A stretch of DNA of 64,000 nucleotides from the NCBI GenBank assembly GCA_016281335.1, contig JAEEIK010000044.1, forward strand, positions 1 to 64,000, read 5' to 3'. The notes under the pieces are model-generated. The model ran no database searches and was not told the DNA's origin. It was given only the letters and a program-made list of their open reading frames with translations. The position numbers and the translations under genes are program-made. Shown piece after piece: positions 1 through 64,000 of the stretch (position 1 is the first letter of the stretch; every line of letters begins with the position of its first letter). The DNA comes from Lachnospiraceae bacterium. GTDB taxonomy: Bacteria > Bacillota > Clostridia > Lachnospirales > Lachnospiraceae.

Positions 1-280
1 CATTAACATAGTACATACCGCAACGCTCAGCTTCTGACTTGATAGCCTCCTGAGCCTGCTTCTTGGTACCTACGAAGAGTACGGTACCGCCCTGTGCTGC
101 GATGTCGGAAATAGCATTGTATGCCGCATCAACCATACCTACAGACTTCTGCAGATCGATGATGTAGATCCCGTTACGCTCCGTAAAGATGTAAGGAGCC
201 ATCTTAGGATTCCATCTCCTTGTCTGATGACCGAAATGTACACCGGCCTCAAGCAGCTGTTTCATTGAAATTACGCCCAT
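1..280 (-). CDS. rpsB: 30S ribosomal protein S2 (5' part; continues beyond window)
   Basis: Structural protein of the small ribosomal subunit. The minus strand reads from ATG at 280-278 as [20 protein letters not shown], followed by [12 protein letters not shown] and [10 protein letters not shown], which is the highly conserved S2 N-terminus. About 93 residues are present of the usual 230-250; the reading frame is open at base 1. A strong Shine-Dalgarno (GGAGG, 8 nt before ATG) fixes the start. It has its own promoter at 370-398, and tsf would be expected downstream outside the window. Identity is secure. Confidence 0.97.
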
Positions 281-369
281 TTTTATTTCCTCCGTTTTGG
301 TTTTACTTCCACGGAACTCACAGTTTCCTGCACCGAAACGTGCTCCGTGTGTAATTTTGCAACTTTAAT

Positions 370-398
370 ATATTACCACGAAAAATCCCCTTTTGCAA
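370..398 (-). promoter_or_regulatory. rpsB promoter
   Basis: On the minus strand, a -35 box TTGCAA (398-393) and a -10 box TAATAT (375-370) are separated by exactly 17 nt. The 5' leader before rpsB is about 85 nt. The -35 box lies inside the hairpin of the preceding gene's terminator. The same -35/-10 layout occurs before rplS and secG. Confidence 0.75.
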
Positions 399-409
399 GG
401 GGATTTTTT
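383..409 (-). terminator. Rho-independent terminator after the chemoreceptor gene
   Basis: An inverted repeat, AAAAATCCCC and GGGGATTTTT around TTTTGCAA, lies 27 nt past the stop codon of the chemoreceptor gene. The stem has 10 base pairs and A/T tracts on both sides, so it could act on either strand. Confidence 0.85.
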
Positions 410-435
410 CGGAAAACTTTAGTATTTATCCAGGT

Positions 436-2475
436 TCAGATCAGTTCGTCTATATTCGATTTGTCAGCCACGGAAGCCCGGCAGGATATAGTCTCACCCG
501 GGAACTGAGTCTTATCCACAAGATGATTGTACATCCATATGATGGGATCGTGCCCCTGACCGAAGGAATCCTGGCTTAAAATAGTTCCTATTGCGCCGTT
601 TTTAATATAGTCAAATAGTGCAGGTGTCAGATCAAACCCAACGATACAGGTCTTTCCGAGACACTTTGCATCAATAACAGCCTTGGCTGCCTCAGCCGGG
701 AAACCGTTAGTCAGGAACAGCACCTTGATATTCTTATTTTTCTCAAGAAGCGCACGGGTCTTCTTATATACATCATCCCCGTCGTCATCAACTTTGACCT
801 CCTCGGTGATATGTATATTTTTGTATTTTGCCACGGCATCAACAAAGCCTTTTCTTCTCTCCACGTTGCCGATAATGGAATCATTTCCCATCAGTATGCC
901 GACATTTCCGCTTTTATTCGCCAGTTCGTATGCTGCCTTGGCTGCCATGGCACCCTGTTCGATGGAATCAGGCTTCAAACAGGCAAGACGCAGGTTCTTA
1001 TCACTGCAGTCGCAGTTGTAGGTCATCAGTTTTACGCCTTTTTTCACCGCATCATTCAATACGCCTTCTACACCGCCGAGGAAGCCCGGATAGATGATGG
1101 CATCAAACTTCTCATCCACCAGCCCGCGTATAAGATTACGGACCATTTCATCACCGTCACCCTCACCGAACACTATGGGTACGAAGCGGGCTTTGGCCTT
1201 TAACTGTTCCAGTTCCTTGACCGCATAATTTGCACCGCGTTCTACTCCGTACCAGAATTCATTATCGTACATGGACAAAAGAGCTATCTTTATCTCTTTG
1301 CCGGCCCTTGCCTTTGTAGGCGATATACCGGTATCGAATCTTCCGAGCAAACGTCTTATTCCCGACAGCATGCCGTCAAGGGCCGCCGTATTCTCGCCTA
1401 TCTGGGCCGCCTCATTCGTAACATCCCTGGAAATCTCAGCTATCTCAGCAGCCATATCATTGATATCCCCTGCCGTATCGCACAGCCTGGAGGCTATATC
1501 TTTTGAACGATCGTAATTGCTCTCCATTACACGGAACAGTTTATTTATATCCGTGAGCCTGGTCTGTATCTGGTTGGAATTGGTATTTATCGAACGGAAA
1601 GAACTGTTTACCTCACCAAAGGAGGCTTTACTGTTATTATAGGTATCCGTACATTTAGCTATGCTTTCGGTGACACCAGAACTGCTCTGCATTATCTCAT
1701 TAAGTATGGCATTGATCCTGTCCATGCCTTCCCTGGTCTGCTCTGACATGCCGGTCATCTCGCTGGCAACAACCGCAAAGCCCTTACCAGTCTCGCCGGC
1801 TCTGGCCGCTTCTATGGATGCATTAAAGGACAGCAGCTTCAGCTGGTTGCTGATCCCGACTATAAAATCACCGACTTCATATACTTTCTGTATCTGGTCA
1901 TTAAAGCGTTTGATAGTGTCGTTGATATCTTGCAGATCAGCTGAAACCACATCCATCTCACTGCTGTATTTTTCAAGATCGGCAATACCGCGGTCACTGA
2001 TCTTCCCGGTCTCCTCAAGCATATTGACGATATCATCCATTGAATTACCGATCTCTTTAAGCTGCTCGGAATTGGAATCAACCAAAGACATATTGTCCTG
2101 CACCATATTAAGCTGCATGGCAGTCTTCTCTTCCACGCTTATGGTATTCCCGGCAATCTTCTCGTTATCTTTCCTGTTTGCCTCCATGCTGTTTGTCAGC
2201 TTTTCCACGGCATCGGAAAGCACAACGGTGTTCTGCTTCGTGGACTCCATAAAAGTTAAGAGATTTGATTTGATAAGATTCAGTCCGGAGGCGATTATAT
2301 CCTGGCTGCTCTTATTTCCCTCGACCGGTATGTCATCAATATTAAGCTTTCCTTTGACCAGCTGCTGGGCATTATATACCATCTGCTCCTGTTTCTTTTT
2401 ACTGAACAGCCAGAATATAATGCCTGCCAGTATAACCACCAATTCAATGATTGCTATAACTACAAATATCCCCAT
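436..2475 (-). CDS. Methyl-accepting chemotaxis protein with C-terminal sugar-binding-protein domain
   Basis: Chemoreceptor of 679 residues. A single N-terminal membrane helix (about 4-24) is followed at once by KKK, which predicts an N-out, C-in topology. There is no extracellular sensor and no obvious HAMP domain. Residues about 80-380 form the coiled-coil MCP signalling domain, with the hairpin tip EAARAGETGKGFAVVASEM at 222-240 that contacts CheW and CheA. Residues about 394-679 are a type-1 periplasmic-binding-protein fold (starting KIALLSMYDNEFWYGVERG), like that of LacI-type or ribose-binding proteins, but placed after the signalling domain and so predicted to be in the cytoplasm. The inference is an intracellular solute sensor feeding the chemotaxis pathway. 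No C-terminal CheR-binding pentapeptide is seen. A good Shine-Dalgarno (AAGGGGGG) precedes the ATG. Confidence 0.9.
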   Translation of the reverse strand: MGIFVVIAIIELVVILAGIIFWLFSKKKQEQMVYNAQQLVKGKLNIDDIPVEGNKSSQDIIASGLNLIKSNLLTFMESTKQNTVVLSDAVEKLTNSMEANRKDNEKIAGNTISVEEKTAMQLNMVQDNMSLVDSNSEQLKEIGNSMDDIVNMLEETGKISDRGIADLEKYSSEMDVVSADLQDINDTIKRFNDQIQKVYEVGDFIVGISNQLKLLSFNASIEAARAGETGKGFAVVASEMTGMSEQTREGMDRINAILNEIMQSSSGVTESIAKCTDTYNNSKASFGEVNSSFRSINTNSNQIQTRLTDINKLFRVMESNYDRSKDIASRLCDTAGDINDMAAEIAEISRDVTNEAAQIGENTAALDGMLSGIRRLLGRFDTGISPTKARAGKEIKIALLSMYDNEFWYGVERGANYAVKELEQLKAKARFVPIVFGEGDGDEMVRNLIRGLVDEKFDAIIYPGFLGGVEGVLNDAVKKGVKLMTYNCDCSDKNLRLACLKPDSIEQGAMAAKAAYELANKSGNVGILMGNDSIIGNVERRKGFVDAVAKYKNIHITEEVKVDDDGDDVYKKTRALLEKNKNIKVLFLTNGFPAEAAKAVIDAKCLGKTCIVGFDLTPALFDYIKNGAIGTILSQDSFGQGHDPIIWMYNHLVDKTQFPGETISCRASVADKSNIDELI

Positions 2476-2518
2476 GATACCCCCCTTTCAGATCTGCTTA
2501 TATGTTGTTGAAAAAGCC

Positions 2519-3235
2519 TCAGTCCGGTAATCTTTCTCCTATATGGAGTCTATAGTCACTTTCATATATGGCGTCCAGTCTGCTCCTATAAACATAATCA
2601 GTCATATTTACAACAGTTTTATCTACTACACCAGTAAGGACAAGGCATATGATTATTGTGAGTATGCTTTCCGGCACGCTTTTCCGTTTCTTTCTCCCCG
2701 GATCATTTACGGTTTCATCCCTGTACTTTTCATTGGATCTCTGTTTATTGAAAGCTGCAGCTCCGATCAACCAGAATATAGCCGGGCCGGCCAGGAAAAA
2801 AATCATCGCTTTACAATCCTTAACATTCAGAGCTGTCCACTTTGCAACATATACAACTATAAAGATCAACTGGACTGCTGCAACCGCCACACAGATATAA
2901 GACATCACCCGGCTGCCTGTATCGTCCTTTTCTTCTTCCGTATAAGCAGGATCCCCGTTATAAACAGGCTGCAGTTTTTTGTTATAAGGCACACTGATGC
3001 CTCTGTCTTCAAGCTTTTTGATATATACAAGGCTGTCCGCATAAGCATACCAGCATACTATCATCAGCGGCAGACATGCTACAAGCAGGAGTCCCGCAGT
3101 GGCAATGATCACGGTCGACTCAAGCTCTCTGGGCTCCAGCCATGCAAACAGAAATGATACAGCAAAGAGCGCTGTAAAAACAATTGCGCATATCTTAAAA
3201 ACCTTATTGTCTCTTTTGTCGTAACGAAATTTCAT
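2519..3235 (-). CDS. Multi-pass membrane protein of unknown function
   Basis: I do not recognise a family. The 238-residue protein has about five hydrophobic segments (roughly 13-32, 41-63, 113-133, 144-161, 188-206). A charged cytosolic-type stretch lies between segments 2 and 3 (KKLEDRGISVPYNKKLQ), and an Arg/Lys-rich patch (PGRKKRKS) precedes the last helix. It sits 43 nt upstream of the chemoreceptor gene and 24 nt downstream of the FecR-domain gene, so it may be co-transcribed with either. Nothing else in the sequence indicates a role. Confidence 0.7.
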   Translation of the reverse strand: MKFRYDKRDNKVFKICAIVFTALFAVSFLFAWLEPRELESTVIIATAGLLLVACLPLMIVCWYAYADSLVYIKKLEDRGISVPYNKKLQPVYNGDPAYTEEEKDDTGSRVMSYICVAVAAVQLIFIVVYVAKWTALNVKDCKAMIFFLAGPAIFWLIGAAAFNKQRSNEKYRDETVNDPGRKKRKSVPESILTIIICLVLTGVVDKTVVNMTDYVYRSRLDAIYESDYRLHIGERLPD

Positions 3236-3259
3236 ATATCTGTTCCTATCCCATTATGA

Positions 3260-5221
3260 TCAAAGAGTAACATGAACTATATTGCTTATAACCTCGCCGA
3301 CGTATATTCCGCCCTTGTTGATGGTAAGCCTTATTCTTAGTGTATTGTCTCCTGATCCCGGCGTTCCGACTATATTGATCGTTCCTGTCCAGTCAGATGT
3401 CAGATCCTGTGTCGAAATACTTACACCCTCAGAAGCCTCATAAAGGTCTATAACATATTCATAACCTTCGGTACAGTTTGCTAGTCTGTAACCGATCATT
3501 GCCCTGCCTTCAAAAGGATCCGGATCGATACCTGAATCTACATCTTCAAAAGAAGGAGCCGGAATAACCGTAACCGTACATGTAGCGGTCTTCCCTCCTG
3601 CTGCAGCCGTAATTACAGCAGTTCCGGGCGTACCGCCTTTGATCAGTACTGAAGTGCCTGATGACACCACAATCGCAACAGAAGAATCACTGCTTTCAAA
3701 AAGCACTTCGGCATCACTGGGATCAACCGAAACGCCGGTCTCGTTGCTGCCACCCTGTAAAATGGTCATGGAATCAACATTCCAGGACAGCGAGTTGACG
3801 GTCTTTGCACTTACGGTCACCGCACAGCTTGCGCTTGCTCCGCCTCCGTCGGCAGCCGTAGCCGTTATGGTTGCGCTGCCTGCAGCAAAAGCTTTTATGT
3901 TTCCGCTGCTGTCTACAGTGACTACAGACGTATCACTGCTTGACCAGTTTATCGTTTTATCAGTCGCATTCGAAGGTGAAATCGATACAGTGAGAGGTAT
4001 CTCATCTCCCACATTCATCTCGACAGAACTGCTCATCATTATGCTTTCAACCTTCACAACAGGATCATCCGTCGGCGTCGGATCTTCCGTCGGTGTCGGC
4101 TCATCTGTCGGTGTAGCCGTCGGAGTCGGAGTTGCTGTCGGTGTCGGTGTGTTTGAAGGCGTAGGTGTCGGCGTATTCGTCGGCGTTGCCGTGGGTTTCT
4201 TAGTCGGTGTCGGATTATTTACCGGCGTAGGCGTAGGCTCCTCTGCTTCCGGTGTCGGAGTAGGTGTCGGAACAGGAGGCGGTGTAGCCGGCCTTTGCGT
4301 CGGTGTTGCCGTAGGTGTAGGTGTCACCGAAGGCTTGGGTGTCCCCGGCTTATTGGTTGGTGTCGGAGTATTGGTAGCTGTCGGTGAAGCCGAAGGCGCA
4401 TCCGTAGGCTCCTCCTCTTCTGTCGGCGAAGGCTCCTCTGTAGGTGTAGCGGCCTTAGTCGGTGTCGGCGAAGGCAGTCCTTCCGCTATGCCTTTGATCT
4501 TATCCTTTGACCAGCCGGTTGCATCACATACTTTATCCAGCAGTTCTTCATGTTCTATCAGGTACCTTACCACTTCATCCGGCAGATCATCTTCCGTTAT
4601 ACTGAGTTTTTCAAAGGTAACGCTGTCGTCCATATTGTCGGTGTCATTACAGTAGACGTATATTATCTCGCCTTCCTCCACCGTTGTAGTCTTTTGTACT
4701 CCTGTTTCGGGATTGATGCCCACCACTTCCACTTTACCGTCGGTTATAAGTATACCGTCATGACCGTCTTTATCCACAAACACATAGCCCGAAGTACCTC
4801 TTATACCTGCGATCATGGTAGCCGTACGTATCTGAAAACTCTCATCAGCTTCCAGCTTCTTACTGACATCAAAAAACAGTGAACCTTCTTTCAGATTCAG
4901 ATCAAGATTTTTTCCGCTCTGATTGAATTCGGCAACGCTGCTTTCCTGAAGCGTAACAGCCTTATTATCATCAAGACTTATGGACGCAAGACTCTTAACT
5001 GCGGTAGACAGAACATCTCCGCTGTTAAGTTTAAGATTATCCACTATGGTTTTGGTCTTACCCTTGGATTCAAGGGTAACCGTTCCTTCAATCTTTAATA
5101 AACGCATGGTCGTAGCCGAAAGCTTATTCTTTCCGCTAAAGACCAGGATCAGAATTACGGCTGCAATAAGAATGACCGTAGCGGCGCTTCCGATTATCAA
5201 TAGTTTTTTCTTATTCTTCAT
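3260..5221 (-). CDS. FecR-domain surface protein with Pro/Thr-rich linker and Ig-like domains
   Basis: Predicted membrane-anchored extracellular protein of 653 residues. An uncleaved signal-anchor (about 6-29) follows MKNKKKL. Residues about 38-190 form a FecR domain (LLKIEGTVTLESKGK, FQIRTATMIAGIRGTSGYVF), a family that includes peptidoglycan-associated and sigma-regulatory proteins. Residues about 249-388 are a low-complexity linker of TPT and ATPTP units. Two Ig-like domains of the bacterial Big_2 type follow (about 390-470 and 475-555), then a C-terminal beta-rich region. The linker's DNA is a GTCGG-rich repeat that creates a long spurious reading frame on the other strand. Its Shine-Dalgarno, GAGGGG, is supplied by the dispersed repeat at 5228-5281. 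Substrate and partner are unknown. Confidence 0.85.
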   Translation of the reverse strand: MKNKKKLLIIGSAATVILIAAVILILVFSGKNKLSATTMRLLKIEGTVTLESKGKTKTIVDNLKLNSGDVLSTAVKSLASISLDDNKAVTLQESSVAEFNQSGKNLDLNLKEGSLFFDVSKKLEADESFQIRTATMIAGIRGTSGYVFVDKDGHDGILITDGKVEVVGINPETGVQKTTTVEEGEIIYVYCNDTDNMDDSVTFEKLSITEDDLPDEVVRYLIEHEELLDKVCDATGWSKDKIKGIAEGLPSPTPTKAATPTEEPSPTEEEEPTDAPSASPTATNTPTPTNKPGTPKPSVTPTPTATPTQRPATPPPVPTPTPTPEAEEPTPTPVNNPTPTKKPTATPTNTPTPTPSNTPTPTATPTPTATPTDEPTPTEDPTPTDDPVVKVESIMMSSSVEMNVGDEIPLTVSISPSNATDKTINWSSSDTSVVTVDSSGNIKAFAAGSATITATAADGGGASASCAVTVSAKTVNSLSWNVDSMTILQGGSNETGVSVDPSDAEVLFESSDSSVAIVVSSGTSVLIKGGTPGTAVITAAAGGKTATCTVTVIPAPSFEDVDSGIDPDPFEGRAMIGYRLANCTEGYEYVIDLYEASEGVSISTQDLTSDWTGTINIVGTPGSGDNTLRIRLTINKGGIYVGEVISNIVHVTL

Positions 5222-5227
5222 ATCTAT

Positions 5228-5281
5228 CCCCTCATCAGTCAGCCTGATTTGCTGACAGCGCTCCCCACAAAAAGGGAGAAA
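5228..5281 (-). repeat. REP-like dispersed palindromic repeat, copy B
   Basis: Two adjacent hairpins lie between the GH25-like gene and the FecR-domain gene: CTCCC/GGGGAG, and GTCAGC/GCTGAC (5251-5256 with 5238-5243). The end is GATGAGGGG. The arrangement and end sequence match the repeat at 22122-22170. Here the terminal GATGAGGGG serves as the ribosome-binding site of the next gene, 6 nt from its ATG. Confidence 0.6.
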
Positions 5282-5283
5282 TC

Positions 5284-6435
5284 TTATCTTACGCTGTAAT
5301 CAACAAAACTGATATTCATCCTGGCACCTGTTGATATACCCGGGATCTTTGCATCCAGATCATATTGCCACATCACGAATTCGTAAGGATAATCAGGTAT
5401 ATCCGCTTCTTCGGAATACCAGGTCTCATAATCTGTAAGCGAGCCAAGGCTGTATTTCTGTATCAGCGTTGCCTTGGTACCATACAGAAGAGTAAAGAAG
5501 CCTTCGGCTTCAACCTCTTTCATAAAACTGATGGCACTGTTGGTACGCGGCATTTTCTGCAGATTGTCGGTTCTGGACTTTCCTTCTCCGAGCTGCTCTG
5601 CTGACAGAGCCAGCGGATATTCAAGTGTTATGGAATTCATGCTTATGGTATCCAGACAGAATCTTGCTTCTTCCAGGCCTTCATCCGGCGTAACAGCGGC
5701 AGTCACAAAATAAGCTCCCACCTTAAGCCCTGCAGCCTTTGCCTTTTCATAATTATCCAGAAAAGCATCATCTGCATTGATCTCTCCCGAACTGTAGCCC
5801 CTCTGTCCGAGTCTCAGCATCACAAACTCAATGCCGTTTTTCTTTAAAGCATTAAAGTCAACCACTCCTTCATCTTTGGAGATATCTACGCCGGTATAAC
5901 TTTTCTTTGCTCCATTCTCATAATACAACATTAAGGGCTTTTTAAAAACCATATTTGAAAAATCATATTCATTTTTTTTGAGATACGGGTTGATATCGAC
6001 CCATTCCCCGTCATTCTCTCCGGTCTTTATAAAGGTATGATTTCCGTCCTTCGAGGGATCATCCGGATCGATCTCCTCTTCATTTTCTGTTCTGTCGGGT
6101 ATAGGGGTAGCTATAATTGCCGGATGATTACCGTCGGCATAATCATCCCAGAAATCCAGATCCTGAGCCGTAAGTTTGGAATGTCCTTCTATCACATCCA
6201 GCGGTGACGAAGTCGGCGTAACTGATGAAGCAGCAGCTTCGCGCGCTTCTCTTGCAGCCGCCGCTGCCTTTCTTTTCTTTATATTGTTCTGATTTACGAG
6301 CATAACTATAACAAGGGTAACGAGTATAAAAAAGCTTGCCACCAAAGCCGCGTTCTTTAGCGTCCCGTTGCTTTTGTGGTGTATATACTCGTCAGTTCTT
6401 TCGTCATAATCGTTGAAATCATCATCCAGCTTCAT
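5284..6435 (-). CDS. GH25 (lysozyme)-like secreted or membrane-anchored protein
   Basis: A 383-residue protein with a cytosolic N-terminus, one membrane helix (about 29-47, LKNAALVASFFILVTLVIVM) and an extracellular part. After an acidic low-complexity linker, residues about 182-383 align with GH25 muramidases: GVDISKDEGVVDF, FVMLRLGQRGY, KVGAYFVTAA, and the end motif WQYDLDAKIPGIS. The usual DxE active-site pair appears as Ser-Ala-Glu (LALSAEQ), and the Asp normally in the C-terminal VDxN motif is Arg (ARMN). Lysozyme activity is therefore doubtful; it may bind or sense cell wall. The start overlaps the YczE-like gene by 4 nt (ATGA), so the two are translationally coupled. Confidence 0.8.
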   Translation of the reverse strand: MKLDDDFNDYDERTDEYIHHKSNGTLKNAALVASFFILVTLVIVMLVNQNNIKKRKAAAAAREAREAAASSVTPTSSPLDVIEGHSKLTAQDLDFWDDYADGNHPAIIATPIPDRTENEEEIDPDDPSKDGNHTFIKTGENDGEWVDINPYLKKNEYDFSNMVFKKPLMLYYENGAKKSYTGVDISKDEGVVDFNALKKNGIEFVMLRLGQRGYSSGEINADDAFLDNYEKAKAAGLKVGAYFVTAAVTPDEGLEEARFCLDTISMNSITLEYPLALSAEQLGEGKSRTDNLQKMPRTNSAISFMKEVEAEGFFTLLYGTKATLIQKYSLGSLTDYETWYSEEADIPDYPYEFVMWQYDLDAKIPGISTGARMNISFVDYSVR

Positions 6436-7091
6436 GCTTTTGCCTTTCTTCCGGCTATCTTCTTAAATGCCTTTCCTACAAGTGATACCGCAGGCCCCAG
6501 CAGAACCACCATGGATACAAGTCCGGGATTCAGCTTACCTCCGAGCAGGCAGCCTATGACCACAGCCGTTCCGTCATAGATCATTCGCAGTATAAAGAAG
6601 GGAAACTTCGGTAACGCATCTGATATTACCTTTGCCAGGCCGTCATAAGGGCTCATACCTGCATCTGCATTCATATATACCGCAGCTGCGATCACAAAAC
6701 CCACGATAGTCACTGCAAAGATCAGCGCTCTCATGGGAAATACTTCAAAATATTCACGGGGTATGCATTTAGACCATACGAATCTGAAGAAATCCGCGAT
6801 ATAGCCTATGCAGACCATATTCATGATCGTACCCGGACCTATCAGCTTTCTTCCCCAGATCAGAAGCGGTATGAAGATGATCGCATTAAAGATAAGTTCC
6901 TCCGTGCCGAAATCAATCCCTATGGTCCTTGCTATCATCAGGTTCATAAAGCTGAATGGATCGGTTCCCATATCAACTTCTATCAGAAAAGACAAAAAGA
7001 AACCCATAAAGAAGATTCCGACGCACATAATCGCGATCTTTAAGGGTGGAAAGCGTTTAAAAAATTTATCCTTAAGTTCCTTAGCAGACAT
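6432..7091 (-). CDS. YczE/YitT-like integral membrane protein
   Basis: A 219-residue polytopic membrane protein with about five or six helices. It matches the YczE-like family: an N-terminal helix IAIMCVGIFFMGFFLSFLIE, then VDMGTDPFSFMNLMIA, and a repeat of that motif at MNADAGMSPYDGLAKVIS. The pair of internal GxxPxxxL motifs suggests an internal duplication. The family's biochemical role is not established. The gene lies 5 nt after apbE and overlaps the GH25-like gene by 4 nt, so it is probably in the same transcript as the tail of the rnf operon. Confidence 0.8.
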   Translation of the reverse strand: MSAKELKDKFFKRFPPLKIAIMCVGIFFMGFFLSFLIEVDMGTDPFSFMNLMIARTIGIDFGTEELIFNAIIFIPLLIWGRKLIGPGTIMNMVCIGYIADFFRFVWSKCIPREYFEVFPMRALIFAVTIVGFVIAAAVYMNADAGMSPYDGLAKVISDALPKFPFFILRMIYDGTAVVIGCLLGGKLNPGLVSMVVLLGPAVSLVGKAFKKIAGRKAKA

Positions 7092-7096
7092 ATCAA

Positions 7097-8068
7097 TTAC
7101 CGCCCGGCCGTTTTATACTCCGGAAAACCGCTGCTCACAGAGATATTTAAGTTCTTGTCGATAAAAAGAGCTTCTGCTCCCGGCGTGTTTTCTATCAACT
7201 TCATGCCTTCTTCCGTACCCATTACAAAGCAGGTTGTGGACAATGCATCCGCTTGGACGGCATCCCCGGATACTATTGTAACCGAAGACAATTCGTTTTC
7301 TACCGGATAACCGGTCTTTGCATCCAGTATATGATGATATAGATAGCCGTTTTTCTCAAAATAGCGTTCGTAATTGCCGCTGGTCACAACAGATATTTTT
7401 CCTGAAACATCTATGGTTACCAGAGATTCTCCGTTTGAGAACGGCTTTTCTATCCCTATCCTGTACAGCTTATTCCCCGTTTTCGTTCCGCATACGGAAA
7501 CATTTCCGCCAAGATTAAGCAATCCGGCCCTGCAGCCCGTTTCCATAAGCCTGTCGGCAATATACCCTTTGGCAATAAAGCCGAGATCCAGCTTAGTCCC
7601 GGGATCCGACAGTCTGACATTGTCTCCGTCTATAATAAGCTTATCAAAGCCGACATGCTTAAGAGCTTCATTAATGCTTTCTTCCGATGGTACTGATGCA
7701 TTATCCTCATCCTGATGAAAATCCCAGAGCGAAGATACGCTTCCTATGGTAGGATCTATCCTTCCGTCGGATATCTCGTAATAATACCTGCATTTCTCCA
7801 GAAGCTCTGTCGTCTCCGGCGATACTTTTACAGCTTCACCCCCGGCTGCATTGATCCTGTATATGTCCGATCCCTCTATGGTTGCAGAAAAGAGCCTTTC
7901 ATAATCCTCTGTTTCTTTTATAAACTCCGAGGCCGGCTTTCCGTCATATACCGTAACACTGATAACAGTATCCAGTGCAAAAGCGCTTGCCGTATCCGCC
8001 TTCTTATCCGAACAGCCGGATATCAGCATTAACAGAAGGAGAAATAAAAACAGCTTTTCAGACTTCAT
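7097..8068 (-). CDS. apbE: FAD:protein FMN transferase, lipoprotein
   Basis: Transfers FMN from FAD onto a Thr of target proteins, here presumably RnfG and RnfD, outside the membrane. It has 323 residues. A lipoprotein signal ends in the lipobox LISGC. Family motifs are clear: DLGFIAKGYIADRLM (flavin-binding), HHILDAKTGYPVENELSS (metal-binding Asp region) and VQADALSTTCFVMG. The gene overlaps the 3' end of rnfB by 11 nt, which fits coupled expression with its substrates. A weak Shine-Dalgarno, GAGGAA, is present. Confidence 0.95.
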   Translation of the reverse strand: MKSEKLFLFLLLLMLISGCSDKKADTASAFALDTVISVTVYDGKPASEFIKETEDYERLFSATIEGSDIYRINAAGGEAVKVSPETTELLEKCRYYYEISDGRIDPTIGSVSSLWDFHQDEDNASVPSEESINEALKHVGFDKLIIDGDNVRLSDPGTKLDLGFIAKGYIADRLMETGCRAGLLNLGGNVSVCGTKTGNKLYRIGIEKPFSNGESLVTIDVSGKISVVTSGNYERYFEKNGYLYHHILDAKTGYPVENELSSVTIVSGDAVQADALSTTCFVMGTEEGMKLIENTPGAEALFIDKNLNISVSSGFPEYKTAGR

Positions 8069-8858
8069 GAATTATAGTCTTCCTCGGACATTTCTCCATG
8101 CAGACACCGCACTTTACACATTTATCCTGGTCAATATGAGCTACCAGCTCACTGACCGTCACTGCGCCGGCTTCGCAGTTTTTCATGCACAGACCGCAGC
8201 CGATACAGCCGGTCTTGCAGCTCTTCATCACATCCGGACCTTTGTCCTTTGAAGAACAGGCTACCAGATACTCTGCGTCATACGGCACAAGTTCTATCAG
8301 CTTCTTGGGACAGATCTCTACACATTTGCCGCAGGCCTTACAAGCTTCTTTATCAACTACGGCTATCCCCTTTACGATATGTATTGCGTCAAACTGACAT
8401 TCTTTCACACAGCTTCCGTAACCGAGACAGCCGTATACGCAACTTTTATCCCCGCCCCCCGGCGCAAGACCTGCCATACGGCAGTCCGCTTCGCCGTGAT
8501 ATTCATATTTCTTTTCCGCAGTCTCGCAGTTACCGGCGCACTTAACGTATGCAACCATATGAACCGAATCTCCGGCTTCCACTCCCATTATTTCAGCCAC
8601 TTTTGCGGCTACGGTTTCTCCTCCCACCGGACAGCCGTTTACCGGAGCCTCCCCCTTAACTATGGCAGCAGCAAGTCCCGAACACCCCGGATATCCGCAG
8701 CCTCCGCAGTTATTTCCCGGAAGCGTTTCAATGATCTTATCTTCGCGTTCATCGGTTTCCACATGAAAAATCTTTGCGGCAAAACCGAGAAAAAGTCCCA
8801 GCAAAAGTCCGAGTATTCCTATCAGCAGTACAGCTGTTAACATAGCACCGTAGTTCAT
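8058..8858 (-). CDS. rnfB: Rnf complex subunit B (ferredoxin-like, multi-[4Fe-4S])
   Basis: Electron-entry subunit of the ion-pumping ferredoxin:NAD+ oxidoreductase. It has 266 residues. An N-terminal membrane helix (about 7-29) is followed by a C-x2-C-x4-C-x16-C cluster site (C51, C54, C59, C76). The C-terminal half holds several further CxxCxxCxxxC or related [4Fe-4S] motifs (CKACGKCVEICPKK, CIGCGLCMKNC, CVKCGVCMEKCPRK). It is the last subunit gene in the order rnfC-D-G-E-A-B, with 10 nt to rnfA. Confidence 0.97.
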   Translation of the reverse strand: MNYGAMLTAVLLIGILGLLLGLFLGFAAKIFHVETDEREDKIIETLPGNNCGGCGYPGCSGLAAAIVKGEAPVNGCPVGGETVAAKVAEIMGVEAGDSVHMVAYVKCAGNCETAEKKYEYHGEADCRMAGLAPGGGDKSCVYGCLGYGSCVKECQFDAIHIVKGIAVVDKEACKACGKCVEICPKKLIELVPYDAEYLVACSSKDKGPDVMKSCKTGCIGCGLCMKNCEAGAVTVSELVAHIDQDKCVKCGVCMEKCPRKTIIHEV

Positions 8859-8868
8859 CTCTTAACTC

Positions 8869-9453
8869 CTATAACAATCCCGAAAAGCCGCAGAAAGCAA
8901 TTGCCATGAGTCCTGCTGTTATCAGAACTATCGGCATGCCCCTGAAGGGCTTCGGTATATCGTTGTAACGCATCTTTTCCCTTATACCTGCAAGTATGCA
9001 TATAGCTATCGCAAAGCCTGCTGCGGTTGCGAAGCCGTTAACCACTCCGTAGAAGATGCTGTATTCTTCCTGAACATTTGTAAGCGCCGTTCCAAGTACG
9101 GCACAGTTAGTCGTGATCAGCGGAAGATACACGCCCAGAGACTGATACAGAGAGGGTACGCTCTTTTTAAGAAACATCTCCACAAACTGTACCAGCGCCG
9201 CTATAACAAGTATGAATACTATAGTCTTTAAATATTCCAGCTCAAAGGGCACCAGCAGGAATTTGTATATCACACCTGCCACAAGACTCGACAGGGTAAT
9301 AACAAATATAACAGCCACTCCCATTCCCGAAGCAGTCTTCAGCTGCTTGCTGACTCCGAGGAAGGGACACAGTCCGTAAAACTGTGACAGCACTACATTG
9401 CTGACAAGGGCGGAACCAACAGCTATTACCAGCAGTTCTGTTAAAGTACTCAT
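8869..9453 (-). CDS. rnfA: Rnf complex subunit A
   Basis: Integral membrane subunit of Rnf, 194 residues, with about six hydrophobic helices. The sequence carries the family signatures NVVLSQFYGLCPFLGVSKQL near the N-terminus and LPLITTNCAVLGTALTNVQ in the middle. The conserved Cys in these two motifs is known to bind a membrane [2Fe-2S] cluster at the RnfA-RnfE interface. The start overlaps rnfE by 4 nt. Confidence 0.97.
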   Translation of the reverse strand: MSTLTELLVIAVGSALVSNVVLSQFYGLCPFLGVSKQLKTASGMGVAVIFVITLSSLVAGVIYKFLLVPFELEYLKTIVFILVIAALVQFVEMFLKKSVPSLYQSLGVYLPLITTNCAVLGTALTNVQEEYSIFYGVVNGFATAAGFAIAICILAGIREKMRYNDIPKPFRGMPIVLITAGLMAIAFCGFSGLL

Positions 9454-10178
9454 CTTGCTCCTCCCTTCTCGTCATAGAATTTATGTATGCAACTGTCATT
9501 GCCACAGGATAAACAATCAGTGTCGCAGCCGGCCTTTATCTTGCTCTCCCCTTTTTCTTTCAGCTGTCTGTCACGTATCACGCTCATAAGCGCATTGATG
9601 CCGGCCAGCACAAAGAAAGCGCCGGGAGCCATGACAAAAATGCTTATCGGCACCATGCCTATGCTTTCCAGCTGTTCCTTAAAGCTGATACCGAATACAG
9701 AAAAGCTGCCAAGTATCTCCCTTACCGCACCGATCAGAGTAAGGGCAGCCGTAAATCCGAGTCCCATACCAAGCCCGTCCATCAGTGAAGCAAATACACC
9801 GTTCTTAGATGCAAAGGCCTCCGCGCGCCCGAGTATTATACAGTTAACTACTATCAGAGGGATGAACATGCCCAGTGCCGAATTAAGCGCCGGCAGGTAT
9901 GCCTCCAGAAACTGTCCTACTATCGTAACAAAAGAAGCTATGATGACTATGAACGCCGGGATACGCACCTTATCCGGTATGACATTTCTGAGAGCAGATA
10001 TGATGATATTGCTCATCGCAAGCACCACGGTAGTCGTAAGTCCCATACCCAGACCGTTAATGGCGCTGGTAGTCACTGCCAGTGTAGGACACATTCCCAG
10101 CATCAGCACAAAAGTCGGATTTTCATTTATGAGTCCGTTGATAAACGGTTTCCATACGGAATTCTTTTCTTTTTCCAT
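9450..10178 (-). CDS. rnfE: Rnf complex subunit E
   Basis: Membrane subunit of Rnf and paralogue of RnfA, 242 residues. Signatures are NPTFVLMLGMCPTLAVTTSA and IPLIVVNCIILGRAEAFA. The tail after the last helix is unusually Cys-rich (CDTDCLSCGNDSCIHKF), extending beyond the common RnfE core. Such tails occur in some anaerobe proteins and could bind a metal, but that is only inference. It is spaced 5 nt from rnfG and overlaps rnfA by 4 nt. Confidence 0.96.
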   Translation of the reverse strand: MEKEKNSVWKPFINGLINENPTFVLMLGMCPTLAVTTSAINGLGMGLTTTVVLAMSNIIISALRNVIPDKVRIPAFIVIIASFVTIVGQFLEAYLPALNSALGMFIPLIVVNCIILGRAEAFASKNGVFASLMDGLGMGLGFTAALTLIGAVREILGSFSVFGISFKEQLESIGMVPISIFVMAPGAFFVLAGINALMSVIRDRQLKEKGESKIKAGCDTDCLSCGNDSCIHKFYDEKGGAR

Positions 10179-10183
10179 GCGCT

Positions 10184-10768
10184 TTACCTCAGATAAGTCC
10201 TGAAATAATCAAGTCCGGCATTGACGCCGTTCACAAAAGCCCTGGTAGTAATGGTTGCGGAGGATATCGCATCTATCTCGTTTTCGGCAGCAGCTCCTCC
10301 TTTTACATAAACAAAACTTTCGGCATTTCTGTCCTTAAACTGCGGGATCAGTACCTCCTCAGCGTTAAGTCCCAGTCCCGGAGTCTCGGAAGTCTCAAGT
10401 ATGGCAACACCTCCCAGTGTTCCGTCCGATTTTATTCCCATACTGAAACGTATGGCTCCTCCATATCCTTCTTTGTTACAGACATTTATTACATAACCGC
10501 AAAGAGCTCCGCCCTTCTTTGCTTCATATACCGCTTCAACAGCATCCTTCGGATACTTTGCGCTCCATTCACTATTATCCGGCAGTGAATCCTTTATCAC
10601 AAACTCATCAGCATCACTGAATACGGCCATACAGGCTTTATTAACAGCTTCTTCCTTCTGCCTTGCTATAGGCTGTTTCGTTATCTCATTAACAAAAGCA
10701 AGCAGTACACCGGCTACGGCAGTTATCAGGAAAAGAATGAGGGCGTCTTTAACAATAGTGTTTTTCAT
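10184..10768 (-). CDS. rnfG: Rnf complex subunit G (covalent FMN)
   Basis: Extracytoplasmic flavin subunit of Rnf, 194 residues. One N-terminal membrane helix (about 8-26) precedes an FMN-binding domain. The covalent attachment motif reads DAISSATITT, with T172 the expected FMN-threonine; the usual SGAT is SSAT here. The nearby gene apbE encodes the attaching enzyme. The start overlaps rnfD by 4 nt. Confidence 0.96.
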   Translation of the reverse strand: MKNTIVKDALILFLITAVAGVLLAFVNEITKQPIARQKEEAVNKACMAVFSDADEFVIKDSLPDNSEWSAKYPKDAVEAVYEAKKGGALCGYVINVCNKEGYGGAIRFSMGIKSDGTLGGVAILETSETPGLGLNAEEVLIPQFKDRNAESFVYVKGGAAAENEIDAISSATITTRAFVNGVNAGLDYFRTYLR

Positions 10769-11712
10769 TTTGCCGCCTCCTTTCCGTAACCGAAGTGCTT
10801 TGGTACGGTAAGCTTCTCGATAAGCGGCACTATAAGGTTGCCGATGATTATCGCATAGGAAACACCCTCAGCACCGGGGCCGAAGAGTCTGAATATTCCT
10901 GTCATCACTCCGAGGAACACTCCGTATATCAGCTGTCCCTTCCTGCTTACCGGTCTTGTCACATAATCGGTCGCCATAAAGAAAGCCCCGAGCATCAGAC
11001 CGCCGCCGTACAGCTGCGCGCCTATATAGACCATATTTAAGCCATAACCTGAAAACAAGGTGATAAATACAACAAAACTGAGCAGATAGGAAAATGTCAG
11101 ATGCCAGGTGATGATACCTGCAAACATAAGGAACATGCCGCCGATCAGCAGCATCATGGCAGAGGTCTCACCTATCGTACCGGCTTCATTACCGATGAAC
11201 ATGCTCAGCATATCAAAGCCTTCACCGTTCTTAAGCGCCATCAGCGGCGTAGCTCCGCTGACCGCATCCGTTCCGCCGAAGCCGGGGATATATGAGAAAT
11301 CCGTCATAAGTTTTGAGAAAGAGATCACAAGAAAACATCTGGCTCCCAGAGCGGGATTCATGAAATTCTGTCCGAGACCGCCAAACAGCATCTTTATCAC
11401 TACTATAGCAACAAAGCTTCCTATGATCGGCATCCACCAGGGAACGCTTACCGGCAGATTAAGAGCAAGCAACAATCCGGTAAGTACAGCAGAAAGATCT
11501 TTTACGGTACTTTTCTTCTTTGTTATTTTTTCGAATCCCCATTCAAAGAAGACCGCGCTTGCAATGCTGATGATGATCAAAAGCAATGCCTTGAATCCGA
11601 AATTCACTATGCCGAAAACAGTAGCCGGCATAAGCGCAAGGATCACAGCTCCCATTATTCCCGTGGTAGTCTGTTTGTCTCTTATATGAGGTGTGGATGA
11701 TATGCTTCTCAT
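10765..11712 (-). CDS. rnfD: Rnf complex subunit D (membrane, covalent FMN)
   Basis: Polytopic membrane subunit of Rnf, 315 residues, homologous to NqrB. The N-terminus (SSTPHIRDKQTTTGIM) and the covalent FMN motif DAVSGATPLMAL (T155) are diagnostic. The Asn-rich loop GGLGQNFMNPALGAR is also typical. The gene overlaps rnfC and rnfG by 4 nt each, so the operon is tightly coupled. Confidence 0.97.
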   Translation of the reverse strand: MRSISSTPHIRDKQTTTGIMGAVILALMPATVFGIVNFGFKALLLIIISIASAVFFEWGFEKITKKKSTVKDLSAVLTGLLLALNLPVSVPWWMPIIGSFVAIVVIKMLFGGLGQNFMNPALGARCFLVISFSKLMTDFSYIPGFGGTDAVSGATPLMALKNGEGFDMLSMFIGNEAGTIGETSAMMLLIGGMFLMFAGIITWHLTFSYLLSFVVFITLFSGYGLNMVYIGAQLYGGGLMLGAFFMATDYVTRPVSRKGQLIYGVFLGVMTGIFRLFGPGAEGVSYAIIIGNLIVPLIEKLTVPKHFGYGKEAAK

Positions 11713-13028
11713 GCTTTCTTCCTCTTCGCAAGACAGATCTTTCGCAGGGTTTTAATGCTCTGTACCAGTTGTCTCTTAGCGGGACACACGTAAGAACAGC
11801 TTCCGCATTCTACGCATTCAAGCCCGTACAGAGCCTTGAACTCTTCTTCATTAAAGTGTTCCGCATGGTCTGCAAGTAATGAAGGCACCAGTCTTGACGG
11901 ACACACATCGACACATCTGCCGCAGTTTATACAGGCAGACGGTTCATACATTGCCACTTCGTCTTTTGTCATGCAGAGTAATGCCGATGAGGATTTGGTA
12001 ACCGGAACATTGGTATCGAACATGGCAAAGCCCATCATCGGCCCGCCCGAGATTATCTTGGCAGGTTCCTCTTTAAAACCGCCCGCCGCTTCTATCAGAT
12101 CATTATAATTCGTGCCTGTGAGAACCTTGAAGTTCCGGGGCTCCTTTACCGCATCACCGGTAACCGTAACTATCCTGTGCGTCAGCGGTTCTCCGTTCAT
12201 GATCGCATCACAGATGGAGATCACCGTATCCACATTATTGACCACGCAGCCTGCATCGGCAGGCAGCATTTTGGAATTGATCTCTCTTTTGGTCACCGCA
12301 TAGATCAGCTGTCTCTCTGATCCCTGGGGATATTTGGTCTTAAGGGCAACCACGCTGATCTTATCATGCCCTTCCGTCTTCTCCCGAAGAAGTTTGATGC
12401 AATCGGGCTTATTATCCTCAACAGCCAACACTCCTCTGGCATTCTTAAACAGGGAAACCTCTATCTCAAGCCCCTTTATAAGCTTTTCAGGTTCTTCGAG
12501 CATCTTTCTGTAATCACTGGTAAGATAAGGCTCACATTCGGCGCAGTTGACTATCACCGTATCTATCTTATCCGGTTCTTTGGGTGAAAGCTTAACATGG
12601 GTAGGAAAGCCTGCTCCGCCCATTCCGACTATGCCTGCCTCACCTATGATCCTGATGATATCATCCCTGCCCATGTCTTCATATCTCATTTTATGAATGG
12701 GCTCTGCCTTTTCATATTGTCCGTCATTCTCGATGATGATGCTCATCGTCATATCGCCTGTAGTCGTGCGCCTTTTCTCTATGGCCTTCACTGTGCCTGA
12801 TACGGAAGAATAAACAGGCGCAGAAACAAAGCCCGATGCCTTAGCGATAAGCTGGCCTGCCAGGACTTTATCTCCTTTTTTCACAACAGCTTCAGCAGGA
12901 GCCCCTATATGCTGGCTTAAAGGAAATACCAGTTCAGGTCCCGGAAGCATTTCTTTTATCGGCTTGTCTTTGGAAAGATCCTTTCCGTCATAAGGGTGGA
13001 TACCGCCCTTAAAAGTATTTTTAAACAT
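11709..13028 (-). CDS. rnfC: Rnf complex subunit C (NADH-binding)
   Basis: Peripheral subunit that exchanges electrons with NAD(H) through FMN and two [4Fe-4S] clusters. From the start chosen here it has 439 residues. The N-terminus MFKNTFKGGIHPYDGK is the family's usual opening. The NADH/FMN region contains GEAGIVGMGGAGFPTHVK. Cluster motifs are CINCGRCVDVCPSRL and CVECGSCSYVCPAKR. I chose ATG 13028, which follows the preceding gene's TGA by one base and implies re-initiation. In-frame alternatives lie at 13037, 13040 and 13112; the last would overlap the upstream gene by 83 nt and has no ribosome-binding site. First subunit gene of the rnf set. Confidence 0.94.
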   Translation of the reverse strand: MFKNTFKGGIHPYDGKDLSKDKPIKEMLPGPELVFPLSQHIGAPAEAVVKKGDKVLAGQLIAKASGFVSAPVYSSVSGTVKAIEKRRTTTGDMTMSIIIENDGQYEKAEPIHKMRYEDMGRDDIIRIIGEAGIVGMGGAGFPTHVKLSPKEPDKIDTVIVNCAECEPYLTSDYRKMLEEPEKLIKGLEIEVSLFKNARGVLAVEDNKPDCIKLLREKTEGHDKISVVALKTKYPQGSERQLIYAVTKREINSKMLPADAGCVVNNVDTVISICDAIMNGEPLTHRIVTVTGDAVKEPRNFKVLTGTNYNDLIEAAGGFKEEPAKIISGGPMMGFAMFDTNVPVTKSSSALLCMTKDEVAMYEPSACINCGRCVDVCPSRLVPSLLADHAEHFNEEEFKALYGLECVECGSCSYVCPAKRQLVQSIKTLRKICLAKRKKA

Positions 13029-13029
13029 A

Positions 13030-14148
13030 TCAATCATCATAATGTGCAAACATTGACTGCATAATATGTTCTGCGTACATGTTAAAACCGCTTCTGCTCT
13101 TTTTGAACTCATCAGTCAGTTCGAAGAACATTTCTTTTGACTTATAGGTTCTTTTATAGAAAGGTGTAAATAACACTTCCCATTCAGGCAGATACAGGGA
13201 TTTCTTTCTTGTATAGCAGTTGGCTGCCGTAGCCTGTACCCTGTGCTCCTTGTCGACGAAGCCGGCTATGGATTTGTGCATAGCCATATCTTCGGCGGGA
13301 AGATAATAATACTCGTGATAATTGGCGTAGAAATATTTAAGTTCCTCTTCGAACAGAGGCACTTTCAGATTTCCGTCGATTCCTTCTCCCGAGAAATAGC
13401 AGCCCAGGCTCCTGAAAGAGAATGCCTTGGGTAGCGGAGCACCAAACCTCAGCTTCATAATGACTTCCTGGCTGCGCTTCTTCTCGGCATCCCTGAAGTA
13501 ATTGGCATGAACTTTCATGACTCTGATGGGCTTTAAGAATACATCCGTATAAGCCAGCATGGAAACAACGCTGAGCATACCCTTCAGATCATCCGAATTA
13601 TGGAGCAGCAGCTCTATCAGCAAAGACTCATGTCCGCTGCAGACATAATCGTGATAACGGCTGATGAGTTCGCCGCCTGTATACTTATCTTCTCTTTCTA
13701 TACCCAGGAAATTCTCTATGGTCTTCTGCTTAAGATCCGGAAGTCCCAAAAGCTCCCTGTATCCGCTTATACGTCTGTAGATATCCACACCGTCCATGTT
13801 TTCAAAACTGTAAGGCAGTGAGAACATCTCGCATTTCTGCTCAAGATAAGGCAGATCAAAACGGTTTCCGTTATAATGTATCAGGAAACGGTAATCATGC
13901 ATAAACTCAAAGAAAGCAGTAATGACATTTAGCTCTTCTTCGTATTTGTCAGCAAGCCACTGGTTATACTGCCACTTACCGTCTTTATAAAACACGACGC
14001 CGATCAGATAAAGACTTGAAGATCTGGCTGACAGACCTGTTGTCTCTATATCAACAAACAGTATATCTTCTATCCCCATGCCCTCGGGAAGAAGCTTTTC
14101 CAAAGGATATTCGGGACTGACATCAAATACGCCGTTAAAGCTTTTCAT
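13030..14148 (-). CDS. YprB-like RNase H-fold 3'-5' exonuclease
   Basis: A 372-residue protein whose residues about 28-195 form a DEDD-type exonuclease domain. FVDIETTGLSARSSSLYLIG gives D33 and E35, HYNGNRFDLPYL gives D98, and LLHNSDDLKGM gives H183 and D186/D187. This matches the ribonuclease H-like domain of the YprB family, whose substrate is not established. The C-terminal 170 residues are of unrecognised fold and rich in Tyr and Phe. It lies 10 nt after the acidic lipoprotein gene and directly before rnfC, so it may share the rnf transcript without being functionally linked. Confidence 0.85.
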   Translation of the reverse strand: MKSFNGVFDVSPEYPLEKLLPEGMGIEDILFVDIETTGLSARSSSLYLIGVVFYKDGKWQYNQWLADKYEEELNVITAFFEFMHDYRFLIHYNGNRFDLPYLEQKCEMFSLPYSFENMDGVDIYRRISGYRELLGLPDLKQKTIENFLGIEREDKYTGGELISRYHDYVCSGHESLLIELLLHNSDDLKGMLSVVSMLAYTDVFLKPIRVMKVHANYFRDAEKKRSQEVIMKLRFGAPLPKAFSFRSLGCYFSGEGIDGNLKVPLFEEELKYFYANYHEYYYLPAEDMAMHKSIAGFVDKEHRVQATAANCYTRKKSLYLPEWEVLFTPFYKRTYKSKEMFFELTDEFKKSRSGFNMYAEHIMQSMFAHYDD

Positions 14149-14158
14149 AAAAGCCTCC

Positions 14159-15268
14159 TTATCTCCAAATCCATGTATGGTCTGTAGCTATAGGATTGAA
14201 GTCATCATCTGAGAATATATCTATGGTTATGCTGCCGTCTTCAAGCATCTCGCAGCTGTCAAACAGATCGTCTCCCTCTGAATCATAGAGGAATATTGCC
14301 TCTTCCATCTTTTCAACATATCCGGTATAGCTTGTAACGCCTACAGGTTCGGCCGGCCACTGGTCCTCCATATCTTCTATAAGGGTCTCCAGCCTGTCTG
14401 CCTTAAGCTCATCAACGCTGGCAAAGCCTTCTGCATCCGCCATTGCAGCCACATCCTGATACCCGTAACCTATAGCTTCCGAAAGGACTATATTGTCAAA
14501 GATGCTGTTGATATAAGTTATATAACTGTTTTTGATCTCATCATTATCGATATTGATCGTAAAAGTACCGTCTTTATTGATCGTGAATGAACTGTTGGCC
14601 ATGGGCAGATCAACGGGATCGGTCTCCAGATAATCAGCCATAATAAATGTAGCTATATCGTCCGATTCAAGATGAATATTCAAAGCGTATATTCTGGACT
14701 GTACTGCCTCGCCTGCGTCTTCTTCAAACATTTCATTCCAGTCTTCAGTCTCGTAATTTGCAGGATCATACTCGAAATCATCTTCCTCTTCCCATTCTTC
14801 ATCATCCCAGTCGTCCCAGTCTTCATCATCCCAGTCTTCCAAGTCTTCTTCAGCAGCCTCTCTGGCCTCTTCCTCTTCCCAGTATTTATCCCAGGCTTTG
14901 TCGGTATTCTTTGCGACAATTATGCGTAATCTTACAGTAGGAGCATAGCTTGCATAGAAAGTAATAAGTCTTTCGCCTTCTGCCTTTGCAATTACCGTAT
15001 ATTCATATTCCCCACCGGGGATGATATCAGCCACTTCGGTATTATTCTTATCTATCTGAACCTTGAGGTTCTTCAGGCAGTCGAAATTATCTACAGTTAA
15101 CACCTCTTCCTCTCCGGGTTCAAGTATAAGCACATCATCGGATAAGTAGATCTCATCATCCCATTCAAGATCCTCAAACGGCTCACCTCCGCAGGCTGCA
15201 AGCATCCCGCAGAGCATCACGCATATGGCAAGCAAGAATAATCTTTTGCCGTTTATCAGTTTAAACAT
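14159..15268 (-). CDS. Lipoprotein with an acidic, Trp-rich linker
   Basis: Predicted lipoprotein of 369 residues; the signal peptide ends in the lipobox LAAC (Cys 26 of the chosen start). An Ig-like or beta region is followed by a strongly acidic stretch with repeating D-W and E-D units (around residues 130-170, for example EDWDDEDWDDWDDEEWEEED), then a globular C-terminal domain of unknown family. I use ATG 15268 because AGGAG lies 8 nt before it. A GTG three codons upstream sits inside that Shine-Dalgarno and is less likely. Function unknown; it probably sits on the outer face of the membrane. Confidence 0.8.
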   Translation of the reverse strand: MFKLINGKRLFLLAICVMLCGMLAACGGEPFEDLEWDDEIYLSDDVLILEPGEEEVLTVDNFDCLKNLKVQIDKNNTEVADIIPGGEYEYTVIAKAEGERLITFYASYAPTVRLRIIVAKNTDKAWDKYWEEEEAREAAEEDLEDWDDEDWDDWDDEEWEEEDDFEYDPANYETEDWNEMFEEDAGEAVQSRIYALNIHLESDDIATFIMADYLETDPVDLPMANSSFTINKDGTFTINIDNDEIKNSYITYINSIFDNIVLSEAIGYGYQDVAAMADAEGFASVDELKADRLETLIEDMEDQWPAEPVGVTSYTGYVEKMEEAIFLYDSEGDDLFDSCEMLEDGSITIDIFSDDDFNPIATDHTWIWR

Positions 15269-15304
15269 AACAGTCACTCCTTTATTTCAATGTATCTTTC
15301 ATCT

Positions 15305-15335
15305 ATAAAACCGCCACAGCAAAACACTGTGGCAG
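15305..15335 (-). terminator. Rho-independent terminator after cheR
   Basis: The minus strand forms a 9-bp stem, CTGCCACAG with CTGTGGCGG (one G-U pair), around TGTTTTG, followed by TTTTAT. It lies 16 nt past the cheR stop codon and ends the cmk-ispH-rpsA-cheR transcript. Confidence 0.85.
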
Positions 15336-15350
15336 TCTTCTTAGCTTTAT

Positions 15351-16190
15351 TTAATCCAGTCTTTCGTAGAAAAATGAATTCTTTCTGCCGTAGTTCATGG
15401 ATTGGTATCTGTTGATCTGTTCCGTAGAACCGATAAACAATATCCCTTCGTGCACAAGCGAATCATGAAATCTTCTGAACACTTCATCCTTGGCTTCCTC
15501 AGTGAAGTATATCAGCACGTTCCTGCACACAATGAGATGACAGTCCTTGTGATAATCCTTCTCAAGAAGATTTGCCTGTGTAAATGTGACCCGGTTCTTT
15601 ATCTCATCGCTTATGGCATAAGCAACTTTCAAGCTTAAGGTCGGATCCGATTCACCTATCTTCGGAAGGGCATCCATCTCCCTGTCGGTCAGCTTTCTGA
15701 AATACTTAGCTTTGAATTCCTTAGGAACTCCCGCCAGAGATTTCTCGTCATACACGCCTCGTTTGGCTTTCTGTATAATGGTCTTATCTATATCCGTGGC
15801 CAGTATCCTTATATTGCTCATCGGCAGATGCTTTGAAAATGCCATGACCAGCGAATAAGGTTCATCACCCGTGGAACATGCCGCTGACCATATCTTCAGA
15901 TTCCTGCCGAATCTCTTTATAAGCAACGGTATTATCTCTTTATCAAGATATTCCCATTGGTCCGGATTCCTGTAAAACTCCGATACATTTATCGTCACAT
16001 GATTCAGGAACTCCTCCAGGGAAGCCTTGTCGCTCTTGAGCAGATTGATATAAGCCGGATAATCCTTTATACCCTTCTTATTAATCAGCTGATCTATACG
16101 CCTTTTCATCTGGTTTTCTTTATAAGCGTTCAGATCAACTTTTGTCAGCTTCAGTACCTCACTTTTCAGATAGGTATAATCGTAAGCCAA
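15351..16190 (-). CDS. cheR: Chemotaxis protein methyltransferase CheR (TTG start)
   Basis: Methylates glutamates of chemoreceptors using S-adenosylmethionine. From TTG at 16190 the protein has 279 residues, the usual CheR length. The N-terminal helical domain is followed by a SAM-binding domain with WSAACSTGDEPYSLVMAF and ATDIDKTIIQKAKRG, then LIVCRNVLIYF and FIGSTEQI. The start is set by GGAGG located 6 nt upstream, within the last codons of rpsA. A longer reading would add a Lys/Arg/Gln-rich extension that merely overlaps rpsA. Placement after the S1 gene is unusual for a chemotaxis gene. Confidence 0.92.
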   Translation of the reverse strand: MAYDYTYLKSEVLKLTKVDLNAYKENQMKRRIDQLINKKGIKDYPAYINLLKSDKASLEEFLNHVTINVSEFYRNPDQWEYLDKEIIPLLIKRFGRNLKIWSAACSTGDEPYSLVMAFSKHLPMSNIRILATDIDKTIIQKAKRGVYDEKSLAGVPKEFKAKYFRKLTDREMDALPKIGESDPTLSLKVAYAISDEIKNRVTFTQANLLEKDYHKDCHLIVCRNVLIYFTEEAKDEVFRRFHDSLVHEGILFIGSTEQINRYQSMNYGRKNSFFYERLD

Positions 16191-16191
16191 A

Positions 16192-17307
16192 TCATTCCTC
16201 CGAGGATGCTGCCTCTTCTTCGGTTGCTGCTTCATCGGCTGCCTCTTCAGGTTCCGGAGCAAGCAGTTCCTTAATGCTCAAAGATATCTTATGCTCTTCA
16301 ACATTCACATCAACGATCTTAGCTTCAATCTCATCACCGATATGAAGCACATCAGAAGGCTTCTCGATGTGAGCTCTGCTGATCTGTGATACATGAAGCA
16401 GTGCATCTACGCCTTCTTCAAGCTGTACGAATGCACCGAATTCGGTCATACGCGCAACCTTTCCCTTTACGACCTCACCTACAGGATACTTGGTCTCTGC
16501 ATTCAGCCAGGGATTATTCTCATCAAACTTAGCGGAAAGCGCGATCTTGTCACCCTTAACTTCCTTAACGATAACCTTAACGGTATCACCCTTCTTAAAT
16601 ACGTTCTGAGGGAATTCAACCCTGCCCCAGCTCATCTCTGAGATGTGAAGCAGACCGTCAATTCCTCCTATATCAACAAATGCGCCGAAGCTGGTCACGT
16701 TCTTGACAGTACCTTCAACAACATCGCCTTCCTGTATGCGTCCGAGAGCCTCAGCCTTCATAGCTTCCTTACGCTCTTTGATAACACTCTTGCAATCACC
16801 GATATATCTGCGCTTCTTGGGATTGAACTCGCTCATTACGAATTCGATCTCCTGATCTGCATATACCGCAAGATTCTTGGTATATGTATCCGATGCCAGT
16901 GATGCAGGGATAAATACGGGTACCTCGTCTACTATGGCAACGAGACCTCCCTTTACTACTTCCGATACTTTAGCTTTAAGAACCGTCTGGTTATTATAAG
17001 CTTCTTCAAGCACTGCGCTGATACGGTCCTGAGCGATCCTTCTGTGTGAGAGGACCACCTGTCCGTCACCGTCGTTGAGCTTGAGTACTTTCACCTCAAT
17101 GCTGTCACCGGGCTTAACCGCGGTAGTAAGATCCAGCGTGTTGTCATTTGAATACTCGCTTCTTGTGACGATACCATCAGACTTATAGTTGATATTGACA
17201 GCGATCTCAGTCGGCGTAACCGAGATAACGGTACCTTCCACCACGTCCCCCGTATGAATATTTTTTAAAGATTCTTCCAACATTGATTCAAAGTTTTCTT
17301 CTGACAT
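16192..17307 (-). CDS. rpsA: 30S ribosomal protein S1-type protein (four S1 domains)
   Basis: RNA-binding protein that helps the ribosome engage mRNA. From ATG 17307 it has about 371 residues with four S1/OB domains (roughly 18-90, 100-170, 188-258, 275-343); examples are GDVVEGTVKNVTSFGAFVDI and GEVVKGKVARMTEFGAFVQL. The tail is acidic and Ala/Glu-rich. I chose the start six codons inside the longest frame because AGGAGG lies 9 nt before this ATG. In several Clostridia ispH and S1 are one fused gene. Here ispH overlaps it by 20 nt in another frame, so the proteins are separate but coupled. Confidence 0.92.
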   Translation of the reverse strand: MSEENFESMLEESLKNIHTGDVVEGTVISVTPTEIAVNINYKSDGIVTRSEYSNDNTLDLTTAVKPGDSIEVKVLKLNDGDGQVVLSHRRIAQDRISAVLEEAYNNQTVLKAKVSEVVKGGLVAIVDEVPVFIPASLASDTYTKNLAVYADQEIEFVMSEFNPKKRRYIGDCKSVIKERKEAMKAEALGRIQEGDVVEGTVKNVTSFGAFVDIGGIDGLLHISEMSWGRVEFPQNVFKKGDTVKVIVKEVKGDKIALSAKFDENNPWLNAETKYPVGEVVKGKVARMTEFGAFVQLEEGVDALLHVSQISRAHIEKPSDVLHIGDEIEAKIVDVNVEEHKISLSIKELLAPEPEEAADEAATEEEAASSEE

Positions 17308-18142
17308 ACTTTTGAACCTCCTCAATAATATAGTTTGGGGTGGAAGCCCCCGCCGTAATACCTATCTTTTCAGCCCCCTCAGTATCAAGTCCTTCAGCTT
17401 CCAGTTCTTGCAGCGTCTGGATAAAATATGTCCGCTCGCAACGGGCGCGGCATATCTCATACAGCTTACCCGAATTGGAACTCTTTTTATCGCCTATGAC
17501 TATCATTATGTCTGCCGCTTCCGCAATCTCGGCTGCCTCAGCCTGGTGATCCCTGGTAGCATTACAGATAGTATTCACAATATTTATACTATACAATTTT
17601 TTTTTCAAAATTTCAACAATTTCTTGAAATTTCTTATAGTTAAATGTGGTCTGGCTTACAACGCAAAAGCTTTTATTATCTTCAGCATTAAATTCCTGCG
17701 CCTCCTCCGTGCTGCTCAAAACAAACGCATCATGCCTGCACCAGCCCCTTATTCCTTCAACTTCAGGATGGGCGGGATTACCGATGATGATTATCCCGTT
17801 TTCCGCGCTTTGCTCATAAACGACATCATGTATGCGTTTCACAAAGGGGCAGGTCACATCTACATAATCAATGCCCTTTTCCTCCAGCAGTTCTATCACC
17901 TGTCTGGTAACGCCGTGGCTCCTGAGTATAACGGTACCCTCTCCGATGCTCAGCAGTTCTTCTTCGGAGTTTAATACCACAGCTCCTTTTTCGCCCAGCT
18001 CCCTTACCACTTCGTCATTATGGATGATCGGCCCGTAGGTATACAGCCTGCCTCCTCCGGAAGCAAGTTCAAAGGCTTTGTCTACCGCCCTCTTCACTCC
18101 GAAACAAAAACCGGCTGTTTTGGCAACGATGACCTCAGCCAT
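17288..18142 (-). CDS. ispH: 4-hydroxy-3-methylbut-2-enyl diphosphate reductase
   Basis: Last enzyme of the MEP isoprenoid pathway; an iron-sulphur enzyme that makes IPP and DMAPP. It has 284 residues. The three cluster cysteines are visible: C13 (AGFCFGVKRAV), C98 (VDVTCPFVKRIH) and C193 (TICNATRDHQ). Other family motifs are YGPIIHND, LRSHGV and GNPAHPEVEG. The gene overlaps cmk by 8 nt and rpsA by 20 nt, the familiar cmk-ispH-rpsA cluster of Clostridia. Confidence 0.97.
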   Translation of the reverse strand: MAEVIVAKTAGFCFGVKRAVDKAFELASGGGRLYTYGPIIHNDEVVRELGEKGAVVLNSEEELLSIGEGTVILRSHGVTRQVIELLEEKGIDYVDVTCPFVKRIHDVVYEQSAENGIIIIGNPAHPEVEGIRGWCRHDAFVLSSTEEAQEFNAEDNKSFCVVSQTTFNYKKFQEIVEILKKKLYSINIVNTICNATRDHQAEAAEIAEAADIMIVIGDKKSSNSGKLYEICRARCERTYFIQTLQELEAEGLDTEGAEKIGITAGASTPNYIIEEVQKYVRRKL

Positions 18143-18812
18143 TTATCTTTTCCTCTACTATGGATACCAGCTTTTCTTCAACTTCTTCTATCGACATATC
18201 CGAGGTATCCACCAGAACGGCATCATCAGCCTGCTTTAAGGGAGATATCTCCCTGGTCATATCCCTGTGGTCTCTTTCTATGATATCCGCTTCTATCTGA
18301 GCCAGCTCACAATCCTCGCCTTTGGCTTTCAGTTCGTCATAACGTCTCTTCGCCCTTACCGCGCTGGATGCAGTCAGATATATCTTTACCTCAGCCTTAG
18401 GCAGCACCACAGTACCTATATCCCTGCCGTCCATTACAAGAGCTTCCTTTTCTGCCAGTTTCTGCTGAAGTTCCACGAGTTTTGTCCTGACATCAGGATT
18501 AACGCTTGACTTGGAAGCCATACTGCTGACTTCTTCTGTCCTTATCAGGCCGCTTACGTTCTCACCGTTAAGCAGCACCTGCTGCATGCCGTTCTCAAAA
18601 GCTATGCTTATGTCCGCTTCTTTGCACTTATCACTTATTGCCGTTGCATTTTCCGGATCCACTCCGCACCTGATAAGATACAGGGCCATTGCACGATACA
18701 TCGCCCCGGTGTCGACATATATGACACCAAGCCTTTTTGAAAGGCTTTTTGCTATCGTACTCTTACCTGCGCCTGCAGGCCCGTCAATCGCTATCGAAAA
18801 CACCTTTTTCAT
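18135..18812 (-). CDS. cmk: Cytidylate kinase
   Basis: Phosphorylates CMP and dCMP with ATP. From ATG 18812 the protein has 225 residues, the family's usual size, and begins MKKVFSIAIDGPAGAGKSTI with the Walker A loop. VDTGAMYRAMALYLI and MDGRDIGTVVLPKAEVKIYL are diagnostic. A longer in-frame reading to 18929 would overlap plsY and lacks homology-like features. AAAGGG lies about 8 nt upstream of the chosen ATG. It is 19 nt downstream of plsY and overlaps ispH by 8 nt. Confidence 0.95.
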   Translation of the reverse strand: MKKVFSIAIDGPAGAGKSTIAKSLSKRLGVIYVDTGAMYRAMALYLIRCGVDPENATAISDKCKEADISIAFENGMQQVLLNGENVSGLIRTEEVSSMASKSSVNPDVRTKLVELQQKLAEKEALVMDGRDIGTVVLPKAEVKIYLTASSAVRAKRRYDELKAKGEDCELAQIEADIIERDHRDMTREISPLKQADDAVLVDTSDMSIEEVEEKLVSIVEEKING

Positions 18813-18831
18813 CGCAATATCCCTTTCATTG

Positions 18832-19536
18832 TCACTCGTTCTTTTGCTGAGCATCTTCCCCTGTCTTGTTCTTTTTGAAAACGTAGGTCTTTCTCTCTGT
18901 ACCGTTAAGCAGCTTCTTAATATTCTCATGATGTCTGATAAAAGCCATGGCGCTGATGATAAATGCGACTATTATCATCTCTGTAAGCACGGGCTGCGGT
19001 ATCTCACCGCCTCCGTATGCCTTAAAGCCTCCGAATAAGCACATAAGCAGTGTCTGTACAAAAAAGCTTATGGTGAGCAGCATGGATGAGAGCGATACAT
19101 AATGTGTGAGCGCCACCATGCCGAAGAAAAGCAGAAGATTCTGGGGAATATAAGACCAGTGGAAAGCCAGTATCATGCCGCCCATGGCTGCTATGCCCTT
19201 GCCTCCCCTGAAGTTCAAATAGAACGGGAAGTTATGTCCGAGTATTCCGCCGAGTCCGGTATAGAGCTTCAGCAGATATATCTCTTCCGGATATTGATTC
19301 CTGAAAATAAAATATACCAGGGTTACCGCAATTATGATCTTGCCGAGATCGGCCAGCATCACATAGAGTCCCGCTTTTTTCCCAAGTACTCTCAGGGCAT
19401 TGGTGGTACCTGCATTACCACTGCCTTTTTCCCTGATATCTATCCCCTTCATCCTGCCATAGATATATGCGGTCTGAAACAGTCCGAAGCAGTATCCTAT
19501 GACAAGACATAATATCTTAGTTCCCATCAAGTCCAT
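18832..19536 (-). CDS. plsY: Glycerol-3-phosphate acyltransferase PlsY
   Basis: Membrane enzyme that transfers an acyl group from acyl-phosphate to glycerol-3-phosphate, the first step of phospholipid synthesis. It has 234 residues with five or more membrane helices. The three conserved loops are present: GSGNAGTTNALRVLGKKAG, NFPFYLNFRGGKGIA and a later His-containing loop (THYVSLSSM). It lies 12 nt from der and 19 nt from cmk. Confidence 0.96.
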   Translation of the reverse strand: MDLMGTKILCLVIGYCFGLFQTAYIYGRMKGIDIREKGSGNAGTTNALRVLGKKAGLYVMLADLGKIIIAVTLVYFIFRNQYPEEIYLLKLYTGLGGILGHNFPFYLNFRGGKGIAAMGGMILAFHWSYIPQNLLLFFGMVALTHYVSLSSMLLTISFFVQTLLMCLFGGFKAYGGGEIPQPVLTEMIIVAFIISAMAFIRHHENIKKLLNGTERKTYVFKKNKTGEDAQQKNE

Positions 19537-19548
19537 CTGTTTTTCCTT

Positions 19549-20880
19549 TCAGTCTTCATCTCTCTGTCTGATAATGAACTTCAGCGGAGTCCCGGCGAAG
19601 CCGAAGGCCTCCCTGATCTTATTCTCTATATATCTTGTATAAGAGAAATGCATGAGCTCCTTATCGTTCACGAAAATCACAAAGGTAGGCGGTTTCACCG
19701 ATGCCTGTGTGATATAGAAGAGCTTCAGTCTCTTTCCCTTGTCAGTGGGCGGCTGCTGCATAGCCACTGCTTCAGCCATTATCTCATTTAAGACACCGGT
19801 CTGAACTCTCATGGCATGATTCTCTACTACGGCGTCTATGGTCTCATAAAGCTTTATCAGTCTCTGACCTGTCTTTGCGGATACGAACATCTTCTCGGCA
19901 TAAGGCATGAAAGCAAGGATATTATCCAGTTTCTCGGTAAACTCCTTCATGGTCTTATTGTCTTTTTCTATCAGGTCCCATTTATTCACGACAATTATCA
20001 TGCCCTTGCCGCGTTCATGGGCGATGCCTGCTATCTTGGCATCCTGTTCGGTCACGCCTTCTTCGGCATCGATCACGAGAGCAGCCACATCACAGCGCTC
20101 AACCGCAGATACGGTACGGACTATCATGTACTTCTCGAGTTCTTCCTTTATCTTGCTTTTTCTGCGAAGTCCGGCCGTATCGATGAAAACATATTCTTTG
20201 CCGTTATGCTTTACCCTGGTATCCACCGCATCCCTGGTGGTGCCGGCTATATCCGACACGATCAGACGGTTTTCTCCGAGCAGCTTATTGATTATGGAAG
20301 ATTTGCCCACATTTGGCTTACCGATTATAGCTATTCTCGGAGTATCATCTTCTTCCGCTTCCCCGGTATCTTCCGGGAAATAACTTATCACCTTATCAAG
20401 CAGATCGCCCAGGCCCTGCTTTTCCGCAGAAGATATGGGATAGGGTTCATCCAGCCCGAGATTATAGAATTCATATACATCAGGCATCTGCTTTTCATAA
20501 TTGTCAACTTTATTGACCGTGAGTATCAGCGGCTTCCTGCTTCTTCTGAGCATGTCCGCCACTTTGGAGTCAGCGTCGGTCAGCCCCTGCTTTGCATCCG
20601 TCATAAAAATGATGACGTCCGCGGTATCAATTGCTATCTGCGCCTGTTCCCTCATCTGTGAGAGTATCACGTCTTTGGAATCAGGCTCTATTCCTCCGGT
20701 ATCGATGAGCGTGAACTGCCGTCCCAGCCATTCCACGTCCGTATACAGACGGTCCCTGGTAATGCCCGGAGTATCTTTTACTATAGACAGTCTTGCTCCC
20801 GCAAGCGCATTGAAAAATGTGGATTTACCGACATTGGGCCGTCCTACGACGGCCACAACGGGTTTGTTCTTTCTGCTCAT
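19549..20880 (-). CDS. der: Ribosome-associated GTPase Der (EngA)
   Basis: Double GTPase needed for 50S subunit assembly, 443 residues. Two G domains are clear: GRPNVGKSTFFN with DTGGIEP and NKVD in the first, and GKPNVGKSSIIN with DTAGLRRK and NKWD in the second. A KH-like C-terminal domain ends in ENKIREAFGFAGTPLKFIIR. The start overlaps the tyrS stop codon (ATGA). Confidence 0.98.
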   Translation of the reverse strand: MSRKNKPVVAVVGRPNVGKSTFFNALAGARLSIVKDTPGITRDRLYTDVEWLGRQFTLIDTGGIEPDSKDVILSQMREQAQIAIDTADVIIFMTDAKQGLTDADSKVADMLRRSRKPLILTVNKVDNYEKQMPDVYEFYNLGLDEPYPISSAEKQGLGDLLDKVISYFPEDTGEAEEDDTPRIAIIGKPNVGKSSIINKLLGENRLIVSDIAGTTRDAVDTRVKHNGKEYVFIDTAGLRRKSKIKEELEKYMIVRTVSAVERCDVAALVIDAEEGVTEQDAKIAGIAHERGKGMIIVVNKWDLIEKDNKTMKEFTEKLDNILAFMPYAEKMFVSAKTGQRLIKLYETIDAVVENHAMRVQTGVLNEIMAEAVAMQQPPTDKGKRLKLFYITQASVKPPTFVIFVNDKELMHFSYTRYIENKIREAFGFAGTPLKFIIRQRDED

Positions 20881-22097
20881 AACGTATACTTCATGAAGTT
20901 CTTCTTTCCTTTTTTCAGAATGAAGTCACTTTCAAAATCTTCTTTCTTAAAACCGGTCTTTATATCTGTTATCTTCTCGCCATTCACTGTAACGCCGCCC
21001 TGCTCAACATTTCGTCTCGCATCGCCTCTTGATCCCGCAAGCGAAGCCTTAACCAGCAGAGTAACGATATCTACCTGACCATCCGTGAAATCATCGGCAG
21101 TAAGTATTGTGGAAGGAATGTTTTCGGAATTGCCGCCACCGGCAAACAGCGCATGACTTGCTTCCTTTGCCTTGTCAGCTTCCTCTTTTCCGTGAACCAG
21201 ATTGGTCAGTTCCCATGCAAGTATCTCTTTTGCATCATTAAGCTGTGAGCCTTCCCATTTTTCCATATCCCTGATCTGCTCCATAGGCAGGAAGGTCAGC
21301 ATCTTGATACACCTGATCACATCGGCATCGGCGACATTTCTCCAGTACTGGAAGAATTCATAGGGTGTAGTCTTCTCTGCATCCAGCCAAACTGCATTAC
21401 CTGCGGTCTTACCCATCTTATTTCCGTTTGAATCGGTAAGAAGAGTAATAGTCATGGCATATGCATCCTTGCCGAGCTTCCTTCTGATAAGCTCGGTTCC
21501 TCCCAGCATATTGCTCCACTGGTCATCACCACCGAATTCCAGATTGCAGTTGTACTTCTGGAACATGTAATAAAAGTCATAAGACTGCATGATCATGTAG
21601 TTAAACTCAAGGAAGGAAAGTCCCTTTTCCATACGCTGTTTGTAGCACTCAGCCCTGAGCATGTTGTTAACGGAAAAGCATGCTCCGACTTCCCTTAACA
21701 GCTCGATGTAATTCAGGTTCATAAGCCAGTCGGCATTATTCACCATCAGGGCTTTGCCCTCCGAAAAATCGATGAATCTCTCCATCTGCTTCTTAAAGCA
21801 CGCTGCATTATGATCGATGTCTTCTCTTGTAAGCATCTTTCTCATATCGCTTCTGCCGGAAGGATCACCTATCATGGTGGTACCGCCTCCGATAAGAGCT
21901 ATAGGCTTATTTCCTGCCTGCTGAAGTCTCTTCATCAGCGTAAGCGCCATAAAATGGCCGGCCGTAAGGCTGTCCGCAGTACAGTCAAAACCGATATAGA
22001 AAGTGGCCTTGCCGCTGTTTATCAGTTCCCTTATTTCTTTTTCATCTGTCAGCTGCGCCAGCAGACCTCTCTCTTTTAATTCTTCAAAAATCTCCAC
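20877..22097 (-). CDS. tyrS: Tyrosyl-tRNA synthetase (GTG start)
   Basis: Charges tRNA-Tyr. From GTG 22097 the protein has 406 residues and starts (M)EIFEELKERGLLAQLTD, the standard opening. The HIGH-type motif is in SLTAGHFMALTLMK, the KMSKS-type motif is KMGKTAGNAVWLD, and a C-terminal S4-like domain ends the protein. GGGAGG lies 8 nt before the GTG; the longer in-frame reading to 22181 runs into the palindromic repeat and is rejected. No T-box leader is visible, which is notable for a Firmicute tyrS. Confidence 0.96.
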   Translation of the reverse strand: MEIFEELKERGLLAQLTDEKEIRELINSGKATFYIGFDCTADSLTAGHFMALTLMKRLQQAGNKPIALIGGGTTMIGDPSGRSDMRKMLTREDIDHNAACFKKQMERFIDFSEGKALMVNNADWLMNLNYIELLREVGACFSVNNMLRAECYKQRMEKGLSFLEFNYMIMQSYDFYYMFQKYNCNLEFGGDDQWSNMLGGTELIRRKLGKDAYAMTITLLTDSNGNKMGKTAGNAVWLDAEKTTPYEFFQYWRNVADADVIRCIKMLTFLPMEQIRDMEKWEGSQLNDAKEILAWELTNLVHGKEEADKAKEASHALFAGGGNSENIPSTILTADDFTDGQVDIVTLLVKASLAGSRGDARRNVEQGGVTVNGEKITDIKTGFKKEDFESDFILKKGKKNFMKYTL

Positions 22098-22121
22098 TTT
22101 CGTTTCCTCCCTGCTTTTTGG

Positions 22122-22170
22122 CCTTCTCCTCGAGGAGAAGGTGTCAGCCTTTAGGCTGACGGATGAGGTG
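22122..22170 (+). repeat. REP-like dispersed palindromic repeat, copy A
   Basis: A perfect 18-bp palindrome, CTTCTCCTCGAGGAGAAG (22123-22140), is followed by the hairpin GTCAGCC-TTTA-GGCTGAC (22143-22160) and GGATGAGGTG. It lies between the nudix gene and tyrS. I know this style of sequence as a common intergenic repeat of gut Firmicutes. A related copy in the other orientation is at 5228-5281. It may fold in the transcript ahead of tyrS. Confidence 0.7.
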
Positions 22171-22174
22171 TATT

Positions 22175-22735
22175 CTAACACAAAACCCCAAACTTTGCAA
22201 AAAAATACGCCGCCACCTGTGCCCTCGAGCTGAATTCCTCATTTTCCACCAGTTCCGCCACTTCTTCCCGGCTGTAAAGCTTCGCGGTAATATCCTCATT
22301 TTCGGAAGCATGGCTTTCTATCTCACCTTCCACTTCCGCAAATATAACTCTGTTCTTTATATCCGAAAGCGCCACTGCGGCAAATGAAGGCGGCAGTGCA
22401 TCTATGATACGTACCAGCTTAAGTCCGGTCTCTTCATAGAGTTCCCTTCTCACACAGTCTTCAATGCTCTCGCCTTCTTCGACCATTCCTGCACAGAGGT
22501 TATAGATATACCTGTTTGCCCCCATCCTGAATTCTCTGAGCAGCAGCATCCTGTCACCGTTATAGGCGACTATGGAGACACCGCTCACCCGGCTCCCAAG
22601 CTCTGAGGGATCCGACATATCCGCATGCGAGACTATCTCAAAATTCTTTTCTTTGCCTGCTCTGTTTTCATACACCAGGCGGTAGCTTTTAAGATACCTG
22701 CCACCGCCTGTCTTTTCCATTCTTTTAAGTTTCAT
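22175..22735 (-). CDS. NUDIX hydrolase (ADP-ribose pyrophosphatase-like)
   Basis: Hydrolyses a nucleoside diphosphate linked to another group, probably ADP-ribose or a relative. It has 186 residues from ATG 22735. A perfect Nudix box (GX5EX7REUXEEXGU) spans GMVEEGESIEDCVRRELYEE plus TGL. The opening MKLKRMEKTGGGRYLKSYRL is typical of the NudF-like group. An alternative TTG start at 22753 overlaps the yraN stop codon (TTGA) and has AGGGA 8 nt upstream, so six more residues are possible. Confidence 0.92.
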   Translation of the reverse strand: MKLKRMEKTGGGRYLKSYRLVYENRAGKEKNFEIVSHADMSDPSELGSRVSGVSIVAYNGDRMLLLREFRMGANRYIYNLCAGMVEEGESIEDCVRRELYEETGLKLVRIIDALPPSFAAVALSDIKNRVIFAEVEGEIESHASENEDITAKLYSREEVAELVENEEFSSRAQVAAYFFAKFGVLC

Positions 22736-22749
22736 TATCTCACAAAACC

Positions 22750-23112
22750 TCAAAAGCCACGTCCCTGATAGTCAAAAGCATTCTTATACCACTCGATGCT
22801 GTTGTCATCCATAACAATAACATCATAACGTATATCAGTATCGCTTGCAACAGCCATGCGGCTTCTGTAATGATCGCTGACCTTACAGATATTCTTCTGT
22901 TTTGTTTTGGTCACGGCTGCGCCTGCGCTTTCCAGTCCGCCTTTGTGCCGCTGTTTGACTTCAAAAAAGACAAGGCAGCTTCCATCCCGGCCAATGATAT
23001 CTATTTCTCCGGTCCTGATCCGGTAGTTCCGTTCACAGATATCAACGCCGTTTTCCTTCAGAAAGCGTACTGCCCTGTCTTCTCCAATATTTCCGTCTTC
23101 TCTTGTATTGAT
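22750..23112 (-). CDS. yraN: YraN (UPF0102)-family nuclease-like protein, apparent AUC start
   Basis: A 120-residue protein of the YraN family, related to Holliday-junction resolvase-fold nucleases; precise function not established. The core motif is present: YRIRTGEIDIIGRDG followed by CLVFFEVKQRHKGG, with the E, D and E-x-K residues of the nuclease site. The expected opening MNTRE appears as NTREDGNIGEDRAVRFLKEN preceded by the codon ATC at 23112-23110. GGAGG lies exactly 7 nt upstream (23124-23120), and an in-frame TAA at 23130-23128 rules out an earlier start. No ATG or GTG exists near the expected N-terminus. It therefore seems to start at AUC (or the adjacent AUA). It ends just before the nudix gene. 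Confidence 0.85.
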   Translation of the reverse strand: MNTREDGNIGEDRAVRFLKENGVDICERNYRIRTGEIDIIGRDGSCLVFFEVKQRHKGGLESAGAAVTKTKQKNICKVSDHYRSRMAVASDTDIRYDVIVMDDNSIEWYKNAFDYQGRGF

Positions 23113-23127
23113 TATCCTTCCTCCGCT

Positions 23128-26100
23128 TTATTTGATCTTAAAGCTTCCCTTTGCCGCTCCGGCATATTTCCCTTTTCCGAAAACAGCCACAACAGCCTTT
23201 CCGCTCATCAGGTTATTGTAATACTTTATCTCATACGCATCCCCGTGTATCAGTGTCTTCTTGAGCAGCACTTCGGTTTTTCCGGGGATCAGCTTTTCGC
23301 CGCTGAAACTTAAGGCCTTGGCCGGTTTATTGTCATTTTCCTTAGCGTAGATCTTGATCTTCGATGCTGACATATCAGTTACGCCTGCATCTGCGGAATA
23401 TATTGTCACATCCTTGATTATCGTTCCTTCGGCATAGTTTATACCCCGGCTCTTTATCTCCAGCTGCGCCTTTGCGCTCTTTGCCCCCATTAACTCAGGC
23501 TTATTGTTCTTAACTTCTGCGCCGTTAAGTTTCAGACTGACGGTATACTGTGATGCATCAAGGAGTGTTCCGTCTTCATCAACATATACCTTCAGATTTA
23601 TCTTTCCTTTTTTAGAGCAGATCATGTCAGCGGCATTTACACTGATGCACTCTTCGTTAAACGGCGCCTTCTCTATCTTATAACCCAGGTTCTTTATCGC
23701 CGCGCAGCCGGCATAATTGCCTATGAACTTTATGCTGTAGGCTGCATCACCGGCACTGTTTTTCTTAGGAAAGCTTATCTTATAATCGCGTCCCGCATAG
23801 AGTTTTCTTCCGGCGAAGTTAAGGCTTACTGCAGGTCTCGAGCCGTCAGCCTTGTAAATAAGCTTTTCCACAGATGTCTCCACTTTAGGTTTGGCGCTTT
23901 TATCTGCTACGATCTTAAAAGTCTTTGTTATTGCTCCGATATAATCACCTCTGCCGGCGATGGATACCCTTGCCTTTCCGACATTGACATTATTGCTGTA
24001 GTAGATTTCATAATCCTTATGAAGTACCAGTTCATGATCTAAACTCGTTACATGGATATACTGATCTATCTTCTTTTCCTTCCCGTCATACATAAGCTTA
24101 TCAAACTTATCCAGCTTAACACTTATATCCAGACCGCCCACGCCTATGGATGCTTCGAGCGTCTTCTTACTGCCTGCGAAGTTACCGAGACCGATAAGAG
24201 CAAGTTCTTCCCTTGTATTCTCCAGCTTAAAATCCTTGTTTTTAAGTTTGATACCGTTATAAAAGACAGCAGTCGTAACCTTAGCTTTTTTCTCCCTAAT
24301 CACGTCAGAAGTAACCGCATCGGCAATATCCGCTGTTTTAATATAGAACTCCTGTACATATTTAAATCTGTACATTCCCTTACCGCTGATAACTGCCTTT
24401 GCGCAGTTGCCATCGGAACTTGCATTTTTATTATTCTTATATTTCACCGTGTAATCCGTTCCTTCATACAGTTCCCGGCCTTTGTACACTACCTTCACCA
24501 CCGGCTTTATGGTGCTTCCGGTATATGTGGTCTCATACCTCTTGCTTACTGTATTGTAGGATACGATATCCATTCCCTTGTCGGCTATATCCGTTACAAA
24601 GCCAAAGCTGATGCCGCTGATATCCTCTACTACCGTCTCATTTTTGCTCACTGTATCGTCGCTGATACTGTCTTTGTTATCCGGTGTCTTCGGCTCTCCG
24701 TCACCCTCTGTATTTGTTTCTTCTTTTTTCTGCTCTTCCTGTTCCTCTTTTTTCTGCTCCTCTGTCTTCTCGTATATCTCAAACGTAAGCGTCTTTATTC
24801 CTGTATAATCTCCTATACCGTACAGGCTCACGCTTGCAGTGCCGATCTCGGTATTATCACTGTAGATGCAGACATAGTCGTTATACGGTACAAGTACGGT
24901 ATCCCCGTCTTTAACACTGATCTCCGGAGTTTTTGCGCTTCCGTCATAAACGATCTTCTCGGAATATACAAAATCTAATGTCTCTATATTCTTTCCACCC
25001 TCCTGGACATTTCCGTTAGCACTAACAGAGGAAATATCAAGGTTTTCTACAACAAGCCCCTTCTCGCCTTTGGAGATAAAGCTTCCCTCCAAAGCTCCGT
25101 TTCCTTTTCCTGCAACGGTCACCACTGCATTATTGCTCTTAAGCTCCGCGCTTATGTCCTCATCATCATTAAGCGGAATTCTCAGTTCATTGATGTTATT
25201 TTTTTCATCGAGTTTTACACTTACACTCTTGGAATCGCTTTCCACTTTCTGTGCTAAGGCTCCATCCGTAAGAGTATAGGCAAGCGCTTTATTGGAACTG
25301 ATAATGCTTAAAGCTTCGGTACTCATAAACCTGATGTTTTCGGAAGCCTTAGCTTTATCGATAAGTTTCAGATCCACGGTTTCAAAGCCCCGGTCTTCCT
25401 CTGCAGTGCTGTTTGCAACACCGTTCACATACTCAAACAGGCTGTTGCCCTCGTCATCTTTTATGATGATATCCGCAACTTCTCCGTTAGCCAGTTTGCA
25501 GCGCATTTTACAACGCATCTTGCAGCGCATTTTGCAACGCATCTTGCAGCGCATTTTGCAGCGCATCTTGCAGCGCATCTTACAGCGCATTTTACATCTC
25601 ATCTTGCAACGCATCTTGCAGCGCATGCTCATGCCTGAAGGTGCTTTCGGATAAGTCACCATGTATTTTTCAAGTTCCTCATCATCTGAAGCATCCCAGT
25701 CAGAAAGATCCATATCACCAGGATGATCTTTAATATATTGCTCTTCATCGGCATCCCATTCCATATAAGTGGTATAGAACTCTTCATCCGCATCGGTCCA
25801 GCCAAGCATCTCCTTGCAGCGCATCTTGCAGCGCATTTTACAGCGCATCTTACAGCGCATGTCCATATCATCGGGGGCCTTGGGATAAGTCAGCATATAT
25901 TTCTGCAGCTGGATATCATCATCCGCATTCCAGTCGCTTATATCATCAGCCCCGGGATTTTCCGCAAGAAACGCTTTTTCCTCCTCGGTGAAATCCATAT
26001 AATAAGTGAAGAATTCTTCATCTTCAGCCGTCCATCCGTTTGTTCCGTCAAAAGGATTCCAGCTCTCCGGGTCAAAATATCCTCCGTCGTTCCATGGCGC

Positions 26101-28152
26101 CGAGTAAATGTCATAGGGAACAAAGCTTATGGCACATCCCGCATAAGCGCTTCCCCAGACTATGGCAGTCTTTCCGTTTCCTGCCGCTCTTATCGTATAC
26201 TCCCAGTTATTGCAGAATTCTTTATCGGTTTCAGTAAGTGTGCTTTCAGCCGATACTTCTATATATTTTTCAACCTTCGGATAGTTCGGATCATAAATAC
26301 CTATACGTTTTGCGCCGGCAACATTTGAACTGACCACTTCAAAGCCAAGCACGGCGTGGCCGCCCTCAGGTCCGAAGAGTCCGATCAGTACCGGCTTCTT
26401 GGAATCTTCCAGTTCAGTGATTATTTCGGTGGGAGTTGCGGGAAATGACAGGCAGTACTGTACTCTCTCATCATACTGGGATATCTGAAGGGCCTCGATA
26501 AATTTCCTCAGATCTGACGTTAACTGCGCCCTGGTATCATCCGTGGGATCGGTATCTACCGCAGCAGGTAGCCACAGGTCCTGAACTCTTATGGCAGCCG
26601 GATCAAAATCAACGATGTCCGGATTCGATGTCTGACCGCTTAACATGGCCGCACTGGAAGTCATGCCATAGCAGCTTCCTCCCCACTCATCATCAAAGAA
26701 CTCAAAGATCTCTTCGCCGCGCTCACCGAAGACTTCCTTATATCTTTCCACAGGGATATGATAATTCCAGGACTCATCATAGCCCAGATTCTCCCTGTCC
26801 TGCTGTTTAAAATTATTCTCAAATGAATAAGTCAGATCATCAAAAACATAATCCCCCGGATACGGAATAGGCTTCGACAGATCAGCCTGCTCCCAGATAA
26901 ACCTGTCGCTGCCGACATAGCTGTGAAGAGCTTCCCATTCTGTTTCCGTACCTGCATAATATACACGTTCAAGATTGGTTATTGTTACATTCATATTCGT
27001 CGGAAACTGTTGGGGCAGGCCGAGATATTGGATCGAAGAACGGTAGAACATATCTGTTGTGGTGGACCCGCCTACTATACTGAGGCCTCTCATATCGAGT
27101 CTTTTAAGACTTGTGCATTCATAAAACATCCCGGTAAAATTGATTGAGGACATAGTCGTGAAACTTCTCAGGTCCAGATCGGTAAGAGAAGAACAGGAAT
27201 CAAACATATTCGACATATCCGCACAAACCCAGGTATCAAATCTGCTCAGGTCAAGTTCCTCTAATTCCCGGCAGTTTGTGAACATTCCTGCCATGCTTGT
27301 CACACCTGAAGTATTGAAACTTGACAGATTTATTTTTTTCAGGGAACTGCAACCTTTAAACATATCATACATATGCTGTGTAGTTGTAGTATTAAATGAC
27401 GAAAGATCAAGTTCAACAAGGGATGAACAGTAATAAAACATGCCATTCATCCATATGACCTGTTCAGTATTAAAACTACTGAGATCCAGGCTGGTTAGTG
27501 AGGAGCAGCCGCTGAACATATCCTGCATTTGAATAACTGATGACGTATTCATTTTGCTGATATCAAGATATTCAAGCTTACTGCAGCCCTCAAACATAGA
27601 GTTCATATTGCTCACATTGGACGTATCCGCGCTCATTATAAGTGTTTCCAGCTTATCATTGCCAAAGAACAAAGAGTGCATATCCTGCACACATCCGACA
27701 CCTTCAGCAATCTTTAATGCTTTGACAGGTGTCTCTGCAAGGCCGGTAAGCGCGGCAGTATCAAGGATTATCTCATAATCTTCAGGTGCAGCAAGTTTAG
27801 CGGGTATCAACAATTCCTCAGGAAACTCGGCCTTTTTGTCATCATCATCAACTATACCGTAAATTCTGATAGCATAACCATTATTGCCCATCTGCTGCGT
27901 ATATTCAAAATGACTCAGATACCAGTCATTATCCATCGCAGTGAAGCTAATGCCGTTATCCGGTTCATACTGTGCTTCTTCGGTCACATCTTCTTCGTCT
28001 TTTTCTATCGTTTCTTTCTCATCTTCAATTATTTCTTCTGTATTATTTTCAAATACGGAATAAGCATCCCCGGCAGCCTCTGCATACCCCTGCAGACTTC
28101 CCGTAAACAAGACTATGCTCATAAAAAAAGCAATAACTCTGTTCATCTTCAT
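23128..28152 (-). CDS. Very large secreted protein: BspA-like LRRs, papain-like domain, Met-Arg-Cys-Lys arrays, Ig-like repeats
   Basis: A 1674-residue protein. A signal peptide (cleavage near AEA-A, residue 26) is followed by an acidic linker. Residues about 165-390 hold DUF285/BspA-type leucine-rich repeats (MFxxCSSLxxLDLSSFNT units). Residues about 460-690 look like a papain-fold cysteine peptidase: C494 in WGGSCYGMTSSAAML, H599 in GGHAVLGFEV, then YDPNYP. Two 59-residue acidic modules (706-764, 784-842) each end in an array of Met-Arg-Cys-Lys: four copies (765-780) and eleven (843-886). The remainder is beta-rich Ig-like repeats (for example LYEGTDYTVKYKNN, GKGMYRF). No sortase motif or C-terminal anchor is seen. 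Function unknown; the LRR and Ig parts suggest an adhesin or surface protein. A good Shine-Dalgarno (AAAGGAG) precedes ATG 28152. Confidence 0.9.
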   Translation of the reverse strand: MKMNRVIAFFMSIVLFTGSLQGYAEAAGDAYSVFENNTEEIIEDEKETIEKDEEDVTEEAQYEPDNGISFTAMDNDWYLSHFEYTQQMGNNGYAIRIYGIVDDDDKKAEFPEELLIPAKLAAPEDYEIILDTAALTGLAETPVKALKIAEGVGCVQDMHSLFFGNDKLETLIMSADTSNVSNMNSMFEGCSKLEYLDISKMNTSSVIQMQDMFSGCSSLTSLDLSSFNTEQVIWMNGMFYYCSSLVELDLSSFNTTTTQHMYDMFKGCSSLKKINLSSFNTSGVTSMAGMFTNCRELEELDLSRFDTWVCADMSNMFDSCSSLTDLDLRSFTTMSSINFTGMFYECTSLKRLDMRGLSIVGGSTTTDMFYRSSIQYLGLPQQFPTNMNVTITNLERVYYAGTETEWEALHSYVGSDRFIWEQADLSKPIPYPGDYVFDDLTYSFENNFKQQDRENLGYDESWNYHIPVERYKEVFGERGEEIFEFFDDEWGGSCYGMTSSAAMLSGQTSNPDIVDFDPAAIRVQDLWLPAAVDTDPTDDTRAQLTSDLRKFIEALQISQYDERVQYCLSFPATPTEIITELEDSKKPVLIGLFGPEGGHAVLGFEVVSSNVAGAKRIGIYDPNYPKVEKYIEVSAESTLTETDKEFCNNWEYTIRAAGNGKTAIVWGSAYAGCAISFVPYDIYSAPWNDGGYFDPESWNPFDGTNGWTAEDEEFFTYYMDFTEEEKAFLAENPGADDISDWNADDDIQLQKYMLTYPKAPDDMDMRCKMRCKMRCKMRCKEMLGWTDADEEFYTTYMEWDADEEQYIKDHPGDMDLSDWDASDDEELEKYMVTYPKAPSGMSMRCKMRCKMRCKMRCKMRCKMRCKMRCKMRCKMRCKMRCKMRCKLANGEVADIIIKDDEGNSLFEYVNGVANSTAEEDRGFETVDLKLIDKAKASENIRFMSTEALSIISSNKALAYTLTDGALAQKVESDSKSVSVKLDEKNNINELRIPLNDDEDISAELKSNNAVVTVAGKGNGALEGSFISKGEKGLVVENLDISSVSANGNVQEGGKNIETLDFVYSEKIVYDGSAKTPEISVKDGDTVLVPYNDYVCIYSDNTEIGTASVSLYGIGDYTGIKTLTFEIYEKTEEQKKEEQEEQKKEETNTEGDGEPKTPDNKDSISDDTVSKNETVVEDISGISFGFVTDIADKGMDIVSYNTVSKRYETTYTGSTIKPVVKVVYKGRELYEGTDYTVKYKNNKNASSDGNCAKAVISGKGMYRFKYVQEFYIKTADIADAVTSDVIREKKAKVTTAVFYNGIKLKNKDFKLENTREELALIGLGNFAGSKKTLEASIGVGGLDISVKLDKFDKLMYDGKEKKIDQYIHVTSLDHELVLHKDYEIYYSNNVNVGKARVSIAGRGDYIGAITKTFKIVADKSAKPKVETSVEKLIYKADGSRPAVSLNFAGRKLYAGRDYKISFPKKNSAGDAAYSIKFIGNYAGCAAIKNLGYKIEKAPFNEECISVNAADMICSKKGKINLKVYVDEDGTLLDASQYTVSLKLNGAEVKNNKPELMGAKSAKAQLEIKSRGINYAEGTIIKDVTIYSADAGVTDMSASKIKIYAKENDNKPAKALSFSGEKLIPGKTEVLLKKTLIHGDAYEIKYYNNLMSGKAVVAVFGKGKYAGAAKGSFKIK
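25495..25626 (-). repeat. Array 2: eleven 12-bp repeats encoding Met-Arg-Cys-Lys
   Basis: Eleven uninterrupted 12-bp units, each encoding Met-Arg-Cys-Lys (protein residues 843-886). The units differ only at synonymous positions: Arg is CGC, CGT or AGA; Cys is TGC or TGT; Lys is AAA or AAG. No unit has an amino-acid change, which suggests selection on the peptide rather than recent slippage alone. Confidence 0.97.
25813..25860 (-). repeat. Array 1: four 12-bp repeats encoding Met-Arg-Cys-Lys
   Basis: Four units encoding Met-Arg-Cys-Lys (protein residues 765-780), at the end of the first acidic module. Only synonymous variation is present. The array is followed by Glu-Met-Leu and the second module. 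Confidence 0.97.
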
Positions 28153-28177
28153 TTTGTTTCTCCTTTATCTCCCCCGC

Positions 28178-28471
28178 TTATTTTCCTGCTTTTTTCATTT
28201 TCTCTTTGATTTTATCCATAGCGTCGACAAAGACGAGGATTTCGGCCACGACTTCATAAAGCTCGGGCGGGATCATCATCCCTATCTCCAGCTTTGATAA
28301 AGTAGCCGCCAGCTTGTCATCCTTATGAACCGGTACCTTGGCATCCTTTGCCTTCTCGATTATCTGCTCAGCGATCTTGCCCTTGCCGCTGGCTATTACC
28401 TTCGGAGCCTGATCATTCGGATCATATTCAAGCGCTATCGCCGTCAGTTTTTTATCTTTCTTCTCCGCCAT
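28178..28471 (-). CDS. ylqH: FlhB C-terminal-domain homologue (YlqH-like)
   Basis: A 97-residue soluble homologue of the cytosolic domain of the flagellar/type III export switch protein FlhB. The matching stretch is ALEYDPNDQAPKVIASGKG, then VPVHKDDKLAATLSKLEIGMMIPPELYEVVAEILVFV; the usual NPTH autocleavage site is absent. It follows ylqG, as in Bacillus. A promoter (TTGACA, TAATAT) lies immediately upstream and no Shine-Dalgarno precedes the ATG, so its mRNA may be almost leaderless. Confidence 0.9.
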   Translation of the reverse strand: MAEKKDKKLTAIALEYDPNDQAPKVIASGKGKIAEQIIEKAKDAKVPVHKDDKLAATLSKLEIGMMIPPELYEVVAEILVFVDAMDKIKEKMKKAGK

Positions 28472-28480
28472 ACTGTAATA

Positions 28481-28508
28481 ATATTAATGCTACAAAATCT
28501 CTTGTCAA
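28481..28508 (-). promoter_or_regulatory. Promoter directly upstream of ylqH
   Basis: Minus strand: consensus -35 TTGACA (28508-28503), 16-nt spacer, -10 TAATAT (28486-28481). The predicted start of transcription (about 28474) is only a few bases before the ylqH ATG at 28471. Confidence 0.65.
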
Positions 28509-28559
28509 TATCGAAACCTGAGTGTACTGCCGGTGGCTGTAATCGTTTTGCTGCGAAGT

Positions 28560-30449
28560 TTAGGCGCGCAAGTCAAAAGAACTGGTGTAGATCGGCGCTG
28601 CTTTTTCGGTATCAGTAAGACTGCGCACGGTCTTTGACTTGTCATCCGCATCGCTGTGCTTTTTGACTTCCGAGCTGATACTGTAACCGCGCTGTTCAAG
28701 CCGTTCATCCAGAAGATGTATATTTTCAGCGATAAAGTCGATCATCTCATCGCTTTCCAGATAGAATTTAGTGGATACTTTATTGCCGTTCGAAATGGCT
28801 GCATATACGTCTACGGTTCCGAGATGAGTCATGTCAAGATGCAGAAACGCGCTGACATTTCCGTCCTTGTTGGCAAGACTCTTTCTGTCGGAATATACAT
28901 AGAGGTCACCGGTTGCATCACTGCCGTTCATCTTTAGCGGCAATTGAACATACTGCATGGCCTGGTTCATCTGGTTCATGAAATCCAGATTGTTTCCCAT
29001 GTCCGAAAGATTCTGGGCCATGGCCGATTCCGGCTTTGCTATCTGGGTGAGCAGATCCAGCATATCTCTTGTCTGTGTACCCAGCTTCTGATAAAGCAGT
29101 TCCACATTGCTCTTATCCGCCACCTGTTCAGGCCGGAGTGTCCAGTTGTCCTTCATCACCGTCTTGACGCTTTCCTTGAAAGCCTCACTCCTGATCAGTT
29201 CATTAAAGCCTTTTTCAAAGCTCTGGTTCTTAAGCCCGCCATCAGCGGTTTTATTCAGGATATCATTGACCAGTTTCACCATTGTTTTAGGATCATCCGG
29301 CATATTCTTTATATTATCAAGGAGTTTCTCCGAAGCGCCGTTATCCTTAAGCAGCTGTACCAGTTCATTTTTCAATGCCTGTGCCGGTTCCCTGCTTATC
29401 ATATTGTCTGCATCTGCCTTTACGGCAGTCTTTACAGCATTATTATCATTTTCGACGATCTTAGCATCCTGCTTTGAACTTTCCTTCACTTGTTCTTCAA
29501 GCTGCGTTTTTTCGCTAACAGGCTTATCCTCTGCTTTTTCTTCAGGCACTTTCTCAAATATCCCGTCCAGTTCCGACGTAAACTTTGCTCTTATCTCTGT
29601 AAGAGCATTTCCGGCCGCGCTGCCTTCACTCACATTTCCCTGTACTGCTGTCCCCTGCTCCGTCACATTGGTCCCGTTATTGTCTGCGGCTGTCTGTCCT
29701 TTTTCTGCAACAGGCATATCCCCGTTCTTTTCCTGAACAGCTTCCTCCGGCATATCCCTTGTGATGATATCCGTAAATTTACTGATAAACTTCAGCCCCT
29801 CTGAACCATCCCCCTCATTCATCAGCTCATCATAAAGATTCATGGCACTTTCAGCCGTATCCTTAAAGCCTTCCTGTATCTGTCCTTCATAGTTCTTAAA
29901 AGCCTCGTACTGCTTAATATTCTGCTCATCTATGGGCAGACCGAGACTCTTCATTTCCACAAGATTTTTTATCTCCGCATCAGGAAACTGGGATATCAGA
30001 TGATACATATCCCCTAAAGATTTGTTATCTATGCTCATGCCGCCATCCATCATGCTCATGGTCATGGCGACCGTATCCGCATTTACCGCCATCCCGGCAG
30101 CGTTTAAGGCGTTTGTTGCAGTTGCTCCCATAGCCAGATTGGTATACAGGGGTGTTAATGATATAGTTGACCCTGAATTTGCCCGTATCTCAAAGGCCAG
30201 AAGCTGACCTTCACTGAGATTCATCGCGCTCTCCAGCTGTGCATTGACCCTGCCCCCGTTAGGCAGCTCTATCTGCACCTCATTGCCCTTTATATCCGTA
30301 ATCTTGCCTTCAACCGTGGAACCGCCTGGCATATTCCGCAGATACTCCGAACCGCGCTGGTCCGCCGCAGGCTGCGCGCTCTGCGTGGGAGATACGTTCT
30401 GTACCTGTCCTGCCGGATTTGATCCGAATATCTGGGATAATAAACTCAT
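28560..30449 (-). CDS. ylqG: YlqG/FliK-like protein with flagellar hook-length-control C-terminal domain
   Basis: A 629-residue protein. The N-terminal 110 residues form an OB-like segment (GGSTVEGKITDIKGNEVQIEL). A long middle of low complexity, rich in Glu, Lys and Ala (about 200-350), is followed by a C-terminal domain resembling FliK_C (QAMQYVQLPLKMNGSDATGDLYVY, then LDMTHLGTVDVYAAISNG). FliK sets hook length through FlhB. Pairing with the FlhB-like YlqH downstream supports a matched pair, though the true role of YlqG/YlqH is unproven. It overlaps rnhB by 4 nt (ATGA). Confidence 0.85.
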   Translation of the reverse strand: MSLLSQIFGSNPAGQVQNVSPTQSAQPAADQRGSEYLRNMPGGSTVEGKITDIKGNEVQIELPNGGRVNAQLESAMNLSEGQLLAFEIRANSGSTISLTPLYTNLAMGATATNALNAAGMAVNADTVAMTMSMMDGGMSIDNKSLGDMYHLISQFPDAEIKNLVEMKSLGLPIDEQNIKQYEAFKNYEGQIQEGFKDTAESAMNLYDELMNEGDGSEGLKFISKFTDIITRDMPEEAVQEKNGDMPVAEKGQTAADNNGTNVTEQGTAVQGNVSEGSAAGNALTEIRAKFTSELDGIFEKVPEEKAEDKPVSEKTQLEEQVKESSKQDAKIVENDNNAVKTAVKADADNMISREPAQALKNELVQLLKDNGASEKLLDNIKNMPDDPKTMVKLVNDILNKTADGGLKNQSFEKGFNELIRSEAFKESVKTVMKDNWTLRPEQVADKSNVELLYQKLGTQTRDMLDLLTQIAKPESAMAQNLSDMGNNLDFMNQMNQAMQYVQLPLKMNGSDATGDLYVYSDRKSLANKDGNVSAFLHLDMTHLGTVDVYAAISNGNKVSTKFYLESDEMIDFIAENIHLLDERLEQRGYSISSEVKKHSDADDKSKTVRSLTDTEKAAPIYTSSFDLRA

Positions 30450-31099
30450 ACGAAATTACCTATGAAACTCCTTCTGTGTATAGGTGTGGGGCCGTACTTC
30501 TTAAGCGCTTCTATATGCGCCCCTGTTCCGTAACCTTTATTTGCGGCAAAAGCATATTCGGGATACTGCTCATCATATTCCACCATAAGCCTGTCCCTGG
30601 TCACCTTCGCAACTATGCTTGCCGCTGCAATGGATGCGCTTTTCGCATCTCCTTTAATGATAGGCACCTGCTTTATATCGATACCGGGTATGGTAACGGC
30701 ATCATTAAGCAGCAGATCCGGAGTGACCGTAAGTTTTGATACCGCTTCCCGCATGGCCTCGTAGGTCGCCTGCAGGATATTTATCTCATCTATGCGTTCG
30801 GGACTCCTGTATCCTAAGCCTACTGCGACAGCATCTTCCATTATCTGCTCATAAAGCTCTTCTCTCTTTTTTTCGGATAATTTCTTTGAATCATTTAGAT
30901 ACAGAAGTGAACAGTCTTTTTTGAGTATTACGGCTCCGGCCACTACAGGTCCTGCCAACGGGCCTCTGCCCACTTCATCAATGCCGCAGATATTGATATA
31001 TGCAGCATATTCACGTTCATATGAAAACATCTCATACATACGCGCTTTTTCTTTTTCCAGAGCCGCCGCCTTCTTTGCTTCTCTTTCTTCCTTTGTCAT
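30446..31099 (-). CDS. rnhB: Ribonuclease HII
   Basis: Removes ribonucleotides from DNA and RNA-DNA hybrids. It has 217 residues. The motif ICGIDEVGRGPLAGPVVAGAV holds the D-E active-site pair; LNDSKKLSEKKREEL, KGDAKSASIAAASIVAKVTRD and GYGTGAH are diagnostic. A Lys/Glu-rich N-terminal helix of about 30 residues precedes the core. Genomic order matches Bacillus rbgA-rnhB-ylqG. Confidence 0.97.
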   Translation of the reverse strand: MTKEEREAKKAAALEKEKARMYEMFSYEREYAAYINICGIDEVGRGPLAGPVVAGAVILKKDCSLLYLNDSKKLSEKKREELYEQIMEDAVAVGLGYRSPERIDEINILQATYEAMREAVSKLTVTPDLLLNDAVTIPGIDIKQVPIIKGDAKSASIAAASIVAKVTRDRLMVEYDEQYPEYAFAANKGYGTGAHIEALKKYGPTPIHRRSFIGNFV

Positions 31100-31109
31100 A
31101 TGCTTCCTC

Positions 31110-31721
31110 TCAATGCTTTACAAAACCGATCTTATCAAAGGGAAACAGTCTCAGCCATGCCCTTCCTACCAGGTCCTTTTTATTAACTGCCGCAACCGAC
31201 GGATCTCTGGAATCCTTGGAATTATTCCTGTTATCACCCATCACAAAGTACTCATCCTCACCCAGCACGAAAGGATCGGAAGCCAGGCCTCCGCTCTTTA
31301 TCGTCTCAAAGCCGTAGTTTTCACTGAGTGGCTTTTCATTAATATAGATCGTTCCGTCCTTTATTTGCACGGTCTCTCCCGGAAGTCCGATAACACGTTT
31401 GATATAGAAAGTCTTTTCTTCATACTGGTAAGGAAAAACCACTACTTCAAAGCGCTTGGGATCTCTGAAACGATAGCTTATCTTATCGACTATAAGATTG
31501 TCACCGTCGGAAAGCGTATGCTCCATACTCGAACCTATGACCACAGTGCGCTGGCCGACATATTTGACAAGCAGCAGCGTAAGTATCAGTACAGCCAGCA
31601 GAAACAACGAATTAGAAAGAAGTTCCCACAGAAACTCACGTGTCTTCTCTTCTTTGGTCTTGACTTTTTTCTCCTCTTTTTCTTCTTCAGCTTCTTCTTT
31701 TAATATTTCTTCTTCAGCCAT
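31110..31721 (-). CDS. lepB: Signal peptidase I (paralogue 1)
   Basis: Membrane protease that removes signal peptides. It has 203 residues with a long charged N-terminus of Glu and Lys, one membrane helix (about 31-50) and the catalytic Ser in VIGSSMEHTL. The catalytic Lys is in YIKRVIGLPGE, and GDNRNNSKDSR is the conserved C-terminal box. It overlaps rbgA by 8 nt. A second copy lies on the other side of rbgA. Confidence 0.95.
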   Translation of the reverse strand: MAEEEILKEEAEEEKEEKKVKTKEEKTREFLWELLSNSLFLLAVLILTLLLVKYVGQRTVVIGSSMEHTLSDGDNLIVDKISYRFRDPKRFEVVVFPYQYEEKTFYIKRVIGLPGETVQIKDGTIYINEKPLSENYGFETIKSGGLASDPFVLGEDEYFVMGDNRNNSKDSRDPSVAAVNKKDLVGRAWLRLFPFDKIGFVKH

Positions 31722-32562
31722 TTTCTCCCACTCTTTCTATAGTTATCCTTCCAAGCGCTCCGGACCTGAAGTCTTTTATAAGAGATACAGCGCCTTTTTC
31801 CGTATCCGCTTCTCCTCCTTTTTTAAGACAGCCGAGCCTTAAGCTTACAGCTTCCAGGCATTCATAGCCCACAAGCTCTCTGCAGCCGTACTTGTCATCC
31901 ATTCGCCCCGGATAACGCGCCTGCATCAGCTCCGTGATGTTCAGGGCCAGTTCCTCCGCCGGAAGTATCTGGTCATTTACGGCACCTGTCATGGCCAGAT
32001 GTAAACCAACATCCTTCCCTTCAAATTTAGGCCACATCACGCCCGGAGTATCCATCAGCTCCAGTTTCTTACCGAGCCTTACCCATTGCTTTCCTCTTGT
32101 TACACCGGGTTTATTGGCTGCTTTAGCTACGCTTTTGCCTGCAAAGCTGTTGATAAAGGCGGATTTCCCCACATTAGGTATCCCGACGACCATAGCTCTT
32201 ACCGGTCTTTCCTTGATCCCTCGCTTTTTGTCACGCTCCAGCTTTTTTGCACAGGCCGCATCCACCGCCTTGTTTACTTCCTTTACGCCGGTGCCGTTTT
32301 TGGAATTCATCCTAACCGTCACCAGCCCGTTATCCGCATAATGCTTAAGCCACTTCTCGTTTTCCTTTTCATCGGACAGATCGGTCTTATTAAATATCAG
32401 CAGCCTTGATTTTCCCGCTACCAGTTTATCCAGCTCGGGATTTCTTGACGCTAAAGGTATCCTGGCATCAACAACTTCTATCACCAGGTCGATCAAACCT
32501 ATATCCTCTTTCATCTCGCGCATGGCCTTGGCCATGTGTCCCGGAAACCATTGTACTTCCAT
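31714..32562 (-). CDS. rbgA: Ribosome biogenesis GTPase A (YlqF)
   Basis: Late 50S-assembly GTPase, 282 residues. The G motifs are circularly permuted, as in this family: FNKTDL (G4) comes before GIPNVGKSAFIN (G1) and DTPGVMWP (G3). The N-terminus MEVQWFPGHMAKAMREMKED is diagnostic. It lies between two signal peptidase genes, 1 nt from the second. Confidence 0.97.
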   Translation of the reverse strand: MEVQWFPGHMAKAMREMKEDIGLIDLVIEVVDARIPLASRNPELDKLVAGKSRLLIFNKTDLSDEKENEKWLKHYADNGLVTVRMNSKNGTGVKEVNKAVDAACAKKLERDKKRGIKERPVRAMVVGIPNVGKSAFINSFAGKSVAKAANKPGVTRGKQWVRLGKKLELMDTPGVMWPKFEGKDVGLHLAMTGAVNDQILPAEELALNITELMQARYPGRMDDKYGCRELVGYECLEAVSLRLGCLKKGGEADTEKGAVSLIKDFRSGALGRITIERVGENG

Positions 32563-32563
32563 A

Positions 32564-33148
32564 TCACTTGATAAAGCCGGGCCGCTGGTCTTTATTTCCC
32601 ATATGAAACCAGGCTCTGCCCGTCATGTATTCCTTTCTGACTGCGCCTATATTGCTGGATCTGGAATCCTCGGAATTGTTTCTGTTATCCCCAAGCACGA
32701 AGTATTCATCTTCTTCGAGAGTAATTCCGGCTTCAGCAATACCGCCATCCTCTATTTTATCAAAAATTCCCTGATCGTCATAGATGTCACCGTTAACAAA
32801 TATCAGGCCGTCACGTATAAGAACCGTATCTCCCGGAACAGCAACTATCCTTTTCACATAATAGTGTGCATTTTCATTTCCGTTCGGTCTGAATATTACC
32901 ACATCTCCCTGTTTGGGCCGGCCTATATTGTAGGCAAAACGGTCGATCAGGACTTCCTGTCCGTTATACAGCGTAGGTTCCATCGAATATCCTATCACGC
33001 TGGTCCGTATACCAAACAGATAAACAAACATAAAGGCGATAAGCACCATAACAAGACCGGAGAATATCCAGCCCGCGATTTCTTTAAGTATGTTGGTATT
33101 GATACCTCTTTTTTTCTGATAAAAAGATAATCCTTTATGTCTGGCCAT
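32564..33148 (-). CDS. lepB: Signal peptidase I (paralogue 2)
   Basis: A second type I signal peptidase of 194 residues. One membrane helix (about 23-46) is followed by the catalytic Ser in VIGYSMEPTL and Lys in YYVKRIVAVPGD; the box GDNRNNSEDSR is intact. Compared with the other copy it has a shorter N-terminus. The two share the fold motifs but differ widely between them, so this is not a recent duplication. It lies 66 nt after rplS, beyond a weak terminator. Confidence 0.95.
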   Translation of the reverse strand: MARHKGLSFYQKKRGINTNILKEIAGWIFSGLVMVLIAFMFVYLFGIRTSVIGYSMEPTLYNGQEVLIDRFAYNIGRPKQGDVVIFRPNGNENAHYYVKRIVAVPGDTVLIRDGLIFVNGDIYDDQGIFDKIEDGGIAEAGITLEEDEYFVLGDNRNNSEDSRSSNIGAVRKEYMTGRAWFHMGNKDQRPGFIK

Positions 33149-33160
33149 ATCTTCTTAAAC

Positions 33161-33192
33161 AAAAAAGCGAAGATATTAAACCTCCGCTTTTA
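33161..33192 (-). terminator. Terminator-like hairpin between rplS and lepB
   Basis: Minus strand: AAGCGGAG pairs with CTTCGCTT (one G-U) around GTTTAATAT and is followed by TTTTG. It may partly stop transcription after rplS, lowering expression of the downstream lepB-rbgA genes. Confidence 0.65.
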
Positions 33193-33214
33193 TTGATCTT
33201 AATATTTTTACCTA

Positions 33215-33565
33215 TCAGCGCAGGACTTCTTTCACCTTTGCGTTCTTTCCTACACGTCCCTTCAGGTAGTTGAGCTTTGCTCTTCTTACTTTACCCCTGC
33301 GTACCAGGTCAACCTTTACAACAGAAGGGCTGTGAAGAGGCCATGTCTTGTCTACGCCTACACCGTTTGAATTCTTTCTTACGGTGAACATTGTCTTGAA
33401 GCCGCCGCCAACGATCTTGGTAACCGTACCTTCGAATACCTGAATACGCTCTTTCTCACCTTCCTTGATGAGACCGTGTACCTTAACGGTATCACCTACA
33501 TTAAACTGCGGTACTTCTTTCTTTAACTGCTCCTGCTCCAGCTCTTTGATGATCTCGCTGTTCAT
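33215..33565 (-). CDS. rplS: 50S ribosomal protein L19
   Basis: Large-subunit protein near the interface with 30S, 116 residues. Motifs [58 protein letters not shown] and [14 protein letters not shown] identify it. Its own promoter lies at 33650-33678 with a leader of about 80 nt, which could hold an L19 autoregulatory element, although I cannot recognise one with confidence. Confidence 0.98.
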
Positions 33566-33649
33566 ATTATATTACCTCCATTTGATTTCATCGGGCATTC
33601 TTACGTATCTATGTACCAGCGGAACACCTCTTTACTCGCAACGTAGGAT

Positions 33650-33678
33650 ATATTACCATATCCTCCGCTAATATGCAA
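33650..33678 (-). promoter_or_regulatory. rplS promoter
   Basis: Minus strand: -35 TTGCAT (33678-33673), 17-nt spacer, -10 TAATAT (33655-33650). Together with the rpsB and secG promoters it shows the pattern TTGCA, then GGTAATATAT. Confidence 0.75.
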
Positions 33679-33686
33679 GCACTTTT

Positions 33687-34262
33687 TTAACGAAATACTA
33701 TCTCCCCCGTGGAAGCATCCATACTCTCGATTATCGCCAGACTCTCGAGTTTTACTCCTTTTTCCCTTATCCTTCTGCCGCCGTCCTGGAAACCTTTTTC
33801 TATCGCTATTCCTATTCCCTGAAGCTTGGCTCCGGCTTCCTCAAGGATCTTCATAAGTCCTTCCAGCGCACAGCCGTTAGCAAGGAAATCATCGATTATC
33901 AGCACCTTATCTTCGGGTCCGAGAAACTTTTTTGATACTATCACATCGGAAACATTTTTATGGGTAAAAGACTCGACCTTTGCAGTATACATACTGCCAT
34001 CCAGATTTACCGACTTTGACTTCTTGGCAAAGACCACCGGAACCTTAAAGTACTGCGCAGCCACTGCAGCGATCCCTATGCCTGAAGCTTCTATAGTCAG
34101 TATCTTATTTATTTCCGTTCCTTCAAAGAGACGTTTCCATTCCTTACCCATCTCATTGAACAATTCAATATCCATACGATGATTCAGGAAACTGTCCACC
34201 TTCAGTACATTGCCTTCTTTTACCACACCATCTTTTTTTATGCGTTCTTCAAGCAGTTTCAT
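33687..34262 (-). CDS. xpt: Xanthine phosphoribosyltransferase
   Basis: Converts xanthine and PRPP to XMP for purine salvage. It has 191 residues. [41 protein letters not shown] and the PRPP-binding loop [13 protein letters not shown] are diagnostic. It overlaps the upstream permease gene by 1 nt, tying purine salvage to the BMP-type importer. Its stop is followed by the rplS promoter; I see no good terminator between them. Confidence 0.96.
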
Positions 34263-35245
34263 CAGCGTTCCTCCCTGAAATATGCAAGCCCCAGACTGTG
34301 CGGAGGCTGCTTGTCCCTGCTGCTCTTCATACTGTTGACGATCAGTACCAGAAGAGTCACCGCATAAGGCAGCATCTTAAAGAGTTCCTGTGATCTGCGG
34401 GTAAGCCCGGGAATATAATAATACATCCAGTAAAGCAGTCCGAAAAGATATGAACCCCATATGGCATGTGACGCTTTCCAGGTCGTGAAGATGACAAGCG
34501 CCACCGCCAGCCAGCCGAGTTTTTCTATACTTCCGTCATTGGCCCAGGTACCCTTAATATAATCCATGACATAATACACTCCGCCAAAACCGCTTATGCC
34601 TGCGCCTATACAGATGGCAAGGTATTTATTCTTATCCACGTTAATACCTGCCGCATCGGCGGTCTGGGGACTTTCGCCCACTGTCCTTAAATTGAGTCCT
34701 CTCCTTGTATGATGCAGGAAGACATGTACAATAACGGCGACAGCGATGGCAAAGTACACCATAAAGCCATATGAAAAGAACAGCTTGCCGACAATGCCCG
34801 CTCCTGATATACCCGGAAGAGTCTGTCTGAAAGCCGCTGAGGTAGCCGGCACTGAAACCGACTCAAAACGTCCCGCCAGGGTATTGAGGGAGCCGCCGAA
34901 AAAGTTGGCCACACCGCCTCCGAAGATGGTAAGTGTCAGACCGCAGACATTCTGGTTAGCCTTAAGCGTGATGGTTAAGAATGCATATATAAGTCCGCCC
35001 AGGGCTGAAGCAATAAATGCGCTCACCATGGCTATTATGACACAGACAATACCTGAGGGTGAATCCGTACTGCCCTCGTAAATAAATACAGAAGCAAGGG
35101 AAGCTATACCTCCCAGATACATTATTCCGGGAACACCGAGATTCAGGTTGCCTGCGCGTTCCGTAAGTATCTCGCCGACGCAGCCAAAGAGGATCACGGT
35201 GCCGAATGCCACTGCAGCCTGGAAAAGAGTGATAAAACTGTTCAT
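34262..35245 (-). CDS. BMP-type nucleoside ABC transporter, permease (NupQ-like)
   Basis: Membrane subunit of 327 residues with about eight to ten helices. The opening [23 protein letters not shown] and a later [22 protein letters not shown] match the second permease of the BmpA-family importers (YufQ/NupQ). It lies between the other permease (4-nt overlap) and xpt, consistent with purine nucleoside import. The exact substrate cannot be told from sequence. Confidence 0.93.
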
Positions 35246-36333
35246 TTCTTCTCTCCTTTCTTACCTCTGACCAGCTTATAGTTAATGAAAAACTCACTAC
35301 CGAGTATAAAGAACAGAATGATGCCGATCACTATCTTGGATGCATAATCATTTAAGTGACATTTGCTGGCGATCTCCGATGATCCGCTGTTTAGGAAAGC
35401 AAGAAGCAACGAGATCAAAAGCATGGTTGCAGAATCAAACTTAGCCAGCCATGCTACAATGATGGCGGTAAAGCCGCGTCCTCCGGCAGTGGATGTAGAG
35501 ATAGTATGCGAAGCGCCTGCAACGGCCATAAAACCTGCCACACCGCAGATAGCGCCGCTTAAAAGCACTGTCCTTATCACTACCTTAGGTACGCTGATGC
35601 CCGCATATCTTGCTGTATTCTCCGACTCTCCGACTACCGCTATCTCATAACCGTGCTTGGTGTATCTCAGATAGATATGCATAAAGACCGCAAGAATGAT
35701 CACCATGATCAGACTTATGAAATACTGGGTCCCGAAGATCTTGGGGAACCAGCCTTCATGACCGCTCTGATTGATGACTCCTACGGTATTGGAACCAACC
35801 GGGTTCTCCCACTTGGCCACAAAATATGAAGTGAGCTGTATCGCCACATAGTTCATCATCAGAGTGAAAAGAGTCTCATTTGTGTTGAACTTCGCTTTGA
35901 ACAGCGCCGGCAGGAAAGCCCATAAAGATCCGGCCAAAGCGCTGAGTATGCACATCAGAACAAACAGTCCTGCATTTCCTATATTTGAAAGGTATATCAT
36001 ACAGCCTGCGGATACTATGCCGCCTATCAGTATCTGGCCTTCGGCTCCCACGTTCCAGAACTTCATCTTAAAAGCCGGAGCAAGTCCGATAGCTATGCAG
36101 GAAAGCATCAGCATTTCCTTTATAGTAGACCAGGCTCTCGTCTTCGTTCCGAAAGCTCCCTGGGCCATGGTCACATATACCGTGATAGGATTATACCCCG
36201 TGATCAGCGTTATTACTATGCCGCAGACCAGCAGAGCCAGTATCAGAGAGACGGCCCTGACCAGCAGCTTTCCTTTAAAGGACATGCTCTCACGCTTTAT
36301 CACTCTGAGTATGGGTTCATTCATGTCCTTCAC
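35242..36333 (-). CDS. BMP-type nucleoside ABC transporter, permease (NupP-like)
   Basis: First permease of the importer, 363 residues, about ten helices. The motifs FWNVGAEGQILIGGIVSAG and YEIAVVGESENTARYAGIS are characteristic of YufP/NupP. The N-terminal cytosolic part precedes a long first helix (about 22-45). It overlaps the ATPase gene by 17 nt. Confidence 0.93.
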   Translation of the reverse strand: MKDMNEPILRVIKRESMSFKGKLLVRAVSLILALLVCGIVITLITGYNPITVYVTMAQGAFGTKTRAWSTIKEMLMLSCIAIGLAPAFKMKFWNVGAEGQILIGGIVSAGCMIYLSNIGNAGLFVLMCILSALAGSLWAFLPALFKAKFNTNETLFTLMMNYVAIQLTSYFVAKWENPVGSNTVGVINQSGHEGWFPKIFGTQYFISLIMVIILAVFMHIYLRYTKHGYEIAVVGESENTARYAGISVPKVVIRTVLLSGAICGVAGFMAVAGASHTISTSTAGGRGFTAIIVAWLAKFDSATMLLISLLLAFLNSGSSEIASKCHLNDYASKIVIGIILFFILGSEFFINYKLVRGKKGEKK

Positions 36334-37855
36334 CCTCTTTCCCGACTATAACGCTCATGCGTCTGCCTACTTCCTGTTTATCCGCCGTTCTGCCGTCAAG
36401 TATGCCGTTTGCCTGTCCGCCGCACAAAACAAGTATGCGGTCGCAGAGTGCCAGCAACACATCCAGATCCTCTCCGACATAAATGACAGCAACACCTTTT
36501 TTCTTCTGCTCATTCAGCAGATGATATATCGTGTATGAAGTATTGATATCGAGGCCTCTTACGGCATATGCAGTCATCAGTACGGTAGGCGATGCGGCAA
36601 TCTCCCTGCCTACCAGGACTTTCTGTACATTGCCTCCGGAGAGCCTCCTCACCGGTGTAGTCACTCCCGGAGTCACTACTTCAAGTTCTTCCATTATCTT
36701 CTCAGCAAGCTCTTTGGGGGCTTTCTTACTCGTGAATATTCCCCGCCCGCTGTTGTAATCTTTCAGCATCATATTCTCAGTCATGCCCATGCTTCCTACC
36801 AGGCCCATTCCCAGCCTGTCTTCCGGGACAAAGGAAAGCTGTACTCCCAGATCCCTTATGCGCCTTGGTGTCATGCCTTTCAGTTCTACCGGATCCTCTG
36901 TATCAGGCTGATGATATTTTACGGAACCGCCCTCTTCTATAAGATTGAGGCCTGCTATGGCTTCCAGCAGTTCCTTCTGTCCGTTGCCTGATATTCCCGC
37001 AATCCCGAGTATCTCTCCTCCGTACAGATCAAAGGAAATATCTTTAAGTATTTTTATTCCTTCGTTATTGATACAGCTTAGATTTCTTACTTCAAGCCTG
37101 AGCTTTTTATCCTCTATCTCGGGTCTTTCGATCTCCAGATCAACCTTTTTGCCCACCATGAGCTCAGTCAGTTTTTCTTCGGTGGCCTCGGCTGTTTCCA
37201 CGGTTTCAATATATTCGCCTTTTCTGAGTATCGCCACCCTGTCGGATATGCTCAGGACTTCATGAAGCTTATGAGTGATGATGATTACGGTCTTGCCGTC
37301 CTGCTTCATATTTCTGAGTACGTTAAACAGACGTTCCGTTTCCTGCGGAGTCAGTACAGCAGTCGGTTCGTCCAGTATCAGTATGTTTGCGCCTCTGTAT
37401 AAAACCTTGACTATCTCAAGTGTCTGCTTTTCCGAGACGCTCATGTCATAAACTTTTTTATCCGGATTGACATCGAATTTATATTTGTCACAGATCTCTT
37501 TTATGTCTGCCGCTATCTCTTTTCTGTCCAGCTTCTTATCCGGTTCCAGTCCCACCACGAGATTTTCCGCAGCAGTAAAAACGTCCACCAGCTTAAAATG
37601 CTGGTGGACCATTCCTATTCCGAGAGCATACGCCTCCCTGGGTCCGCGGATACTTACGGGTTTATCGTCCACTAAGATACGGCCTTCATCGGGATAATAG
37701 ATCCCGGAAAGCATATTCATAAGCGTGGTCTTCCCGCTTCCGTTTTCTCCAAGGAGCGCGAGTATCTCTCCCTTATTTACAGAAAAACTTACATCACTGT
37801 TAGCGTTTACGCTTCCGAATCTTTTGGATATATGTTCAAAAGTTATTGCAGCCAA
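36317..37855 (-). CDS. BMP-type nucleoside ABC transporter, double ATP-binding protein (NupO-like)
   Basis: ATPase of 512 residues with two ABC domains. The first has Walker A LLGENGSGKTTLMNML, the GMVHQHFKLVDVFTAAENL Q-loop region and LILDEPTAVLTP. The second has a glycine-rich loop GISGNGQKELL, signature LSGGNVQKVLVGREIA, and an atypical Walker B region TVLMTAYAVRGLDINT. This is the architecture of YufO/NupO and sugar ABC ATPases. It overlaps the first permease gene by 17 nt. Confidence 0.94.
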   Translation of the reverse strand: MAAITFEHISKRFGSVNANSDVSFSVNKGEILALLGENGSGKTTLMNMLSGIYYPDEGRILVDDKPVSIRGPREAYALGIGMVHQHFKLVDVFTAAENLVVGLEPDKKLDRKEIAADIKEICDKYKFDVNPDKKVYDMSVSEKQTLEIVKVLYRGANILILDEPTAVLTPQETERLFNVLRNMKQDGKTVIIITHKLHEVLSISDRVAILRKGEYIETVETAEATEEKLTELMVGKKVDLEIERPEIEDKKLRLEVRNLSCINNEGIKILKDISFDLYGGEILGIAGISGNGQKELLEAIAGLNLIEEGGSVKYHQPDTEDPVELKGMTPRRIRDLGVQLSFVPEDRLGMGLVGSMGMTENMMLKDYNSGRGIFTSKKAPKELAEKIMEELEVVTPGVTTPVRRLSGGNVQKVLVGREIAASPTVLMTAYAVRGLDINTSYTIYHLLNEQKKKGVAVIYVGEDLDVLLALCDRILVLCGGQANGILDGRTADKQEVGRRMSVIVGKEGEGHE

Positions 37856-37888
37856 TGTCTGTATTTCTCCTGTTTATGATTTTGATCA

Positions 37889-39157
37889 TTATTCAGCGGT
37901 AAGCTCCGTAATACCATCAATGCGGATATCAAAGGAAGGAGCGCTTCTTAATTCTGACTCATGGAAATAACCGTCCCATATAGCTTCCTTATCCTCGGGA
38001 TCTCCGTTTGAGAAGTTACCGTTCATATCAACGAAATAACTGTCAAGATGCTTGCCGTCAACCGTAAATCTTGAGGTATCAAATACCTTTATCGAACCGC
38101 TCTTTAATGCATTTATCACCTCATCAACCTTAGCCTGTGTGCCCTCAGCAACCGAAGGACCAAGCGCGGTGATGGCAACAGCGCCGTCAGCATAACCCTT
38201 TGACCAGTTGGTAGGTATCTTGCCTCCTTCAAGCACGGTCTTGACTGCTTCGTTGTAATATACGCTCCATACGTTTGTTGCAGAAGTAAGAGCAGCTTCA
38301 GGCGCTACGCTTAACATATCAACATTGTAGCCGACTGAGTATACGGGTTTGCCTTTGCTGAGAGCATCCTGTACAGCAGTAGGAGCGCCCGTGGAATCCG
38401 CATGCTGTCCTATGATAACACAGCCATCAGCCATAAGAGCATTTGCGGCCTCTGCTTCTGCTGTAATATCAAACCAGGAGTTTGTATATCTTACTTCCAT
38501 AGTTACATCCGGATAGATAAACTGTATACCAAGGAAGAAAGCTGTATATCCGCTGACCACCTCTGCATAAGGATAAGCTCCGACATATCCGATCTTCACC
38601 TTATTGCCGTCCATATTCTCGTCAGCAAGCTTTCCCTGATCCACAAGTTCCTTTACCTTCATACCGGCAACAACGCCTGATACGAAACGTGATTCATAAA
38701 CATTTGTAAATGCATTTGAGAAATTGGACAGACCGCTGATCTCGGCCCTGTCACCTGTCATTGAAACAAACTGCACATCAGGGTATTCTGCAGCAGCTTC
38801 CTCCATGAAAGTCTGATGTCCGTAGCTGTTAGAGAAGATTGCAACACAGCCCTGCTCTACCAGGTCTACTGCAGCCTCCTTGCAGCTCTCATCCTCGGGA
38901 ACGGAATATTTCCATATAATGTTGCTGTCATTGAGTCCGTTCTGTACCTCGGCTATCCTCATGCCTTCGATATGCGCATAAGTATAACCTTCGTTCTCAT
39001 CGCCGACCAGTATCATACCGATCTTTTTGTCAGATACACTCTCCCTCTGTACCGACTCGGTCTCGCCTGTCTTACCGGCAGGCTCCTTTGTTCCGCAGCC
39101 TACAGCCATAATGCCGAGCGTAGCTGCCATGACCAAAGCTAAAATCCTCTTTTTCAT
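37889..39157 (-). CDS. BMP-family nucleoside-binding lipoprotein
   Basis: Extracellular substrate-binding protein of the importer, 422 residues. The signal peptide ends with lipobox MAVGC (C21). The core reads KKIGMILVGDENEGYTYAHIEG, AIFSNSYGHQTFMEEAAAEY and VKIGYVGAYPYAEVVSGYTAF, matching the BmpA/Med family that binds purine nucleosides. First gene of the importer-xpt set; GGAGGAG precedes its ATG and a stable hairpin lies in the leader. Confidence 0.94.
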   Translation of the reverse strand: MKKRILALVMAATLGIMAVGCGTKEPAGKTGETESVQRESVSDKKIGMILVGDENEGYTYAHIEGMRIAEVQNGLNDSNIIWKYSVPEDESCKEAAVDLVEQGCVAIFSNSYGHQTFMEEAAAEYPDVQFVSMTGDRAEISGLSNFSNAFTNVYESRFVSGVVAGMKVKELVDQGKLADENMDGNKVKIGYVGAYPYAEVVSGYTAFFLGIQFIYPDVTMEVRYTNSWFDITAEAEAANALMADGCVIIGQHADSTGAPTAVQDALSKGKPVYSVGYNVDMLSVAPEAALTSATNVWSVYYNEAVKTVLEGGKIPTNWSKGYADGAVAITALGPSVAEGTQAKVDEVINALKSGSIKVFDTSRFTVDGKHLDSYFVDMNGNFSNGDPEDKEAIWDGYFHESELRSAPSFDIRIDGITELTAE

Positions 39158-39174
39158 AATGCTCCTCCTTTTAT

Positions 39175-39203
39175 CGGATGCCTCTGTTATATCCGGGCAT
39201 CCG
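39175..39203 (-). other. Stable hairpin in the leader of the BMP importer operon
   Basis: A perfect 8-bp inverted repeat, CGGATGCC and GGCATCCG, with a 13-nt loop lies just before the Shine-Dalgarno of the lipoprotein gene. No U-tract follows, so it is not a terminator. A possible promoter (TTTACA, 17 nt, TATCAT) lies upstream of it. It does not match a purine riboswitch. Confidence 0.5.
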
Positions 39204-39254
39204 TATTAACAACACTGAATGATATTACAATAACTCCGATTTGTAAACCCGGAC

Positions 39255-41876
39255 TTATTTTTCCCTCTCTTTTTTCCATTTCATCAGTTCATCGAAGACC
39301 AGAGGTTTGGAATAATAGTATCCCTGGAAGGTATGCACATTGTATTCCCTAAGTATTTCTGTCATGGCTTTGGTCTCCACACCCTCAACGCAGACATTTG
39401 AGTCAAAAGAAGCAGCCATGCCTGAAAAATGTTCCATCAGTGTCCTTTCTCTTTCATCTTCCTCTATATGAATGATGAAACTCCTGTCGATCTTTATGAT
39501 ATCAAAATCCAGATCCAGCAGCAGTCCTACCGAGGAGAACCCCGTTCCGAAATCATCCAGGGCCACTCTGACTCCCATTCCCCTCAGGTTCACAATGACA
39601 TTCTTTAACATATTTATATCAAGCAGCCTGCAGCGCTCGGTAAGTTCCAGACACAGCTTATAAGGCGGGAACTTGGTCTCTTCCAGCAGTTCCCTGACCG
39701 AATCAATGAAGTCCGGTCTTTCTATCTGTGAGTAGGAAAGATTTACGCTCATATAAGAGTTATCTTCATTTTTAAACATTTCAGCTCCGTCAAGCAGGGC
39801 CTGCCTTAGTATCCATCTGCCGAGATCTCTATACAGAGGGTCTCTCTCTATGATAGGTATGAATTCATCAGGCGGCACCATACCGAACTTAGCGGACTTG
39901 TACCGGATAAGCGCCTCCACACCGCTCATCTTCTCAGTATGGGCGTTTACCACCGGCTGATACACAAGATAAAAACCTCTGAAGCCATTAGCTATGGCCC
40001 AGCGTATTTCTCCGAGTTTGGCTATCCTGTCACGGTTCTTCTCATTAAGAGCTTCATAAAATTCAACCATATCGCCCTGTCTCTTCTGTTTTGATTCTTC
40101 ATAGGCGAAATCCAGACAGGAATACACCGCCCTGTCATTTATGTCAAAATCATCTATCTCTATAAGACCGGCATTCATCTCGCAGACTATGGTCTTGCCT
40201 TCGATCTTTACTCCCTTTCGGAATTCTCTTCTGAATTCTTCGTATTTCTGTTTTATCTCCTTCACCGTTCTGATACGGCTTATCACGGCGGCCTTGGTAC
40301 CGTCCAGCCTGTAAACCTCACCGGTATTGCCGACTTTATCATACAGCGAACGCACAAAATGTTGGAGAACACTGTTTCCGTAATGATAACCGTACATCTC
40401 ATTGATCTCGGAAAACTTGCTGAATCCGATCATGGTTATCCTTACCTTATTCTTGTTCTGCAGATGAAGCCGGATATCTTCCAGCATGCCATACTGATTC
40501 TTTAGTCCGGTAAGAGAATCTATGTTGGAGTTGGAACTGTTGTTCATGATAGTTCCGCAGAAATACAGCGGCTGTTCATCCAGATCCTGTATTACCATGC
40601 CTTTACAGGTACACAGCACATACTCTCCGTCAGCCTTTTTTGCGCGGTACTGGATATCATGGAAACGCGAATTACCGGAAAAGATATCTGCCACAGCCTG
40701 TCTGTATGTTACCACATCATCCGGATGTATATGTTCTTCCCAGATAGCTCCTGCTCCGAACATATACTCTCCGGGCAGGCCGAAGGTATCCACACATTTC
40801 TTTGACCATTTGGAATAATCATATTTCATGTTGCAGAGATATACATAGCTGCCCTCAGCCATGCTCTCAAAAGCCATGAACAGATTATCAAGACTCCAGC
40901 GTTTTTCAGGCGGTACCTTGCTGCCTTCGCTTAAGTACTTCATGAACGAACTGCCATTACCGCCCTGTTCCTTAAGAAGTCTCTTATTATCATACATAAG
41001 GGCATCAGCCCTTGTGAATACATCGTTTACACAATCATCCAGTTCGGGATCGTATTCGCTCATTCCGATGGCTATAACGGGACCGTTGCCCCTTTTCATA
41101 TTGTCAGCCACCTGTACCTCGAGCATGCGGATCAGATCATTTCTCGCGCTGTAATCCCTTTTTTCGAGACAGGCCAGAAACTCATCCCCGCCTATCCTGA
41201 ATATAGGACTGTGGGCAAAGGTATCACAGATCATCTTACAGGAGGCTTTCAGATATTCGTCTCCAACGCTGTGACCAAAGGTATCATTAACGGGTTTCAG
41301 ATTATTAAGATCAAAAATGACAATGGCGTACTTTACTTTTTCCGCGCCGCTGTCCATTTTTCTCTGCAGGATCTTTTCAAATTCCTGATAGGCGTTCTTA
41401 TTGCCGATGCCGGTCAGTTCATCGCGCCTTGCCATCTCCATGGCAGTCTTCAGTACCCGTTCCTGTTTCTTTTCTTCTTTGACTTTCTTATCTACATTAA
41501 GTACGCCTATGATAAAGTATTCATCATTCTCTTCATTGTCCTTTATCAGGCGCATCTGATGATACTCGTAGTTGCCGTCGACATTAACGCGGTAGATCCT
41601 GCTCTCCTTTTCACCGTCCTTCATTTTGGAAAGCATTTTATCTTTTTCAAAAGCCGAAAGCAAACTTTCTCTCTCTGCCGGATGCACGCTTTCTTCTACT
41701 ACTTCTGCCACATGTTTAAAAAAATCATTGCCATCCTTCTGCGGCAGCAGTGTATGCGTCTTCCTGTCAATGGAAAACCATTTGAAAGCGCAGCTTGCGG
41801 CATCCACATAATAAACACGCGTATATCCGCCAAGCAGAGCCTCGGCTATTTTATTGAAAATCTGTTCCTGTGTCAT
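39255..41876 (-). CDS. Multi-domain c-di-GMP enzyme: PAS-GGDEF-PAS-degenerate GGDEF-EAL
   Basis: Cytosolic protein of 873 residues; no membrane helix seen. Order: PAS-like (about 15-130), GGDEF with intact RIGGDEFLACLE (about 150-305), PAS (about 330-440), a second GGDEF with the motif replaced by RLDGTKAAV (about 450-600), then EAL (about 615-870). The EAL domain keeps EALIRYK, NLSYSQI, ELTER, DDFGTGFSS, KIDRSF and EGVET, so phosphodiesterase activity is likely. Both synthesis and breakdown of c-di-GMP are possible. It lies 18 nt after uxuB, perhaps in the glucuronate transcript. Confidence 0.93.
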   Translation of the reverse strand: MTQEQIFNKIAEALLGGYTRVYYVDAASCAFKWFSIDRKTHTLLPQKDGNDFFKHVAEVVEESVHPAERESLLSAFEKDKMLSKMKDGEKESRIYRVNVDGNYEYHQMRLIKDNEENDEYFIIGVLNVDKKVKEEKKQERVLKTAMEMARRDELTGIGNKNAYQEFEKILQRKMDSGAEKVKYAIVIFDLNNLKPVNDTFGHSVGDEYLKASCKMICDTFAHSPIFRIGGDEFLACLEKRDYSARNDLIRMLEVQVADNMKRGNGPVIAIGMSEYDPELDDCVNDVFTRADALMYDNKRLLKEQGGNGSSFMKYLSEGSKVPPEKRWSLDNLFMAFESMAEGSYVYLCNMKYDYSKWSKKCVDTFGLPGEYMFGAGAIWEEHIHPDDVVTYRQAVADIFSGNSRFHDIQYRAKKADGEYVLCTCKGMVIQDLDEQPLYFCGTIMNNSSNSNIDSLTGLKNQYGMLEDIRLHLQNKNKVRITMIGFSKFSEINEMYGYHYGNSVLQHFVRSLYDKVGNTGEVYRLDGTKAAVISRIRTVKEIKQKYEEFRREFRKGVKIEGKTIVCEMNAGLIEIDDFDINDRAVYSCLDFAYEESKQKRQGDMVEFYEALNEKNRDRIAKLGEIRWAIANGFRGFYLVYQPVVNAHTEKMSGVEALIRYKSAKFGMVPPDEFIPIIERDPLYRDLGRWILRQALLDGAEMFKNEDNSYMSVNLSYSQIERPDFIDSVRELLEETKFPPYKLCLELTERCRLLDINMLKNVIVNLRGMGVRVALDDFGTGFSSVGLLLDLDFDIIKIDRSFIIHIEEDERERTLMEHFSGMAASFDSNVCVEGVETKAMTEILREYNVHTFQGYYYSKPLVFDELMKWKKEREK

Positions 41877-41894
41877 TGCCTGATCCCTTCCGGT

Positions 41895-43442
41895 CTATAA
41901 ACAGTTTCTCAAAGTATCCCTGACAGCCCCGTTTCCTTTGTTCATCATATCATAATATTCGAGCACTCTGTTTTTAAGTACTGTCTTATCGCTGAGACTC
42001 GTGCCGAAAAGTGTTTCATCATCAAGTACTGCCTCAGGGCCATTCTCTTTAAGCTTATTCTTAAGCTCCTCAAGCCTCGGATCCGCGCTGTGCTTCATTT
42101 CCATACCGGCATCATCCGTATCTCCGAGATATCTCAGATACAGAGCCAGTACCAGAGGTATCACTTTCAGTTCATCCACACGCCCCAGCTCTGCATATGC
42201 CCTTATAGTATTACCGAATCTCTGGGGTATTTTCTGACTGGTATCTGTTGCGATGCGCTGAGGTGTATCGGGCAGATTCGGATTGACAAGTCTCTCCTCC
42301 AGCACTTCTTTCACAAAATCCTCAGGCTTGATTATGCCGGGATCTGAAGCGGTAACAATATCCTCTTTGGCAAGTGCATATACAAGCTTTTTAAGCTCTT
42401 CATCTTTCATCTCTTCGCTTATCTTCTTATGTCCGAGAAGACAGCCGCTGACGGCTAACGCGGTATGCAGCGGATTAAGACATGCACCGACTTTCATTCC
42501 CTCCGCTTTCATTACAGTCTCTCTGTCAGTCATATAAACACCGGCTTTTTCGAAAGCAGGTCTGCCTGCGGGGAAATTATCCTCGATCACAAGATAACCC
42601 GGGATCTCAGCATTGACAAAAGGGGCTATATAGGTACCTTTGCTGGTCACCTGCATCTCCATATCTTCAATGCCGCATGTCCCCAGGCTTTCCGCCACCT
42701 TTGCATCGGGGCGCGGTGTGATCTTATCTATCATGCTGAAAGGGAAAGATACTTTGCTGCTGTCATTCAGATAGCTCATGAAGCCCTGATCGTTCCATTT
42801 TTCCGCTATCTCCGTAACCGAAGCTTTCAGTTTATCACCGTTTCTGCTCATATTATCAAGACTGACAACCGCGACAGGCTTTTCACCGGCCTTATATCTG
42901 TGATAAAGCATAAAAGCCGTCATACCCATTGCGCTCTTCGGGTCGTTCATGCCGTTTTCCATATCCGCAAGAACGGCTTCAAAATATCCGTTATCATCCT
43001 TTATCGCATAACCCTTTTCCGTTATGGTATAGGTGATCAGCTTAAGCGTATCGCTGACGGCTATCTCCTTTAGCCTTTTCAGATCATCCCTTGCCGCAAA
43101 TGCTTCACCTATTGACGCATTGATCTTCTTGATAATGCCGCCGTCACTTTTAAGTCCCACATCCAGACAAAGACAGTCATAAGGTTTGTACACCCTGTCG
43201 ATAGTCTCACTGTCATAGCAGGCCACCGCATTGATGCCGCTTTCCGAATATCCGCCGGCAAGCAGCATATCACAGATCCCGCCTATGTATCCGCGAAAAA
43301 TATTCCCGGTGCCGAAGTGTACCCATTCCGGTTTCTTTAACGTATTCTCACGCGCCTTCTTAACATCATATGTCGGAAGACTCACGCCTGCCGCTTCCCA
43401 TTTTTCCTTTTCATTTATGATACTTTCCAGCTTTAATTTCAT
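41895..43442 (-). CDS. uxuB: Fructuronate reductase (D-mannonate oxidoreductase)
   Basis: NAD-dependent enzyme that interconverts D-fructuronate and D-mannonate. It has 515 residues and belongs to the long-chain mannitol dehydrogenase family: WVHFGTGNIFRGYIGGICDML (dinucleotide fold), ITYTITEKGYAIKDDNGYFE, VVSLDNMSRNGDKL and the substrate-domain Lys region. It overlaps uxuA by 1 nt. Together they form the lower part of glucuronate catabolism. Confidence 0.93.
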   Translation of the reverse strand: MKLKLESIINEKEKWEAAGVSLPTYDVKKARENTLKKPEWVHFGTGNIFRGYIGGICDMLLAGGYSESGINAVACYDSETIDRVYKPYDCLCLDVGLKSDGGIIKKINASIGEAFAARDDLKRLKEIAVSDTLKLITYTITEKGYAIKDDNGYFEAVLADMENGMNDPKSAMGMTAFMLYHRYKAGEKPVAVVSLDNMSRNGDKLKASVTEIAEKWNDQGFMSYLNDSSKVSFPFSMIDKITPRPDAKVAESLGTCGIEDMEMQVTSKGTYIAPFVNAEIPGYLVIEDNFPAGRPAFEKAGVYMTDRETVMKAEGMKVGACLNPLHTALAVSGCLLGHKKISEEMKDEELKKLVYALAKEDIVTASDPGIIKPEDFVKEVLEERLVNPNLPDTPQRIATDTSQKIPQRFGNTIRAYAELGRVDELKVIPLVLALYLRYLGDTDDAGMEMKHSADPRLEELKNKLKENGPEAVLDDETLFGTSLSDKTVLKNRVLEYYDMMNKGNGAVRDTLRNCL

Positions 43443-44515
43443 TATCCATTCTCCTTGGGAGTTTTATCCAGCATATCCCATGCACCCAGAATATACATGA
43501 TACCCAGCGCCCTGTCATAGAGTCCGTATCCGGGCCTGCACTTTTCCCCCCAGATATGTCTTCCGTGATCAGGTCTTATAAACACGTCAGGATTCTTATC
43601 ATGAAGAGCCTTAATAACCCCAAGCACTCCCACGTCACCATCACAGTCTCTGTGAGAAACCTCGCTGAAATCGCCGTTTTCATATATCTTTACATTTCTG
43701 ATATGCGCAAATGCTACTCTGTCCGCGTACTTTTCGGCTATAGCAGGGATATTATTGTACTCGCTTGCTCCCAGTGATCCTGTACACAGTGTCAGACAGT
43801 TACATGGATCATCCACCATTTTGAGCAGCCTTTCAACATTTTCATCGGAGGTTATGAGCCGGGGCAGACCGAAGATATCCCAGGGGGGATCATCCGGATG
43901 TATCGCCATCTTTATCCCACACTCATGACATACGGGCATCAGTTTTTCGAGGAAATATTTTAAGTTTTCCCACAGCGTTTCTTTATCGATCTTTGAATAC
44001 TTTTCAAACAGACTGTCCAGTTCCGCCATTCTTTCAGGTTCCCAGCCGGGCATTGTCAGACCTTCGCACTCCTTAAGTATATACTCTGCCATCTCTTTAG
44101 GATCCTGTCTGATCTTTGATTTTTCATAAAAGAGCGCCGTAGATCCGTCCGGAAGCGGATGGTAAAGATCGGTCCTTGTCCAATCGAAAACCGGCATAAA
44201 ATTGTAGCAGATCACCTTTACGCCGAATTCCTTAAGATTTCTCATACTCTCGATATATTTTTCGATATAGAGATCACGGGTAGGAGCACCTGTCTTGATA
44301 TCATCATGCACATTGAGCGATTCTACCACACTGACACCAAAGCCCTTGGCTTTTATCTCGTCCACGGCCGCTCTTATCTCTTCTTTTTCCCACACTTCTC
44401 CCGGAAGTTTGGAATGCAGCGCCCAGACGATCTCTTCAACTCCCGGTATCTGCCTGATCTGATCCAGACTTACACTGTCATTGCCGCTGCCATACCAGCG
44501 AAAACCCATTTTCAT
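43442..44515 (-). CDS. uxuA: Mannonate dehydratase
   Basis: Dehydrates D-mannonate to 2-keto-3-deoxy-D-gluconate, a TIM-barrel metal enzyme. It has 357 residues. Start MKMGFRWYGSGNDSVSLDQIRQIPGV and metal-ligand regions MAIHPDDPPWDIFGLPR, FAHIRNVK and FIRPDHGRHIWGE identify it. It has its own promoter at 44564-44593, downstream of the GH115 gene. Confidence 0.97.
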   Translation of the reverse strand: MKMGFRWYGSGNDSVSLDQIRQIPGVEEIVWALHSKLPGEVWEKEEIRAAVDEIKAKGFGVSVVESLNVHDDIKTGAPTRDLYIEKYIESMRNLKEFGVKVICYNFMPVFDWTRTDLYHPLPDGSTALFYEKSKIRQDPKEMAEYILKECEGLTMPGWEPERMAELDSLFEKYSKIDKETLWENLKYFLEKLMPVCHECGIKMAIHPDDPPWDIFGLPRLITSDENVERLLKMVDDPCNCLTLCTGSLGASEYNNIPAIAEKYADRVAFAHIRNVKIYENGDFSEVSHRDCDGDVGVLGVIKALHDKNPDVFIRPDHGRHIWGEKCRPGYGLYDRALGIMYILGAWDMLDKTPKENG

Positions 44516-44563
44516 ACTTTAATTACCGCCTTTGTTTTAGTTTCTTTATAGCGTACGGAATAC

Positions 44564-44593
44564 ATTATAGCAAAACTCTTAAGCTTTTGCCAA
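44564..44593 (-). promoter_or_regulatory. uxuA-uxuB promoter
   Basis: Minus strand: -35 TTGGCA (44593-44588), 18-nt spacer, perfect -10 TATAAT (44569-44564), about 50 nt before uxuA. I see no clear operator palindrome. Confidence 0.7.
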
Positions 44594-44613
44594 ATACATC
44601 CGCCGTAAGTTCC

Positions 44614-47454
44614 TTATATTCCAATACTTGTTGCAGGTCCCAGGTAACAGCCGGGAAGTTTTTTGACTTTTTTGACCACGATAATGCGTTCCAGCACATT
44701 TTCCACCTGTGTTCCGTAAAAGCTGATACGGTTTATGCCCTTCTCCAGAACTTCTTCCGCTGAGGCCTCCCTTACATGATCCAACACGCCCATGCCCCAT
44801 TCGTAAGAAGTACCCGCATCATAAGTACTGCCAAGTACCTGTACTTTCTTAAGTTCTCCGTCATTTACGGAATAGCAGATATCTATACCTCTTCCGTGAA
44901 CAAAGGGATTTACGGGTTCAAGCACAAATATGATCCTGTATTCCCCGCCCTCCGTCAGCCTGAAACTGTAATCCGCCTTCGGAGCATCCGAAATATCTTC
45001 AATGCTTCTGTCCACAGGGAACAGCTTTATCGCATCTTCATTTCTTCCCAGATCCTTAAGCAGTTTGAACTCTCCTTTATTGCCTTTTACGAGTTCATCG
45101 AAAATCCCCGCATCCATAACGACCATATCGTTTTCTTCGATAAAGCTTTTCTCACTGTCATCATATACCAACGTAAATATATCAATATTCACTTTAGAGT
45201 TTCCTATGCTGACAGTGATCTCTCCTTTAGCCGTATACGGTTCCGCTTTCTTTTCAAGGCCGGATTTGTCTATCTTGACACAAATCTCCGTATAAGGCTC
45301 GCCAAGCCCTATCCTGCCGGCAGTAATATCGGTCGTGATCCATTCTTCCGATGTGCTGATATTGTACTCCGCTCTTTCGGTTCCTCTTGCAGCAATGAAA
45401 AACTTAGCCTTAGCTTCATCGGCATTCTCTTCCTCATAAACACTGAGTTTCAAACGCCTGCCTGTCCATTCTCCGCCGCAGCTGTATCCTGTTTCACCTA
45501 TCATCCCCACCATCACATCGGTCTTATTTACCGGCGTTACATATTCAAGTGTCGGATAGGTACTCTCTTCGCTGTTCCAATTCCTGAAACCTATATGTTC
45601 AGCCATACCGAAACCATACCATCTGCCGCCTGCAGCGCTATGAAGCATATCCTTTAATGCCGTATCCCTTTCAAGACATTTTTTGACTGTCTCGGCGTGA
45701 TCATTAGCGGCAACAAGTCCCAAAGATGCAAAATGATGGTTATATGCGCTGTGTATCCACATCCGGATGTTATTCATTCCCGCATATACTTTGTATGCTA
45801 CCAGTTCGGTAAAGGCATCTTTATATTCTTCAGGACAGGTCTCTTCAGCTTTTCTGCATATTTCCTCTATCTCATCTGTCTCTTTAAGTATGCGTTCCGC
45901 TTCATAGCCTTCTTTAACGCTGTAGATACCGGCATTCATATGCTCGGGCCTTCTGTTGTTCATCAGTCTGCCGTATCTAAGATACATATCAGCCAGCGCT
46001 GATAAAGTATCCATGTCAAATGCTCCGCCGAAATTATTCACAAACCAGCGTTTCATATATTCAGCGGTTTTGTTTTCTGCCTTTATACCCCAGCTGTCAT
46101 AATCATAGGCAAGATCAAGGAAGTAATTAAGCGGCAGCTCATTCATGCCAAGATCCCCGACATTGACTATCCAGAGTCTGTTGATGCCTCTTTCGTATGC
46201 AGTGGTCATCTGCTCCCAGACCGCCGGCAGATGTGTGGAATCGATCCACTCATAGGATATCGGTCCGCCGTGATAATCAAAATGATAATACATGCCGAAA
46301 CCGCCCGGATGCTTTCTCATCTCCTCATCCGGAAGAGTCCTGACATAGCCGTGGTTATCATCACAGAGCATCAGTATCACGTCATCCAGTTCGGGATAAT
46401 CCATCAATCCCTTATTCTGCTCATCTCCGTAATAGTATGCTTCTACCTCTTTGTACAAAGCTATCATGCGGGGGACTTTTTTGAGGTCTTCGCACACTTC
46501 TTCCCTGATCAGCTTATTCTGAGTGATCAGCACTTTCTTTATCAGATCTATATTTGCACCAAGTCCGGCTTCTCCCATGATCATGGAATCCCGCTCGCCG
46601 CGCATCCCTAAGGTTATCACGTTTTCCAGATGACCGTTTCTCTTTAAGCCGTCTCTCCAGAATTCCGTAATGCCTTCTTCGTTGGAAAGGAAGTCCCAGG
46701 CGTCTCCGTATTTGGAGCCCGCCCCTCTTACCATCGAATATTCCTCACCGTGTCTTAAGCAGGGTTCGTGATGTGACAGTCCCATGACCACACCGAGTTC
46801 ATCAGCCAGTTCGGCGCTTTCAAGACCGGGGCCGTCCATTGCGAAATTGGATGCCCACATAGCCGGCCATAGATAGTTCCCTTTCATACGGAGCAGTATC
46901 TCAAAAACATTGATATACATCTTTGCATTAACTCCGCCGAAATTCTTATTGCACCAGTTTCCGAAGCAGGGCCACTCGTCGTTTATAAAGAAACCTCTGT
47001 ATTCCACCGAAGGCTCTTTGGAAATATAGCTTTCCTTTATCTCAAGATGATCGGCACGGGGCGGATCCAGCTTTGACCAGTTAACAAAGGGCGATACATT
47101 AAGCAGATCCGATATTCTGAAAAGTCCGTATATGCAGCCTCTTTTATCACTGCCTGCTATCAACAGCGTTTCAACATCAGCGGGTATCATGGCATATACT
47201 TCTCTTTTCCCTTTTATACCCCTGTCGCCTTTAAGCAATTCATCAATAAGGGCATTTTCTCCTGCTATGCCGAATATCAGCTTATAGGTTTTGATACTCT
47301 CCAATTCGGCAGCGGCTGATATCTCCTTTATCTCAGGTTTAAAACCGAGACATTTCTCTATATCCTCTCTCACCCATTCAGCCACCTTTATCAGGCCGCT
47401 TTTAGTTCCCTTTTCATAAACAAAGCAAAGACCGCTTTCTTTACTTATCTTCAT
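44614..47454 (-). CDS. GH115 xylan/xylo-oligosaccharide alpha-1,2-glucuronidase, intracellular
   Basis: A 946-residue member of glycoside hydrolase family 115, which removes (4-O-methyl)glucuronic acid from internal and terminal xylose residues. Family stretches include LLIAGSDKRGCIYGLFRIS, EPSVEYRGFFINDEWP, KMYINVFEILLRMKGNYLWPAMW, MGLSHHEPCLRHGEEY, LGMRGERDSMI and CDDNHGYVRTLP. There is no signal peptide, so it should act on imported oligosaccharides. The C-terminal part holds beta domains typical of the family. It is placed upstream of uxuA and uxuB, which use the released sugar. The long insertion-free length is normal for GH115. Confidence 0.95.
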   Translation of the reverse strand: MKISKESGLCFVYEKGTKSGLIKVAEWVREDIEKCLGFKPEIKEISAAAELESIKTYKLIFGIAGENALIDELLKGDRGIKGKREVYAMIPADVETLLIAGSDKRGCIYGLFRISDLLNVSPFVNWSKLDPPRADHLEIKESYISKEPSVEYRGFFINDEWPCFGNWCNKNFGGVNAKMYINVFEILLRMKGNYLWPAMWASNFAMDGPGLESAELADELGVVMGLSHHEPCLRHGEEYSMVRGAGSKYGDAWDFLSNEEGITEFWRDGLKRNGHLENVITLGMRGERDSMIMGEAGLGANIDLIKKVLITQNKLIREEVCEDLKKVPRMIALYKEVEAYYYGDEQNKGLMDYPELDDVILMLCDDNHGYVRTLPDEEMRKHPGGFGMYYHFDYHGGPISYEWIDSTHLPAVWEQMTTAYERGINRLWIVNVGDLGMNELPLNYFLDLAYDYDSWGIKAENKTAEYMKRWFVNNFGGAFDMDTLSALADMYLRYGRLMNNRRPEHMNAGIYSVKEGYEAERILKETDEIEEICRKAEETCPEEYKDAFTELVAYKVYAGMNNIRMWIHSAYNHHFASLGLVAANDHAETVKKCLERDTALKDMLHSAAGGRWYGFGMAEHIGFRNWNSEESTYPTLEYVTPVNKTDVMVGMIGETGYSCGGEWTGRRLKLSVYEEENADEAKAKFFIAARGTERAEYNISTSEEWITTDITAGRIGLGEPYTEICVKIDKSGLEKKAEPYTAKGEITVSIGNSKVNIDIFTLVYDDSEKSFIEENDMVVMDAGIFDELVKGNKGEFKLLKDLGRNEDAIKLFPVDRSIEDISDAPKADYSFRLTEGGEYRIIFVLEPVNPFVHGRGIDICYSVNDGELKKVQVLGSTYDAGTSYEWGMGVLDHVREASAEEVLEKGINRISFYGTQVENVLERIIVVKKVKKLPGCYLGPATSIGI

Positions 47455-47481
47455 ATCTTTCTCCTTCAGACCGTACTTCTT

Positions 47482-49194
47482 TTAGATATTATTCTTATAA
47501 TATGCCTCAAATCTTGGCCTTGCCTTCACATAGTATTCCTTAAGGCCCGCATCAAAATGCTTTCCCATTCCGTCCATTATGATCTTATCCGCTTCTTCAA
47601 AAGACATGCTCTCTTTATAAACGCGCTTGCTGACCAGCGCATCATAGACATCGGCAATCGCCATTATCCTGGCTTCAAAGGGGATTTCTTCGCCCTTAAG
47701 TCCTTCGGGATATCCGGAGCCGTCCCAGCGTTCATGATGATAATGTGCCACATTCTCGGCAATTATCTTAAAGCTTTCATCATCCGTACTTTTAAGAATC
47801 TCATGAACTATCTTGGCACCCTCTTCCGCATGTTTCTTCATCTTTTCGAATTCTTCATCGGTGAAACGTCCGGGTTTTCTCAGGATCGCATCATCAACGG
47901 CTATCTTCCCCAGATCGTGCATCGGGGCCGCCTTTATTATATCTTTACAGAACTCATCGCTGAGTTTCATTTTGTCATCTTTCAGTATTTCTTCGACCAG
48001 CATACGCACACCTTCGCTGGTCCGCTTGATATGGCCGCCGGTGGAATTGTCCCGGCTTTCAACCATGGCCGCCATGCTTAAGACGAGATTGTCGTGCATG
48101 AGCACTATACTCTTAGTCTTTTCCTCAACTTCCTCTTCAAGTTCATTATTGTATTTATCAAGCAGCTTGATATATTTCTGGTTTTGGGTATCATCCGCAA
48201 GGAATACCTGATATCCCCTGCGCTTTGATCCGTCAAACATATAGTCAACGTTCACGCTGTACATACGGTCTTCTTCATTACCGGACGGATCTCGCTTAAC
48301 ATACAGGTTCTTATTGTTCTTTTGATCCTCTTCAAAATGCGCCACCCAGTGCAGCACGGTCTTTTCCAGTTCCTTCGAATCCGATAGTTTGAAATCTATT
48401 CTCATGTCCCTGAGGGAAGGGAAAATCTCCTTTGCCGTTTCATTACTGCCCAGATAGTTGTGATCAAAATCCATGATGATAAAGCCGGTATCACCGGATT
48501 GTACGAGTGATTCAACGACCATATCGCTGACCTCATATAAGGACATTCTTCTGACTATGAAAATATATGTTATCTGCGCAAAAAGATACATGACAGGCAG
48601 TATCTCATAACCGCCTATCAGATGATGATTGATAAAATAGCCGAAGACCGTAGCTGCTTCCGGAATAAACAGAAGAAACAGTATCCTGCGGGAAACCTGT
48701 TTCTTATTGAACAGGGAATATATGATCACTATGATGCTGACAAGGAAATATATACATACGACCGCATAAAAGAAAGTATGGAACGGCCCGTATTCCTTAG
48801 TGAAGAATACGAAGCCGTCCTTAACTTCCACTTCCAGCGATCTGTAAAACAGATCCGCATGCCCCATTGTCAGGATGATGCCATACATAAGGCAGTTGAA
48901 AACGAATGCCCCTGTCCTGATCCTTTTATTGACAGTGATCTGGCACAGATCACAGACTGTCATGGTTATGAACCAGGGCAACAGACTTCCGCCAAGATAT
49001 ATGATCTTAAGCCCGATATATGCGCTTTTCACATCGGGATTATCATACAGCAGCATATAACCCAGAGTGTTTACGGGAATAAGTATAAAAATCCCCATAA
49101 TACTTGCATTAAAATGCCTGTGCCATATGAAAACATATGCCACCGCAAGCAATGCCGCCAGTATGAAAACAACCAGATAATACGTTTGAAGCAT
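47482..49194 (-). CDS. 7TM-receptor HD-GYP c-di-GMP phosphodiesterase
   Basis: Membrane signalling protein of 570 residues. Seven hydrophobic helices (residues about 1-215) resemble the histidine-kinase N-terminal 7TM domain. A PAS-like region (about 225-340) and a short coiled coil lead to an HD-GYP domain (about 370-570) with APMHDLGKIAVDD and HHERWDGSGYPEGLKG. Active c-di-GMP hydrolysis is likely. It lies 27 nt upstream of the GH115 gene and 15 nt downstream of the DUF4867-like gene, so it appears to be co-transcribed with glucuronoxylan genes. Confidence 0.93.
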   Translation of the reverse strand: MLQTYYLVVFILAALLAVAYVFIWHRHFNASIMGIFILIPVNTLGYMLLYDNPDVKSAYIGLKIIYLGGSLLPWFITMTVCDLCQITVNKRIRTGAFVFNCLMYGIILTMGHADLFYRSLEVEVKDGFVFFTKEYGPFHTFFYAVVCIYFLVSIIVIIYSLFNKKQVSRRILFLLFIPEAATVFGYFINHHLIGGYEILPVMYLFAQITYIFIVRRMSLYEVSDMVVESLVQSGDTGFIIMDFDHNYLGSNETAKEIFPSLRDMRIDFKLSDSKELEKTVLHWVAHFEEDQKNNKNLYVKRDPSGNEEDRMYSVNVDYMFDGSKRRGYQVFLADDTQNQKYIKLLDKYNNELEEEVEEKTKSIVLMHDNLVLSMAAMVESRDNSTGGHIKRTSEGVRMLVEEILKDDKMKLSDEFCKDIIKAAPMHDLGKIAVDDAILRKPGRFTDEEFEKMKKHAEEGAKIVHEILKSTDDESFKIIAENVAHYHHERWDGSGYPEGLKGEEIPFEARIMAIADVYDALVSKRVYKESMSFEEADKIIMDGMGKHFDAGLKEYYVKARPRFEAYYKNNI

Positions 49195-49209
49195 CCTTAC
49201 GCTCCGTTA

Positions 49210-49842
49210 TCAGATATCAGCGCTTATATCAATATTCTCGCCTGTAAGTCCTACATAAGCGCCGTCCTTAGCCTCAGCGCTCTCCGCATGTGCAAGAAGC
49301 CACTTGTTGCAGGCTGTCATCCACTTATCTTCCTCATTGTGAGCTTTAAGAGCCGGTACGGCGCCGTTAGTCCCCTTAGGAAGAACGATTGCAACCTTAA
49401 AGCCCTCTCCCTTTACTGCCGAGCAGGGTGCATAATGAAGGCTGGTCTCATATACTTCAACTACCTGTCCCTTCTTTGCAAGGAAAGCCTTGACTTTGGA
49501 AGTATCAAGCTTGCCGTCAACGATATCATCTGCCTTTGCCAGCAGGAGTATGAAATCGGTAGAGCCAATATTTAACTCGCTGTCACGATGATACTCAAGA
49601 CAGTTAAGCTTTGTGTTATGGCCGTTGCAGTAGCCTATCTGTATCGGCATACCGCCATAGGCATTATTCTGGAGCACTCCGAAATCACAGGTGTACTCAA
49701 GAGCTGCACAGCTCATTACGTATTCCACACCCTCGGGAAGCGGCGTAGCTTCGTCCAGTGCTTTTACAAGGCAGCCCGTATCGTAACCCAGCACCTTGCC
49801 GTAAGGCTTAAACTCGGGATCGTTTACTGAATAGATCTTCAT
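49210..49842 (-). CDS. DUF4867-family protein
   Basis: A 210-residue soluble protein that I recognise as a DUF4867 member: KIYSVNDPEFKPYGKVLGYD at the start, and the conserved core PIQIGYCNGHNTKLNCLEYH followed by RDSELNIGSTDFILLLA. The HxxE-type cluster (H135-like region LEYHRDSE) and later SLHYAPC suggest a cupin-type metal site; this is inference. Members often sit near sugar-metabolism genes, as here with GH115 and uxuAB. The role is not known. Confidence 0.85.
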   Translation of the reverse strand: MKIYSVNDPEFKPYGKVLGYDTGCLVKALDEATPLPEGVEYVMSCAALEYTCDFGVLQNNAYGGMPIQIGYCNGHNTKLNCLEYHRDSELNIGSTDFILLLAKADDIVDGKLDTSKVKAFLAKKGQVVEVYETSLHYAPCSAVKGEGFKVAIVLPKGTNGAVPALKAHNEEDKWMTACNKWLLAHAESAEAKDGAYVGLTGENIDISADI

Positions 49843-49865
49843 TACAAAATACCTCCTTTAAAGTT

Positions 49866-52800
49866 TTATATGTTACTTATTATAGCTTTTATAGTATCCG
49901 CGGTCTGCTTATATTTCTGTACAAATCCCTCATGATTTGCTTTAACATACTGCTTATCATCCGCAGCAGAGGCCTCTTCCAGTGCCCTTGCATCCTCAGA
50001 AAGTTCCATGGCGCCTATTGTCTTTGCCCCGCTTTTAAGGGAGTGCACCAGCACCTTGTACTCTTTCATATCTTCACTTTCAAGATAGCCGTCCAGTTCA
50101 GCCGCCTTTTCACTGCATTCAGTGGCAAAATCACCGAGTATCTCTGCATAAAAGCTCTGATCATCCCCGCAGAAACGTAAGGCTGCCTCCGTATCAAAAC
50201 CTTTTGCCTTAAGTTCTTTAACGATATCCGCAGCATCCGGGATCATATCATCTTCGGAATCCGGCGAAAACTCCAGTATTTCCTCTTCTTCGGCACTTTC
50301 GCTCTTCTTCTCGTTCTCCGAGTTCCATTCAACCATCTCTTCAGGCAGATACTTTATGAGCTTTTCTTCGAGTCTTTCAACCTCTATGGGTTTGGACAGA
50401 TAATCATCAAAGCCCGCTTCCAGATAGCTTTCCCTGGCCCCCACGACCGCATTAGCCGTAAGAGCTATGATAGTCATCCCCTCCGGTATCAGGCCGTTGC
50501 TCTTGAGTATTTTCAGAGTCTCAATACCGTCCATCTTCGGCATCATATGATCAAGGAAAACGATGTCATAGAAATTGCTATTGATAAGTTCTATCGCCTT
50601 TTCACCGGAATTTGCAATATCAGGTACTACGCCGTTTAATTTCAGCAGATTCTTTGCAACGCTTAAGTTCATCTCATTGTCGTCAACCACCAGTATACGC
50701 GCATTTTTGATCAGCGGGTGCTTTTGATCGGTCCTGCTTTCCTTGCTCCTTGAAAGTCTTGTTACATAATCACCTATAGGCTGGGCATCTATGATGTTCT
50801 GTTTCAGCACAAAGGAGAAGGTCGAACCCTTCCCGTATACGCTCTCTACTTTAAGGCTTGAATCCATCATCTTCAGCAGCTTAGTGACTATTGACATTCC
50901 AAGCCCGGTACCTTCGATATTGCGGTTTCTTATCTCATCAAGACGCTCGAAGGACTCAAAGAGCTTTTCCATGTCTTCTTCCCTTATGCCGATACCGGTA
51001 TCTTTCACCGTGACTTCTATCCAGAGATTATCTTTTTCGCGGTTCTTCTCAATGACTTTCAGAAGTATCTCACCTTCATCCGTATACTTGACCGCATTGG
51101 TAAGCAGGTTCATTATTACCTGGGAAACACGCACATCATCACCGTAAAGCACTGATGGCAGTTTTTCATCAACCTCAGCCGTGAATTTAAGAGCCTTCGC
51201 TTTAGCCCTGTCCGAAATGGAATTAACAAGGTTATTGATCACAGAAGCCAGATCATACTTTACGGGGATTATCTCCATCTTGCCGTCTTCGATCTTTGAA
51301 AAGTCCAGTATGCTGTTTATGATTGACAGGAGGTTGTGTCCTGCCGACTGGATATTATCCGCATAACCGAGTATATTCTTGTCCGATGATTCCCTGAGTA
51401 TCATCTCGTTCATACCAAGCACTGCATTGATCGGTGTCCTGATCTCGTGGGACATCTGGGCAAGGAACTGGCTCTTGGCCTTTCCCGCAGCTATGGCCGC
51501 ATCCGCCGCTTCCTTCATCTGCAGATTGGTCTCGTCCTGCCAGCGTATCAGGCTTGACAGGGTGCGGTATATCATAACGATACATATCATGAATATGATA
51601 AAGCACAACAGGCCGTATACGATGACCTTTCCGAAGATGCTCCATATATCAGCCACCACATAAACGGTGAAAGCGGATGCTTTCCCCGGTGAAGCGGTGA
51701 TCACCTTATAGCTTCCGTCATAATCTTTTATAAACTGGATCTTCTCATTGTTGACATCTACACTGCCGTAATTCAGATCTGCCACATTGGCGCTGCCCTC
51801 GGGAGACATCTGATAGCTGCCGAAAGGATGATTGATGATATCCCCTTCGTCATCCACAAGAAAGGCATAACCGGTATCGGAATAGCTGTCACCCAGTATG
51901 TTTACAAGTTTATCCATAAAGAAATCTATACCGAAATTCCCCATGAATTCTCCTGTATATGCATTGTATACCTTTTCCGACATTGTTACACAATACCCGC
52001 CGGTCTGCTGATCAAAGTAAGGAGCCGATATACTCCAGTTTTCCTTGCTTTTCATCAGATCCACATACCAGCTTCTTGTATCAACTCTCCATCCTTCTTC
52101 CGGCTTCCAGCCGTTATTCATATAGACACAGGGCGTAAGATCCGGACTTGCCATATAACTGACGGATATTTCCGGATACTGTACTGTGATCGCATCCAGA
52201 TAGGCTATAGTCCTGTCATAATCCTCAAGCATTTCAGGATTGGTGGAGATGATACTTACAAACATATCAAGTATGCTCTTCTGCGTGACAACCCATTCGG
52301 ACAGTCTTGACTGGTAACTGTCAGCCTCCTTCTGCATCATTACGTTGCCCCACTTATAGATCACGGTGATATTGATATAGAAGGTCACGAACATGATGAT
52401 CAGCATCAGGCTGATTATCACACGCATGAAGCGTTCGTTCATTCCTTTAACGCCGGACTTCTTTCCGGAGGCATTATCATGTTTCTCACTTCTGACTATG
52501 CTGGAATATGAGACTATCTGCCCGATAGTCTCGGAAAGCCTCTCACCTGCCGTATGTATAGAGGTCATCCTTTCCTTCAGATCATCGTCAGCGCTTTTTA
52601 TTTCGCTGCCGGAGCCTTCGAGTATCCGCTTTAAGGGTTCATTCAGCTCAGCAGTGATATTCTGAAGAAAAGCCTCTTTGGAAGCCAGCGCATTCTCAGC
52701 CTTTTTCTGATTATTTACTGCCAGAAGATACAGTATTATCACTATCGCGAAAAGCGCGACGGAAAGCAGCGCAGTGACTATCAGCTGCTTGTATGAATCT

Positions 52801-53603
52801 TTGTAAAGCTCCCAGTCATTCTCGCTGACTATCAGCACCCAGTCGTTTCCGCTTCTTGCCGCAAAGAGATTATCATAAAGATAGTCTGCTTTAACCCTTG
52901 CCGTAGCAACGCCGCTCCTGTTTCTTGCAAGATTCCAGATGCCTGCATAATCGGGAAGCACAGCCACCAGCTGCATGCCTATCAGTTTCTCATCGGCACA
53001 GCCGGCTATGATACCCTCTTCGGTAACTATAACGGCATTATGAGAGCCTGAGGTATACATCTGCCTGATATGCGCCTGTATATTGTCCATGGTATAATCG
53101 GCAGAAACTACCGTAGAGCCGTCTGCCAGCATCACAGCCACCGTATAACAGATATTTCCGGTCATTGCATCGATATAGGGCGGCGATACATAAGGTCTTC
53201 CGTTATTTCTTACAGCTCCGGTATACCACAGTCTCTCTGTCGCTATATAATCATCAGGCATATCAAAATCGGGGATGATTGCAAAATCATCTCCGGCAAT
53301 ATAAAAATTGAAAACACCGTTGTTTTCTGCTATAAGTTCTTTTTTCTTTGCGTATACGAAATCCGTCAGATCTTCATGATCATTTATATGTTCCCTGGCG
53401 ACCATCGCCAGTTCCATAGCAAGATTTTCGGCGTTCTTTATCGTGCTTTCCAGCTCACCGCTGATCATTTCCAGCTGGTATGTACCGGAATCAAGGGTCT
53501 GCCGCCTTGTCTGCCCGAAAACCATCCATATATTCATGAAAGTAACTGCAAGCAAAAGCGAGGCAATGAGTATTATCACCCCGGCATGCTTTTTGTTATT
53601 CAT
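49866..53603 (-). CDS. Hybrid sensor histidine kinase: two Cache sensors, pseudo-DHp, HisKA-HATPase, receiver, HPt
   Basis: A 1245-residue membrane kinase. An N-terminal helix, an extracellular Cache-type sensor (about 35-270) and a second helix are followed by a HisKA-like hairpin (about 300-370) that aligns with the true one but has Ala318 in place of His. A third helix, a second Cache sensor (about 405-640) and a fourth helix follow. The true kinase core has H719 (MSHEIRTPINAVLG) and an ATPase domain (NLLTNAVKYT, DTGIGIREED, GTGLGMSI). The receiver has D1018 (IVFLDHMMPKMDG) and the HPt domain H1187 (LVHSLKSGAKTIG). The output regulator is not in this window. It overlaps the small membrane protein gene by 4 nt. 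Confidence 0.95.
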   Translation of the reverse strand: MNNKKHAGVIILIASLLLAVTFMNIWMVFGQTRRQTLDSGTYQLEMISGELESTIKNAENLAMELAMVAREHINDHEDLTDFVYAKKKELIAENNGVFNFYIAGDDFAIIPDFDMPDDYIATERLWYTGAVRNNGRPYVSPPYIDAMTGNICYTVAVMLADGSTVVSADYTMDNIQAHIRQMYTSGSHNAVIVTEEGIIAGCADEKLIGMQLVAVLPDYAGIWNLARNRSGVATARVKADYLYDNLFAARSGNDWVLIVSENDWELYKDSYKQLIVTALLSVALFAIVIILYLLAVNNQKKAENALASKEAFLQNITAELNEPLKRILEGSGSEIKSADDDLKERMTSIHTAGERLSETIGQIVSYSSIVRSEKHDNASGKKSGVKGMNERFMRVIISLMLIIMFVTFYINITVIYKWGNVMMQKEADSYQSRLSEWVVTQKSILDMFVSIISTNPEMLEDYDRTIAYLDAITVQYPEISVSYMASPDLTPCVYMNNGWKPEEGWRVDTRSWYVDLMKSKENWSISAPYFDQQTGGYCVTMSEKVYNAYTGEFMGNFGIDFFMDKLVNILGDSYSDTGYAFLVDDEGDIINHPFGSYQMSPEGSANVADLNYGSVDVNNEKIQFIKDYDGSYKVITASPGKASAFTVYVVADIWSIFGKVIVYGLLCFIIFMICIVMIYRTLSSLIRWQDETNLQMKEAADAAIAAGKAKSQFLAQMSHEIRTPINAVLGMNEMILRESSDKNILGYADNIQSAGHNLLSIINSILDFSKIEDGKMEIIPVKYDLASVINNLVNSISDRAKAKALKFTAEVDEKLPSVLYGDDVRVSQVIMNLLTNAVKYTDEGEILLKVIEKNREKDNLWIEVTVKDTGIGIREEDMEKLFESFERLDEIRNRNIEGTGLGMSIVTKLLKMMDSSLKVESVYGKGSTFSFVLKQNIIDAQPIGDYVTRLSRSKESRTDQKHPLIKNARILVVDDNEMNLSVAKNLLKLNGVVPDIANSGEKAIELINSNFYDIVFLDHMMPKMDGIETLKILKSNGLIPEGMTIIALTANAVVGARESYLEAGFDDYLSKPIEVERLEEKLIKYLPEEMVEWNSENEKKSESAEEEEILEFSPDSEDDMIPDAADIVKELKAKGFDTEAALRFCGDDQSFYAEILGDFATECSEKAAELDGYLESEDMKEYKVLVHSLKSGAKTIGAMELSEDARALEEASAADDKQYVKANHEGFVQKYKQTADTIKAIISNI

Positions 53604-53800
53604 TTATCTTCTTCCTCTTTGACATCCGTTTCTTCAGCCTCTGATACCTCAGAATCATCAGCAGGCTGTTCCTTAGCTGCTTCCCCGATATAATTACCGT
53701 CTTCGTCCCATTTATCTTTATCTATGATCCAATCCTTGACTATCACAAACCCCACTACCAGTGCCATCATCGCCACCGGAAGTATCACATGCCAAAACAT
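53600..53800 (-). CDS. Small membrane protein with acidic tail, coupled to the hybrid kinase
   Basis: A 66-residue protein: one membrane helix (about 3-22, FWHVILPVAMMALVVGFVIV) and a strongly acidic C-terminal tail (SEVSEAEETDVKEEEDK). A very good Shine-Dalgarno, GGAGG, lies 7 nt before the ATG, and the stop overlaps the kinase start by 4 nt. These support a real gene. It could be an accessory or modulator of the kinase; I recognise no family. Confidence 0.75.
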   Translation of the reverse strand: MFWHVILPVAMMALVVGFVIVKDWIIDKDKWDEDGNYIGEAAKEQPADDSEVSEAEETDVKEEEDK

Positions 53801-53803
53801 ACT

Positions 53804-53821
53804 TTAGCCTCCGTAACTCAT
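53804..53821 (-). other. Five-codon leader ORF before the kinase operon (possible)
   Basis: ATG-AGT-TAC-GGA-GGC-TAA encodes Met-Ser-Tyr-Gly-Gly. Its last codons contain the Shine-Dalgarno of the next gene. It lies just after the predicted transcription start and has no ribosome-binding site of its own, so it may be chance. Confidence 0.25.
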
Positions 53822-53839
53822 GCTCTCAAAATCCTATAA

Positions 53840-53869
53840 ATTATACCAAATTTCCTCAGGTCCAGTCAA
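53840..53869 (-). promoter_or_regulatory. Promoter of the hybrid-kinase operon
   Basis: Minus strand: -35 TTGACT (53869-53864), 18-nt spacer, perfect -10 TATAAT (53845-53840). The spacer is itself a near copy of the ssrA 3' end. Confidence 0.8.
53847..53864 (-). repeat. Third copy of the ssrA 3'-end sequence
   Basis: The minus strand reads TGGACCTGAGGAAATTTG, identical at 16 of 18 bases to plus-strand 54258-54275, the 3' end of ssrA. It is inverted relative to the gene itself and in the same orientation as the ghost copy at 54205-54238. Confidence 0.6.
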
Positions 53870-54227
53870 TCAAAAAACAGCTGATATAGCTTTATATTTC
53901 CAGTGGTAATCTGAAAACAGCCATGCATTACGGATTCAAACATAAAGCCCTTAGTTACCCACTTAGTGAAAGCGAGCGGACAGCAGCAGGCTTCGCATTG
54001 TCTGAGCTCACTTGCACATCCTTGTGCAATTTAGCGAGTTAAGAAGCCTGCGGCATCCCGGGACACAATAGTCGGTCATAGCTTATTGCAACATTGAGCA
54101 GTGTTTGTCCCGCGAGGGTTAGCGAGCGATAAGCGAGCGATGCCCGAGTTACGCAAGCATGCGGGCGCTCGGCCGCAAGGCCGACTCTGCATCGCCCGCA
54201 TGCAGTTCAAATCGCCTCAGGGCCACT
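53870..54227 (-). other. GC-rich structured non-coding region next to ssrA
   Basis: I find no supported gene here. The lower part (53870-53950) is plain A/T-rich sequence. From about 53965 the composition turns GC-rich, with AGCGAG motifs and strong inverted repeats: CAGGCTTC with GAAGCCTG enclosing TTGCACA-TCCT-TGTGCAA, GGGACA with TGTCCC, and an 11-bp repeat GCATGCGGGCG (54157-54167) with CGCCCGCATGC (54193-54203) enclosing CGGCC-GCAA-GGCCG. This could be a structured RNA or the remnant of a small mobile element; the strand is uncertain. Confidence 0.55.
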
Positions 54228-54278
54228 AAAAAAGCACCTATATGGTGCTTTTTTACGTGGACCTGAGGGGATTTGAAC
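54205..54278. repeat. Inverted repeat: ssrA 3' end and its ghost copy around the terminator
   Basis: The plus strand from 54244 and the minus strand from 54238 share GGTGCTTTTTTA, then GTGG(A/C)CCTGAGG, then GATTTGAAC. Over 35 positions there are two substitutions and one single-base gap. One arm is the real tmRNA 3' end; the other is a degenerate copy facing it. Confidence 0.75.
54228..54254 (-). terminator. ssrA terminator
   Basis: A perfect 11-bp stem, AAAAAAGCACC and GGTGCTTTTTT, with a 5-nt loop directly follows the tmRNA 3' end. U-tracts on both strands make it bidirectional. Confidence 0.9.
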
Positions 54279-54590
54279 CCCTGTCCGAAACGTCCGCCCT
54301 TGCCCTTCTACTATCATAGTCTCTGGATTGACATTCCCTCTGCCGCACCGTCAAAGACACCGGATACGGTTTCAGTAGCTTCATGGATCAGCCGCATGCT
54401 CAAAGCTTTGCATACGCGTTTCCTGCAGACCGACGCCCTTACCTCACCCTGCAGGTTAGGTGAGAAGGACGGGCTGCGCTTAGGCAGCCAGTGCTAAATT
54501 ATCTTCAGCGTTTAGTTTAATTTTGGGTTTGACGCACACCTGCGGATAGCTTCTTCAACTTAAGACGCCCCGTCGAAACCTGTCAGGCCC
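54258..54590 (-). ncRNA. ssrA: Transfer-messenger RNA
   Basis: Rescues stalled ribosomes with SmpB. About 333 nt without CCA. The 5' end GGGCCTG pairs with CAGGTCC at the 3' end to form a 7-bp acceptor stem; AGGGG-TTCAAAT-CCCCT is the T arm. The 5' part has the conserved GGTTTCGACGGGG. The tag frame ends with codons for NAEDNLALAA and TAA; the first tag codon cannot be fixed by eye. The 3' CCA is not encoded. Gene order secG-rnr-smpB-ssrA is the common Firmicute one. Confidence 0.96.
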
Positions 54591-54599
54591 CTTTATATT

Positions 54600-54628
54600 A
54601 TTATGGCACAAATAAGCGCCCATAACAA
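54600..54628 (-). promoter_or_regulatory. ssrA promoter
   Basis: Minus strand: -35 TTGTTA (54628-54623), 17-nt spacer, -10 CATAAT (54605-54600), about 9 nt before the mature 5' end of tmRNA. Confidence 0.6.
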
Positions 54629-54633
54629 CCGTT

Positions 54634-55098
54634 TTAAAGATTTTTAACCTTGAAGTCACGCTCAAGTTCGCGCCTTGCATCCTTCTTTGCAATATCCTGC
54701 CGCTTGTCGTAATTCTTTTTACCCCGGGCAAGGCCTATCTCAAGCTTGGCCCTTCCGTCTTTAAAATATACCTGTAGCGGCGCTATGGTATAGCCGGCCT
54801 TGGATGTGTCCCCGGTAAGCTTGTTTATCTCACTCTTATGGAGGAGCAGCTTACGGACGCGAAGGGGATCACGGTTAAAGATATTGCCCTGCTCATAGGG
54901 TGAAATGTTCATGCCTACCACATACACCTCACCGTTCTCTATGCGTACATAGGCCTCCTTGATGCTGCACTTTCCGAGACGCAGGCTTTTTACCTCCGTG
55001 CCTTTAAGCTCCAGGCCCGCTTCATACTTTTCTTCTATGAAGTAATCAAAGTAGGCTTTTTTATTATTTGCGACGAGTTTTATTCCTTCTTTTTTCAT
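54634..55098 (-). CDS. smpB: SsrA-binding protein SmpB
   Basis: Binds tmRNA and delivers it to stalled ribosomes. It has 154 residues. [51 protein letters not shown] and the basic tail [20 protein letters not shown] are diagnostic. It overlaps the 3' end of rnr by 35 nt and lies 43 nt from ssrA, its RNA partner. Confidence 0.97.
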
Positions 55099-57100
55099 TT
55101 TCCCACACCAGCTTAAAATCTATGGTACGAAGCAGCATATCCACTTCATCAACCTTAACCTTCACTTTTTCACCGAGCCTGTAACGCCTGCCGCTGTATC
55201 GTCCTATAAGGGCGTATTCCTTCTCGGAATAATCATAATCATCGCCTTCCATACGGGATATATGCACAAGGCCTTCAACGGTATTGGGCAGCTGTACATA
55301 AAGCCCCCATCCCGTTACGCCGCTGATCGTCCCCTCATAAACCTCTCCTTTTTTATCGGACATATAGGAGGCCATCATAAGCTTATCCGTATCACGTTCC
55401 GCCTCCACGGCGCGTCTCTCCCTGTCGGAAGACTGCTTTGCAACCTTATCAAGTATCTTTTCGTAGTGCTTTATGCGTTTATCTCCGAGTTTGCCTTTCA
55501 GCTCCTCCTTCAATATCCTGTGTATCTGCAGATCCGGATATCTTCTGATGGGCGAAGTAAAATGTGTATATTCTTTTACCGCCAGTCCGAAATGCCCCAG
55601 ACACTCGGTATCGTATCTTGCCTGTTTCATACTGCGGAGAGCCAGCGTGCGTATCAGTTCTTCCTCATCCCTTCCGGCTATACCGGAAAGCATTTTCTGT
55701 ATCTCCTTGGGAGTTATATGCTCGGGTTCGCCTTTCATATGATAACCGAAGGATCTTAACAGTTCCATCAGATCCCTCATCCTGTCCGCATCCGGTGTCT
55801 CATGAACTCTGTACAGGAAGGGCAGTTCCTCTTCAAGCATATGCGAAGCCACACATTCATTTGCGCTAAGCATAAACTGCTCGATAAGCGAAGTAGCGCT
55901 GTTTCTCTGATAAGGATGTATGTCTTTTACGAAACCGTTTTCATCCAGCTCTATCTTGCTCTCAGGCAGATCAAAGTCTATGGAACCGCGCTTGCTCCTC
56001 ATCTTTTTAAGAGCCAGTGACAGAGTCTTCATATTCTCAAACATGGAGACAAACTCTTTATACTGTTTCTTAAGTTTGCTGTCGTTATCATCTATTATAC
56101 CCGCAACAGCCGTATATGTCATCCTTCTGTCGACATTGATCACACTCTCACAGATCTCATAATCCCTGATGATACCGCTCTTTGATATACGCATTATACA
56201 GCTCATGGCAAGGCGGTCCACCCCTTCGTTGAGGGAACATATGCCGTTGGAAAGTTCCACCGGGAGCATCGGGATCACGCGGTCTGCCAGATATACGCTG
56301 GTCCCGCGCTTTAAGGCTTCTTTATCAAGTATTCCGCCTTCTTTGACATAATGGCTCACATCCGCAATATGAACACCGAGGATATAATCCTTCCCCTTTA
56401 TCTCCAGACTCACTGCATCATCGAGATCCTTGGAATCCTCACCGTCTATGGTGACCATCTTAAGCTTCCTTAGATCAAGCCGTCCTTTCATCTCCTTTGC
56501 GCTGACTTTATCCGGTACTTTTGCGGCCTCGTCAGCGACATCGGAAGCAAAAGCTTCGGGAAGCTCATACTGCCTGATTATAGCACTGATATCCGCATGG
56601 GGATCCCCTTCGCTCCCGAGTATCTCAGTGATCACGCCCTCCGGCCTTCTGCCTGTTCCTCCGTATGTCTTTATCTCACAGAGTACCTTATCGCCGTTAA
56701 CAGCTCCCATATCGTCAGCTGCCGCAATATAGATATCATCGGCTATTTTCTGCATATCCGGCACTACAAAGCCAAAATCCTTTGACTTCTGATATGTTCC
56801 GGCCACGAAACTTATCTCATGGGACAGCACTTTGGTAATCGCGCCTTCCATCCGGTGCCCGTGCCTTTTATCAAGCAGTTCTACCAGCACCGTATCTTTG
56901 TGAAATCCTCCGCCTAAATTACCGTGGCTGATAAAGATATCTTCATCAAGTTCCTCAACTTCAACGAAGCCGAAGCCCTTACGGTTGGTGATAAGGGTTC
57001 CTTCAAATACCAGACCGCTGCCCTTTTTCTTTGTGCTCTTCTTTTCCTTTGTTTTTCCCTTGCTGTTCTTTTTTGTTTTTTTGTATTCTTTTCCTGACAT
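55064..57100 (-). CDS. rnr: Ribonuclease R
   Basis: Processive 3'-5' exoribonuclease that degrades structured RNA and, with tmRNA, non-stop mRNA. It has about 678 residues from ATG 57100. A Lys-rich N-terminal tail, two cold-shock domains ([17 protein letters not shown]), the RNB domain with catalytic Asp residues ([19 protein letters not shown]) and an S1 domain ([19 protein letters not shown]) are in the usual order. The chosen ATG has AAAGGA before it; the longer frame starts at a TTG inside the secG terminator. Confidence 0.95.
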
Positions 57101-57118
57101 ATTCTTTCCTTTTTTCAT

Positions 57119-57149
57119 AAACAAAAACCCCCCGCTTATTGCGAGGGGC
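57119..57149 (-). terminator. Terminator between secG and rnr
   Basis: Minus strand: CCCCTCGC pairs with GCGGGGGG (one wobble) around AATAA and is followed by TTTTTG. It should end or attenuate secG transcription; part of it overlaps the region just upstream of rnr. Confidence 0.8.
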
Positions 57150-57170
57150 CTGATAACATTTCTCCCGGGA

Positions 57171-57407
57171 TCAATGAAGCCTTGACATATTAAGCAATAT
57201 CACAAGCAGCAATCCTACAGCCGAGAAAACTCTGGTGAGCATCAGCATCATGCCTTCTCTTGATCTGCCCTTGTTCTTGCTCCAATATGTATCGGATGAT
57301 CCGCCCGTAAGTCCTCCTATACCGGACTCACGCCCCTTCTGCATAAGTACTATCACGCAAAGCGCAATACAATCGATTATAAAAAGTATTGTTAAAAATA
57401 TACGCAT
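57171..57407 (-). CDS. secG: Protein-export membrane protein SecG
   Basis: Small subunit of the SecYEG translocon, 78 residues. Two membrane helices (about 3-20 and 54-74) flank the conserved loop VLMQKGRESGIGGLTGGSSDTYW. Its promoter is at 57438-57466, and it is followed by a terminator and then rnr-smpB-ssrA. Confidence 0.96.
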   Translation of the reverse strand: MRIFLTILFIIDCIALCVIVLMQKGRESGIGGLTGGSSDTYWSKNKGRSREGMMLMLTRVFSAVGLLLVILLNMSRLH

Positions 57408-57437
57408 AACAGAAACCTCCGTTTACAAACAAGGGAT

Positions 57438-57466
57438 ATATTACCACAGTCGTCCCCGGATTGCAA
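57438..57466 (-). promoter_or_regulatory. secG promoter
   Basis: Minus strand: -35 TTGCAA (57466-57461), 17-nt spacer, -10 TAATAT (57443-57438), with TGTGG just before the -10. It matches the rpsB and rplS promoters closely. Confidence 0.75.
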
Positions 57467-57474
57467 GAACATTT

Positions 57475-57885
57475 TTAAAAAGCTTTAAAAATATGCAGGA
57501 TATTCTTACCGTCCTCATAGCTGTAATCTATCTTATCCACGGTTTTTTTGACCATATAAATGCCAAGTCCCCCGATCTGTCTTTCCTCTGCTGAAAGGGT
57601 GACATCGGGATCTTCTTTCAAAAGCGGGTTATAAGGTATGCCGCTGTCAATGAAAGTAATGGATATGCCTCTCGGGTCATCCTGTGTTTCGGTAATGATC
57701 TTAGCCATGCCTACTTTGTCCCCATAAGCATAATGAGCTATATTGACAAAGAGTTCCTCGACAGCAACAGCCATTTTTATCATTATCCCGGAAGGACAGT
57801 CCAATGCTTCCAACTGCCCGTTAACAAGATCCAGAACAGTATCCAGGTTGGCGTCTTTTGCCTCTATCTCCAATTCCCGTAACAA
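57475..57885 (-). CDS. RsbW-like anti-sigma/serine kinase (TTG start)
   Basis: A 136-residue GHKL ATPase of the RsbW/SpoIIAB type, which phosphorylates a STAS protein and may hold a sigma factor. The N box is MAVAVEELFVNIAHYAYG; the G boxes are FIDSGIPYNPL and GGLGIYMVKKTVDKIDY. The start is TTG with AAGGAG 6 nt upstream; no better start is available. It follows the PP2C gene by 29 nt. No sigma factor gene is nearby, so it may act on a non-sigma target. Confidence 0.9.
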   Translation of the reverse strand: MLRELEIEAKDANLDTVLDLVNGQLEALDCPSGIMIKMAVAVEELFVNIAHYAYGDKVGMAKIITETQDDPRGISITFIDSGIPYNPLLKEDPDVTLSAEERQIGGLGIYMVKKTVDKIDYSYEDGKNILHIFKAF

Positions 57886-57914
57886 TTCTTACTCCTTCCT
57901 TTAGGGCGGAAGTG

Positions 57915-59963
57915 TCAATCCTTTTCGTTTCCGTCTTTTCCGATATATCTGCATGCCAGCATGGTGATATCGTCAAACTGCGGTGCCTCTCCGACGAACT
58001 CATCAAGTGAGCCGCGTATACTCTTTAACAGAACATCCAGTTCCGCTTTAGGATCCTTATTAAGAACATCCAGCATACGTTCGATACCGTAAGGTTCATT
58101 ATCCAGATTGGTTGCTTCGGGTACTCCATCTGTATATACAAAAAGCGTATCTCCGGGATGAAGTTCAAACTCATGCTCACGGAAAGTCAGATCTTCCATA
58201 GTGGCAACCGCAGGTGAATGCTTATATTTGATCAGTTCAAATTCTCCGTTGGCCCTGCATATTGCCGGATATTCATGTCCCGCGTTGGCAGCTACGCCCT
58301 TTCCTGTGGATATTTCCATTATCGCAAGCCAGACCGTAACAAAAAGCTCTGCTTCATTTCCTTCACACAGTTCATTGTTTGCATAAGCAAGCACTTCGGA
58401 AGGTGTACCTCCCAGCTGCGCCCTGTTCTTGATCAGTGTCTTTGCGATCACCATGAAAAGCGCTGCGGGAACTCCCTTACCTGACACGTCAGCCATTACC
58501 ATGCCCAGATGGTCATCATCGATCAGGAAGAAATCATAGAAGTCACCACCTACCTCTTTGGCGGGATCCATGGTAGCAAAGAGGTCGAACTCTTTTCTGT
58601 CGGGGAATGCAGGGAATATCCTGGGCAGCATATCTGCCTGAATCTGCGTAGCGACATTGAGCTCCGCACCTATCCTTTCCTTCTCTGCAGTGATAACTGT
58701 CAGGTTGGACACATAATCGTTGATGTCGTTCATCATTCGGCCGAAGCTTTCCGAAAGACCTTCGATCTCATCACCGGTCTTAACATCGGCCGCATTCTCG
58801 GCTGCATTATATCCGCTCTTTGCATCGGCATAGTGGTCTCTTTCCGCAAAAGCATCCACCTGTTCAGCCAGATCTTCCAGAGGATTAGTTATCTTATTCT
58901 CAACATAGCTCAAGAAGCAGATCGTAACAAGGAACATAACGTTCAGCGCTATACCCACGACCGCATATACATGTCCCCAGAGATCGACAGCTTCCTGAAC
59001 TACTGCGCTCTCCGCACGGTAGCTTGTAACACCTACCATCAGCACGCTGAATACGGTTATCAACAGGAAGCCGACTACCACCTTGGCCCTTATGGACATG
59101 ACACGGATATTTACCCTGAAACGCTCGCTTCGCACTTCCTTAACCGGTCTGAAGATATACACTATCTCAAATACGGCAAATACTATGGTCATGATAAGCG
59201 CCGTCATGCCGTCAAGCATAAAGCCGTTGATCCTCTCTGCAAAGAAGTAGGCAACGCCTGCCGCGCATATGGCAAGCAATAACAGATCAGGTATCCATTC
59301 GCCGATGGTCTTTTTCTTTTTAACTATCTTCTCGTTTGCATCTACCGGTTCCGTAGGAGTCCAGAACTGGGCATTGCGGTTACTGGTGATCAGCAGGGTC
59401 GCGGGAACACCGAGTATTACGGCAAAATCAAAGTTATTGAAGAACAGTAAGAGTCCCGATGAACCGAACTGCTGGAATCCCAGATGTTCAAATAAGAGTG
59501 AGAGGAGTATGGTTGTGATGAGGGAATCCACAAATACGATAAAGATAAATTTCAGTATGTCCTTAACGCTTCTCAGACGGGGCTTGACCGTATACCCGCG
59601 GCCGAAATCCAGGCTGTACCACATCTTATAAGGCAGGTAAGCATAGAAGAAGTTGATTACGAAACCGCCTATAAAGATCTTTAATCTGAATGCTGAAAAA
59701 AGTCCCGCAACGGTCTCTCCGCCCATCAGAGCCGAAGTGATATCAGATATCAGGTTGGCTATGGAGATACCCCAGGCTCCCGCAGGTCCCCACAAAAGCC
59801 CGAAGACAACCGGGATCATATTGGCGGGACGCACTTCCGTCATACCCGGTACCAGTGTCAGAAGCGACTTGAACGGCATGGCAACGACGATAAAAAGCAC
59901 GCCGACGATCACCATCCGCAGCAGCCATTTCTTTTTGGTAAATACCGAAAAAATGTCCTTCAT
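57915..59963 (-). CDS. Membrane-bound PP2C (SpoIIE/RsbU-type) phosphatase with HAMP
   Basis: A 682-residue protein that should dephosphorylate a STAS anti-anti-sigma factor. The N-terminal half is membrane-embedded; its first six or so helices, with EVRPANMIPVVFGLLWGPAGAWG and IANLISDITSALMGG, resemble ECF-transporter S components. A second membrane unit and a HAMP-like segment (about 355-420) lead to the phosphatase domain (about 440-675) with FATMDPAKEVGGDFYDFF, MVMADVSGKGVPAALFM, YTDGVPEA and QFDDITML, the metal-ligand motifs of the family. It lies 15 nt after the MATE-HATPase gene. Confidence 0.93.
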   Translation of the reverse strand: MKDIFSVFTKKKWLLRMVIVGVLFIVVAMPFKSLLTLVPGMTEVRPANMIPVVFGLLWGPAGAWGISIANLISDITSALMGGETVAGLFSAFRLKIFIGGFVINFFYAYLPYKMWYSLDFGRGYTVKPRLRSVKDILKFIFIVFVDSLITTILLSLLFEHLGFQQFGSSGLLLFFNNFDFAVILGVPATLLITSNRNAQFWTPTEPVDANEKIVKKKKTIGEWIPDLLLLAICAAGVAYFFAERINGFMLDGMTALIMTIVFAVFEIVYIFRPVKEVRSERFRVNIRVMSIRAKVVVGFLLITVFSVLMVGVTSYRAESAVVQEAVDLWGHVYAVVGIALNVMFLVTICFLSYVENKITNPLEDLAEQVDAFAERDHYADAKSGYNAAENAADVKTGDEIEGLSESFGRMMNDINDYVSNLTVITAEKERIGAELNVATQIQADMLPRIFPAFPDRKEFDLFATMDPAKEVGGDFYDFFLIDDDHLGMVMADVSGKGVPAALFMVIAKTLIKNRAQLGGTPSEVLAYANNELCEGNEAELFVTVWLAIMEISTGKGVAANAGHEYPAICRANGEFELIKYKHSPAVATMEDLTFREHEFELHPGDTLFVYTDGVPEATNLDNEPYGIERMLDVLNKDPKAELDVLLKSIRGSLDEFVGEAPQFDDITMLACRYIGKDGNEKD

Positions 59964-59978
59964 CTGTTTTCCTCCTCT

Positions 59979-61772
59979 TTACAAGACAACCATGAAATTG
60001 TTGTAACCTATCGTTCTTCTGTAACTGTAATCAGATGCTATCTTTTTAACTATGCCTATACCAAGCGCATTGATAGTATTATCTTCGGAATCGCCGTCCA
60101 TCAGGCCGCTTCGCACATCTTCCATATCTCCGACTTCGGACGTAGGATCGAACTGTGTAAGATTATCCCTGATCCTCAGCCTTGATTTGCCGCCTTCCCT
60201 CGCTATCAGGATATCTGCGTAATCAAAGCCTCTTTCCTCTCCGGCCATATTGACCACGTTCACGACCAGTTCTTCTATGACCAGACTTATATAATAAGTC
60301 TGCTTAGGCCCTATCCCTGCTTCATCACAGTATGCCTCCACCTCACTGAGCAACTGGGGAAGGTTCTCTTTTTTAGCAGGAAGTATCTTTCTGAATTCAC
60401 CCTCGGGACGTTCAAAATACTTCTTATCCAGCAGCAGAAAGCCTCTGTGCGAGATCAGGCAGTATAATATAAGACAGGTATTGGTTGCCACCGATGCAAA
60501 CAGAAGTCCGTACCATACTCCGTGAAGGCCGTAAGTTGCAGAAAGTATTATTACCAGCGATACGGGGAATACAAGGTTATCCAGGATACTGATAATAAAG
60601 GCCACATTGGTCCTTCCGGTGCAGCGGTAAAAAGCATTAAAGAAAGTGGTCAGTCCCATCAGCGGACAATATACCGAAAGCACCTTAAGCGCAAACAATG
60701 TTTCTTCCGTAAGAACTTCTCCGGTAATATGGAAAAGTCCGCATAAAAGTCTGCCGAATACAAACATCAGCACGCCCATGGCCAGAGATATAAAGAACAT
60801 AACGCATGCGCTTATCTTTGCAGTCCTGCGTACGTTCTCTTCTTCACGTTCACCGTAATAAATACCCAGCATAGGCTGAATGGAGCCGGTCACGCCGTCA
60901 AAAAGCGCAAACAGGAAGTTGATCAGATATTTGATAACGGCATAGATAGCTATGCCTTCCTCTCCTCCGTTCTTGCCGAGAGAATGGTTCACAACTATGG
61001 TCAGCAGTATCTGGGAAGCAAATATGACTGCAAGGGTCACACCGTATTTAACGATCTTCAGATTCAGTTTGAAAGACTCACTGCCAAGAGGCAGCTTCAC
61101 CAGGCCGAACATCCTCTTCTTCGAAAACAGCCTGATGGCTGCGAGCAGGCAACAGAGCGCCTCGGCAGCAACTGTACCTGCAGCTATTCCGGCGCAGCCC
61201 ATATTAAAACCGAGCACAAACCATACCGAAAGGACAATATTTGAAAGCCCTGCGCTGACTACACAGAACATGGCATATTTCTGTTCATTATCGTTTCTTA
61301 AAAAAGTCACCATGACCGGTGAAAGAATAAGAAAAGGAAGTCCCAGGAAGAGCACTCCGATATAGGCTTCCGCAGATGTTGCCATGGCAACGCCTGTAGC
61401 ACCGAGCCCCATAACTATGGGCCTTAAGAATATCGTTCCCAGAACTGCGGCAATGATGCCTATGACAAGTGAAGACAGCATGGACACGGTAAATATCCTG
61501 CTGCAGTATCCCCTGTCACCGCGCCCCATATGAACGGCAAGGAATATGGCTCCGCCCATACCGAAAAGCGCATATACTATCTGGGCAAAAATAACAACGG
61601 GAAGTCCTAAGCTTATGGCCGAGAGTCCGGTCTCGCCCACAAGATTTCCCGCAATTATCAGATCGGTCATGGAGATCACCGACAGTGTGATGGAGCTTGC
61701 CACTGTCGGGAAAAAGAACTTCATGAAGGTATCGCGCACGATCCGGTTTTCCAATGCCGCCTGTTCCTGCAT
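59979..61772 (-). CDS. MATE-type transporter fused to an RsbW-like HATPase domain
   Basis: A 597-residue fusion. Residues about 1-445 are a MATE-family exporter with about twelve helices (ISMTDLIIAGNLVGETGLSA, IPVM-type turns, FRCTGRTN-like segment at FNAFYRCTGRTN). Residues about 455-597 are a GHKL ATPase of the anti-sigma type: ISLVIEELVVNVVNMAGEE (N box), RLRIRDNLTQFDP and NALGIGIVKKIASDYSY (G box). No stop or frameshift separates the parts. It lies between the SAHH-like gene (5 nt) and the PP2C gene, so it is a part of the partner-switch cluster. A transport activity controlled by, or controlling, the phospho-switch is inference. Confidence 0.92.
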   Translation of the reverse strand: MQEQAALENRIVRDTFMKFFFPTVASSITLSVISMTDLIIAGNLVGETGLSAISLGLPVVIFAQIVYALFGMGGAIFLAVHMGRGDRGYCSRIFTVSMLSSLVIGIIAAVLGTIFLRPIVMGLGATGVAMATSAEAYIGVLFLGLPFLILSPVMVTFLRNDNEQKYAMFCVVSAGLSNIVLSVWFVLGFNMGCAGIAAGTVAAEALCCLLAAIRLFSKKRMFGLVKLPLGSESFKLNLKIVKYGVTLAVIFASQILLTIVVNHSLGKNGGEEGIAIYAVIKYLINFLFALFDGVTGSIQPMLGIYYGEREEENVRRTAKISACVMFFISLAMGVLMFVFGRLLCGLFHITGEVLTEETLFALKVLSVYCPLMGLTTFFNAFYRCTGRTNVAFIISILDNLVFPVSLVIILSATYGLHGVWYGLLFASVATNTCLILYCLISHRGFLLLDKKYFERPEGEFRKILPAKKENLPQLLSEVEAYCDEAGIGPKQTYYISLVIEELVVNVVNMAGEERGFDYADILIAREGGKSRLRIRDNLTQFDPTSEVGDMEDVRSGLMDGDSEDNTINALGIGIVKKIASDYSYRRTIGYNNFMVVL

Positions 61773-61777
61773 ACCGC

Positions 61778-63160
61778 TCAGTCCTCCAGCATGTATGCAC
61801 GCAGTTTATTGCTCATCGGATGCGCATCCATAAGTCTCGCCATGTCATCTTCATAAGAGAAACCGTATACTTCAAGCCAGTCTCTGAAAAGATCCTTTTC
61901 GGAGCAGTATGTACTGATATCTTCATTTACGCCGAGCAGATACAGTTTCTTCTTTGCGTCCCTGTTCTCACACAGCCATTTACCCAGCATAAGTATCTCG
62001 GTAAAGATAAGGTCGATCATACAGTTGGTAAGCGAGATGACATCAGGTCTGAAGAAGTTGACCGGCAGACCCTTGGCGATCAGATATATCTTTTTCTCAC
62101 GCTTTACGCCCTTTTTGTCATATCCAAAGACATACTCATCCACGCCCACATACTCAAAATGGTCTTTGAGGGTGATCCCTTCAGGGAAGGGTATATCCCC
62201 ACGGAGCATGGAGAGGAAAATCCAGAATTCCTCATCCTGGGAGGAACTGCTGGCCAGATACAGCTTGTGAGCTTTTCCCTCCATGAAATCCGTCAGCATC
62301 TTTTCATCAAAGGATGCGCAGCCCGTATTACCGAGAATTATCGTATCAGCATCAAAGCAGTCTGCTTCCGTGGTCTCGTATGCTTTAAGTCCCTCACCGG
62401 CTGCAAGGCCGAAGATATACGGATTCTTCTCGCATACCATGAGCTTGACGGGTCTTTCCGTTAAGACCTGTGCTATACGGCGGCCAATGACACCGTAACC
62501 TATAAGCAGCACCTTGTGGAAATCCAGGAAAGTATTGATCCCGTACAGGAAATAGCTGAGTTCTTCTATAACACGCTCCGCTATGAAACGTGATTCGACA
62601 TTCATCTTTATATCTGATCTTGCAACACTCAGATGCGGATAGGCATATTCTTTTTCCTTACCGAGATGATATCCCCTGACTGTTCCGGAAGTTGTCTGTT
62701 CTACGGCTCCGAGGGTCTCACTCTTAAGCAGCGGGTATTTATCGAAAAGATCGCGGAAAGCCTGATAATGATATCCGCCGTCCTCAATGATAAGAAGCTT
62801 GGAGCCTTCTTCAAGAGCCGGGTAGATATCATGCTTTACAGCCTGCTCTACAAGCGCCCTTACAACTTCTATAAAACTGCCTTTTACGCTGCTGACTTTT
62901 TCGTTCCCGCGATAAAGAGCTCTCTCATCACCCTCGGTCTGTGCGTAAAAACCTACAAAGCTGTCTTCCACCGGCACTTTCCTGTCATTGTAAGGAGCGC
63001 CGATAAAAACAACTTTCTTAAAGACTCTTCCAAGTATCCTGCTGAATTCAAAAGAATTCTCCATACAATGATTTATATGGAGAACAATAACATCCGCTCC
63101 CGTTTCGGCGCTCATGCGGTCCGCAGTGCGCGACAGCAGGAGCATGTCGTCGTTTTTCAT
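61778..63160 (-). CDS. S-adenosylhomocysteine hydrolase-like NAD-binding protein
   Basis: A 460-residue protein. The middle aligns in order with SAHH: LLIIEDGGYHYQAF (like the DDGGD motif), LGAVEQTTSGTVRGY (like the EETTTG motif) and a Rossmann loop VLLIGYGVIGRRIAQVL. The region that carries the catalytic Lys, Asp and Asn in SAHH reads DIKMNVESRFIAERV, and those residues are not conserved. The C-terminal 150 residues are not SAHH-like. It probably binds a dinucleotide without the classical reaction; a signalling role is inferred only from its place between the STAS gene and the MATE-HATPase gene. Confidence 0.7.
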   Translation of the reverse strand: MKNDDMLLLSRTADRMSAETGADVIVLHINHCMENSFEFSRILGRVFKKVVFIGAPYNDRKVPVEDSFVGFYAQTEGDERALYRGNEKVSSVKGSFIEVVRALVEQAVKHDIYPALEEGSKLLIIEDGGYHYQAFRDLFDKYPLLKSETLGAVEQTTSGTVRGYHLGKEKEYAYPHLSVARSDIKMNVESRFIAERVIEELSYFLYGINTFLDFHKVLLIGYGVIGRRIAQVLTERPVKLMVCEKNPYIFGLAAGEGLKAYETTEADCFDADTIILGNTGCASFDEKMLTDFMEGKAHKLYLASSSSQDEEFWIFLSMLRGDIPFPEGITLKDHFEYVGVDEYVFGYDKKGVKREKKIYLIAKGLPVNFFRPDVISLTNCMIDLIFTEILMLGKWLCENRDAKKKLYLLGVNEDISTYCSEKDLFRDWLEVYGFSYEDDMARLMDAHPMSNKLRAYMLED

Positions 63161-63189
63161 AGATCCCCCCTGATCAACCCCTGAAAGTA

Positions 63190-63489
63190 TTATGATTCTA
63201 TGTTAAGTATATCTACAAAGCCGGTAACATCAAAGATTTCCATTACATCTTCGTTGGCATTGCGGATCACCATGCTTCCCTGACGGTTCATTACCTTCTG
63301 TGCCGACAGAAGCACACGAAGACCGGCTGAGGAAACGTAGGCGATATCTTTCAGATCCATTATAAGTTCAGTCATACCATGAAGCTTTTCTTTGATCACT
63401 TCTTCCAATTCGGGAGCAGTCACTGTATCAAGCCTGCCTTCCAGTGAAATGGTCAATTGTGTACCTTCCTGCTTAGTATTAATGGTCAT
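63190..63489 (-). CDS. STAS-domain anti-sigma factor antagonist (RsbV/SpoIIAA-like)
   Basis: A 99-residue single STAS domain. GRLDTVTAPELEEVIKE and LIMDLKDIAYVSSAGLRVLL are diagnostic, with the phospho-acceptor at S53 or S54. It is the expected substrate of the RsbW-like kinase and of the PP2C phosphatase in this cluster. It lies 20 nt after the GGDEF gene and 29 nt before the SAHH-like gene. Confidence 0.95.
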   Translation of the reverse strand: MTINTKQEGTQLTISLEGRLDTVTAPELEEVIKEKLHGMTELIMDLKDIAYVSSAGLRVLLSAQKVMNRQGSMVIRNANEDVMEIFDVTGFVDILNIES

Positions 63490-63509
63490 ACTGTTACCCC
63501 TTTTCTTTA

Positions 63510-64000
63510 TTATCTCGCGTTTGGATCATCCCCACGCGCTTTTTTTATTGCAGCTTTATTCTCATACATGCGCTCATCAGCCAGCTTCAGCAGTTCCTTT
63601 ATGTCGAAATCACCTTCACCGTAAGCCAGTCCGCAGGCTATCACGCATTCCATTTCTCCGGGTATGCTGTTAAGCTCTGCCAGCGCTTTTTCCCATTCCT
63701 CTTTAAGCTTTTCGGCCTCTTCTCCGCTCAGGTCCCAGGCGATCAGCATAAATTCGTCACCGCCCATCCTGAAGCCCCGTACCTTTTCTTTTTCCACCAT
63801 CAGCAGACTCTTTGCCGACTTGACTATAAGCGCATCACCCGCTTCATGTCCGTAGGTGTCATTGGTACGTTTCAGATAATTCACATCCATGTTATAAACC
63901 GCAAGACTCTTACAGTTCGGGAAGAAATCCTCCATCATGGACATATACTTGCCTTTATTTGAAAGCCCGGTAAGCTGGTCATGCTCACTCTCATATACGA
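63510..64000 (-). CDS. Diguanylate cyclase (GGDEF) domain, partial
   Basis: C-terminal 163 residues of a protein whose start lies beyond the window. The GGDEF domain begins with HDQLTGLSNKGKYMSMMED and has the intact active-site motif FRMGGDEFMLIAWD; it ends with LKLADERMYENKAAIKKA. It is expected to make c-di-GMP. No RxxD inhibitory site is seen in the usual place before the motif (KEKVRGFRM). It is directly upstream of the STAS gene and may be co-transcribed with the partner-switch cluster. Confidence 0.93.
   Translation of the reverse strand, partial: VYESEHDQLTGLSNKGKYMSMMEDFFPNCKSLAVYNMDVNYLKRTNDTYGHEAGDALIVKSAKSLLMVEKEKVRGFRMGGDEFMLIAWDLSGEEAEKLKEEWEKALAELNSIPGEMECVIACGLAYGEGDFDIKELLKLADERMYENKAAIKKARGDDPNAR

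Follow-up and report, generated by a model that had tools for sequence, protein, structure and literature searches.

The stretch of DNA analysed here (the window, 64,000 nucleotides in length) carries on its reverse strand the gene of a large secreted surface-type protein, which is laid out as follows.

23128..28152, reverse strand: whole gene, secreted surface-type protein of 1674 amino acids (open reading frame and translation)
28072..28152, reverse strand: N-terminal signal peptide, first 27 amino acids, end approximate (translation inspected)
27100..27696, reverse strand: BspA-type leucine-rich/DUF285 (PARCEL) repeats, borders approximate (PF03382, E 4.4e-38; TIGR02167, E 7.8e-34)
26092..26829, reverse strand: cysteine-peptidase-like domain with the motifs GGSCYG, GGHAVL and YDPNYP (alignment of 11 rows)
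25861..26091, reverse strand: acidic module 1, 77 amino acids, net charge -19 (charge count, module profile)
25813..25860, reverse strand: array 1, (MRCK)4, net charge +8 (translation)
25627..25803, reverse strand: acidic module 2, starting with GWTDADEEF, 59 amino acids, 53% identical to module 1 (pairwise comparison, module profile)
25495..25626, reverse strand: array 2, (MRCK)11, net charge +22 (translation)
25009..25494, reverse strand: post-array domain, borders approximate (alignment)
23131..24975, reverse strand: C-terminal beta-type repeats, Ig/MBG-like by appearance (judged from the translation)

The signal peptide, recognised by inspection of the translation, agrees with an earlier note on this DNA that described the protein as secreted. 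With 130.1 bits against PF03382 (cutoff 25) and 114.9 bits against TIGR02167 (cutoff 30), the protein belongs to the BspA-type LRR/DUF285 (PARCEL) surface proteins, with which it also shares the signal peptide. However, the peptidase-like domain and the acidic and basic segments fall outside those models, and the homologues of G052 and G453a have these segments without an LRR region. Compared to Pfam, the C-terminal repeats gave DUF2807 as sole match, below the cutoff of that family.

The peptidase-like domain resembles papain-like cysteine peptidases (C39 and C70 types) in its ordered GxCxG, GH and YDxNxP motifs, invariant in 11 aligned rows. Cys494, His599 and Asp621 are likewise invariant in these rows (in within-domain numbering, C53, H158, D180 and N182). 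Unlike those peptidases, the domain finds no significant match in Pfam: none of the 11 rows gave one (the best matches being Imm2 with E 0.095 and Peptidase_C70 with E 0.15, each in one row of the 11), and the whole window protein has no significant match to a peptidase family. A PDB match to Glr1262 (E 1.7e-4) was discarded, as it is limited to residues ahead of and around the Cys motif and does not take in the cysteine itself.

Between the peptidase-like and the post-array domain, four and eleven MRCK units lie in frame within the single open reading frame of 1674 amino acids. All 15 encode the same tetrapeptide with differing synonymous codons (CGC/CGT/AGA, TGC/TGT, AAA/AAG). Each array is preceded by its own acidic module, module and array having been duplicated together, and the kinship of the two modules that had been pointed out before is confirmed by 53% identity over 58 amino acids. 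The interval 25495..25860, to which the earlier note assigned both modules, does include module 2 but leaves module 1 (26091-25861) just outside. Acidic module and array form one cassette, inserted between the peptidase-like and post-array domains of a secreted BspA-type protein.

These arrays are no artefact of the assembly of the window, because the same genome (G000) encodes two tandem paralogues (L009) on another contig (C127) and related arrays occur in seven other genomes. The paralogues, of 1601 and 1697 amino acids, whose arrays were located by a pattern search, have 11 array units each, and one of the two arrays includes a single IRCK and a single VRCK. Three or more consecutive MRCK units, for which the earlier note had suggested a search, were found in 1 of 397 sampled genomes of the family, the window's own. 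In total, arrays are present at the equivalent place in 12 proteins of eight genomes from two genera of Lachnospiraceae (5 of 35 genomes of the window's genus, 3 of 4 listed genomes of the second genus); the genome samples were drawn rather than exhaustive, and several relatives are incomplete genomes. The repeat unit differs from genome to genome: MRCK in all three proteins of G000, SRCK in nine copies in both proteins of G402, nine VRCK in G418, WRCKSYCRWRCKGRLNWRCKGRLNWRCK in G424, five GRCRLR in G422, eight LRCR in G052, eight LRCK and twelve FRMR in the two proteins of G453, and eight VKCR in G454. The array of G424 is thus WRCK-based with a partly eight-residue unit (WRCKGRLN), that of G422 has a six-residue unit, and (FRMR)12 (L261, G453) is devoid of cysteine in all 12 units. 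In a tree of eight proteins the VRCK protein of G418 falls within a supported group (97/99) together with the three MRCK proteins.

The distribution of the neighbouring domains sheds light on the origin of the cassette. With the peptidase-like region plus module 1 as query, 6 of 60 relatives were matched. A profile of the peptidase-like domain matched 6 of 35 genomes of the window's genus (E <= 1e-8), 16 of 397 genomes of the family (E <= 1e-5), 3 of 116 relatives of G052 (E <= 1e-30) and, among 398 genomes of the phylum, the window's own only (E <= 1e-10). Two proteins encoded by G397 combine the peptidase-like domain with what by eye is the post-array domain, but have neither module nor array; the acidic-module profile found no match in this genome (E <= 0.01). 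Alternating runs of at least five dipeptides, the pattern described below, are absent from the loci of these two proteins and of 18 more distant peptidase-domain matches in 14 genomes, and a weak third match in G402 (contig C51, E 6.4e-10, L232) also lacks an array. By eye, a stretch like the post-array domain directly follows the peptidase-like domain in cassette-free homologues (L025, L028, L234). Since these homologues keep the peptidase-like domain without the cassette, the latter looks like a unit added onto an older architecture. A broad scan of genome contigs for xRCK repeats gave at least 116 stretches. Among the matches listed, only L093 and L117 were judged by eye to be array proteins of this family, most of the others looking by eye like out-of-frame or unrelated repeats. 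On viral contigs a shorter pattern gave 75 stretches, none of which was judged a relative by eye, and a peptidase-domain scan gave 16 pattern matches without a relative among them. As a separate observation, MRCK/MRCR-like runs (MRCRMRCRMRCKMRCK; VRCKMRCKMRCKMRCK) occur in short open reading frames, at best putative genes, at the loci L188 (viral contig, 55 codons) and L113 (Enterobacterales MAG, 233 codons).

What the diverse units have in common is a period of two. When the 13 arrays of the 12 proteins are read in a register of two residues, Arg or Lys stands at 226 of the 229 even positions, the exceptions (two Asn and one Tyr) all belonging to G424, and not one of the 229 odd positions is charged. 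The odd positions are occupied by 98 Cys, 47 Met, 23 Leu, 19 Ser, 18 Val, 12 Phe, 7 Gly, 4 Trp and 1 Ile. Outside the array family, runs of at least five such dipeptides (uncharged, then basic) were not found in open reading frames of at least 300 amino acids in the window and the whole-genome loci scanned (L001-L030 and L222 upward, L031-L221 being left out), a threshold below which the G424 array itself falls, interrupted as it is by Tyr and Asn. A 36-residue VRCK query against seven genomes revealed no clear array beyond the known array proteins, the remaining matches having E values of 0.02 or worse, and the GRCRLR array of G422 went undetected with this query. A profile of the alternation matched 4 of 397 family genomes (G000, G052, G002 and G196), of which G002 and G196 were dropped as readings in other frames over other open reading frames.

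The earlier note had placed a cysteine at every fourth residue along one face of a helix and proposed that the thiols bind metal, form disulphide ladders or are modified. The helical thiol face does not survive as the essence of the array in view of (FRMR)12, which has no cysteine, the six-residue GRCRLR unit and the partly eight-residue WRCKGRLN unit; the two-residue alternation suggests an extended strand rather than a stripe on a helix. Homologues that freely lose the cysteine had been named there as refuting evidence, and the outcome is divided: one protein of the 12 has lost it in all 12 units, but within any one array Cys is constant. A thiol-based device draws on the retention of Cys in 11 of 12 proteins and at 98 of 229 odd positions. 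However, a metallothionein-like chelator or a disulphide ladder, for which Cys is indispensable, does not fit (FRMR)12 of L261. Moreover, the spacing of the cysteines is four in most arrays but six in GRCRLR and four to eight in G424, and inspection of the regions read showed no dedicated maturation enzyme encoded next to the array genes. An open reading frame about 4 kb from the array gene of G424 resembles the methylthiotransferase RimO, which we take to be a housekeeping enzyme. We therefore consider a thiol device as the main function rather unlikely. Because it is kept in 11 of the 12 proteins, cysteine probably helps the array, but it cannot be its essence.

The second element of the cassette, the acidic module, is tied to the array. 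A profile built from 13 modules gave 14 matches in the nine genomes searched, including those 13, and all of them lie inside the 12 array proteins (E <= 0.01), so that the informative result is the absence of matches elsewhere. The modules are rich in tryptophan and contain recurring W-T-x-x-D/E-E motifs, which may form short capped helices. Their charge mirrors that of the arrays: the acidic region has a net charge of -17 to -22 in ten proteins, -34 in G453b and -36 in the window protein (both modules), the arrays range from +11 to +30, and the sums of module and array lie between -10 and +4 (n = 12). Module and array charges are correlated with r = -0.77 (one-sided permutation p 0.006) over 12 related and thus non-independent proteins, and with r = -0.54 (p 0.043) when the window protein is omitted, whereas no such correlation is seen for the peptidase region (r = 0.08) or the post-array region (r = -0.03) (n = 12). 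The match in the window protein holds for the total (-6), yet array 1 (+8) fails to balance module 1 (-19).

Selection on the peptide, which the earlier note had deduced from the window alone, is evident throughout the family. In 12 arrays, differences within an array amount to 133 synonymous versus 2 non-synonymous, both of the latter on the first residue of the unit. The count comprises 105 units in 12 arrays of 11 proteins, each compared with the consensus of its own array, G424 being excluded for its irregular unit. Counted as distinct codon changes the ratio is 53 to 2, with a binomial p of about 2e-24 against at most 32% synonymous changes expected (transition weight 3), a value that is optimistic because related arrays share some changes. 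The main alternative at this level is that a 12-base DNA repeat expanded neutrally and that the encoded peptide has no function. Tandem DNA repeats are indeed detected, with higher-order periods of 24 and 36 bases in the paralogues, which makes slippage or block duplication the probable origin of the arrays, and the excess of CGC codons in most of them may be a trace of a common origin or of codon choice. The synonymous excess in both counts, 133 to 2 and 53 to 2, nevertheless contradicts a repeat that acts at the DNA level alone, and we hold this explanation to be extremely improbable. Two further features of codon usage were observed. Both arrays of G402 (L022, L027) mix the serine codons AGC and TCN within one array, which requires two-step changes while the peptide stays identical. 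In the arrays of the window, L009, L021, L022, L027 and L093, CGC takes a larger share of the Arg codons than in the remainder of each gene, which commonly uses AGA/AGG or CGT. G052 departs from this bias, its LRCR array being written mostly with AGA and CGT.

Based on these properties, we propose that the cassette is a charge-compensated pair of polycation and polyanion, which would serve electrostatic masking or association on a BspA-type surface protein; we put this forward tentatively, at somewhat less than an even chance. The array would act as a polycation, with Arg or Lys at every second position and uncharged residues (Cys, Met, Leu, Val, Ser, Phe, Gly or Trp) in between. If it is extended, its charges would lie on one face and its thiol or hydrophobic groups on the opposite one. 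In an extended strand with such alternation, like charges are about 7 angstrom apart, close to the phosphate spacing of many polyanions. Alternation and spacing together lead us to propose masking followed by exchange: the acidic tryptophan-rich module, with its roughly matching negative charge, would bind the array electrostatically within or between molecules and mask the polycation during secretion, after which the array could be handed over to polyanions outside the cell (teichoic acid, extracellular DNA or sulphated glycans) or to the acidic modules of neighbouring molecules. Cysteines, where present, might add disulphide locking as an accessory. The cassette thus looks like an undescribed electrostatic binding module. 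A related idea, which we regard as possible but not likely, is a natural bacterial polyelectrolyte glue, in which secreted proteins, each with a matched polyanion and polycation of its own, would assemble by complex coacervation, with the thiols as optional curing groups.

The electrostatic reading leaves several features unexplained. The near-perfect identity of units within an array is stricter than electrostatics alone should need, and a purely electrostatic role accounts neither for the retention of Cys in 11 of 12 proteins, with its constancy within arrays, nor for uncharged residues that are identical within an array and switch together between relatives. The repeat word is the same throughout a protein and is replaced wholesale between relatives, as if read by a co-evolving partner. 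The identity of the uncharged residues within an array and their joint switch between relatives are better explained by a multicopy precursor, from which the peptidase-like domain in cis or an outside trypsin-like protease would free identical short peptides (MRCK, VRCK, SRCK) as a species-specific signal taken up by an oligopeptide permease. Multicopy pheromone precursors such as that of yeast alpha-factor likewise contain identical units that change between relatives. The units are identical within a protein despite differing synonymous codons, and all but GRLN in G424 have a basic residue at their end. In four of the eight array-bearing genomes (G052, G453, G454 and G402), an operon for an oligopeptide permease adjoins an array gene. 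However, there is no spacer or cleavage signal beyond the unit itself, basic residues being found inside the units as well as at their ends, and such a precursor leaves the matching acidic module unexplained, so that it accounts for the charge match less well than the electrostatic reading does.

The gene neighbourhood is of limited help in this respect. No permease genes turned up in the regions read around the arrays of G000, G418, G422 and G424, and G415, which has no array gene, carries a more distant HD-domain paralogue (41-43% identical) adjoining an OppA gene. The neighbourhood is therefore not specific to arrays and we give it little weight; overall, a peptide precursor appears improbable to us. 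The HD-domain gene (Pfam HD) itself lies beside or near an array gene in six of the eight genomes (G402, G422, G424, G052, G453 and G454), with one gene in between in G402 and near only one of the two array genes in G453. Within the window's genus, each of the five genomes with arrays contains full-length matches above 50% identity to its product, which the other 30 genomes lack, with C-terminal matches of 51-52% in G426 and G398, a confinement that may be explained by shared descent. This protein of about 640 amino acids belongs to an expanded paralogous family in the window's genus (L254, 8232-10154; L255, 5569-7488; L256, 7353-9263). Around the array genes on contig C127 of G000 and in G418 lie genes that by eye look like those of a penicillin-binding protein, RodA, DacF and GpsA.

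A membrane-active or antimicrobial polycation, held harmless by its acidic propiece as in defensin precursors, would in turn account for the charge-matched acidic partner and for the alternation of basic with uncharged, often hydrophobic residues. Ser and Gly at the uncharged positions of some arrays weaken such a hydrophobic face, though, and the array is located mid-protein between domains, with no known release site, which makes this function doubtful in our eyes.

The electrostatic reading finds partial parallels in known systems. Cys-containing protamines combine an Arg-rich chain with cysteine, and in charge-balanced propeptides an acidic partner neutralises a cationic segment. Unlike these, the arrays have a strict two-residue alternation and identical units within a secreted bacterial protein, and they are not known to be related to them in sequence. 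Designed ionic self-complementary peptides and alternating Val-Lys beta-strand peptides alternate uncharged and charged residues in a similar way, whereas the arrays are natural, embedded in a large protein and paired with a separate acidic module, with a length of 14 to 24 dipeptides for the main arrays and 8 for the short array of the window. The earlier statement that no family with this repeat has been described is in line with a literature search, in which six of the repeat strings matched one unrelated electronics paper only. Within the scope of a search for the acidic/basic cassette, outside of which lie preprints and most subscription journals, no description was found either. To our knowledge, few natural proteins preserve 8 to 12 identical short units under selection as clear as this, with a different unit in each relative. 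As a test system the cassette is clean: its acidic and basic parts are matched, its uncharged residues have been exchanged in nature, in one case with loss of Cys, and homologues without the cassette can serve as controls. If module and array do bind, gut-type Lachnospiraceae would have a means, not described so far, of linking secreted proteins to each other or to polyanions outside the cell.

Two other genes on the reverse strand of the window deserve mention. A putative lipoprotein with a LAACGG lipobox-like motif (14162-15286) contains a Trp/Asp/Glu stretch, DWDDEDWDDWDDEEWEEEDDFEYD, and thus another acidic tryptophan-rich segment, and a protein that looks FecR-like by eye (3263-5299) has a long Thr-Pro-rich linker followed by Ig-like repeats.
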